DNA of 35,299 nt from Bacteroidota bacterium (GTDB taxonomy: Bacteria > Bacteroidota > Bacteroidia > Palsa-965), in the NCBI GenBank assembly GCA_013298545.1, contig JAAFIA010000050.1:1-35299 (forward strand), given 5' to 3'. The position numbers and the translations under genes were made by a program. The notes beneath the pieces are model-generated. The model worked only from the letters and a program-made list of their open reading frames with translations. It did not search any database and was not told the origin of the DNA. Positions 1 through 35,299 of the stretch are shown here, in pieces; the stretch's first letter is position 1, and every line of letters begins with the position of its first letter.

Positions 1-285
1 AATTAAGCGCGACATAACAATGATGGTTTGGCGGTTGAGGAAGAGAAAAATACCAAAAGCGAGTGTATAGCCGATTATTTCCAAACACATAATCAACAAT
101 TCGTGGCGTACCACATCGCCGCTCGTACCTAATTTCATGGCATTGACGACATAATCCACGCCATCGCCAACCATTTCTACGGGCTTGAGCGAGAAGTAAG
201 TAGAGATGCTGATAAAAAGTAAACCTGAAAAAAAACGTAAGCGGTATTTCCAGAAAAAACGGTTGAGGTAAGCAAGTGCTTTCAC
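1..285 (-). CDS. ABC exporter (permease-ATPase type), N-terminal fragment
   Basis: Reading the minus strand from a GTG at 285 gives 95 codons with no stop before the window edge, so only the N-terminus is present. The protein starts MKALAYLNRFFWKYRLRF, then has a hydrophobic first membrane helix (about residues 20-36) and a second around residues 66-82. It ends in RQTIIVMSRLI, which matches the start of the intracellular loop of MsbA-like type IV ABC exporters in Bacteroidota. The ATPase domain lies outside the window, so the family call rests on these two helices and the RQTIIVMSR motif. No in-frame ATG lies close upstream. GTG was chosen because MKALAYLNRF resembles the usual start of this family, but the start is uncertain. 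It is divergent from the leucine dehydrogenase gene. Substrate unknown. Confidence 0.7.
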   Translation of the reverse strand, partial: MKALAYLNRFFWKYRLRFFSGLLFISISTYFSLKPVEMVGDGVDYVVNAMKLGTSGDVVRHELLIMCLEIIGYTLAFGIFLFLNRQTIIVMSRLI

Positions 286-324
286 GATTCTTGAGCGGCA
301 ATCGAGGAACGGGAGTGATTGTTT

Positions 325-355
325 TTTGGCTGCTGAATAAAAACAGCTACTTTTG
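325..355 (+). promoter_or_regulatory. Bacteroidota-type promoter for leucine dehydrogenase
   Basis: A TTTG at 325-328 is followed after 19 bases by TACTTTTG at 348-355. This fits the -33 TTTG / -7 TAnnTTTG promoter known for Bacteroidota. Transcription would begin a few bases after 355, giving a leader of about 70 bases before the ATG at 431. This rules out the upstream in-frame start at 353. Confidence 0.7.
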
Positions 356-430
356 CACCGCCGATTCGAAAGAGACGGCACAAATTTAAGCAATTCATCA
401 GGCATAAATCTTCTTAACCGCCAAATAAAT

Positions 431-1528
431 ATGACGGCCAACGAAACAAAAGCCACGACTAACGGCCCATTGAGCCAAATGTCGTTGAACGACCACGAGC
501 AAGTGGTGTTTTGTAACGATAATACAACGGGCTTAAAAGCCATTATCGCCATTCACAACACAACGCTCGGGCCTGCGCTCGGCGGTACACGTATGTGGTC
601 GTATGCTTCGGAAGGCGAAGCGCTGCACGATGTCTTGCGTCTTTCGCGCGGCATGAGTTACAAAGCTGCTGTTGCTGGTCTCAACCTCGGCGGCGGAAAA
701 GCCGTCATCATTGGCGATGCCCGCAAAGAAAAAACAGAAGCCCTCATGCGTCGTTTCGGAAAATTTGTCAATAGCCTTGGTGGAAAATACATTACCGCCG
801 AAGATGTTGGTATTTCTACCCGCGACATGGAACAGGTGTTCATGGAAACCAAACACGTTACCGGAATTCCTGAAGCCCTTGGTGGTAGCGGCGATCCTTC
901 GCCAGTTACTGCTTATGGTGTTTACATGGGCATGAAAGCTTCTGCGAAAGAACGTTGGGGAAATGATAGCCTTGCTGGAAAGAAAATTGTGGTTCAAGGT
1001 GTTGGCCATGTTGGTTCTTACCTCGTCGATCATTTGGTGAAAGAAGAAGCTAAAGTTTGGATCAACGATATATACGAAGATCGTATTCAAGCCATCAAAA
1101 CAAAACATGCTTCTGTTGAAGTTGTTGCTGGCGATGCGCTGTATGATTTAGATATGGATATTTACGCGCCTTGCGCATTGGGTGGAACATTGAACGATGA
1201 ATCGCTCAACCGCCTGAAATGCTCCATTATCTGCGGTGCTGCAAACAACCAATTGGCAAACGAATCGGTTCACGGCGAAATCGTCATGAAAAAAGGATTG
1301 ATCTATGCTCCAGATTATGTTGTGAATGCAGGTGGTTTGATCAATGTTTATTCTGAAGTTGCTGGATTTGGCCGCGATTACGCCAATTTACAAGCTGAAA
1401 ATATCTACAATACAACCTTGCGCATTTTTGAACTGGCGAAGAGTGGAAATATTCCTACTTACCTCGCAGCAAACCGACTTGCCGAAGAACGCATTCAATC
1501 CATTGCACACATTCGCAAATCGCGCTAA
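431..1528 (+). CDS. bcd: Leucine (branched-chain amino acid) dehydrogenase
   Basis: The 365-residue product belongs to the Glu/Leu/Phe/Val dehydrogenase family. These enzymes carry out NAD-dependent oxidative deamination of leucine, valine or isoleucine to the 2-oxo acid in the cytosol. The substrate-binding half has LGGTRMW and the lysine-containing GLNLGGGKAVI, which holds the substrate-binding lysine. The NAD-binding half has GVGHVGSYL, a GxGxxG Rossmann loop, followed by CALGGTLN and GAANNQL. Length matches leucine dehydrogenases (about 364-366). The frame is open back to 353, but the promoter at 325-355 overlaps that region, so ATG 431 (MTANETK) is the start. It is followed at 34 bases by nusB on the same strand. 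Leucine dehydrogenase is preferred over glutamate dehydrogenase because of length and motif spacing. Exact substrate is inferred. Confidence 0.92.
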   Translation: MTANETKATTNGPLSQMSLNDHEQVVFCNDNTTGLKAIIAIHNTTLGPALGGTRMWSYASEGEALHDVLRLSRGMSYKAAVAGLNLGGGKAVIIGDARKEKTEALMRRFGKFVNSLGGKYITAEDVGISTRDMEQVFMETKHVTGIPEALGGSGDPSPVTAYGVYMGMKASAKERWGNDSLAGKKIVVQGVGHVGSYLVDHLVKEEAKVWINDIYEDRIQAIKTKHASVEVVAGDALYDLDMDIYAPCALGGTLNDESLNRLKCSIICGAANNQLANESVHGEIVMKKGLIYAPDYVVNAGGLINVYSEVAGFGRDYANLQAENIYNTTLRIFELAKSGNIPTYLAANRLAEERIQSIAHIRKSR

Positions 1529-1562
1529 TCCGTTTTTGTTTTAACAACACGTTCTTTTTATC

Positions 1563-2513
1563 ATGCTCAACAGAAGGTATCTTCGAATTAAAGCAATGCA
1601 GGCATTATATGCCTTTTTCCAACTCGGCGACGAAGATATGCCACGTGCAGAACGTGAGCTGATGCGTAGCATTGATAAAACGTACGAACTATATTTATTC
1701 ATTCTCTTATTTTTCGATGAACTTGGTCGTCGTGCAGGAACACGCATCGAAGACAACCGCAATAAATTTTTGCCAACCAGCGAAGATTTAGATCCTAACC
1801 TGCGCTTTGTCAATAACCGACTCATCAAACAACTTGCCGCCGACCCACGCCTCAAACGCGAAGCCGAAGTTCGTAAACTCAACTGGCAAAGCGATGCCGA
1901 ACTGGATTTGATTCGCAACGTATGGAATAAAGTTCGGGCTTGGGATGCTTACAAAATATACATGAGTGCTGAAACCGATTCGTTTGTTCAGGATCGCGAG
2001 TTTGTGATCGATCTTTTCCGCAAATACATGGCTGATGACGAAGATTTTGAGTTGTACATCGAAGAACGTAACATGCACTGGCCCGGCGATATGAACATGG
2101 CTGTTGCTCCGGCAATCATCAAAACACTCGAAAGCTTTGGCGAAAATCAATCGCTTGAACTCATGCCGCTTTTCAAAGATGCTGACGACGATAAACGCTT
2201 TGTGGTGGATTTGTTTCGCAAAACAATTGTAAACAACGAAGAAAACGAAAAACGTATTTCTGAAAAAACAACCAATTGGGAAGTAGATCGCATTGCGGCT
2301 ATGGATGTGTTGCTCATGAAAATGGCGCAAACCGAATTGATTCATTTTTCGAGCATTCCCGTAAAAGTTACCCTCAACGAATACATCGAAATTTCTAAAA
2401 CATACAGCACGCCCAAAAGCCGTCAGTTTATCAACGGAATCCTCGACAAAATTGTGATCGACTTTAAAAAAGACGGTACGATGACGAAAACTGGTCGCGG
2501 ACTGATGGAATAA
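1563..2513 (+). CDS. nusB: Transcription antitermination factor NusB, long Bacteroidota form
   Basis: NusB binds boxA RNA with NusE (S10) in rRNA antitermination complexes. The 316-residue product begins with MLNRRYLRIKAMQALYAFFQ, the usual NusB N-terminal helix. The conserved C-terminal part is WEVDRIAAMDVLLMKMAQTE through VTLNEYIEISKTYSTP and ends in FINGILDKI, which is the NusB helical core. Classical NusB is about 140 residues; the extra middle section (about residues 60-215) is typical of Bacteroidota homologues. It lies 34 bases after the leucine dehydrogenase, with no obvious promoter between. The next genes (DUF1573, yajC, ybbR) follow it in many Bacteroidota genomes. Confidence 0.93.
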   Translation: MLNRRYLRIKAMQALYAFFQLGDEDMPRAERELMRSIDKTYELYLFILLFFDELGRRAGTRIEDNRNKFLPTSEDLDPNLRFVNNRLIKQLAADPRLKREAEVRKLNWQSDAELDLIRNVWNKVRAWDAYKIYMSAETDSFVQDREFVIDLFRKYMADDEDFELYIEERNMHWPGDMNMAVAPAIIKTLESFGENQSLELMPLFKDADDDKRFVVDLFRKTIVNNEENEKRISEKTTNWEVDRIAAMDVLLMKMAQTELIHFSSIPVKVTLNEYIEISKTYSTPKSRQFINGILDKIVIDFKKDGTMTKTGRGLME

Positions 2514-2526
2514 TCAGGAATACTGG

Positions 2527-2534
2527 TAATTTTG
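2527..2534 (+). promoter_or_regulatory. Candidate -7 element for the DUF1573-yajC-ybbR operon
   Basis: TAATTTTG matches the TAnnTTTG consensus and sits 23 bases before the DUF1573 start codon. No good TTTG is visible at the expected -33 distance, so this may be weak, or the genes may also be read through from nusB. Confidence 0.4.
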
Positions 2535-2557
2535 TGTTATTCAAACTCTAACAAACG

Positions 2558-3016
2558 ATGAAAACGATTTCTGTTTTACTAATCGCACTTAGCATTTCGC
2601 TTGGACTGACCAACTGCCGTCCCAAACAACAACAACCGATCAGTACCGATATGGTTGATATTGGTGGAAAGAAACCTCCGGTAATGACCTTCACCGAAGG
2701 GCTTCATGATTTTGGAAAAATTACGCAAGGAGAACATGTAAAATATGCTTTCAAATTTAAAAATACGGGCGGCGAGAATTTGGTCATCACAAACGCACAC
2801 GGTAGCTGCGGCTGCACCATTCCCAAATACCCAACACAACCCATTGCTCCTGGCGACGAAGGCATCATTGACGTGGAGTTTAACAGCGAAGGCAAAAGCG
2901 GTCCACAAGACAAACAAGTTACGCTTACAACCAATTGCGAACCCAATACACAAACCATTAGCATCAAGGCAGAAGTTCTTGTTCCCAAAACCGATGCCGC
3001 TTCCGATTCTCATTAA
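2558..3016 (+). CDS. DUF1573 lipoprotein
   Basis: The product has 152 residues. The N-terminus MKTISVLLIALSISLGLTNC is a signal sequence with a cysteine at residue 20, so an exported lipoprotein is likely. The rest is one DUF1573 immunoglobulin-like domain with the family hallmarks HDFGKITQGE, FKFKNTG and GSCGCTIPKYP, then APGDEG and VEFNSEGKSG. DUF1573 proteins are abundant in Bacteroidota and usually exported, but their molecular function is not established. The gene sits between nusB and yajC, an arrangement common in this phylum. It probably shares a transcript with yajC (22-base gap) and ybbR (12-base gap). Confidence 0.88.
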   Translation: MKTISVLLIALSISLGLTNCRPKQQQPISTDMVDIGGKKPPVMTFTEGLHDFGKITQGEHVKYAFKFKNTGGENLVITNAHGSCGCTIPKYPTQPIAPGDEGIIDVEFNSEGKSGPQDKQVTLTTNCEPNTQTISIKAEVLVPKTDAASDSH

Positions 3017-3038
3017 TTCTAATTTCTAAACCAAACAC

Positions 3039-3383
3039 ATGGATTTCAATTCAATTCTTCTTCAAGCCCCAGCAGCTGGCGGTGGCAATAGTATGATGTC
3101 AACGATCTTAATGGTCGTGATGATGGTCGGTGTATTTTATTTTCTGATGTATCGCCCGCAACAGAAGAAACAAAAAGAGCAAGCCAATTTTTTAAATGAA
3201 ATTAAAAAAGGCGATAAAATTGTAACGATTGGTGGTATTGTTGCCAAAGTTCTTGAAGTGCGCGAAAAAACGTATATCATCGAAACAGAAGGTGGCAAAT
3301 TGCAAATTTTGCGTTCAGCTATCTCACTCGAAAATTCACGCACGCTGAAAGCAGAATCTGAAAACGATTCTTCTAAAGCATAA
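3039..3383 (+). CDS. yajC: Preprotein translocase accessory subunit YajC
   Basis: YajC is a small inner-membrane protein that joins SecDF and SecYEG in protein export. The 114-residue product has one membrane segment at about residues 20-39, followed by the family signature MYRPQQKKQKEQ, then FLNEIKKGDKIVTIGGIVAKV and a short cytoplasmic beta domain. The C-terminus is acidic and serine-rich. Length matches the family (about 85-115). It is co-oriented and closely spaced with the DUF1573 gene and the YbbR-like gene. Confidence 0.95.
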   Translation: MDFNSILLQAPAAGGGNSMMSTILMVVMMVGVFYFLMYRPQQKKQKEQANFLNEIKKGDKIVTIGGIVAKVLEVREKTYIIETEGGKLQILRSAISLENSRTLKAESENDSSKA

Positions 3384-3395
3384 GCCTGAAGCAGC

Positions 3396-4382
3396 ATGAC
3401 TGCAACAGTAAAAAATAAACGCGGCGGTTCGGAAACAAGTTTCATTGTTCCGAACCGCCGCGTTTCTACATTTCTCGTTTGCCTTGCTATTGCCACACTC
3501 TTCTGGTTTCTCAACATGCTTACCAAATCGTACACCACCACCATGCGTGTACCCGTGATGTACGAGCATGCGCCCGGCGACAGATTAATTGCTGTTGAAT
3601 TGCCCGACTCTGCTGATGCTGATATTCGCGCTTCTGGATTTACGTTACTGGCGTGTAAACTTTGGCGCAAACCCGGAACCATTACACTCGATTTACGCGA
3701 AGCACGCATCATCAACGGTACCGCCGATTATGCACTTGCCGTAAACCGCCAAAACGAACAATCGACGAAACAACTTGGGCACGGATTGCGCCTGTTGCGT
3801 TTACGTCCAGATACCATCATCCTCACGTATTCGGGCAAAGTATCCAAACGCGTTCCTGTACGCCCCAAAATTTTAGTCAACTGCGCCCCTGCCTTCCGCC
3901 TTGGCGATAGCATTCGCACCAATCCTGCTTGGATTACCATTACAGGCGCAGAAGCCATTGTACAGAAGATTGATTTTGTCGAAACCGAATCGCGTACCTA
4001 TACCGATCTCGATCACGACATCAACGAAAATTTAGCAATTGTCCGTAGTGGCGAACTTGAACAAGTTGATCTTTCTTCTTCAACAGTTCAGCTATCCATT
4101 CCTGTTGGTCGTTATACCGAAGGAAAAATGAGTGTTCCGGTCGAATTAGAAAATGTTCCATCCAATGTGGTCTTACGCACCTTCCCCGATAAAGTTGATG
4201 TCCTTTTTCAGATTCCGGTAGAATCGTTCTCCAGTATTCGTCCTGAAATGTTTCGCGTTGTGATTGACTACAATCAACTGGGAACAGAAACAACTGCTCG
4301 TCTCGAATTGAAACGACAGCCCTTGCAGGTAAGAAATATCAGAATCGTTCCCGAGCGCGTTGAATTTATCATCCGCAAATAA
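3396..4382 (+). CDS. YbbR/CdaR-like membrane-anchored protein
   Basis: The 328-residue product has a short N-terminal cytoplasmic stretch, one membrane helix at about residues 25-41 (FLVCLAIATLFWFLNML) and a large exported part. Repeated beta-rich segments such as VPVRPKI, ITGAEAIVQKIDFVET and MSVPVELENVP follow the YbbR repeat pattern. In Firmicutes, YbbR proteins (CdaR) regulate the diadenylate cyclase CdaA; no cyclase gene is in this window, so that role is not shown here. The gene begins 12 bases after yajC. The start ATG 3396 is chosen because the next methionine would remove the membrane helix. A perfect 18-bp inverted repeat lies in codons 8-24 (described separately). coaE, which often follows in Bacteroidota, is absent; pepT converges instead. 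Confidence 0.8.
   Translation: MTATVKNKRGGSETSFIVPNRRVSTFLVCLAIATLFWFLNMLTKSYTTTMRVPVMYEHAPGDRLIAVELPDSADADIRASGFTLLACKLWRKPGTITLDLREARIINGTADYALAVNRQNEQSTKQLGHGLRLLRLRPDTIILTYSGKVSKRVPVRPKILVNCAPAFRLGDSIRTNPAWITITGAEAIVQKIDFVETESRTYTDLDHDINENLAIVRSGELEQVDLSSSTVQLSIPVGRYTEGKMSVPVELENVPSNVVLRTFPDKVDVLFQIPVESFSSIRPEMFRVVIDYNQLGTETTARLELKRQPLQVRNIRIVPERVEFIIRK
3417..3465 (+). repeat. 18-bp perfect inverted repeat inside the ybbR coding start
   Basis: The left arm at 3417-3434 (AAACGCGGCGGTTCGGAA) and the right arm at 3448-3465 are exact reverse complements, separated by a 13-base loop. In RNA this would be a very stable GC-rich hairpin beginning 22 bases after the ybbR start codon. There is no following run of T, so it does not look like a standard intrinsic terminator. 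Confidence 0.9.
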
Positions 4383-4436
4383 GTTGCGATGATACATTTC
4401 CGATCACGTTAAATCGGAGAACCAATCACAAAAAAT

Positions 4437-5681
4437 CTACGCCGTTTTTTCCTCCCAAATCTGGACGAGGTGAACAATCGTTTGCACGGCTTTCTCCATA
4501 TCCTGAACAGAAACCCATTCGTGGCGCGAATGAAAAGCATGTTCGCCCGCATAGATATTTGGACAAGGCAAGCCCATAAACGACAATCGCGATCCGTCAG
4601 TACCACCGCGAATACTTGAACGCACAGGCGTAACATCTGTACGGCGAATGGCTTCCAAAGCATATTCTACAACCTGCGGATGTTGTGCCAATACATTTTT
4701 CATGTTGCGGTATTGTTCACGTACTTCCAAAGTATAGCTTGAATTTGGAAATCCAAGCATGACTTTTTTGGCCAGATCATCAAGCAGCACAGCTTTTTCT
4801 TTCAAGCCTTGATCGTTAAAATCGCGGATGATGAAATTGATTGCAGCTTGTTCCAATGTTCCAGCAACAGAAGTTGGGTGAACAAATCCTTCCATGCCTT
4901 CTGTACTTTCTGGCGAACAGGTTGTTGTAGGAAGTTGTGCTAAAATATGTCCGGCAATTTTCAAGGCATTTTCCATTTTACCTTTTGCAAAACCGGGATG
5001 CGTGCTAACACCATGAATGGTGAGCGTAGCACCATCAGCCGAAAATGTTTCATCTTCGATATGCCCCAAGGTTTCGCCATCCATGGTGTAACCAAAATCA
5101 GCACCTAATTTTTGCATATCGACTTTGTCCACACCACGCCCAATTTCTTCGTCGGGAGTAAAAAGGATGCGAATTTTTCCGTGTTTAATTTCAGGATGTT
5201 GCATCAAGTAATGCGCTGCATCCATAATTTCAGCAACACCCGCTTTATTGTCGGCACCAAGTAAGGTTGTGCCATCAGCGGTAACAATATCGTTACCCAT
5301 TTGATCGAGCAAAGCAGGATGATCTTTGGTGCGAATGACTTGCGTAGCATCGGCGGGCAAAACCAAATCTGTTCCTTGGTAATTCTTATGTACCATTGGT
5401 TTTACGTTTTTCCCGCTACAATCGGGCGAAGTATCCATGTGCGAGCAAAAGCAAATAACCGGAATGGCTTTATCACTTGTTGCCGGAATTGTGGCATATA
5501 CATACCCATGCGCGTCGAGGTGCGCGTCGGAAATACCCATCGCCAATAATTCCTCTACCAACACACGTCCTAAATCTTTTTGTTTTTCAGTCGAAGGACA
5601 GGTTGGCGAATTGGGATCAGATTGTGTATCAATTTGGACATAGCGCAAAAATCGCTCGGTAACGGTATGGTTGATGTTCAT
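4437..5681 (-). CDS. pepT: Peptidase T (tripeptide aminopeptidase)
   Basis: Peptidase T is a cytosolic dizinc M20 peptidase that removes the N-terminal residue from tripeptides. The 414-residue length matches the family. Metal and catalytic motifs are visible: HMDTSPD (residues 81-87), GADNKAG (142-148, bridging aspartate), TPDEEIGRG (175-183, catalytic and metal glutamates) and near the end EHAFHSRHEW with the last metal histidine. The lid-domain motif STHPGFAKGKMENA is also present. A TATCTTTA on the minus strand at 5715-5708 could be its -7 promoter element, about 26 bases ahead of ATG 5681. The gene converges with ybbR. Confidence 0.95.
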   Translation of the reverse strand: MNINHTVTERFLRYVQIDTQSDPNSPTCPSTEKQKDLGRVLVEELLAMGISDAHLDAHGYVYATIPATSDKAIPVICFCSHMDTSPDCSGKNVKPMVHKNYQGTDLVLPADATQVIRTKDHPALLDQMGNDIVTADGTTLLGADNKAGVAEIMDAAHYLMQHPEIKHGKIRILFTPDEEIGRGVDKVDMQKLGADFGYTMDGETLGHIEDETFSADGATLTIHGVSTHPGFAKGKMENALKIAGHILAQLPTTTCSPESTEGMEGFVHPTSVAGTLEQAAINFIIRDFNDQGLKEKAVLLDDLAKKVMLGFPNSSYTLEVREQYRNMKNVLAQHPQVVEYALEAIRRTDVTPVRSSIRGGTDGSRLSFMGLPCPNIYAGEHAFHSRHEWVSVQDMEKAVQTIVHLVQIWEEKTA

Positions 5682-5729
5682 GGTAAATCGTTTTTTGAAA
5701 AGTGGTGTAAAGATAATTTGCGTGCGCCA

Positions 5730-5992
5730 AAGAAGCTGTCTAAATTTTATAATTTCAGATGATTTTTAATTTCTTGATGTCATCTACTCTTTAAAAGCAA
5801 GCTATTCAACCGCAAAGGCCGCAGAGGTTTACGCAAAGAACGCAAAGTTTTTTATTGTTATTTTTTAACTGCTGCAAAGGCCGCTAAGTTTTCAATTTAT
5901 GGGCTTTGTGGGCTTTGCGTCTTCTTTGCGCTCTTTGCGGTTTTTAAAACACCTCTAGTTATAAAGATGCGTGAACTAAGAAGCTGTCTAAA
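5730..5992. repeat. 15-bp direct repeat flanking a 233-base intergenic segment
   Basis: AAGAAGCTGTCTAAA occurs exactly at 5730-5744 and again at 5978-5992. The two copies frame almost the whole pepT-rdgB intergenic region; the right copy ends one base from the rdgB stop codon. The enclosed DNA is non-coding and contains a degenerate palindrome (next entry). The arrangement could be a remnant or non-autonomous mobile element, or a duplication. No transposase is present. Confidence 0.7.
5808..5943. repeat. Degenerate palindrome of CGCAAAG / CTTTGCG motifs
   Basis: The left side (5808-5847) has AACCGCAAAG, then ACGCAAAGAACGCAAAG. The right side (about 5903-5943) has CTTTGCGTCTTCTTTGCG and CTTTGCGGTT in the complementary order. 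The outer ten bases pair exactly (5808-5817 with 5933-5942). A third CTGCAAAGGCCGC copy sits in the middle. Together these could fold into a long imperfect stem. No gene is seen in 5682-5993. Confidence 0.65.
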
Positions 5993-5993
5993 A

Positions 5994-6575
5994 TCAGTTT
6001 TTTTGTTTTAAAAAGTCGATCAGTTTAGCGAGGGCACGTGCGCGATGGCTTACGCTATTTTTTTCGTCGGCTGACATTTCAGCAAAACTACGATCAAATC
6101 CATCGGGCATAAAAATCGGGTCGTAACCAAATCCGCCAAGGCCGCGTTTTTCGTGAAGAATTGTGCCGCTCACACTTCCTTCAAAAAGCAATTCTTGCGA
6201 TTCGTCCACCCAAGCAATAACGGTACGAAATTGTGCGCGACGATCTGTTTGTGTTCCGAGTTCGGTCAACACTTTTTGCATGTTTTGATCGGCGTTTCGT
6301 TCTTTGCCAGCATACATCGCGGAATAAACGCCCGGCGCACCAGCAAGCTCCAAAATTTCTAATCCCGTATCGTCGGCGAAACATGATTTTCCTGTTTGCT
6401 GAAAAACAAAGCGCGCTTTCTGAAGTGCATTTTCATCGAGTGTTGTACCAGTCTCGGCGAGTTCATCCACAATACCATTTTCGAGTAATCCTTCGAGCGT
6501 GAATTGTGGCGGCAAGAGGCTCGCAATTTCTTTTATTTTGTTTGCGTTTTGGCTCGCAAAAATGAGTTTGTGCAT
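5994..6575 (-). CDS. rdgB: RdgB/HAM1 dITP/XTP pyrophosphatase
   Basis: This enzyme hydrolyses non-canonical purine triphosphates (XTP, dITP, ITP) to the monophosphate and pyrophosphate, cleaning the nucleotide pool. The 193-residue length is typical. The family motifs are present in order: SQNANKIKEI near the N-terminus (nucleotide triphosphate binding), FADDTGLEI, GAPGVYSAMYAG, GGFGYDPIF and SHRARAL at the C-terminus. The start at 6575 (MHKLIFASQN) is the natural one, as the first beta strand begins at once. It is divergent from the leader of the cytochrome gene and upstream of pepT on the same strand, but the 312-base repeat-bearing gap makes co-transcription doubtful. Confidence 0.95.
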   Translation of the reverse strand: MHKLIFASQNANKIKEIASLLPPQFTLEGLLENGIVDELAETGTTLDENALQKARFVFQQTGKSCFADDTGLEILELAGAPGVYSAMYAGKERNADQNMQKVLTELGTQTDRRAQFRTVIAWVDESQELLFEGSVSGTILHEKRGLGGFGYDPIFMPDGFDRSFAEMSADEKNSVSHRARALAKLIDFLKQKN

Positions 6576-6664
6576 GGCATGAAGGTAAGAAAATAGAAAA
6601 GTGAAAAGTAGGTTCTTTAGATAAAATAAATAGCGTTAAAAAAGAGTTGATTTACAAAACTTCT

Positions 6665-6831
6665 TACCTTTGTAAAGCACATCGGTAATATGTGTTTTTA
6701 TGAAACCTGTCCGCTTACAGCATCATGGTTTTCGACCTCAAAATAACGGCACTGATCCGCATCATCCGTTGATTTTTTCTTCTGAAACATTTATTCATCC
6801 TGCTCTTCGAACGAATGGCAGGATTTTTTTT
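6665..6831 (+). ncRNA. Candidate small RNA or attenuator leader upstream of the cytochrome c gene
   Basis: TACCTTTG at 6665-6672 matches the Bacteroidota -7 element (a TTG 15 bases upstream is a weak -33 match). About 155 bases later there is an intrinsic terminator. Between them are several short hairpins: CACAT/ATGTG (6679-6698 area), CTGT/ACAG, and AACGG paired with CCGTT around 6744-6770. The region is open in the cytochrome frame, but the translated 50 residues have no recognisable motif, and the lipoprotein signal starts only at 6850. I infer a structured transcript, either a separate small RNA or a terminating leader. No known RNA family was recognised. Confidence 0.4.
6797..6831 (+). 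terminator. Intrinsic terminator ahead of the cytochrome c gene
   Basis: ATCCTGC (6797-6803) pairs with GCAGGAT (6818-6824), followed by an unbroken T run to 6831. It lies only 18 bases before the start codon at 6850, an unusual place for a terminator unless it ends a small RNA or acts as an attenuator. Confidence 0.6.
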
Positions 6832-6849
6832 ATTCAAAAAAAACACATC

Positions 6850-7314
6850 ATGAAAAACGTATTGCTTCTAGGCATGCTGCTGTTGTTTAGCGGATGCCTC
6901 AAAAACCAATGGGAAGAACGTCTTGAAAACGGCGATGTTGATTTTGATTCCCAAACAGAAACGACACCAACAAATACTAGCGGATCGCCTGTTAGTAAAA
7001 GCACTTACACACCAGCAGTTGTTGATGGCAAAACGATAGATGGTAAAGCTTTGTTTAAAGTAAATTGTACTTCTTGCCATAGCGCATCAACTAAAAGGAC
7101 AACGGGACCAGGACTGCAAGGTGTTTTGAGTCGCATTCCTGGAGGAGATTGGAAATACAACTGGGTGCGTAATTCAACCAAACTGATCGAATCTGGCGAT
7201 GCATACGCCAATAAAATTTTCAATGATTACAACAAAAGTATCATGACGCCATTTCCGGCTTTATCCAATGCTGAAATAGATGAAATATTGCGTTATGCCG
7301 ATGGTGGGCAATGA
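6850..7314 (+). CDS. Cytochrome c lipoprotein, single haem
   Basis: The 154-residue product begins MKNVLLLGMLLLFSGC, a lipoprotein signal with cysteine 16 as the likely lipid-modified residue. A threonine/serine-rich linker follows, then a small class I cytochrome c domain. The haem-binding CTSCH is at residues 73-77 (VNCTSCHSAS), and the likely axial methionine is in SIMTPFPALS (Met132). The final helix, AEIDEILRYADGG, is typical of such domains. It should be a membrane-anchored electron carrier outside the cytoplasm; the partner is unknown. An in-frame ATG at 6700 would bury the signal peptide and spans the terminator, so ATG 6850 is chosen. Confidence 0.85.
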   Translation: MKNVLLLGMLLLFSGCLKNQWEERLENGDVDFDSQTETTPTNTSGSPVSKSTYTPAVVDGKTIDGKALFKVNCTSCHSASTKRTTGPGLQGVLSRIPGGDWKYNWVRNSTKLIESGDAYANKIFNDYNKSIMTPFPALSNAEIDEILRYADGGQ

Positions 7315-7366
7315 TTTATTCTTCGGATATTGCAGTACAATTTGAACGACTCAGAACATCTTTTTT

Positions 7367-7978
7367 ATGAAAATTATTTGCATTGGCCGCAATTATGCCG
7401 AGCATGCCAAAGAAATGAATCAACCTGTTCCTACCGAACCTGTTGTTTTTTTGAAACCTGAAACGGCTGTCATCAAAGACAATCAACCCTTTTGGTACCC
7501 TGAATTTTCGCAAGATATTCACCATGAAGTGGAATTGATTATTCGGATTACGAAACTTGGTCGTTACATAGCGCCGGAATTTGCTTCGCGTTATTACGAT
7601 GAAATTGGTATTGGCATTGATTTTACGGCGCGCGATATTCAAGCACAATGCAAAGCCAAAGGTTTGCCTTGGGAAAAAGCAAAAGCGTTTGATGGTTCTG
7701 CGCCGGTTGGAACATTTTTCCCGAAAACAAAATTTGCAGACTTGAATGCTATTGGTTTTCATCTCGATGTGAATGGCAAAACGGTTCAGCGCGGCAATAC
7801 GAAAGATTTGCTTTTTACGTTTGATCAATTGGTAAGTCATGTATCGCAATACTTCACACTCAAATCGGGCGATTATATTTTTACAGGAACGCCTGAAGGT
7901 GTTGGCCCAGTTCATCGTGGCGATCGGTTGACGGCTTATCTCGAAAACGAAAAAGCCTTAGATTTTGAAGTAAAATGA
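7367..7978 (+). CDS. Fumarylacetoacetate hydrolase family protein (acylpyruvase-like)
   Basis: The 203-residue product is a compact FAH-domain protein like YcgM/FAHD1, which hydrolyse or decarboxylate acylpyruvates and oxaloacetate with a divalent metal. It starts MKIICIGRNYAEHAKEMN, the usual N-terminus of short FAH proteins. Metal ligands are visible in HHEVELII (two glutamates) and in GIDFTARDIQ (aspartate). The family motifs KAFDGSAPVG and FTGTPEGVGPV follow. The substrate cannot be told from sequence. Its stop codon overlaps the start of the M23/L,D-transpeptidase gene by four bases (ATGA), so the two are co-translated. Confidence 0.88.
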   Translation: MKIICIGRNYAEHAKEMNQPVPTEPVVFLKPETAVIKDNQPFWYPEFSQDIHHEVELIIRITKLGRYIAPEFASRYYDEIGIGIDFTARDIQAQCKAKGLPWEKAKAFDGSAPVGTFFPKTKFADLNAIGFHLDVNGKTVQRGNTKDLLFTFDQLVSHVSQYFTLKSGDYIFTGTPEGVGPVHRGDRLTAYLENEKALDFEVK

Positions 7979-9222
7979 GGCCTCGCTCCTATTTGTTTTT
8001 GCTGGTTGTTTTTGTGTCTGGATGGATGAGTTTTTGCTCATCTGGAACACGTCATGACACACCGCTTCAAAAACCCAAACAGGATAAAGACACCGCGTTG
8101 CTTGCAGCCGATTCATCAAACAACAATCCGCTTGCTCCCTTTTTCGACACCCTCTTAACCAATGGTTTTGATTTTCCGTTTGGTGATGGCGACGGCGGCG
8201 GGACTTACACTTCTGGTGATGGAAAAAAATTTACGGGTTGGTATATTGCCACGCATACAGGCGAAAATTATTCGCTAGGTGTGCATACGGGCGAAGATTG
8301 GAACGGAAATGGCGGCGGCAATACCGATCTTGGACAACCCGTTTATGCCGTTGCGCGTGGGCGCGTGCTTGCGTCCGAAGATTTTGGTGCGCCTTGGGGA
8401 AATGTCATTTTAATCGAACATCACTACCTCGAAAATGGTGCACCGAAAATCGTGTATTCACTTTATGCGCATTTAGAAAAACGGTTGGTCGAAAAAGGGA
8501 TTGTTATCAATCGGCGGCAGCAACTGGGAACCATCGGAACTGGTGGTGGTGCATATCCCGCTCATTTGCATTTAGAAATTCGGATGGCAAATATGAAGGA
8601 TTACGAAACAACGTATTGGCCTTCTAATTTCAACAAGGATAGCAAATGGGTTTTGGAACATTATGAAGAACCATCGAAATTTATTCGGGCGCATCGCAGT
8701 ACACTTGTTCCGGCTAAAGCAGAAAAAATACTGATCGCGTTTAAAAATAAGTATCGTATGTATTTGTATGTAAATGGTTCGCTCAAAAAAACGTACATCA
8801 TCGGACTTGGTCAAGAACCTATTGGCCACAAGCAACAACAAGGCGATAATAGAACGCCGGAAGGCGAATATAAAATCATACAAAAATCGCGTGGGCCGTT
8901 TGAAGGTGCTTATGGTGCGTATCTCGGTGTGGCTTGGATGCGGTTAAACTATCCGAATAATTTTGATGCGGCTATTGGTTTGCAAAAAAAATGGATCACG
9001 CAAGCACAACACGATGTGATTGTGAATGCAAACAAAGCAGGTAAAGAACCATTAAAAACCACCAAACTGGGCGGTGGTATTGGCATTCATGGTTGGGCGG
9101 GCAACTGGCCTGGCAACGACAAGCAAGATTTAACGTGGGGCTGTATCAGTTTACAGAATACCAAACTGGATGATTTGTACAAAGAAGTAGATGTGGGTAC
9201 AAAAATTTTAATTCGTCCCTAA
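7975..9222 (+). CDS. M23 endopeptidase fused to L,D-transpeptidase (YkuD)
   Basis: This 415-residue protein appears to join two peptidoglycan enzymes. The N-terminus is a signal sequence (about residues 5-20); a cysteine follows at 21, but the lipobox is poor. An M23 (LytM-type) domain spans about residues 85-210, with HTGEDW (His104 and Asp108), YSLYAHLE and HLHLEI (His197, His199) supplying zinc and catalytic residues. The second domain (about 250-415) is a YkuD-like L,D-transpeptidase with GNRTP-like DNRTPEGEY, GIHGW (His372) and the nucleophile in TWGCISLQN (Cys390). M23 enzymes cut cross-links, while YkuD enzymes form L,D cross-links or attach proteins. A single polypeptide with both could cut and re-link. 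Its 3' end overlaps the convergent AlkP gene by four bases. Confidence 0.85.
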   Translation: MRPRSYLFLLVVFVSGWMSFCSSGTRHDTPLQKPKQDKDTALLAADSSNNNPLAPFFDTLLTNGFDFPFGDGDGGGTYTSGDGKKFTGWYIATHTGENYSLGVHTGEDWNGNGGGNTDLGQPVYAVARGRVLASEDFGAPWGNVILIEHHYLENGAPKIVYSLYAHLEKRLVEKGIVINRRQQLGTIGTGGGAYPAHLHLEIRMANMKDYETTYWPSNFNKDSKWVLEHYEEPSKFIRAHRSTLVPAKAEKILIAFKNKYRMYLYVNGSLKKTYIIGLGQEPIGHKQQQGDNRTPEGEYKIIQKSRGPFEGAYGAYLGVAWMRLNYPNNFDAAIGLQKKWITQAQHDVIVNANKAGKEPLKTTKLGGGIGIHGWAGNWPGNDKQDLTWGCISLQNTKLDDLYKEVDVGTKILIRP

Positions 9223-11783
9223 TTCGTTTGTTGGTTGCGGTTGCGGTATAAATTTTCCTGAACGGCTTCTACCATTTTCACGGGGTCTAGCTCATCGTTG
9301 ATGAACAAGGCGATGTTCTCTGCTTGCTCTAACGGACTTGCAATGACATCGGTGTAATTGACATACATCACTTCGACATGTGGTTGCGCTTTGATCCATG
9401 CGATGGCTTTTTCGCTTTGCTTGTGCATGGCATCGGCCATTGTTACTGGAAACACTTTTTGTGTAACGGCTTTTTGTTGCCCAATCATTTTTTGTTGTGA
9501 GCTGATTACTTCGTTCAGATCGCGTTGCATATACATGATTTTGTAGCGGAATGTTTGCGGCAAAAACTGCAACAATGGAGCAACAACTTTCAAGGCTTTT
9601 CCAGAAGCGTTTTTCACCCATGAATTGTCTTGGTGAATACGTTTCACACGATCGTCTTCTAAATAACCATGCGGATTATTTTCATCTTTCACGCGGAGAT
9701 TATCGGTCATAATTTCAAGACCACCTGCGCGAAGCATTTGCATCATCATGGAAGTACCAGAACGCGGCAATCCAGAAACGATATAAATTGTTCCGCGAAT
9801 ATTTTGTGCTACGAAGGTTTGATGGTAGGCCGCTTTTTCGGGTTGATTCAATTTGTTTTTATACAAATCGGCAAGCCAAGTATGTGCGCGTCTTGCTCCT
9901 GGCATTTGTGCAACGCAAACAGAAAAAGCGTGTGCGGCGCGTTCGTAATCGCCCGTTTTATAGAGTGCTTCGCCAAGATGATAATGTGCGCCTGGAAACT
10001 GAAACAATAAACCAACTGCATTCAATGCTTCGTCGATGGCAATTTCAAATTTGTCTTGTCGTAAAGCGGCCAAGGCCAATCCATGATGCGCACGTGCATT
10101 TTCAGAATCGATGGCAAGCGCGCGTATGTATGCACGTTCGGCATCATGCCAATTGCGCGTAGCAATATAAACTTGTCCGATGAGCATGTGCAGGCCGGGC
10201 AAATGTGCAACTGAATTTTCAGCTTTGCGCAAAAACTCCAATGCACGTCGCGGTTTATTTTCCGAAAACAAAATTGAGCCTTCTAAAAAATCGAGTTGCG
10301 GCATGTTGCGCGCTTGTCGGTCGAGCTTTCTTAACGCATCGACAATCCGGCGTGTATCAGCAGTTCGGTTTAGTTGTTGGTAGGCAAACGCGAGACGTAA
10401 GCCATACCGAAATGTGTCGGGCGCAGCGGCATATAATTCTTCCAAGATAGGAACCGCTTGTTCTACTCTTCGTGTGGAAAGAAAAACACGAGCGAGGTAA
10501 AAGCGGCTTTCGCGACGCACACGTTCGCCCGCTTCGGTATCGTTTTCGTCCAATGCTTCGATATAACCCAAATCGACGAGTTGTTTTAATGCTTCTTGTG
10601 CCGCCCACGGATCTTCGCGCAATTCGCCAGCGTGTTGTCCATCGCTTCCAGCAATACTTTCCCACGAATCAATAAATTCGACAGGACGTATTTCTTCGAG
10701 AATTTCGGCATGTGCTTGGCCGTCCATATCGCGGCCCACTGGCAACCCGAAGAGGTGTAAAATAGTTGGTGTAATGTTGAGCAGTGTTGCACCAAAAACA
10801 CGTTCGTCTTTTTTAATGGCTGGACCACTGACACAGAAAATACCGTAAGGCGCATGTTCTAATGCAGGAGCAGCGGGATCATCGGGCAATGCGCGTGGAC
10901 GCAAATGATCGGAATGGAACCCATGATCGGAGACGAGTACAAACGTTGCATCGGGGCCAGCCAATTCCATGAGGCGTTCGAGCATCATGTCGTGAAAACG
11001 ATAAGCCGAATTGATGACGTTTTTGTACAATTCATATTGTTCGGCATTGGCATCTTCCATTTTGGGTGGATGAAACCGCATAAACGTATGGCTAAACAAA
11101 TCGATTTCGTTGAGGTAAAGGGCGAGGAATTCCCATTCTTGGTTTTGAAGAATCCAAGTTGCAGCAGCATGCAAACTCGATCCGTTTGCGAGTAATGCGG
11201 CAATGCTAGCAAGTGATTTATCTTTTTCTTGATCGATTTTTATAGCCTCTGGAACAAATGGAATGAGGTGCGCAAAAGATAATTCGCCCGGATGAACACG
11301 TAGTTGCGCAAGTGTATCTTCGAGCGATTTGGGGTGGATGCAATTTTCTGTTAGCGGCCAAGGTTCGTTGACGGAAGCGCGTGGTTTGGCAAACTGGTTG
11401 GAGACATAAACGCCGTCGATCGGTTCTGCGGGATGGCTGGGCCACCAGCCCACGACATGCGATTTGATGTTATTTTGTGCGAGGATATTCCAAATGGCTT
11501 TGACATTGCGGGAAGTAACGGAAACAGGTCTTACTTTTCCGGTATTGGGGTCGGGTTCTGCAAAGCCCAGAATGCCGTGTTTATCGGCGGTTTTACCAGT
11601 AGCAATGGATGTCCAAAGCATGGGCGAGAGTGGCGGATCGAGGGTGGCGATATTTCCCATCACCCCATTTTCGATCAGGCGTTTGAGGGCGGGCATCTGG
11701 CCAGAATCGAGGAGTGGGTGAATGATTTTCCAATCAGCGGCATCCCAACCGAGGAGAATGAGTTTTTTAGCTTTTCGGTTCAT
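9219..11783 (-). CDS. AlkP-superfamily phosphodiesterase-TPR-sulfotransferase fusion
   Basis: The 854-residue protein has three parts. Residues 1-375 are an alkaline-phosphatase-superfamily hydrolase of the type I phosphodiesterase/nucleotide pyrophosphatase kind. Likely metal ligands are Asp14 (GWDAADW), the nucleophile region PLSPMLWTSIATG, Asp228/His232 (NEIDLFSH), Asp286/His287 (SDHGFHSD) and His310 (LEHAPYG). Residues about 420-650 are a run of TPR helices, including GAHYHLGEALYKTGDYERAA. Residues about 662-850 resemble a sulfotransferase, starting VSGLPRSGTSMMMQML (about 669-684), the PAPS-phosphate-binding loop. There is no signal peptide, so a cytosolic enzyme is likely. The substrate is unknown. 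The gene overlaps the upstream 60-residue gene by 17 bases, suggesting coupled translation. Confidence 0.8.
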   Translation of the reverse strand: MNRKAKKLILLGWDAADWKIIHPLLDSGQMPALKRLIENGVMGNIATLDPPLSPMLWTSIATGKTADKHGILGFAEPDPNTGKVRPVSVTSRNVKAIWNILAQNNIKSHVVGWWPSHPAEPIDGVYVSNQFAKPRASVNEPWPLTENCIHPKSLEDTLAQLRVHPGELSFAHLIPFVPEAIKIDQEKDKSLASIAALLANGSSLHAAATWILQNQEWEFLALYLNEIDLFSHTFMRFHPPKMEDANAEQYELYKNVINSAYRFHDMMLERLMELAGPDATFVLVSDHGFHSDHLRPRALPDDPAAPALEHAPYGIFCVSGPAIKKDERVFGATLLNITPTILHLFGLPVGRDMDGQAHAEILEEIRPVEFIDSWESIAGSDGQHAGELREDPWAAQEALKQLVDLGYIEALDENDTEAGERVRRESRFYLARVFLSTRRVEQAVPILEELYAAAPDTFRYGLRLAFAYQQLNRTADTRRIVDALRKLDRQARNMPQLDFLEGSILFSENKPRRALEFLRKAENSVAHLPGLHMLIGQVYIATRNWHDAERAYIRALAIDSENARAHHGLALAALRQDKFEIAIDEALNAVGLLFQFPGAHYHLGEALYKTGDYERAAHAFSVCVAQMPGARRAHTWLADLYKNKLNQPEKAAYHQTFVAQNIRGTIYIVSGLPRSGTSMMMQMLRAGGLEIMTDNLRVKDENNPHGYLEDDRVKRIHQDNSWVKNASGKALKVVAPLLQFLPQTFRYKIMYMQRDLNEVISSQQKMIGQQKAVTQKVFPVTMADAMHKQSEKAIAWIKAQPHVEVMYVNYTDVIASPLEQAENIALFINDELDPVKMVEAVQENLYRNRNQQTN

Positions 11784-11949
11784 CGGGTAGCGGTTTTGGC
11801 GGATTTTGACTTAGCCATTCGGCACGTTTTTTCCGCCATTGCAGGAGGCCTTCGGCACCAAGCGCAAGCAGGCCCAATGAGCCTTCTAGTGGCACTTCAT
11901 AGGTCTTTGGGGGTAGGTTTTCAGCCTTGTTATTCGAAGGATCAGACAT
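11767..11949 (-). CDS. Small conserved-looking protein preceding the AlkP fusion gene
   Basis: Sixty residues starting MSDPSNNKAENLPPKTYEVP. The core EGSLGLLALGAEGLLQWRKKR is a short hydrophobic helix followed by a basic stretch, and the C-terminus is proline-rich. It is too short and mild in hydrophobicity to call a membrane protein with certainty. I recall similar small proteins in Bacteroidota, but no function. The frame is open to 12054, but a TATCTTTG element at 11961-11954 sits just upstream of ATG 11949, so that start is preferred. Its end overlaps the AlkP-TPR-sulfotransferase start by 17 bases, suggesting one operon and perhaps a joint function. Confidence 0.6.
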   Translation of the reverse strand: MSDPSNNKAENLPPKTYEVPLEGSLGLLALGAEGLLQWRKKRAEWLSQNPPKPLPDEPKS

Positions 11950-11953
11950 GGGG

Positions 11954-11961
11954 CAAAGATA
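11954..11961 (-). promoter_or_regulatory. -7 promoter element, 4 bases before the 60-residue gene
   Basis: On the minus strand TATCTTTG is a perfect TAnnTTTG match, followed by CCCC and the ATG at 11949. With the usual distance to the transcription start, the mRNA would begin at or next to the start codon. No clear -33 TTTG was found. Confidence 0.45.
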
Positions 11962-12044
11962 CTCGCACGAAGCAGAGAATAGAATTTTTGAATTGGTGAA
12001 ATAATTTTTTTCATAAAAAATGAACAGTCGTACTAATTTCCTCT

Positions 12045-12052
12045 TATCTTGC
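12045..12052 (+). promoter_or_regulatory. Candidate -7 element of the cold-shock gene
   Basis: TATCTTGC, followed by AC, is one base away from the common TAnnTTTG form and lies 32 bases before the ATG at 12085. A -33 box is not evident. The short leader would be about 25-28 bases, unlike the long structured cspA leader of enteric bacteria. Confidence 0.35.
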
Positions 12053-12084
12053 ACAAATTATTTACCAACAACAGTTCAATTACA

Positions 12085-12282
12085 ATGAAAACAGGAACAA
12101 TTAAATTCTTTAATGCAACCAAAGGTTATGGTTTCATTACAGATGATGAGTCGAAATCAGAAGTTTTCGTTCACATCACAGGTCTTATTGATCAACCGGT
12201 TAACACAGGCGACAAAGTAACCTATGAAATAATCGAAGGTCGTAAAGGACAAAATGCAGTCAACGTCAAGAAAGCTTCTTGA
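12085..12282 (+). CDS. Cold-shock domain protein
   Basis: Sixty-five residues forming one cold-shock domain, a five-stranded nucleic-acid-binding barrel that acts as an RNA chaperone. It begins MKTGTIKFFNATKGYGFI, where KGYGFI is RNP1, and then has VFVHIT as RNP2. It ends in the usual EGRKGQNAVNVKKA. The open frame extends to 12049 but ATG 12085 gives the standard start and length. It stands alone, between the divergent 60-residue gene and a strong terminator at 12301. Confidence 0.93.
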   Translation: MKTGTIKFFNATKGYGFITDDESKSEVFVHITGLIDQPVNTGDKVTYEIIEGRKGQNAVNVKKAS

Positions 12283-12300
12283 TTACTGTCTGTATAGATT

Positions 12301-12333
12301 AAAAAATCCCGCAAAGAATGCGGGATTTTTTTT
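12301..12333. terminator. Bidirectional intrinsic terminator
   Basis: AATCCCGC pairs with GCGGGATT around a short loop, with an A run on the left and a T run on the right. It can end both the cold-shock gene (plus) and the GNAT gene (minus, stop at 12350). Confidence 0.85.
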
Positions 12334-12349
12334 GCCTTGTTGTTGGTAG

Positions 12350-12919
12350 TTATTCAAAATTAGTCGTGTACGTTTTTCGGTGCAATGTAAAATGGTAGGA
12401 GTCCAAAAATTTACCATTGAAAAAAAAGTTTTGTTTGAAATGGGCTTCTTGCACAAATTTATTTTTGAGCAACAATTGGTTTGATGGATGATTTTCGGGA
12501 TCGGTGATGGCTTCGAGTGTATGTAGGTTCATTTGGTTGAATCCAAATTTCAAAACTGCTTCGATAGCTTCCTGCATCATTCCTTGTCGTTGAAATTGCG
12601 GGAGCAGCATATAACCGATTTCGGCGCGGCGGTGTTCACTTTTGTAGTTAAATATTCCGATCGATCCGATGAGTTGATTTTTTTCGGGTAGAATAATTCC
12701 CCACCAAATTCCTGTTTCATTTAGCAATAAGGAATCGAGCATTTCGATGACAGGAATAACGTCATTGGGTTCTTTTGCGGGGGGGCGGGGTACAAAACGC
12801 ATGGCTTCTTCATTTGAACGAAGTAGAAAAAAATCATGCAGGTATTCATTCGTAGGTTTGCGAAGCAGTAAACGTTTTGTCTTTAGTTCTGTAAAGGGTA
12901 GAAAAGGATTTTTGTGCAT
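12350..12919 (-). CDS. GNAT acetyltransferase, RimJ/RimL-like
   Basis: The 189-residue product looks like a GNAT enzyme of the RimJ/RimL type, which transfers acetyl from acetyl-CoA to a protein N-terminus or a small amine. The N-terminal strand LKTKRLLLRKPTNEYLHDFF is typical. IGSIGIFNYKSEHRRAEIGYML carries the central strand, and PQFQRQGMMQEAIEAVLKFGF supplies the acetyl-CoA-binding Q-x-x-G-x-x element (here RQGMMQEA). LHTLEAITDPENHPSNQLL is the last conserved block. The start lies 10 bases after the dnaE stop, so it is likely co-transcribed with dnaE. The substrate is unknown. Confidence 0.88.
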   Translation of the reverse strand: MHKNPFLPFTELKTKRLLLRKPTNEYLHDFFLLRSNEEAMRFVPRPPAKEPNDVIPVIEMLDSLLLNETGIWWGIILPEKNQLIGSIGIFNYKSEHRRAEIGYMLLPQFQRQGMMQEAIEAVLKFGFNQMNLHTLEAITDPENHPSNQLLLKNKFVQEAHFKQNFFFNGKFLDSYHFTLHRKTYTTNFE

Positions 12920-12929
12920 GGCTGAAGTG

Positions 12930-15900
12930 CTAATTTAATTTCCATTCTGCTTCTGGGATTTCAACTTTTAACGCTTCTAAAAACAACCGATCGGGCTTTA
13001 CTTTTATGCGGCGCGAGGGCAAATCGACTTTTACATTTTCAACAGTATCGTAAATACTGAAACGCAGTTGGCATTGGCCAGGATATTTAGCAACAAGGCC
13101 ATTCATGCGATTGATGAGTTCATCGTTTACACTAGCGAGCGGAATGGAGAGTGTTACTTGTTTGGCTTTTTTATCGAGTGCTTCACTCAACAATTCCATA
13201 CTGGCAATTTTCAATTCAAGATTTTCGGCATTTCCAAAACGTTCTTGTACGCGTCCTTTGATGATGACAAACAATCCGGCGGTTAGAATGAAGGATTTGA
13301 ATTTCACATAATCATCGCCAAAGAGTGCAAACTCGAATGAGTCGGAATAATCTTCTAGGTAAAACGTACCAAAAGGTTTTCCCATTTTGGTCATTTTATG
13401 TTGAACGCTGGTAATCATTCCACCGACCGTTAATTCGCGGTTTCTATTTTTGGGCAGGTCTTTGAGTTCGGAAACGGGATGTGTTGTAAAGGCATCCATT
13501 TCGATGCGGTAATCGTCGAGTGGATGGCCAGAAATATAAATTCCGACAACATCTTTTTCGAAGCGTAATTTTTCAAGTGTTCCCCATGTTTCGGTTTGTG
13601 GAATGGTTGGAAGCGGCATTTCGATATCGTCGCCGCCCATATCAAAGAGTGAAACTTGGGAAGAGTTTTTATTTTCTTGGTGGGCTTGTCCGTATCGAAT
13701 AATTTTTTCTAAAAAAGTGGAAGATCCTTCACCATTTTCGGGTCTAAAAAATACGGCACGGTGCATTTCGGAGAATGAATCAAAAGCGCCGGCATAAACG
13801 AGGTTTTCGAATGTTTTTCGGTTTGCTGCGCGGAGGTTGACGCGTTGAACGAGGTCGAAGATATTCTTGTAATTTCCATTGGCACGTTCTTCGATCATGG
13901 TTTGAACAGCATTCTCCCCTACTCCTTTAATGGCAGCAAGTCCGAAACGAATTTGGCCTTGTTGATTGACTGAAAAATGCATCATGGATTCGTTGATATC
14001 TGGGCCAAGAACAGGAATACCAATGCGTTTGGATTCTTCCATGAAGAATGTAATTTTATCGATGTTGCTCAGGTTGTGCGTAAGTACCGAAGCCATGTAT
14101 TCGGCTGGATAATGCGCTTTGAGGTAAGCTGTTTGGTAGGCAACAAACGCATAACAAGTTGAGTGCGATTTGTTGAATGCATATTGCGCAAATGCTTCCC
14201 AGTCTGTCCAGACTTTTTCGCAGACTTTGGTATCTAAATTTTTTGCTTTCGCCCCCTCCATGAATTTGCCTTTCATTTTATCGAGCGTAGCGCGGTCTTT
14301 TTTGCCCATTGCTTTGCGGAGTACATCGGCATCGCCTTTGGAGAATCCAGCTAGTTTTTGGGAGAGCAACATGACCTGTTCTTGATAGACGGTAATACCG
14401 TATGTATCGTTGAGGTATTCTTCCATTTCTGGAAGGTCGTAGGTAATGGGTTCTCGTCCGTGCTTACGCGCGATGAAGTTTGGGATGTATTCGAGCGGGC
14501 CTGGGCGATAGAGAGCGTTCATGGCAATCAGGTCTTCGAATTTATCGGGTTTGAGTTCGCGTAGGTATTTTTGCATACCAGCAGACTCAAATTGGAATGT
14601 TCCGTTTGTTTCGGCGCGTTGATAGAGTTCGAATGTTTTTTGGTCGTTGAGCGGAATTTCATCGATTGAAATCGAAATGCCATGATTTTCTTTAATCATA
14701 ACAAGTGCATCGCGAATGATGGTGAGGGTTTTTAAGCCCAGAAAGTCCATTTTAATGACGCCAGCATCTTCGATTACTTTACCGTCGTATTGGGTAATTA
14801 AGAGCGTACTTTCTTTTGATGTTGCAACGGGAATAATTTCGGTGAGGTCTTTAGGGGCGATGATAATTCCGGCGGCGTGAATGCCTGTACCGCGCACCGA
14901 TCCTTCTAGGACAAGGGCTTCTTTGAGGACACGTGCGGGCAAATCATTTCCTTTGAGAACTTCGCGAAGTTTTTTGACGTTTTCTAATTCGTCGCCGCCC
15001 AATCCTTCTTTTTCTTTTAGACTTTTCTCGCCATCGATTGGTGCGGTCAGCACGCGATTGAGTTCGATACCGGGCCGTTCGGGGACCATTTTGGCGAGGT
15101 AGTTGGATTGATCGAGTGGCAAATCCATGACGCGCGCCACATCTTTGATGGACATTTTGGCGGCCATTGTTCCGTATGTAACAATTTGCGCAACTTGATT
15201 TTGTCCGTATTTCTCAACAACGTAGTCAATTACTTTTTGCCGTCCTTCATCATCAAAATCGGTATCAATATCGGGCATTGATTTACGATCTGGATTGAGA
15301 AAACGTTCGAAGAGGAGGTTGTACTTGATGGGATCGATGTTTGTGATACCAATGCAATAGGCCACAGCCGATCCAGCCGCGGAACCCCGTCCAGGACCAA
15401 TGAGAACACCAATATCTCTTCCGTGATTGATGAAATCTTGGACAATGAGGAAATAGCCAGCAAAGCCCATTGTTCGGATGGTGAACAATTCAAAGTCGAG
15501 TCGTTCTTTGACTTCTGGGGCAATGTCGGTATATCTTTTTTTTGCGCCTTCGTAGGTGAGGTGATAGAGGTATGCGTCTTGGTCATCGAACCCTACAGGA
15601 ATTTTGTAATGCGGGAGTAAAATATCCTGCTTGAGTTTGAGTGGCTCTATCTTGCTTACAATTTCGTTTGTATTGTCAATGGCTTGAGGAAGATCGCTGA
15701 AGAGTTCGGTCATCTCTTCGGTTGTTTTGAAATAGAATTGATCGTTCCAGAAAGCGAAGCGTTTACCTTTCATGGATTCGTCTTCGCCGAATTCTTTCAT
15801 GGTTGGGGTGCTTTGCTTTTCGCCGGTGTTGATACAGAGCAAAATATCGTGAGCATTATAATCTTCGACATCGACATAATGTGAGTCGTTTGATGCGATT

Positions 15901-16523
15901 ACTTTGACATTGTATTTAGCAGCAAAACGAAGGAGGACTTCGTTAACTTTATTTTGATCTGGGATATCGTGTCGTTGAAGTTCGATGTAGTAATCTTCGC
16001 CAAAGATATCGAGCCACCATTTGAATTCTTTTTCGCCTTCGGCTTCGCCTTTGCGAAGGATGACGCGTGGAACGGAAGCGCCGAGACAGCACGTTGTGGC
16101 AATTAAACCTTTGTGGTATTTCTCAACAAGTTCTTTATCGATTCTGGGGTATTTTCCGTAGATACCTTCGATGTAGCCGAGCGAGCAGAGCTTGATGAGA
16201 TTACGGTATCCTTCTGGATTTTTAGCGAGAAAAAGTTGATGAAAGCGTTGGTCGCGTTCGTCGCGAGTGAATTGTCGTTTATGGCGATCTTCGACGAGGT
16301 AGAATTCGCAACCGACAATTGGTTTAATTTTATTGGGGTTTTCGGGGGTGTTGTACTTTGAGGCTTCGGCAACAAATTTGAATGCGCCGAACATGTTTCC
16401 ATGGTCGGTAATCGCAATAGCGGGCATATTGTCTTTCGTGGCCTTTTTGTAGAGGTCGGAAATACTTGCTGCACCATCAAGTAGTGAGAATTGAGTATGG
16501 ACGTGGAGGTGTGAAAACTGCAT
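12930..16523 (-). CDS. dnaE: DNA polymerase III subunit alpha
   Basis: This is the replicative polymerase of the C family. The 1197-residue product begins MQFSHLHVHTQFSLLDG with the N-terminal PHP domain. The polymerase motifs include GPGRGSAAGS (376-385) and the catalytic aspartates in PDIDTDFDDEGR (417-428). A helix-hairpin-helix block appears at IRFGLAAIKGVGENA, followed by an OB-fold region near LTVGGMITSVQHKMTKMGKP. The frame is open 25 residues further to 16598, but those residues (a hydrophobic stretch) are foreign to DnaE, so ATG 16523 is taken as the start. No proofreading exonuclease is fused. A plausible promoter (TTTG, 22 bases, TAATTTTA) lies upstream on the minus strand. Confidence 0.96.
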   Translation of the reverse strand: MQFSHLHVHTQFSLLDGAASISDLYKKATKDNMPAIAITDHGNMFGAFKFVAEASKYNTPENPNKIKPIVGCEFYLVEDRHKRQFTRDERDQRFHQLFLAKNPEGYRNLIKLCSLGYIEGIYGKYPRIDKELVEKYHKGLIATTCCLGASVPRVILRKGEAEGEKEFKWWLDIFGEDYYIELQRHDIPDQNKVNEVLLRFAAKYNVKVIASNDSHYVDVEDYNAHDILLCINTGEKQSTPTMKEFGEDESMKGKRFAFWNDQFYFKTTEEMTELFSDLPQAIDNTNEIVSKIEPLKLKQDILLPHYKIPVGFDDQDAYLYHLTYEGAKKRYTDIAPEVKERLDFELFTIRTMGFAGYFLIVQDFINHGRDIGVLIGPGRGSAAGSAVAYCIGITNIDPIKYNLLFERFLNPDRKSMPDIDTDFDDEGRQKVIDYVVEKYGQNQVAQIVTYGTMAAKMSIKDVARVMDLPLDQSNYLAKMVPERPGIELNRVLTAPIDGEKSLKEKEGLGGDELENVKKLREVLKGNDLPARVLKEALVLEGSVRGTGIHAAGIIIAPKDLTEIIPVATSKESTLLITQYDGKVIEDAGVIKMDFLGLKTLTIIRDALVMIKENHGISISIDEIPLNDQKTFELYQRAETNGTFQFESAGMQKYLRELKPDKFEDLIAMNALYRPGPLEYIPNFIARKHGREPITYDLPEMEEYLNDTYGITVYQEQVMLLSQKLAGFSKGDADVLRKAMGKKDRATLDKMKGKFMEGAKAKNLDTKVCEKVWTDWEAFAQYAFNKSHSTCYAFVAYQTAYLKAHYPAEYMASVLTHNLSNIDKITFFMEESKRIGIPVLGPDINESMMHFSVNQQGQIRFGLAAIKGVGENAVQTMIEERANGNYKNIFDLVQRVNLRAANRKTFENLVYAGAFDSFSEMHRAVFFRPENGEGSSTFLEKIIRYGQAHQENKNSSQVSLFDMGGDDIEMPLPTIPQTETWGTLEKLRFEKDVVGIYISGHPLDDYRIEMDAFTTHPVSELKDLPKNRNRELTVGGMITSVQHKMTKMGKPFGTFYLEDYSDSFEFALFGDDYVKFKSFILTAGLFVIIKGRVQERFGNAENLELKIASMELLSEALDKKAKQVTLSIPLASVNDELINRMNGLVAKYPGQCQLRFSIYDTVENVKVDLPSRRIKVKPDRLFLEALKVEIPEAEWKLN

Positions 16524-16670
16524 AATTCGGAAAGATTCGGGATTTAAAATTACAAGAAAGAAGGCGGAGAAAGGCAAAAAAAGATGCGCTGTTATCAACT
16601 AGAAAAGGGCTGAAAATCAGGTTGTTTGGGGAGTTGTTGAAATGTTTTTGGGGGAAGTTGAGGGAAAGAC

Positions 16671-16701
16671 TTGATTTTTAGAGAAATAAAAATTAATTTT
16701 G
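16671..16701 (+). promoter_or_regulatory. Promoter of the two unidentified genes
   Basis: TTG at 16671-16673 and TAATTTTG at 16694-16701, 20 bases apart, fit the Bacteroidota -33/-7 consensus. The ATG of the first gene is at 16723, giving a leader of about 18 bases. This also excludes the alternative upstream start TTG 16699. Confidence 0.6.
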
Positions 16702-16722
16702 GGTTTAAATAATGGGGTATTT

Positions 16723-17553
16723 ATGAGAATAAACAATATAATTAATAAAGAAAAATACGAAATAGATCCATTACCATTATGTAGAACTATTAGTTTTAGC
16801 GAAGCAGAAGAAACACTTCTAGCCGGAAAGACAACATGTAACGAATACTTTTTCCCAAGTTGGTTCGAGCCTAAGGAAAGCTCGGAGAGGCGGATGCATA
16901 AAAAATATAAAATGACGTACTTTTTTTATGGTTATCCGGGGTATATCAGCAGCTTTGGTTATCAATCGGAGCGCGATTTGAGTTTATTTCATGACTGGCC
17001 AGTAGGCATCATACTGGAGCATGAGGTGTATGAAAATAGTCGTTTCCGTACATATCCATTCGATACAGGCGCCCTCTTGGTAAAACGATACTCGGATGTA
17101 ATGCAAATTGGGGCCAAGGATTTGGGGCGTTTTGAATTGAAGTGTCTAAAGTATGATAATACGAGTCGCATTCGTCAGTATATCAGTCGCTATTTTGGGA
17201 ATAATGCCAATTATTTAAAGGGTAGGCTTATACTTTCAAAAGATGATTCAGCACATTTTGATGAGCAGGAACTTCTGAACTTACTTCACTCGAACTCCTC
17301 TCGTTTCGATCATCGATCCAAGCTTATTGAGTGTCATGTTCTAGATTCGATCGTTCTTTCTGCAACAGGAGTACATTTTATTTTACCCAAGCACAATGGT
17401 TATTATTTAAAGGAGTATTTACATAAAAACGTTCCAGATGCAACACTTACGTATTACAACGAATTTTACTGTCCGTCATCAAAAAATCCAGCCATTTTTG
17501 CCTGCGAAAAAATCATGGATCTCGGTTTTGAACTTGTACGCAGACTGGCCTAA
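16723..17553 (+). CDS. Unidentified protein, first gene of a two-gene unit
   Basis: I do not recognise a family in this 276-residue protein. It starts MRINNIINKEKYEIDPLPLC and has no signal peptide or membrane helix, so it is probably cytosolic. Visible features are an aromatic-rich region (MTYFFYGYPGYISSFGY), then DWPVGIILEHEVYENSRFRTYPFDTGALLVKRY, where the PFDTGA segment looks like a possible active or ligand site. A helical and charged second half follows, with LLHSNSSRFDHRSKLIECHV and two cysteines near the end (FYC, FACEKI). Codon use is AT-rich (AGA, ATA, CTA, TTA), unlike dnaE or the glycan operon, hinting at transfer. The second gene starts 10 bases downstream and both lie behind their own promoter, so they probably work together. 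No function is proposed. Confidence 0.75.
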   Translation: MRINNIINKEKYEIDPLPLCRTISFSEAEETLLAGKTTCNEYFFPSWFEPKESSERRMHKKYKMTYFFYGYPGYISSFGYQSERDLSLFHDWPVGIILEHEVYENSRFRTYPFDTGALLVKRYSDVMQIGAKDLGRFELKCLKYDNTSRIRQYISRYFGNNANYLKGRLILSKDDSAHFDEQELLNLLHSNSSRFDHRSKLIECHVLDSIVLSATGVHFILPKHNGYYLKEYLHKNVPDATLTYYNEFYCPSSKNPAIFACEKIMDLGFELVRRLA

Positions 17554-17563
17554 CTTTACAACA

Positions 17564-18211
17564 ATGGATAACAACTTGCTTTTATCAAAGAAGATCAATT
17601 CTTCTTTGTTTATTATTGGCTATTACAATCCTAACCGCTTTATGCCTTCTCGCGTTCATCCCGTTGCAAGTGATGGGGAATTATTTTATGCGTTTTATCC
17701 AGATGGGCGTTACACGCTGATGAAGACATTTGATGAGACGGATTTACCTGCTGCACGTTTTATTCCAGAGCGCGGCCATCGTGTTATCTATTCTGAGTCG
17801 TTAATTTATATGAGTTGGGAAAGCGGAAAAGTCATTGCAGAAAACCTCGATGAGACCATTCTTTCTTGTAAGAAATTCATTCGTTTATCAACCAACAAAG
17901 CGGAGCTTGAAATAGCAGGGCTTTATCTGCAACAATTTCTTAACGAGCAGCCGCCCAAAAAGAAAAGATTGCCTAGTTCTATTCCCTATAACACATTGGG
18001 GTCTCAATCTTCGTTTGGTAGCCCTATCATGGTTAAAGAAGATAAGGCAAAGTATGGCAACCTTGAGCAGGTTTCTGATGTGGAAAAACCTAAGAAACTG
18101 AGTAAAAAACGTGTTCAAGCAAAAGCAGGTGCGGCAAAAAAAACTACTCCGAAGAAAAACGTCAAAAAAGCATCGACATTAAAAACCAAACCCTCGAAAC
18201 GTAAGCGGTAA
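17564..18211 (+). CDS. Unidentified protein with lysine-rich tail, second gene of a two-gene unit
   Basis: No family was recognised in this 215-residue product (MDNNLLLSKKINSSLFIIGYY). Residues 1-130 are mixed alpha/beta with no membrane span, including FYAFYPDGRYTLMK and ERGHRVIYSESLIYMSWES. After residue 130 it becomes low in complexity, and the last 42 residues (174-215) hold 16 lysines and 3 arginines with alanine, threonine, serine and proline. This resembles bacterial histone-H1-like tails that bind nucleic acid. The frame is open to 17438, inside the upstream gene, but ATG 17564, 10 bases after its stop, is the natural start. The 3' end is only 6 bases from the convergent sugar transferase gene. 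Confidence 0.75.
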   Translation: MDNNLLLSKKINSSLFIIGYYNPNRFMPSRVHPVASDGELFYAFYPDGRYTLMKTFDETDLPAARFIPERGHRVIYSESLIYMSWESGKVIAENLDETILSCKKFIRLSTNKAELEIAGLYLQQFLNEQPPKKKRLPSSIPYNTLGSQSSFGSPIMVKEDKAKYGNLEQVSDVEKPKKLSKKRVQAKAGAAKKTTPKKNVKKASTLKTKPSKRKR

Positions 18212-18217
18212 TTTTTT

Positions 18218-18808
18218 CTACTTTAAAATTTTGGCAATTGTTAGTGCGATAATTTTAAGGTCTGTTGTAAAGTTTTTTTCTTGCACGTATTTAAGGTTGA
18301 GTTCTAGCTTTGCTGGCATTATTTGGTTAATATATGTTTGTTCGGGATCTGTTGCGTGTTTCAGTAATTCGTTTTCATTTGCGTATTCGATTGATGCGTA
18401 GTCCGTAATTCCAGGGCGTATGTTCAACACGTTTTTCTGTTTTTCGGTATAGCGATTTACATACTTTCTCACCTCAGGTCGCGGCCCAACAATGCTCATG
18501 TCGCCAATGACAACATTGAAGAGTTGTGGAAATTCGTCTAATTTATATTTCCGTAAAAAGTAACCAATACGTGTAACACGTGGATCTCTCCCACCGACCG
18601 TCAACAGTCCCTGTTTATCAGCATTTGGGCGCATCGTTCGGAACTTAAGAATTGAGAAGTCTTTATTGTGTAAACCCACTCGTATTTGCTTGTAAAAAAC
18701 GCCACCGCGGCTATCCATTACAATAGCAAGTGCGATTATAACGAAGAGTGGAGAGAGTATAATCAATCCAATGGTGGCAGCACAGATGTCGAACGCGCGT
18801 TTAAGCAT
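18218..18808 (-). CDS. Initiating sugar-phosphate transferase (small phosphoglycosyl transferase)
   Basis: The 196-residue product belongs to the bacterial sugar transferase family (PglC, WcaJ and WbaP catalytic core). These load the first sugar phosphate onto undecaprenyl phosphate at the inner face of the membrane. The N-terminus, MLKRAFDICAATIGLIILSPLFVI, is the re-entrant membrane helix with the expected proline. ILKFRTM, DEFPQLFNVVIGDMSIVGPRPE and RPGITDYASI are the family blocks that carry the catalytic Asp-Glu and the polyprenyl-phosphate-binding residues. It is the short, single-domain type. It lies last in the minus-strand glycan operon and overlaps the aminotransferase gene by 8 bases. 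The sugar is unknown. Confidence 0.94.
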   Translation of the reverse strand: MLKRAFDICAATIGLIILSPLFVIIALAIVMDSRGGVFYKQIRVGLHNKDFSILKFRTMRPNADKQGLLTVGGRDPRVTRIGYFLRKYKLDEFPQLFNVVIGDMSIVGPRPEVRKYVNRYTEKQKNVLNIRPGITDYASIEYANENELLKHATDPEQTYINQIMPAKLELNLKYVQEKNFTTDLKIIALTIAKILK

Positions 18809-20021
18809 GCTGTTTAAGCAGTATTGCTTCTACTTTTTTTTGCAAGGCTGTAACCACTGTATCAATCTGCTCGTTTGTTAAATCATAAAAGACAGGCAAC
18901 GAAATTTCACGTTGATAATTATCAAGCGCGACTGGATAATTCGTCAACGCATATCCCAGACGTTGATAGAAAGAAGTCATGGGTACTGGGATAAAATGAA
19001 CGTTTAACGCAATTTCGGCATCGGCCATTTCTTTGATAATCTGATCGCGTTGTTGCTCGTTGATGTTTTTAATGCGTAATGGATAAAGATGGTAAGAGGA
19101 TTGTGCATGTGGTGTTTGCCAAACGGGTAATTGTGCCCATTCAAACTTACCTAAAGCTTCATCGTAGCGTTGAAAAATTTCTTTTCGACGTACAAGTGTA
19201 TCGGACTCGTAACGGGCTAGTTCTATTAATCCGATGGCAGCGGCAATGTCGGTCATATTGCATTTGTAGCCAGCAACTACAATATCATATCGCCAATTCC
19301 CTTTTTGCATTTTTGCAAGCGCATCTTTGTTTTGCCCATGCAGTGTTAGTATGCACAATTCCTTATAGATTTCAACGTTATCAAACGGTGCAGGAAGGTT
19401 GAGTGAAATTGCGCCACCTTCGGCAGTGGTCAGGTTTTTCACGGCATGAAAAGAAAACACACTTACATCGCAAAGTGCTCCAACCAGTTTTCCTTTGTAG
19501 CGTGCGCCTACAGAGTGTGCGGCATCGGATAAAATTAAAATTCTTCCAAGTAAACGTTGCTCTTCTGTTCGTGGAACAAACAAGTGTGCATACGATTTTG
19601 CGAGTGCCGTTATTGCATCGTAATCACAAGGAAGACCGCCGAAATCGACGGGCATGATGACGCGTGTGCGATAAGTAATTGCTTTTTCAATATTGGCAGC
19701 AGTAATGTTGAAATTATCAGGATCTACATCAACAAATACAGGCTTCGCGCCACAATGCATGATCACATTGGCAGTAGCGGAGTATGTATAAGCTGGTAGG
19801 ATAACTTCATCGCCTTCTTGAATACCAAACCAACGCAACATAATTTCTAATCCCGCAGTTGCAGAATTGAGGCAGAGCATGGCTGGTACTTGACACCAAG
19901 CGGCTAATTCTTTTTCAAAACGTTTTGTTTTAGGACCAGTAGTGATCCAACCGGAACGAAGTGTATCCGTTACTTCATCAATTATTTTCTGATCAATCCT
20001 AGGAGGCGAAAAAGGAATCAT
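18801..20021 (-). CDS. DegT/DnrJ/EryC1/StrS aminotransferase
   Basis: A PLP-dependent enzyme that aminates a nucleotide-linked keto-sugar (406 residues). GWITTGPKTKRFE near the N-terminus, LCLNSATAGLEI and LPAYTYSATANVI bind substrate and PLP. LSDAAHSVGA holds the aspartate (Asp166) that contacts the pyridine ring, and SFHAVKNLTTAEGG holds the Schiff-base lysine (Lys195). A small insert with VPRTEEQRLLGR (about 149-160) is not usual for the family. The protein would supply an amino sugar to the glycan. It overlaps both neighbours (by 8 and 4 bases), indicating a tight operon. Confidence 0.93.
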   Translation of the reverse strand: MIPFSPPRIDQKIIDEVTDTLRSGWITTGPKTKRFEKELAAWCQVPAMLCLNSATAGLEIMLRWFGIQEGDEVILPAYTYSATANVIMHCGAKPVFVDVDPDNFNITAANIEKAITYRTRVIMPVDFGGLPCDYDAITALAKSYAHLFVPRTEEQRLLGRILILSDAAHSVGARYKGKLVGALCDVSVFSFHAVKNLTTAEGGAISLNLPAPFDNVEIYKELCILTLHGQNKDALAKMQKGNWRYDIVVAGYKCNMTDIAAAIGLIELARYESDTLVRRKEIFQRYDEALGKFEWAQLPVWQTPHAQSSYHLYPLRIKNINEQQRDQIIKEMADAEIALNVHFIPVPMTSFYQRLGYALTNYPVALDNYQREISLPVFYDLTNEQIDTVVTALQKKVEAILLKQHA

Positions 20022-21268
20022 TGTATGTGGCTAGTTATCGTATTGGGTGGCAAAAGGCTTTGACGATCAATGGCAAACAAAATTAAGCAATTCAGCCAAC
20101 TGAAAAACAAGACTCCTGCCTGTACTTGAAACATACTTTCGGGCAAAATGTTGACGAAAAAGAGTAACGAAAACAAAACTGCAAAACCTACTTGTTTTCT
20201 CAATCCCCAAACTGCTGTTCCAAGTACATTTATCAAAAGCAGTAACAATCCTAAAAAGCCAAGTGCTAGTGTGGTTTGCAGCAGTTGGCTGTGTGCGTTT
20301 AATTCTTTTTCGCGTGCGCCAGTCATGCCACGTTTTTCGTACTCTTGGTTTAAGGCGTTTTGCACATCGCCCGTTCCTTGTCCGAAAAATGGTTGTGTCG
20401 TTGCGATCTCCATTCCTGCCGACCAAATCAAGACACGGACTTTAGAACTTTCTGTTTCGGCAGGGTCAATTGGTTCTGAAGAAGAACGAAACAGGGCGGT
20501 CATGCGTTGCAGGCGTCCGGCCATTTCGGGAAAGATATTGATGGCGAGCAAGAAGCCGCCCACAAGGAGTAATAAAGCAGCAGCTCCAACCACATAGCGT
20601 TTGAAACGGATGATAGCATACACAATGTACCCGGCAAAAATGAGCAACATGCTTAAAATGCCGAGTTTGGAGGAGAGGAGAAAAATAACGATCGCGAAAA
20701 ATAAAACGAGGAGTGCGGCAAGCATTTTGTGCGGGCGGGCCGGAAAATTTTGCAATAAAACACCATGAAATAAAATCAACAGGCCCACACAAAAGTGCAT
20801 GGCGAGGTAACTTGGGTGCATGATGTGATCGGTAAAATCTTGATAGAAAAATGTATTTCTATTTTCTGCAAACCAATGAAACGAAGCACGGGTGAGCATA
20901 AAAAGAGCTACTAGAATCATTCCCGACAAATACACCATGCCGAGTTTTCGCGTTTGTTTTAAGTCGAAGCGTGTGGTTGAAAACACAAGTGGGAGAAACA
21001 AAAAACCGAGCTTGGTTTCAATTTTAGACCAACCATTGAGTTGATCTTCTGTCCAAAACATCCCCAAAAGGTAAAATCCGAAAAAGGCTAAATGCGCCCA
21101 TACGAGCGGATTTTCCTTCATGCGGATCCATTTTTCTGACCAACGCGGATCGAAACACCAAGCCAGAAAGAGTAAAGCCACAGCAATACCAACCGATTGC
21201 CCAAAAGGAAGCATGAGCAAGCCTAAAGCGGTGAGTAAAAAGCGGAGGCGGTCGTGAATGGGATTCAT
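20018..21268 (-). CDS. O-antigen ligase/polymerase-like membrane protein (WaaL/Wzy family)
   Basis: The 416-residue product is very hydrophobic with about 10-12 membrane helices. The Wzy_C signature region contains GQGTGDVQNALNQEYEKRG and, after a short charged loop, ELNAHSQLLQTTLALG, where the conserved histidine of the ligase loop is visible. These enzymes transfer undecaprenyl-linked glycan to lipid A-core (WaaL) or polymerise repeat units (Wzy); sequence alone does not separate the two. It lies in the middle of the glycan operon, four-base ATGA overlaps with both neighbours. No flippase (Wzx) or chain-length regulator is present in the window. Confidence 0.88.
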   Translation of the reverse strand: MNPIHDRLRFLLTALGLLMLPFGQSVGIAVALLFLAWCFDPRWSEKWIRMKENPLVWAHLAFFGFYLLGMFWTEDQLNGWSKIETKLGFLFLPLVFSTTRFDLKQTRKLGMVYLSGMILVALFMLTRASFHWFAENRNTFFYQDFTDHIMHPSYLAMHFCVGLLILFHGVLLQNFPARPHKMLAALLVLFFAIVIFLLSSKLGILSMLLIFAGYIVYAIIRFKRYVVGAAALLLLVGGFLLAINIFPEMAGRLQRMTALFRSSSEPIDPAETESSKVRVLIWSAGMEIATTQPFFGQGTGDVQNALNQEYEKRGMTGAREKELNAHSQLLQTTLALGFLGLLLLLINVLGTAVWGLRKQVGFAVLFSLLFFVNILPESMFQVQAGVLFFSWLNCLILFAIDRQSLLPPNTITSHIQ

Positions 21269-21942
21269 GCGTGTTTGCGAATTGCGGCGATGATATGACT
21301 GCGTAAAAACGGAAACAAGGTATTGACAATTGTGTATAATTTGCCAATTCTTCTGCCAATGGGCGGAGCAAGTGTTACGGGATAAAATTGAATGCTTGTG
21401 CTCTTGCCGAAGGTTTCTTGAATTTGTTTTTTGGTGAAAGCCCGTACACTTTTATTGTTTGGGTTGTTGTATCCAAAATCATACGAAAGGATTAATCCGT
21501 TGGGCTTGGTAAGTCGGATCATTTTGGCAGCAATAGCGTTTCTTAATTCATCTGTTGGAAGTGAAGTAAAAACGGTTGACTGAAAAACCACATCGTATTG
21601 TATAGATTCGTCGATATCTCGTGCATCGCCGGCAAAGAGTGTCATTTGCGGAAAGCGTTGTTGAATCATTTGTTGTCTTTCTTCGAGCAATTCATTGGCG
21701 GCTAAATTTTGAATCGGGATTCCAAGTTGATGAAAAAAATGCAGGTTATGACCGCCCCCCGCCCCTATTTCGAGCAAAGTGATTTTTGATAGATCTCCAA
21801 ATGTTTCCTTGAGCACTTGTGCATACACCGCTTCCCGCTCACGCACACTAGATGCAATGAAATGGGTAAACGTGCCTTGCGCCATCACACGTGGATCGGT
21901 TTGGCGGTTTGCATACGTTTGGCGTATTTCGTCGATACTCAT
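21265..21942 (-). CDS. Class I SAM-dependent methyltransferase
   Basis: The 225-residue product has a Rossmann-type SAM site: LLEIGAGGGHNLHFF (motif I), then LAANELLEERQQM (motif II acidic residue) and LFAGDARDIDESIQYDVVFQS (motif III/IV). A C-terminal section PIGRRIGKLYTIVNTLFPF is hydrophobic and may touch the membrane. In the glycan operon it might methylate a sugar or cap the chain, but that is inference from context. It overlaps the ligase gene by 4 bases and ends 4 bases short of the glycosyltransferase stop. Confidence 0.85.
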   Translation of the reverse strand: MSIDEIRQTYANRQTDPRVMAQGTFTHFIASSVREREAVYAQVLKETFGDLSKITLLEIGAGGGHNLHFFHQLGIPIQNLAANELLEERQQMIQQRFPQMTLFAGDARDIDESIQYDVVFQSTVFTSLPTDELRNAIAAKMIRLTKPNGLILSYDFGYNNPNNKSVRAFTKKQIQETFGKSTSIQFYPVTLAPPIGRRIGKLYTIVNTLFPFLRSHIIAAIRKHA

Positions 21943-21946
21943 GGTT

Positions 21947-23167
21947 TTAGTCTTGTGTGTTCAGTTCGGCCATAAATGCGGATGCTATCTGATCGCGTTC
22001 AAATTTTCGAATCGCATAGTTGCGGCCATTTTGGCTCAATGTTTTAACCAATTCAGGTTCTTTTACGATGCGTTCAATGCATGCAATTAAATCATCTACA
22101 TTTTCCGGTTCAAATGCAAGACCGGCTTGCGCTTCATCAATAAATAAATCTTTTGCTTCGCCAGCAACGCCCAGTAAAATTGGCTTTTGCATGGCTATAC
22201 TTTCGAAAATTTTTGAAGGAATAGCACCCAAAAACAAATCGAGTTTACGCAATGGAATGACGGCAATATCGCATGAGGAAACAACAACAGGCATTTTTGA
22301 TTTTGGAACAGCTGAAAGGAAAAAGATATTGCTCAGTTTTTGTTCTTCCTTCATTTCTATCAACCGCTTTTTTTCAGGGCCTTCTCCAAGTAAAATAAAT
22401 TTGACTCTTGGATGTTGAATTTTCGCAGCGGCATGGATCAGAATTTCTAATCCTTGTGCATGTCCAATAATGCCAGCATACAAAAGCAATATATCTGTTT
22501 CTGAAAATCCATTTTCTTTTCGCCAGTTTAAATCGATAGGCATTGGTGTGTAATATGTTGTATCAACACCATTTGGAAGCCAATAAATTCGCTTCTCTGG
22601 AAATCGTTTTTTAATATCAGCAACAATGCCTTGTGTTTGTCCCGTAATGAGTGCTGATTTTTTATACATAAATCGTTCCAGACGTCCAGCAATGCCAAGG
22701 AGTGTTTTATTGGTTACAATACCAAGTTTTTCAGCACTTTCGGGCCAAAGATCCGAAACGTTAAATATCAGTTTTGTGCGTTTGAATCGACTCAGTAAAT
22801 AAGCTGAAATGCCTAGAAATAATGGAGGCGATTCGCATAAAAGCCAATCGCTTTTTTTGAGCCTAAACGTTCCTACCCAAAGTGACGAAAAAACAAACGA
22901 AAAATAGTTGAGCAAGCGCGGCAATACCGATTTACTTTTTCTTACAAAAATCCATGATCGATGAACGGTCATGCCATCCATAATTTCTTTCTTATACCAA
23001 CTGTAACGATAGCCTTCTTGCACTTCCATGTGCGGGTAGTTGGGCATTGCCGTAAGCACAACAATTTCAACACCTTTTTTCTGCAATCGCAATGCTAACT
23101 CATAAAGTCGATTTTGTGGAGCACCAACTTCTGGAGGAAAGTATTGTGTGAGGATGATGAGTCTCAT
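21947..23167 (-). CDS. Family 4 glycosyltransferase (WbuB-like)
   Basis: A 406-residue GT-B retaining glycosyltransferase. The N-terminus MRLIILTQYFPPEVGAPQNR with ELALRLQKKGVEIVVLTAMPNYP is typical of the WbuB group, which transfers N-acetyl-fucosamine or similar sugars. The C-terminal half has ILLLYAGIIGHAQGLE, FILLGEGPEKKRL, PSKIFESIAMQKPILLG and AGLAFEPENVDDL, in which the family's donor-binding glutamates are visible. The sugar donor is not determined. It is in a tight operon with the next glycosyltransferase gene (4-base overlap). Confidence 0.93.
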   Translation of the reverse strand: MRLIILTQYFPPEVGAPQNRLYELALRLQKKGVEIVVLTAMPNYPHMEVQEGYRYSWYKKEIMDGMTVHRSWIFVRKSKSVLPRLLNYFSFVFSSLWVGTFRLKKSDWLLCESPPLFLGISAYLLSRFKRTKLIFNVSDLWPESAEKLGIVTNKTLLGIAGRLERFMYKKSALITGQTQGIVADIKKRFPEKRIYWLPNGVDTTYYTPMPIDLNWRKENGFSETDILLLYAGIIGHAQGLEILIHAAAKIQHPRVKFILLGEGPEKKRLIEMKEEQKLSNIFFLSAVPKSKMPVVVSSCDIAVIPLRKLDLFLGAIPSKIFESIAMQKPILLGVAGEAKDLFIDEAQAGLAFEPENVDDLIACIERIVKEPELVKTLSQNGRNYAIRKFERDQIASAFMAELNTQD

Positions 23168-24264
23168 CTTTTCCCTCCCACCAATTCCTTATACTTCTGT
23201 TCCATCTTCGCCATATTCACAGGCCACAATCCTTTTTCTTGAATGCTTGCATTGCTAATGGGCCAGGCTTTTGCCGCATACGCTTCGTAGTTTTTGTAGG
23301 TTTCAACCAAGCGTTTGGCAAGGGTTTCCACATCATCAATTTTTACCAAAAATCCATTTTCACCGTCTGTAATCCAAACGCGGTTTGCGGGAATGTCTGT
23401 GGCCATGCAAAATGCGCCGCAAGCCATCGCTTCGTTGAGTGAGATATTGTTTCCATCTGAAAGCGATACGCTTACAAACACATGCGTCTCGCGCAGGAGT
23501 GCAGCCATGTGTGTAGGTGCAACACGTCCAAGAAAATCGAGTTTATCGGCGATCGTTAATTCGTGAGCCAGTTTCTCCATATCGCTGCGCAAGGAACCAT
23601 CGCCCGTAAAACGTATGCGGAGTGTTGGAATTTCGCGGGCGGCAATGGCAGCAGCTTTGATGAAATGGGCAATATTATAGATTGGTTCAAAGTTGCGTGT
23701 GTGCGTAACAATAAATTCTGAATCGCTTGTTTTGCGGCCATTGGCATGAAACGTGTCGGGATTTGTGCCAAAGACCAACAATTCAATTTTTTTCGGATCG
23801 GCTCCGATGTTGATCATTTCTTCAATCACATGATCGCCTTGTGTATTGAGCGCATCGGCTTTGCGAAAAACATAACGCAATAGCATCCGGTAAATCCATG
23901 ATTGTTTACCACTGATGAGTACATCTGTACCCAGTGGAGTAACCACAAGTGGATGAATGCCGGAAAGCGCGGCCACTAAACCATAACTCGTAGCGTACAT
24001 GGCATGCAATACATCGGGCCGAATTTGGCGGAGCAGTTTTCTGATTTTCGGAACTTGAAGAATTACCCGCCAATTGCCTCCCGCAACAGCGATTGTTCCT
24101 GCCGAAATAGTATGCACGGTTAGTGTTCCAGCACAATTTTCGGGCAAAGCAATGGTTGCTTCGCGGAAAGAAATCAGGTGAACTTCGTGCCCGCGCATGG
24201 CAAAATGAATACACCAACGTTGGGTATGAATGCTTGGAGCGTCGGCGAGGTAGCAAATGCGCAT
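23164..24264 (-). CDS. Family 4 glycosyltransferase
   Basis: A 366-residue GT-B glycosyltransferase and the first gene of the minus-strand glycan operon. It starts MRICYLADAPSIHTQRWCIHF, with a short glycine-poor acceptor domain. The donor domain has FTGDGSLRSDMEKLA, LDFLGRVAPTHMAALL and VSVSLSDGNNISLNEAMACG, which is the conserved E-x-x-A-x-G segment of GT4 enzymes. The donor sugar cannot be assigned. It is divergent from pruA with a 119-base gap that must hold promoters for both genes. No strong -7 box was seen for this strand. Confidence 0.92.
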   Translation of the reverse strand: MRICYLADAPSIHTQRWCIHFAMRGHEVHLISFREATIALPENCAGTLTVHTISAGTIAVAGGNWRVILQVPKIRKLLRQIRPDVLHAMYATSYGLVAALSGIHPLVVTPLGTDVLISGKQSWIYRMLLRYVFRKADALNTQGDHVIEEMINIGADPKKIELLVFGTNPDTFHANGRKTSDSEFIVTHTRNFEPIYNIAHFIKAAAIAAREIPTLRIRFTGDGSLRSDMEKLAHELTIADKLDFLGRVAPTHMAALLRETHVFVSVSLSDGNNISLNEAMACGAFCMATDIPANRVWITDGENGFLVKIDDVETLAKRLVETYKNYEAYAAKAWPISNASIQEKGLWPVNMAKMEQKYKELVGGKR

Positions 24265-24354
24265 AATGGAGTGTAAATATCTGAATAATTCGGAAGAAGA
24301 AAACCGGAAGAAGAAATCCTTGTATTTTCAAAAAGACAACCTTATAAAAAACCG

Positions 24355-24362
24355 TATTTTTG
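24355..24362 (+). promoter_or_regulatory. -7 promoter element of pruA
   Basis: TATTTTTG fits TAnnTTTG and lies 21 bases before ATG 24384. This excludes the alternative TTG start at 24360. A good -33 box was not found. Confidence 0.45.
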
Positions 24363-24383
24363 CAATCCAATCTCTTTGAACTT

Positions 24384-26015
24384 ATGCCGAAAGGAATTTA
24401 CAAAGTCCCAACACCGATCAACGAACCGGTGAAAAGCTATGCGCCGGGCAGCGCAGAACGGAAAGAATTGCAGGCGATGCTTGCTAAACTTCGTGCCCAA
24501 GAACTCGATATTCCTATGTATATCGGTGGGCAGGAAGTGCGCAGCGCCAACAAAATCCGCCTCGCGCCTCCGCACGATCACCAACACACACTTGGACATT
24601 TTCATAAAAGCGATAAAACACATATTCAACAAGCCATTGATGCTGCCCTCGCCGCCCGCGAACGTTGGACGGCTTTAAGTTGGGAACATCGCGCTTCGAT
24701 TTTTATCAAAGCAGCAGAATTGATTGCTGGTCCTTACCGCGCCAAATTGAATGCGGCAACCATGCTTGGCCAATCGAAAAATGCGTACCAAGCAGAAATC
24801 GATTCGTCTTGCGAGATCATCGACTTTTTGCGTTTCAATGTACATTTCATGTCGGAGATTTATGCACAGCAGCCCGCATCGTCGCCAGGCATGTGGAACC
24901 GCATGGAATGGCGACCACTCGAAGGGTTTATTTACGCGCTAACGCCGTTCAACTTTACAGCGATTGCCGGAAACTTACCAACATCATGCGCCATGATGGG
25001 CAATGTGGTAGTTTGGAAACCAAGCAATACACAAGTTTACGCTGCCAATGTGTTGATGGAAATTTTCCAGAAAGCAGGTGTTCCCGATGGTGTGATCAAT
25101 TTGATTTATCCGTCCGGACCTGATGCGGCAGAAGTGATTTTCAATCACCGCGATTTTGCGGGCATTCACTTTACGGGTTCTACGGAGGTTTTTCAAGACA
25201 TTTGGAAATCGATTGGCAATAATATTCATAAATACCGTTCGTATCCGCGCATTGTGGGCGAAACAGGTGGAAAAGATTTTGTGATGGTGCATCGTTCGGC
25301 AGATGCGGCTGCGGTGATTACGGCGCTTTCGCGTGGAGCGTTTGAATACCAAGGACAAAAATGTTCGGCAGCATCGCGTGCGTATATTCCTTCGAATTTG
25401 TGGGAAGAAGTAAAAGCAGGTTTGCAACGCGATTTGGCATCGTTTAAAATGGGGCCAACAGAAGATTTTACCAATTTCATCAACGCGGTGATTGACGAAA
25501 AATCGTTTGATAAGCTGGCGAAATTTATTGATGCGGCCAAAGCTGATCCGAATGTCGAAATTGTGGCTGGTGGAACGTATGATAAATCGAAAGGTTGGTT
25601 TATTGCGCCAACGGTGATTCGTGCCAACGATCCGAAGTATGTAACGATGTGTGAAGAGTTGTTTGGACCGGTATTGACGCTTTATGTTTACGATGCCGAT
25701 AACTATGAAGAAACGTTGAAGTTGGTTGATTCAACATCGATCTATGCGTTGACTGGGGCTATTTTGGCGCAAGATCGGTATGCGATAGAGACGGCTACGA
25801 AAATGTTGTCGCATGCGGCGGGTAATTTTTACATCAATGATAAGCCTACCGGTGCGGTGGTTGGGCAGCAGCCATTTGGCGGGGCGCGCGGGTCGGGAAC
25901 AAACGATAAAGCGGGTGCGATGATTAATTTACTGCGTTGGGTTTCTCCGCGTACAATCAAAGAAACGTTTGTATCGCCAACCGATTACCGTTATCCGTTT
26001 TTACAGAACGATTAA
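24384..26015 (+). CDS. pruA: 1-pyrroline-5-carboxylate (glutamate gamma-semialdehyde) dehydrogenase
   Basis: This NAD-dependent enzyme turns glutamate gamma-semialdehyde into glutamate in proline catabolism. The 543-residue length matches the PruA/RocA type without a fused proline dehydrogenase. MPKGIYKVPTPINEPVKSYAPGS is the conserved N-terminal extension. TPFNFTAIAGNLP, VVWKPSNTQVYAA, HFTGSTEVF, GETGGKDFVMVH (general-base glutamate) and EYQGQKCSAASRAY (catalytic cysteine) follow in order. The C-terminus has FGGARGSGTNDKAG. It starts at ATG 24384; an upstream TTG is ruled out by the promoter. No putA gene is in the window. Confidence 0.95.
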   Translation: MPKGIYKVPTPINEPVKSYAPGSAERKELQAMLAKLRAQELDIPMYIGGQEVRSANKIRLAPPHDHQHTLGHFHKSDKTHIQQAIDAALAARERWTALSWEHRASIFIKAAELIAGPYRAKLNAATMLGQSKNAYQAEIDSSCEIIDFLRFNVHFMSEIYAQQPASSPGMWNRMEWRPLEGFIYALTPFNFTAIAGNLPTSCAMMGNVVVWKPSNTQVYAANVLMEIFQKAGVPDGVINLIYPSGPDAAEVIFNHRDFAGIHFTGSTEVFQDIWKSIGNNIHKYRSYPRIVGETGGKDFVMVHRSADAAAVITALSRGAFEYQGQKCSAASRAYIPSNLWEEVKAGLQRDLASFKMGPTEDFTNFINAVIDEKSFDKLAKFIDAAKADPNVEIVAGGTYDKSKGWFIAPTVIRANDPKYVTMCEELFGPVLTLYVYDADNYEETLKLVDSTSIYALTGAILAQDRYAIETATKMLSHAAGNFYINDKPTGAVVGQQPFGGARGSGTNDKAGAMINLLRWVSPRTIKETFVSPTDYRYPFLQND

Positions 26016-26038
26016 AAATTACATTCACAAATATTTTC

Positions 26039-26077
26039 AAAACCGATTGGCTTTCTGCTGATCGGTTTTCTTTTTTT
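26039..26077 (+). terminator. Intrinsic terminator after pruA
   Basis: AAAACCGAT (26039-26047) pairs with ATCGGTTTT (26061-26069), followed by C and seven T. It lies 24 bases after the pruA stop. Confidence 0.85.
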
Positions 26078-26562
26078 CAGAAAAAGTAGATTCAGGAAAA
26101 ATGAATTTTCAAACGGAGCGATTTTGGCAATCTTTTAGTTGTATTTTGAGTTATTGCTTAAAAAAGAGATTCACAGCATAAACAAATAGTGTAAGGATTC
26201 ATTCAATTTCAAAAACTAATCGGTTAACGATAAAATCTTTGCCTTTTTGCATTTGTGGCCGTATTTTCAACTAATCAGGTTTGAAATATTAGTTAAAATC
26301 ATAGTTAATCGCGAATGAAATAAGGCATAGTATCATTTGTTTATTCCAAATGTTTCAGGAATCTTTGTCTTCTTAAATTTTCAACCCACCAAAACGGTCT
26401 TGTCTTGTAAATTAACATGAATGTCTAAAAACATAATTAACTTACGCAATTATTTTCATAATTGGAAATTTTTGAAAATAAGTAACAATATACATACGAG
26501 CGTGCAACAACTATTTACAAATCGCCAACCTGCTAAAACGTTGCGAATGCACAGTTTTGCAG
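26078..26562. promoter_or_regulatory. AT-rich intergenic region with AACTAATC repeats upstream of the HTH genes
   Basis: No convincing gene is seen in these 485 bases. Within 26214-26310, AACTAATC occurs at 26214 and 26269, with AATTAGTT-like ATTAGTT at 26288 and AGTTAATC at 26303. CATTTG and CAAATG form a short inverted repeat at about 26335-26353. These could be operator half-sites, perhaps for the HTH proteins downstream. This is inference from position only. Confidence 0.35.
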
Positions 26563-27093
26563 ATGGCTCTACATATAGGAAAAATGATTCGCAGCCGGAT
26601 CGAAACATCCGGCATGAACAAAAGCGAATTTGCGCGCCGTATCAATTCTACCCCTCAGAATGTTTACAGTATATTCAAACGCAAATCGCTCGATACCGAG
26701 ATGCTTTTCGAGATTTCGCGTGTTCTTGGTTTCGATTTCTTTCAATACTATACCGATGGACCTACGCCTCATGTAGGCTCAGATATACATTCCATTCTTC
26801 CTGCTTCTCAAATCAATCAGGAATTGAACGAAGCCAAACGCGAACTCGAAATGCTTCGTCAAGAAAACAAGTATTTGCACGAACTCGTTCGCTTACAACG
26901 CAAGCATGCCGAAATGGCTGAATTGATGAGCAACGAAAACGATTTATCCGAAACACCTGCCGAACCTACCAAACAAGCAGCCGAAACTACCCCAGCAAAA
27001 GTTGCAGCACCAATCAAACAAATCAAAAAAAAGTTACCCTTGAAAAAAAGTACTTCCAAACGAAAGTCGTCCCCCAAAAATAAGCCCCGTTAA
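26563..27093 (+). CDS. HTH transcriptional regulator, coiled coil and lysine-rich tail
   Basis: The 176-residue product begins MALHIGKMIRSRIETSGM and continues KSEFARRI and PQNVYSIFKRKS, an XRE-like helix-turn-helix (about residues 5-60). SLDTEMLFEISRVLGFDFFQYY follows, a form common in Bacteroidota. Residues 88-120 form a coiled coil (NQELNEAKRELEMLRQENKY). The last 31 residues hold 11 lysines. It is a close paralogue of the next gene. ATG 26563 is chosen over TTG 26557 because MALHIGK is shared with the paralogue. It presumably binds DNA as a dimer; the target is unknown. The long AT-rich upstream region may be the place of self-regulation. Confidence 0.8.
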   Translation: MALHIGKMIRSRIETSGMNKSEFARRINSTPQNVYSIFKRKSLDTEMLFEISRVLGFDFFQYYTDGPTPHVGSDIHSILPASQINQELNEAKRELEMLRQENKYLHELVRLQRKHAEMAELMSNENDLSETPAEPTKQAAETTPAKVAAPIKQIKKKLPLKKSTSKRKSSPKNKPR

Positions 27094-27148
27094 TCAATCC
27101 TTATAATAAGCTGAACCAAACCACACAATTAAAACCAAAAGATCCAAC

Positions 27149-27517
27149 ATGGCACTTCACATTGGTAAAATCATCCGTCAGCACCTCGATGAGGTTGGTA
27201 TGACAAAAAGCGAATTTGCTCGCCGCATCAGCACTTCGCCTCAAAACATTTACGGTATTTTCAAACGCAAGTCGATTGATACTGAATTGTTGCGCGAAAT
27301 TTCACGCGTATTGAGTTACGACTTCTTTCAGTATTATGCTTCTACTTCCTTGGTTGTTCAAGACGATAAGGCGCAATATGGAAAATCGCAAGTACTCACT
27401 GCAATGGAATTGCAACGCGAATTAGAAATGTGCAAGAAAGAACTCGATATTTTACGGAGCGAAAACACCTATCTGAAAGAGATTCACAAATTGCTCAAAG
27501 AAAAATCAGGCAAGTAA
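27149..27517 (+). CDS. HTH transcriptional regulator, short paralogue
   Basis: The 122-residue product starts MALHIGKIIRQHLDEVGMTK and keeps the same HTH block (KSEFARRI, PQNIYGIFKRKS, REISRVLSYDFFQYY) as the preceding gene, with most of the first 68 residues alike. A coiled coil follows (ELQRELEMCKKELDILRSEN). The lysine-rich tail of the first protein is missing; it stops at KEKSGK. The pair looks like a tandem duplication followed by divergence at the C-terminus, with 55 bases between them. A strong terminator lies 16 bases after the stop. The two may form heterodimers, but that is a guess. Confidence 0.82.
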   Translation: MALHIGKIIRQHLDEVGMTKSEFARRISTSPQNIYGIFKRKSIDTELLREISRVLSYDFFQYYASTSLVVQDDKAQYGKSQVLTAMELQRELEMCKKELDILRSENTYLKEIHKLLKEKSGK

Positions 27518-27533
27518 TTTACTGCAACATCAT

Positions 27534-27572
27534 AAAAAATGTCCGTTTGCAACATGCAAGCGGACATTTTTT
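27534..27572. terminator. Bidirectional intrinsic terminator
   Basis: An A6 run and TGTCCG (27534-27545) pair with CGGACA and a T6 run (27561-27572), with an inner TTGCA/TGCAA stem. It can end both the HTH pair (plus) and the TPR/SpoIIE gene (minus, stop at 27594). Confidence 0.88.
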
Positions 27573-27593
27573 ATGCTCAATATTGCGCTGCGA

Positions 27594-29678
27594 TCACACT
27601 TTCCAACCCGCGAGTAAAACATCATCGACTTGCTCAAAATTGCCACGCCATTCGTCAAAACGTTTCATGTAAATTTCGCGTTGTTCGCGCATGGGCTTGG
27701 CTGCATGATCGACGATCAGTTTCCGTAAATTTTTGGTGAGTAATTTCTTGCCTTCTGGACCACCAAATTGATCGGCATACCCATCGGTAAACAAATAAAG
27801 TACATCGCCTTTTTCGAGTTTTTGCGTTTTTGTGGCGTAGTTAAATGCAACAGGCGTACTTCCTCCAATTGCAGTACGATCAGGTGTAAACTCGTTCAAT
27901 TCGTTATTCGCTGTCTGCAATAATAAAGGCCGATTAGCTCCTGAGAAATGGAGTATATTGGTTTGCCGATCGATCACACACAAGCCAATATCCATGCCGT
28001 CATCGCGGTCTCGTTCATCGCCGCGTGTATGCAAAATGCGGTGAATAGCAGTATTCAATTCAGCGAGAATTAATCCCGGATCTGTAATATTTTTCTCAAA
28101 GATTGTTTGGTGCAATAAGTTTGTTCCAATCATCGACAATAAAGCCCCCGGAACACCATGCCCTGTACAATCGGCAACAGCAATAAAACTCAACGTCCCG
28201 ACTGATGTTTGGCGCTCGGCGGTCCAGAAAAAATCGCCGCTGACAACATCTTTCGGACGGAACAAAACAAAGGACTCGGGAAAAACGGCATGGAGATTTT
28301 CTTCGTCAGAAACAACAGCTTCTTGCAAACGTCGTGCGTAAGCAATACTATCGGTAATTTCTTTACTCTTGGCTTCAATTTCCGATTTCTGTTGTGTAAT
28401 CAATACATTCTTATTTTCGAGTGCAACATTTGATCGCTTTTTAACGAGGTAACGATTAAACATCAAAAAGACCAAAAGCGCGAGTAAAAGTGCGCCACCA
28501 ACTAAGCTCCAGATAAAAATAGTTTTGCGTTCGCTCTCGGCACGCAAATCGCTATTTTCTTTTTCGCGGCGTTGTACATCAAAACGTGCTTGCATTTCGC
28601 CGGTTTGCATAGAAAGATCTGCATTGAGTAATTCGGCACTAATTTTCGCTGCTTTTTTCTGGTAGCTGAGTGCTTGCGCATAATCACCTTTTCCTTCATA
28701 CAATTCTGAAAGCGTTTCGTAAACAGCAACAAGAAAACTTGAAGAACTTTTTTGTTCAGCCACTTTTTGCGCTTCCAATAAATACGTTTCGGCCTTTCGG
28801 AAATCCTTTTTCCGAACAAACAATTGGCCAAGATTTAATTTATTGTAAGCCAAACTATATTCATCGGCAAGAGCAGCATTCATGTTATACGCGCGCATGA
28901 GGTAAATAAATGCATTGGCGGTATCGCCAAGTTCGGTATATAACGTTCCTAAATTTCCACAACCATCGGCAATACGCGAACTATCTTTAAGGGCTTCGCG
29001 AATGGCAATTGATTTTTTCATCCATTCAATAGCAACATCTATTTTTTTCTGACTGGCATACAAAGCAGCAACATTATTGTAAATGGCAGAAACGGCTTCA
29101 GAATCGTGGAGGTTTTCGAGTGCCTTGTTGTAATAATCAAACGCTTCGTTATAACGTTGTTGGCTTGCGAGCACAGTAGCGATATTGGCGTAAGCGCGCG
29201 CTTCGCCTTCTTTATTTCCAGTACGTTTATGAATTTCGATGGCTTTATTGTAGAAAGACAAAGCCTCTTTGAGATCGCGTGTATAACCAAATGTCATGCG
29301 ACCAGCATTGACATAAGCCGCGGCTTCATGTTTCGGCAAATCGGCATCGTGCGCAATTTTGACAACTTGCAAATAATCTTCTCGGGCAATATTTTCAGCG
29401 TAATTATTTTCATGAAAGTTTGCCCGTGCGCGCCACGCATCTATTTTCCATTGCGGATCAGTAGCGGTTTCAGCAATTTTCATCAACTCCCGTTCGTACT
29501 GGCCGGCAAGCGTAGAATCGCGCGGTGGCAATGATTTTACAAGCGTACACAACGCATCAAAGCGTTCTTTTCCCGACAATTTGGGCAATTGACGTTGCAA
29601 ACTATCAAGCGGTGTTTGTGCGTTGCTGTGAAACAGCGCAACGAATAGAAATACGAAAATGACTGCTAATTTTTTCAT
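27594..29678 (-). CDS. TPR-repeat membrane protein with SpoIIE-type PP2C phosphatase
   Basis: The 694-residue product has a signal peptide (1-20, ending SNAQ), about seven TPR repeats outside the membrane (residues about 55-345, for example EARAYANIATVLASQQRYNEA), a membrane helix at about 387-408 and a coiled linker. A SpoIIE/RsbU-like serine phosphatase domain lies at about 475-690. FRPKDVVSGDFFW and VADCTGHGVPGALLSMIG supply metal-binding aspartates. SpoIIE phosphatases usually dephosphorylate anti-sigma antagonists, so this should signal from periplasm to cytoplasm, but no anti-sigma partner is seen nearby. Its N-terminal sequence is TPR based, as in many Bacteroidota regulators. A TACTTTTA box lies a few bases before the start on the minus strand. 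Confidence 0.9.
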   Translation of the reverse strand: MKKLAVIFVFLFVALFHSNAQTPLDSLQRQLPKLSGKERFDALCTLVKSLPPRDSTLAGQYERELMKIAETATDPQWKIDAWRARANFHENNYAENIAREDYLQVVKIAHDADLPKHEAAAYVNAGRMTFGYTRDLKEALSFYNKAIEIHKRTGNKEGEARAYANIATVLASQQRYNEAFDYYNKALENLHDSEAVSAIYNNVAALYASQKKIDVAIEWMKKSIAIREALKDSSRIADGCGNLGTLYTELGDTANAFIYLMRAYNMNAALADEYSLAYNKLNLGQLFVRKKDFRKAETYLLEAQKVAEQKSSSSFLVAVYETLSELYEGKGDYAQALSYQKKAAKISAELLNADLSMQTGEMQARFDVQRREKENSDLRAESERKTIFIWSLVGGALLLALLVFLMFNRYLVKKRSNVALENKNVLITQQKSEIEAKSKEITDSIAYARRLQEAVVSDEENLHAVFPESFVLFRPKDVVSGDFFWTAERQTSVGTLSFIAVADCTGHGVPGALLSMIGTNLLHQTIFEKNITDPGLILAELNTAIHRILHTRGDERDRDDGMDIGLCVIDRQTNILHFSGANRPLLLQTANNELNEFTPDRTAIGGSTPVAFNYATKTQKLEKGDVLYLFTDGYADQFGGPEGKKLLTKNLRKLIVDHAAKPMREQREIYMKRFDEWRGNFEQVDDVLLAGWKV

Positions 29679-29720
29679 CCGGTTTAAAAGTATAAAAACT
29701 CTTGTCGCAAAAAAATTCTA

Positions 29721-29759
29721 GTAAAAGAAAAACGCCCCTTCCATTCGGAAAGGGCGTTT
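29721..29759 (-). terminator. Intrinsic terminator of the lipoprotein gene
   Basis: AAACGCCCCTT and AAAGGGCGTTT (29730-29759) form a strong stem. On the minus strand the stem is followed by a T-rich run, placing it after the stop at 29780. Confidence 0.75.
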
Positions 29760-29779
29760 GAAATACAAACTAAAATTAA

Positions 29780-30625
29780 TTAGCGCAAACGGATGGTATA
29801 AGTTCGGTTGTTGATTGTAACCGTGGCCACATCGTCGCAAGCCCCTGCACCGAAATCAACAGTACGCATAGGTTTATTGTCTGGTGTCAATTCGAGTGTC
29901 CCTTGCACAAAATGACGGCGGCATCCCAAAGCCATATTCCGAATAAGTGGGCTTGTAATGTTTACGGTATAGGAATGACCATCGGTTCCCGTTCCGCTTC
30001 CAGAACCCGTTATGGAATACATATCATCGTTCCAAGCAGTTGTGCTTTCGCCAGCCAACCACTCCCGTTGACGCTGCGAATTCCAAGAAATTGTACCCGC
30101 ATTGTTTGCCAAAATAAGCTGACCATTTACATTAATGCTAAAAACAGTATTTCCAGAACCGTTAGGACCATTGTTAACAACCGTTTTAGTTCCTAAAACT
30201 TGATTGTCGTTTACGAAATAATTATCAAACGTAATGGTGTGCGTAGCACCAACATCGCGGTAATTTCCGGTGTAATAAATTATAATTTTCCCACGGCGGT
30301 TACGACCATCATTACCTGTGCAATTCGTTGCACCAAAATCAACGGTAATGGTATCTTGGTCGCTACTTATGAGTGAGTCGATTGTAACAACGGCACAAGC
30401 ACTGAGAATACCTTGGTCGTCGCCCAAACGATAATTGGAGAGTGAACCCGTTTTTCCAGCCTCGTCGGCAATGTTGGTAATGTCGTTGAAGGTTGATTCA
30501 GCCAAGGCGTTATCACTAGAGGCCGATGTGTCGTTATCTTCTTCTTCACGACGGCAGCCGGTAAATAGTACGGCAGATGCTGCAAATACAAGTGCAGAGC
30601 GGAACAGGATGTTTTTCGTTTTCAT
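29780..30625 (-). CDS. Hypothetical lipoprotein of Bacteroidota type
   Basis: The 281-residue product begins with a lipoprotein signal (residues 1-24; cysteine in LFTGCRRE). A serine/asparagine-rich linker follows. The body is beta-rich, with DFGATNCTGNDGRNRRGKI and ITFDNYFVNDNQVLGTKTV. Near the end ALGCRRHFVQGTLELTP and DFGAGACDDVATVTINNRTY contain cysteines that may pair. I recognise this architecture as a common Bacteroidota surface lipoprotein, but no function is known to me. It stands alone, ending at its own terminator; 394 bases without a gene lie upstream. Confidence 0.8.
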   Translation of the reverse strand: MKTKNILFRSALVFAASAVLFTGCRREEEDNDTSASSDNALAESTFNDITNIADEAGKTGSLSNYRLGDDQGILSACAVVTIDSLISSDQDTITVDFGATNCTGNDGRNRRGKIIIYYTGNYRDVGATHTITFDNYFVNDNQVLGTKTVVNNGPNGSGNTVFSINVNGQLILANNAGTISWNSQRQREWLAGESTTAWNDDMYSITGSGSGTGTDGHSYTVNITSPLIRNMALGCRRHFVQGTLELTPDNKPMRTVDFGAGACDDVATVTINNRTYTIRLR

Positions 30626-30813
30626 GTTATGTGATTTTATTTTTTTTTTGCTTCTGTTGGTTTTCGTGCTCTATGACTTTGCTCGAAGGAAAGGGTTTAA
30701 TCGGGTTGCAATTTTTTTTATAAAAGTAGAAATAGTTGTTTGAATGTATTCTTGGTAACGGGTTATTGGAGGCTGTGTTTTGTAAACTCGCTTCGCTCGT
30801 TTTTTTTAGACAT

Positions 30814-30874
30814 GAGATGTGAGACTTGAGACAGGAGACGTGAGACAAGAGACGTGAGACAGGAGACTTGAGAC
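30814..30874. repeat. GAGACNN tandem repeat (period 7)
   Basis: About 8.7 units of seven bases, GAGAC followed by TT, AG, GT, AA, GT, AG, TT. The first unit (GAGATGT) is a variant. It is simple-sequence DNA with no reading frame of interest. Confidence 0.85.
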
Positions 30875-30903
30875 TGCACGGGCTTATGCGCTGTTGGTGA
30901 TTG

Positions 30904-31001
30904 GGTGAATTACTGAATTAGCAAATCGTCAACTCACCAATTCAGTAATTCACCAATTCAGTAATTCAGTAATTCACCAACTCCGTAACTCACCAACTCA
31001 C
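30904..31001. repeat. 16-bp inverted repeat and imperfect tandem AATTCACC/AATTCAGT repeats
   Basis: GGTGAATTACTGAATT (30904-30919) is an exact inverse of 30939-30954, with 19 bases between. To the right the arm's motif recurs as direct copies (TTCACCAATTCAGTAATTCA, then degenerate AACTCACC forms) up to 31001. This stretch ends a few bases before the -7 box of the J-domain gene. Nothing coding is seen in 30626-31019. Confidence 0.8.
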
Positions 31002-31008
31002 CAATTTC

Positions 31009-31016
31009 TATCTTTG
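31009..31016 (+). promoter_or_regulatory. -7 promoter element, 3 bases before the J-domain start codon
   Basis: TATCTTTG is a perfect TAnnTTTG match. The ATG follows at 31020, so the mRNA would begin at or near the start codon. No -33 TTTG is present; repeats occupy that position. Confidence 0.45.
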
Positions 31017-31019
31017 TCC

Positions 31020-31472
31020 ATGCTCGATACAGATGGCTATTTGCTTTTAGAGATTTCGGCAACGGCAACAGCAGAAGAAATAAAAGCGGCCTTTCGTCGC
31101 AAAGCCCTGCAATTGCATCCCGATGTGAATGAAGCCAGCAATTCAAACGAAGCCTTTATCCGTTTAAAAGCGGTACAAGAAACTTTGCTCGATCCGATCA
31201 AGCGACTTCAACACGATAAACAATTTGGTTACACGCCCAAACCGCCCGATAAATACACGAATACCAAACAAACCATCAGTGCGTCGGAAAAGGCACGTGC
31301 CGAGCAAGTCGTAGCGGGCTGGAACAACGATTCGTCCTACGTTTATGCTACTTGGCAAGCACGGCAAGAAGCCGAAAAACGACGCTTCAGACGCGTTCGC
31401 AACCTGTTGATTATTTTTGGCTTAGCCCTAGTTGTTTTCTTCGGGTTATGTTGGTTTGCCGCTAATGCGTAA
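31020..31472 (+). CDS. J-domain membrane protein
   Basis: The 150-residue product begins MLDTDGYLLLEISATATAEE and continues IKAAFRRKALQLHPDVN, a J domain with the HPD triad at residues 33-35, which stimulates an Hsp70 (DnaK). After a polar linker it ends in a single membrane helix (LIIFGLALVVFFGLCWFAA). It lacks the glycine-rich and zinc-finger parts of DnaJ, so it is a class III J protein, probably a membrane-tethered co-chaperone with an unknown client. An in-frame TTG at 31014 overlaps the -7 element, so ATG 31020 is used. It is followed by lpdA on the same strand. Confidence 0.85.
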   Translation: MLDTDGYLLLEISATATAEEIKAAFRRKALQLHPDVNEASNSNEAFIRLKAVQETLLDPIKRLQHDKQFGYTPKPPDKYTNTKQTISASEKARAEQVVAGWNNDSSYVYATWQARQEAEKRRFRRVRNLLIIFGLALVVFFGLCWFAANA

Positions 31473-31535
31473 ATTCGCCCCGTCATTGATTGAGTCAATG
31501 CATCAAAAAAGCAACTTATTCTATTCTATAAACGC

Positions 31536-32927
31536 ATGAACTTCGACATCATCGTCATTGGTAGCGGCCCTGGTGGCTACGTTACAGCCATTCGCGCATC
31601 GCAACTCGGTTTCAAAACTGCCGTCATCGAAAAAGCCGAACTTGGCGGTATTTGCCTCAATTGGGGCTGTATTCCAACCAAAGCATTGCTCAAAAGCGCG
31701 CAGGTTTTTGAATACCTGAAACATCCAGGCGATTACGGCCTCACACTTTCTGGCGAAGCCAAAGCCGATTTTACAGCAGTTGTCAAACGCAGCCGCGATG
31801 TGGCTGGTGGCATGAGCAAAGGTGTTCAGTTTTTGATGAAGAAAAATAAAATCGAAGTCATTGCCGGAACAGCAAAAGTAAAAGCGGGTAAAAAAGTAGA
31901 AGTTACCGACGCTGATGGAAAAGTGAGTGTTTATGAAGCACCGCACATCATCATTGCCACTGGCGCGCGCTCACGCGAATTGCCAAATTTGAAACAAGAC
32001 GGCAAAAAAATTATTGGCTACCGCGCTGCAATGGTTCTCCCAACACAACCCAAATCAATGGTCGTTGTTGGTTCAGGTGCAATTGGTGTTGAGTTTGCGT
32101 ATTTCTACGCAGCAATGGGAACGAAAGTAACCATCGTCGAATACCTGCCCAACATTGTTCCTGTTGAAGACGAAGAAGTATCGAAACAATTGGAACGCAA
32201 TTTCAAGAAAATGGGTATCGACATTCTCACCGAAGCAAGTGTCGAAGCTGTTGATACTGCTGGCGCGGGTTGCAAAGTAACTGTAAAAACAAAAACCGGA
32301 ACTTCTACTCTCGAAGCAGACATTGTGCTTTCAGCGGTTGGCATTACGCCCAATATCGAAAACCTTGGTTTAGAAGAAGTTGGCATTGCTACGGATAAAG
32401 GTCGCATTTTGGTTAACAAATGGTACGAGACCAATATCCCGGGCTATTATGCCATTGGCGATGTTTTGCCAACGCAAGCACTCGCGCACGTAGCTTCTGC
32501 TGAAGGCATTACTTGCGTCGAGAAAATTGCAGGCCATCATCCAGAACCTATCGACTATAAAAACATTCCAGGGTGTACCTATTGCCAGCCCGAAATTGCG
32601 TCAGTAGGCATGACCGAAAAGCAAGCCAAAGAAGCAGGCAAAGAAATTAAAGTGGGTAAGTTTCCGTTTTCGGCTTCTGGTAAAGCCAAAGCGGGTGGCA
32701 CGAGCGATGGTTTCATCAAATTGATTTTCGATGCGAAGTATGGCGAATTGCTCGGCGCACACATGATTGGCGCAAACGTAACCGAAATGATTGCCGAAAT
32801 TGTTGTGGCACGCAAACTCGAAACCACAGGAATCGAACTCATCAAGAGCGTTCATCCACACCCAACCATGAGCGAAGCCATCATGGAAGCGGCGGCGGCG
32901 GCTTACGGCGAAGTTATTCACTTATAA
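31536..32927 (+). CDS. lpdA: Dihydrolipoyl dehydrogenase (E3)
   Basis: A 463-residue flavoprotein that re-oxidises the lipoyl groups of pyruvate and 2-oxoglutarate dehydrogenase or the glycine cleavage system with NAD. MNFDIIVIGSGPGGYVTAIR is the FAD-binding GxGxxG; GGICLNWGCIPTK holds the redox cysteines (Cys40 and Cys45). VVVGSGAIGVEFA is the NAD site and YAIGDVLP the second FAD motif. HPHPTMSEAIMEA near the C-terminus contains the active-site histidine-glutamate pair. Length and motifs are fully normal. A strong terminator lies 18 bases downstream. No E1 or E2 gene is in the window. Confidence 0.97.
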   Translation: MNFDIIVIGSGPGGYVTAIRASQLGFKTAVIEKAELGGICLNWGCIPTKALLKSAQVFEYLKHPGDYGLTLSGEAKADFTAVVKRSRDVAGGMSKGVQFLMKKNKIEVIAGTAKVKAGKKVEVTDADGKVSVYEAPHIIIATGARSRELPNLKQDGKKIIGYRAAMVLPTQPKSMVVVGSGAIGVEFAYFYAAMGTKVTIVEYLPNIVPVEDEEVSKQLERNFKKMGIDILTEASVEAVDTAGAGCKVTVKTKTGTSTLEADIVLSAVGITPNIENLGLEEVGIATDKGRILVNKWYETNIPGYYAIGDVLPTQALAHVASAEGITCVEKIAGHHPEPIDYKNIPGCTYCQPEIASVGMTEKQAKEAGKEIKVGKFPFSASGKAKAGGTSDGFIKLIFDAKYGELLGAHMIGANVTEMIAEIVVARKLETTGIELIKSVHPHPTMSEAIMEAAAAAYGEVIHL

Positions 32928-32945
32928 TTCATCTTCATTCACACC

Positions 32946-32981
32946 AAAGGCTGTTCAGGATTTGTTGAACAGCCTTTTTTT
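32946..32981 (+). terminator. Intrinsic terminator after lpdA
   Basis: AAAGGCTGTTCA pairs exactly with TGAACAGCCTTT across an 8-base loop, followed by more T. It separates lpdA from the CYTH gene, which starts 12 bases later. Confidence 0.9.
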
Positions 32982-32993
32982 ACGCCCGTTTTT

Positions 32994-33467
32994 ATGGCCC
33001 AAGAAATTGAACGCAAATTTTTACTCCGCAATGCCAATTGGATGTTGGTTGAACAGCGCACTGCTTCGGATTATGTGCAAGGCTATATCGTAAGCGATGC
33101 GCAAAAAACGGTTCGCATACGCATTGCGGGTGAGCTAGGAAAAATAACCATCAAAGGAAAAGCCTTAAAAGGTTCGATTGCGCGTGATGAATACGAATAC
33201 ACGATTCCGAAAGCCGATGCACAAGCCTTACTCAACCTATGTTCCGGCCCTTTGATTGATAAAGTACGCCATGTTGTTCCGTACGGCAAGCATATTTGGG
33301 AAATTGATGTGTTTGCGGGCGAAAATGCAGGATTGGTTGTTGCCGAAATCGAATTGCAAAACGAATATGAAGCATTTGAAAAACCAGAATGGATTGGCGA
33401 AGAAGTAACGCACGACCCGAGGTATGGCAATGCGTCGTTGGTAAGATTTCCGTTTTCGAAATGGTGA
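32994..33467 (+). CDS. CYTH-domain protein (triphosphate tunnel metalloenzyme)
   Basis: The 157-residue product starts MAQEIERKFLLRN, where EIERKFL is the ExExK hallmark of CYTH enzymes. These bind triphosphates inside a beta tunnel with divalent metal. Further basic and acidic residues follow as expected: TVRIRIAG, ITIKGKA, RDEYEYTIP, WEIDVFAGENAGLVVAEIEL. It resembles YgiF-type or YkfB-like inorganic triphosphatases rather than thiamine triphosphatase or adenylate cyclase IV, but the substrate is not settled. It begins just after the lpdA terminator and needs its own promoter, which I could not pick out. The repeat array begins 38 bases after its stop. Confidence 0.9.
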   Translation: MAQEIERKFLLRNANWMLVEQRTASDYVQGYIVSDAQKTVRIRIAGELGKITIKGKALKGSIARDEYEYTIPKADAQALLNLCSGPLIDKVRHVVPYGKHIWEIDVFAGENAGLVVAEIELQNEYEAFEKPEWIGEEVTHDPRYGNASLVRFPFSKW

Positions 33468-33472
33468 GTAAG

Positions 33473-33490
33473 TATTTGATATATCAAATA
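33473..33490. promoter_or_regulatory. 18-bp perfect palindrome
   Basis: TATTTGATATATCAAATA is its own reverse complement. It starts 6 bases after the CYTH stop codon and ends 14 bases before the repeat array. It could be an operator or the edge of an inserted segment. Confidence 0.6.
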
Positions 33491-33504
33491 TATATTTTGT
33501 CTTA

Positions 33505-34070
33505 TGCTCCGCAGGATTTTTACTCCTGCGGAAACAGACACAATTAAATGACTTGATTTTTAATACGAGTAAATGCCGCAGGAGTATAAATCCTGCGGAA
33601 CGTTTCTTTAAATCTTTTGTTGGAATAAGTAGCTCGCATGCTCCGCAGGATTTGCAATCCTGCGGAAATAGCACCAATTAAATATGTCGATTTTTAATAC
33701 GCGTAAATGCCGCAGGAGTATAAATCCTGCGGAACATTTCTTTAAATCTTATGTTGGAATAAGTAGCTCGCATGCTCCGCAGGATTTGCAATCCTGCGGA
33801 AATAGCACCAATTAAATATGTCGATTTTTAATACGCGTAAATGCCGCAGGAGTATAAATCCTGCGGAACGTTTCTTTAAATCTTATGTTGGAATAAGTAG
33901 CTCGCATGCTCCGCAGGATTTGCAATCCTGCGGAAATAGCACCAATTAAATATGTCGATTTTTAATACGCGTAAATGCCGCAGGAGTATAAATCCTGCGG
34001 AACGTTTCTTTAAATCTTATGTTGGAATAAGTAGCTCGCATGCTCCGCAGGATTTGCAATCCTGCGGAAC
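33505..34070. repeat. 134-bp tandem array of REP/BIME-like hairpins
   Basis: Units begin with TGCTCCGCAGG at 33505, 33639, 33773, 33907 and 34041, an exact period of 134. The last is cut after 30 bases. Units 3 and 4 are identical, unit 2 differs by one base (A for G in the AACGTTTC segment) and unit 1 by roughly a dozen. Each full unit holds hairpin A (CCGCAGGATT, TGC loop, AATCCTGCGG) and hairpin B (CCGCAGGA, seven-base loop, TCCTGCGG). With the partial unit there are nine hairpins, all ending in CCGCAGGA/TCCTGCGG. In unit 1 the first hairpin has the form of an inverted hairpin B. There are no variable spacers. The open frames that read through it are artefacts of the repeat. Confidence 0.95.
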
Positions 34071-34090
34071 AAGACAAGCATATAAAATCT

Positions 34091-35299
34091 CTATTTCACC
34101 ACCCGCACCTCAGCGCGCCGGTTCAAGCTTCGTCCTTCTGGATTATCGGCATCGCCACTTGTGTTAGGCGCAACAGGATCATTTTCTCCCGAACCATAAA
34201 CGCGAATGCGGTTGTTCGTAATGCCGTGAATAACCAAATAACGCTGCACAGCCAAAGCACGTTTTTGCGAGAGTTGACGGTTGTACGCTTCAGACCCTTT
34301 GCTATCGGCATAACCACGAACCTCGATTTTGGCTTCTGGATGTTTTTGCATCCATGCCACCACACCATTCAAAACGTCTTGCATGTCTTCGCGGATGATG
34401 GATTCGTCGTAATCAAATAGTACGGGCGAAAAATTTACGCTTTCTAAATTTTTATTCAACTCCAATCCTTCTCCTTCCACAGGCCGCACCGAATTGGAAG
34501 CAATCGACGTAATCGCATCGGGACGTTCTTGACGAATTTCGTTTGATGCCCAAGCTGTGTATAAATTATCAATGGAACTGAGTTTGTTTAGAAACAACTG
34601 CCGCGCTTCTAAACGGTTGGTCATTAAATCCAACAAGGTATCGGCATCAACGGCGTAATCAATGTCGAAGAAATAATTGGTGAGTTCAAATTTTTGGTAA
34701 CTGCGTTGTGTGGCATCAGCGTATTTGGTCAACATCAAATCTTGCAAACAATATTCATACGGATTGTTTCTGAAAAAACTTAGCGTATCACGCACAGTCA
34801 TGTAGCCATCGGCCTCAACCGTGAGCGCGTGGCGGCTGCCGGGCGCGTACGCATACATGATGCTGTCTTTTGCTTGAAGCGTCATGCTCGTATCTTTTCC
34901 GGTTTGCAAATCGCGCAAACGCAGGCGGATGTTTTTACCTTGTGCCAGATCGCTATTGACGCGAAGCTTTACCGTTGGTGTAACATCGGGATACTTCATG
35001 ACGGAATACAAATCGAGATCGCCTTCGCCAAACCGATTGAGTGAAGCATAATAGCCACCATCGTCTGTTGCATTGGGAACATAAAAAATATCATCGCCAC
35101 CATTGTTGATGGGTGCGCCCAAATTTTCGGCGGGCGACCAAGTACCATCGGCCATTTTTTTACTTTTAAAAATATCGTAGCCGCCCATGCTGTTATGCCC
35201 TTCGGATGCGAAATACAAGGTATTTCCATCGGCTGTTAAACAAGGCGCATCTTCGTTGTATTCGGTATTGAAATTGCGACCCAAGTTGCGCGGTTTTTC
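34091..35299 (-). CDS. OmpA-family protein with PD40 beta-propeller repeats, partial
   Basis: The gene runs off the right edge: the frame is open to 35299, so the N-terminus is missing and 402 codons are visible. The first residues (EKPRNLGRNFNTEYNEDAP, LYFASEGHNSMGGYDIF) are WD40-like PD40 propeller blades. A middle region of beta strands follows, then a C-terminal OmpA domain of about 110 residues: VLFDYDESIIRED, IEVRGYADSKGSEAYN, LSQKRALAVQRYL and SLNRRAEVRVVK. OmpA domains bind peptidoglycan, so the protein links the outer membrane to the wall. Similar proteins in Bacteroidota are often part of surface or gliding/type IX secretion systems, but this one is not assigned to one. The stop TAG at 34093-34091 is 20 bases from the repeat array. 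Confidence 0.9.
   Translation of the reverse strand, partial: EKPRNLGRNFNTEYNEDAPCLTADGNTLYFASEGHNSMGGYDIFKSKKMADGTWSPAENLGAPINNGGDDIFYVPNATDDGGYYASLNRFGEGDLDLYSVMKYPDVTPTVKLRVNSDLAQGKNIRLRLRDLQTGKDTSMTLQAKDSIMYAYAPGSRHALTVEADGYMTVRDTLSFFRNNPYEYCLQDLMLTKYADATQRSYQKFELTNYFFDIDYAVDADTLLDLMTNRLEARQLFLNKLSSIDNLYTAWASNEIRQERPDAITSIASNSVRPVEGEGLELNKNLESVNFSPVLFDYDESIIREDMQDVLNGVVAWMQKHPEAKIEVRGYADSKGSEAYNRQLSQKRALAVQRYLVIHGITNNRIRVYGSGENDPVAPNTSGDADNPEGRSLNRRAEVRVVK

Follow-up and report, generated by a model that had tools for sequence, protein, structure and literature searches.

The tandem array that lies between a CYTH-domain gene and a convergent OmpA gene in the window (the whole 35,299-nt stretch of contig JAAFIA010000050.1 that was analysed) is very probably a REPIN (BIME-2-like) cluster, built of tandem non-autonomous inverted REP pairs that belong to a RAYT, most likely of subclass 2.6 (group 5), encoded in the same genome at C77:42242-42814. 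The evidence comes from the organization of the array, from the dispersed copies of its mobile unit and from the REPs that flank the RAYT gene.

Structure of the array

TRF delimits the repeat at 33504-34069, with a period of 134, 4.2 copies, 96% matches and 0% indels, and the direct-repeat spacing within it is 134, 134 and 134. Both analyses agree with the original prediction, made from the sequence of the window, of four full 134-bp units plus a partial fifth at an exact spacing of 134. The nine hairpins of the prediction were confirmed, with one refinement: nine palindromes of the form CCGCAGGA-N7-TCCTGCGG follow each other at exact 67-bp steps (0.01 expected from dinucleotide shuffles), but only the 8-bp ends are common to all of them. 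The loops vary, being TTTGCAA in the first hairpin (H1) of units 2–5, TTTTTAC in H1 of unit 1 and GTATAAA in the second hairpin (H2), and H1 and H2 are two REPs in opposite orientation. The layout can be written as (H1-s-H2-l)x4 + H1, where s is the spacer inside each REP pair and l is the linker to the next. Almost all of the 623-bp gap that separates the end of the CYTH gene (33467) from the end of the convergent OmpA gene (34091) is taken up by the array. The features are as follows; units were delimited by unit comparison and REPs by the palindrome, and lines without a strand sign carry none.

32994-33467, + strand: CYTH-domain gene, upstream of the array (PF01928)
33504-34069: whole probable REPIN/BIME-type cluster, 4 x 134 bp plus partial fifth (TRF, direct-repeat spacing, unit comparison)
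33504-33637: unit 1, 90% identity to the other units, apparent mosaic
33638-33771: unit 2, 1 base off units 3 and 4
33772-33905: unit 3, same as unit 4
33906-34039: unit 4, same as unit 3
34040-34069: partial fifth unit, a single H1 REP
33509-33531, + strand: REP H1 of unit 1; tag TGCT at 33505-33508, loop TTTTTAC
33576-33598, - strand: REP H2 of unit 1, inverse orientation; degenerate - strand tag CGTT
33643-33665, + strand: REP H1 of unit 2; tag TGCT, loop TTTGCAA
33710-33732, - strand: REP H2 of unit 2
33777-33799, + strand: REP H1 of unit 3
33844-33866, - strand: REP H2 of unit 3
33911-33933, + strand: REP H1 of unit 4
33978-34000, - strand: REP H2 of unit 4
34045-34067, + strand: REP H1 of the partial unit
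33666-33709: intra-REPIN spacer, equivalent in each unit; 79-88% identity with dispersed copies over the ~96-bp element
33733-33776: linker between REPINs, common to the units
34091-35299, - strand: OmpA/PD40 gene, convergent, open at the window edge (PF00691, PF07676)

Units 3 and 4 are identical and unit 2 differs from them by 1 base, as had been predicted, while the 30 nt of the partial fifth unit match units 2–4 exactly. Unit 1 departs from the others at 13–14 bases. Of its 14 differences from unit 2, 12 fall in the first half, within the H1 loop and the spacer, against two in the second half (Fisher p = 0.004). Unit 1 therefore resembles a mosaic rather than simply an older copy; a module boundary or gene conversion within the array fits this pattern better than uniform ageing. 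The H2 copies carry degenerate tags (CGTT/TGTT) and degenerate loops, because of which some of them may no longer be RAYT substrates.

Two spurious ORFs, 33237-33677 and 34040-34420, read the palindrome as PQDCKSCG or RRICNPAE, and short “proteins” of this sort annotated in Bacteroidota probably arise from REP sequence. The window also contains, at 30800-31012 and upstream of a DnaJ-like ORF, a composite microsatellite in which 7/14-mer GAGACGTGAGACAG arrays adjoin 8-mer CAATTCAC arrays; about 60 similar places are found across the genome.

The palindrome family and its mobile unit

The pattern CCGCAGGA-N(3-8)-TCCTGCGG has 46 perfect copies in the genome, on 12 contigs, against 0 for the reversed control pattern, and about 8 further copies with one or two mismatches give ~54 REPs in 4.5 Mb, distributed over ~16 loci. 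On a crude ORF map they are found mostly between predicted genes, with 6 clusters between convergent genes; convergent 3′ gaps are common REP sites elsewhere too (PMC3733652). Because the palindrome is absent from 58 relatives (6 of them congeneric) and its main form, sought with a slightly narrower pattern, from 394 other genomes of the phylum, the family has, among the genomes searched, expanded in this species alone rather than being inherited within the genus. In two other clusters, C1 (L047:929-1512, six REPs) and C100 (L052:1006-1437, five REPs), the spacing is irregular and does not form a clean tandem array; the REP at L052:1201 has tags on both sides (a “double foot”).

When unit 2 was used as the query, full-length dispersed matches spanned approximately positions 1–100 of the 134, those of the conserved-spacer subfamily at 79–88% identity. 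The aligned dispersed copies consist of CGCT, a hairpin, a spacer of ~44 nt, an inverted hairpin and AGCG, and the sequence outside these limits is unrelated. The dispersed unit thus delimited is a ~96-bp head-to-head inverted REP pair, that is, a REPIN. At other loci the REP pairs measure 64–98 bp start to start and, since these lengths vary across loci, several REPIN subfamilies coexist. The 44-bp linker of the array, in turn, has no copy at any other locus of the genome: it is local DNA that was amplified together with the REPIN.

Outside the window, 34 REPs could be oriented by the tag alone. Its G, C and T are kept in 33/34, 30/34 and 33/34 of them, respectively, with a preceding C in 25/34, and the loop, read from the tag side, is TTT...AA-like in almost all. 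Folded as DNA, unit 1 forms a single long stem (z -9.0), as a REPIN from C100 does at z -10.2; the - strand of unit 2 reaches z -6.0, and its + strand folds as two hairpins instead.

The RAYT genes

The RAYT gene at C77:42242-42814 is intact and encodes a protein of 190 aa that matches PF01797 and scores 97.3 bits against the REP_Tyr_transpos equivalog NF047646 (NCBIfam; cut-off 80). Its AlphaFold model has a pLDDT of 89.8, and the top fold match is 4er8, the E. coli RAYT with a REP hairpin (E 1e-8), followed by ISDra2 and IS608 TnpA. A phmmer search against PDB sequences gave only chance matches to retroviral capsid chains (E 0.03 and above). The HUH motif residues H61 and H63, and Y145, are invariant across 27 aligned RAYTs, as is W124, which is followed here by K (Q in most relatives), where the signature of the subclass is WQ. 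The NHVH and YIHNNP signatures are present, the relatives are Bacteroidota, and the length compares with a mean of 179 for subclass 2.6; by its signatures, the protein most likely belongs to TnpA-REP subclass 2.6, or RAYT group 5.

Within ~400 bp of the gene there are 4 REPs upstream, in a 228-bp duplicated REPIN, and 2–3 downstream. The flanks are inverted, with CGCT-hairpin upstream and hairpin-AGCG downstream, the inner upstream REPs being the inverted partners in REPINs. The original proposal was that the array represents a REP/BIME family of Bacteroidota, linked to a RAYT and amplified as long units, which should reveal itself by further copies in the genome and by a RAYT gene flanked by the same palindrome. 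The 46 perfect copies favour a REP family, and the RAYT with copies on both sides supplies the expected gene, so that the proposal is supported. On the same contig, a short XRE/HigA-like ORF (L046:2987-3226) begins with a REP at its 5′ end, so that its predicted start is REP sequence; the original start may have been lost or displaced.

A second RAYT, C21 (L061:1281-2083), is 44% identical to the first. It has a different palindrome, CCTCCTCGTTTGCAACGAGGAGG, of which the genome contains 15 perfect cores, four of them next to the gene. Two separate REPtrons are thus present in one genome, each enzyme with its own repeats.

A tag and loop format in related RAYTs

Most of the RAYTs nearest in sequence (57–69%) have diverged forms of this hairpin at their flanks (CCGCTGGATTTGCAATCCTGCGG, CCGCTGCATTTGTAATGCTGCGG, CCGAAGG..., CCGCGGG...), and the GCT tag of these usually faces outward. 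The genomes of the nearest RAYTs contain 2–8 copies each of a degenerate pattern, versus the 46 perfect copies described here. A perfect-stem palindrome scan missed relatives with a stem mismatch, which were recovered by relaxed scans. With a pattern made of a 7-bp stem (one mismatch allowed) around [AG]TTTG[CT]AA[TC], the tag-loop hairpin was found in the expected orientation upstream of 35/96 and downstream of 27/96 RAYT loci, in the wrong orientation at 8/96 and 9/96, respectively, and in 0/660 control stretches; because the 96 loci were all retrieved with a single RAYT as the similarity query, and many of them are related, these counts are non-independent. Across the related loci the stems vary, while the loop and a GCT/GTT-like tag are constant. 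We tentatively propose, as a possibility somewhat short of even, that Bacteroidota subclass 2.6 RAYTs use one REP format, made of a (C)GCT tag and a stem that carries a directional TTTG[CT]AA loop. The loop, rather than GTAG, would be the main element recognised, and would have stayed fixed as the stems diverged between species; the array would then be a recently amplified substrate of this distinct mode of recognition.

Origin of the array and alternative explanations

The RAYT would recognise the single-stranded tagged hairpin, use its HUH histidines and Tyr145 to cut next to it, and would in this way have moved a REPIN into the CYTH–OmpA gap. Direct H1 copies flanking a piece of local DNA could then have allowed the amplification of the H1-spacer-H2-linker module, whether by unequal recombination, slippage or RAYT-driven copying. 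No syntenic empty site was found: among the congeneric genomes only one (L063) has the CYTH gene, at 59% identity, and because its downstream neighbour is different there, it offers no empty-site comparison for the movement of the REPIN.

The dispersed ~96-bp unit, which is short, ends in inverted repeats and carries no gene, could also pass for an ordinary MITE mobilised by a DDE transposase, some copies of which lie close to the RAYT by chance. This is extremely improbable. There are no target-site duplications around the dispersed unit (mean shared word 3.4, versus 3.5 for shuffled pairs), six or seven of the ~54 copies in 4.5 Mb flank the RAYT, the second RAYT of the genome has a palindrome family of its own, and the same tag and loop recur beside related RAYTs elsewhere at the frequencies given above, against none in the controls. 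It is also very unlikely, though less so, that the unit number or the tandem structure itself is an assembly artefact. The true unit number is uncertain because the assembly is fragmented into 154 contigs, and units 2–4 are near-identical over 402 bp; nevertheless, the distinct unit 1 and the private base of unit 2 mean that at least three unit types were resolved, and REP clusters of other unit lengths exist at C77 (228 bp), C1 and C100.

A different question is whether the host retains the array because of a function at this locus, either as a bidirectional terminator or 3′-end stabiliser between CYTH and OmpA or as a gyrase site. REPs act so in other bacteria (PMC2817692, PMC3733652), the array occupies a convergent 3′ gap, the RNA hairpins are strong stems of -16 to -23 kcal/mol each (z about -5), and a terminator scan of the + strand detects four weak terminator-like sites, each made of H2 and its T-rich tail. 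However, shuffled sequences yield 1.7 +/- 1.5 such sites, a single H2 would suffice, the - strand has no T-tract after H1, no Rfam match was obtained at gathering thresholds, and the palindrome is missing from all 58 relatives. Such a role is therefore unlikely and, if it existed, would be an exaptation of the REPIN, compatible with the REPIN cluster described above. In the most likely reading, the convergent 3′ region tolerates the array as a passenger, which may secondarily affect where transcripts end; “passenger array”, originally considered alongside transcription buffering, a gyrase site and an integration hotspot, is the cautious default.

Comparison with known REP systems

RAYT/REP systems are well-studied domesticated bacterial transposases, and the experimental work cited here, including the in vitro cleavage assay of TnpA-REP cleavage and recognition (PMC8266576), concerns GTAG-tagged proteobacterial REPs. 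RAYTs are defined by inverted flanking REPs, and in the basic BIME module an inverted REP stands between two direct ones (Nunvar, PMC2817692). REPINs were defined, and their tandem clusters reported, by Bertels and Rainey (PMC3116915). The array has tandem modules of opposed REPs with a linker shared within the cluster, as in REPIN and BIME-2-type clusters. CRISPR and attC/integron readings were set aside, since the units are near-identical inverted hairpins with spacers that are conserved, not unique.

The genome of Pseudomonas fluorescens SBW25 (PMC3116915) likewise has a dispersed inverted REP pair, with a largest ordered cluster of four REPINs plus one REP and clusters also beside RAYTs; its REPs, however, number in the hundreds and form three groups of other sequences, whereas here there are ~54, with a CGCT tag and a subclass 2.6-type RAYT. 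The BIME-2 elements of E. coli and the BIMEs of Stenotrophomonas (PMC2817692) share with the array the tandem alternation of inverted REPs, the fixed alternating spacers, the cluster-specific inter-REP segments and the presence of the same REPs around the RAYT. They differ in their unrelated sequence, in the GTAG tag and, in E. coli, in a bulged stem. Gyrase and IHF binding are known for E. coli BIMEs (PMC2817692).

Two tagged REP super-families, GTAG and CGTC, have been described (PMC3733652). The REPs of this genome do not carry GTAG or GTGG 5′ of the hairpin, the tag being CGCT (25/34) or NGCT. The CGTC-tagged REPs are similar in their non-GTAG tag and have also been reported in Bacteroidetes, but their stems start with A/T pairs and no dedicated transposase was found for them (PMC3733652); here the tag is CGCT, the stem opens C-C-G on a C/G-rich foot, and a RAYT adjoins. 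A further comparison is with the REPs of subclass 2.6, or RAYT group 5, which, in the available part of its description (PMC6006769), is mostly from Bacteroidetes, lacks GT[AG]G and had its REPs found by manual inspection. That account agrees with ours in the Bacteroidota origin, the NH[LIV]H and YIH[QN]NP motifs and the presence of non-GT[AG]G REPs both at the gene and elsewhere in the genome. The REPs described in the same part of the paper are called atypical and are weaker, and are set apart by that description from those found here, with their CGCT-type tag, strong ~10-bp stem and directional TTTG[CT]AA loop.

The array locus is an ordinary REPIN cluster of a known kind, and the added value lies in the tag-loop definition of a poorly described REP class. 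The genome provides a clear-cut Bacteroidota example that looks recently active, combining a RAYT and ~54 REPs with a tandem cluster and with REPINs whose spacer is conserved. By the tag-loop consensus, the “atypical” REPs of RAYT subclass 2.6 can be defined from sequence, which makes these REPs searchable and the rule of RAYT recognition testable.
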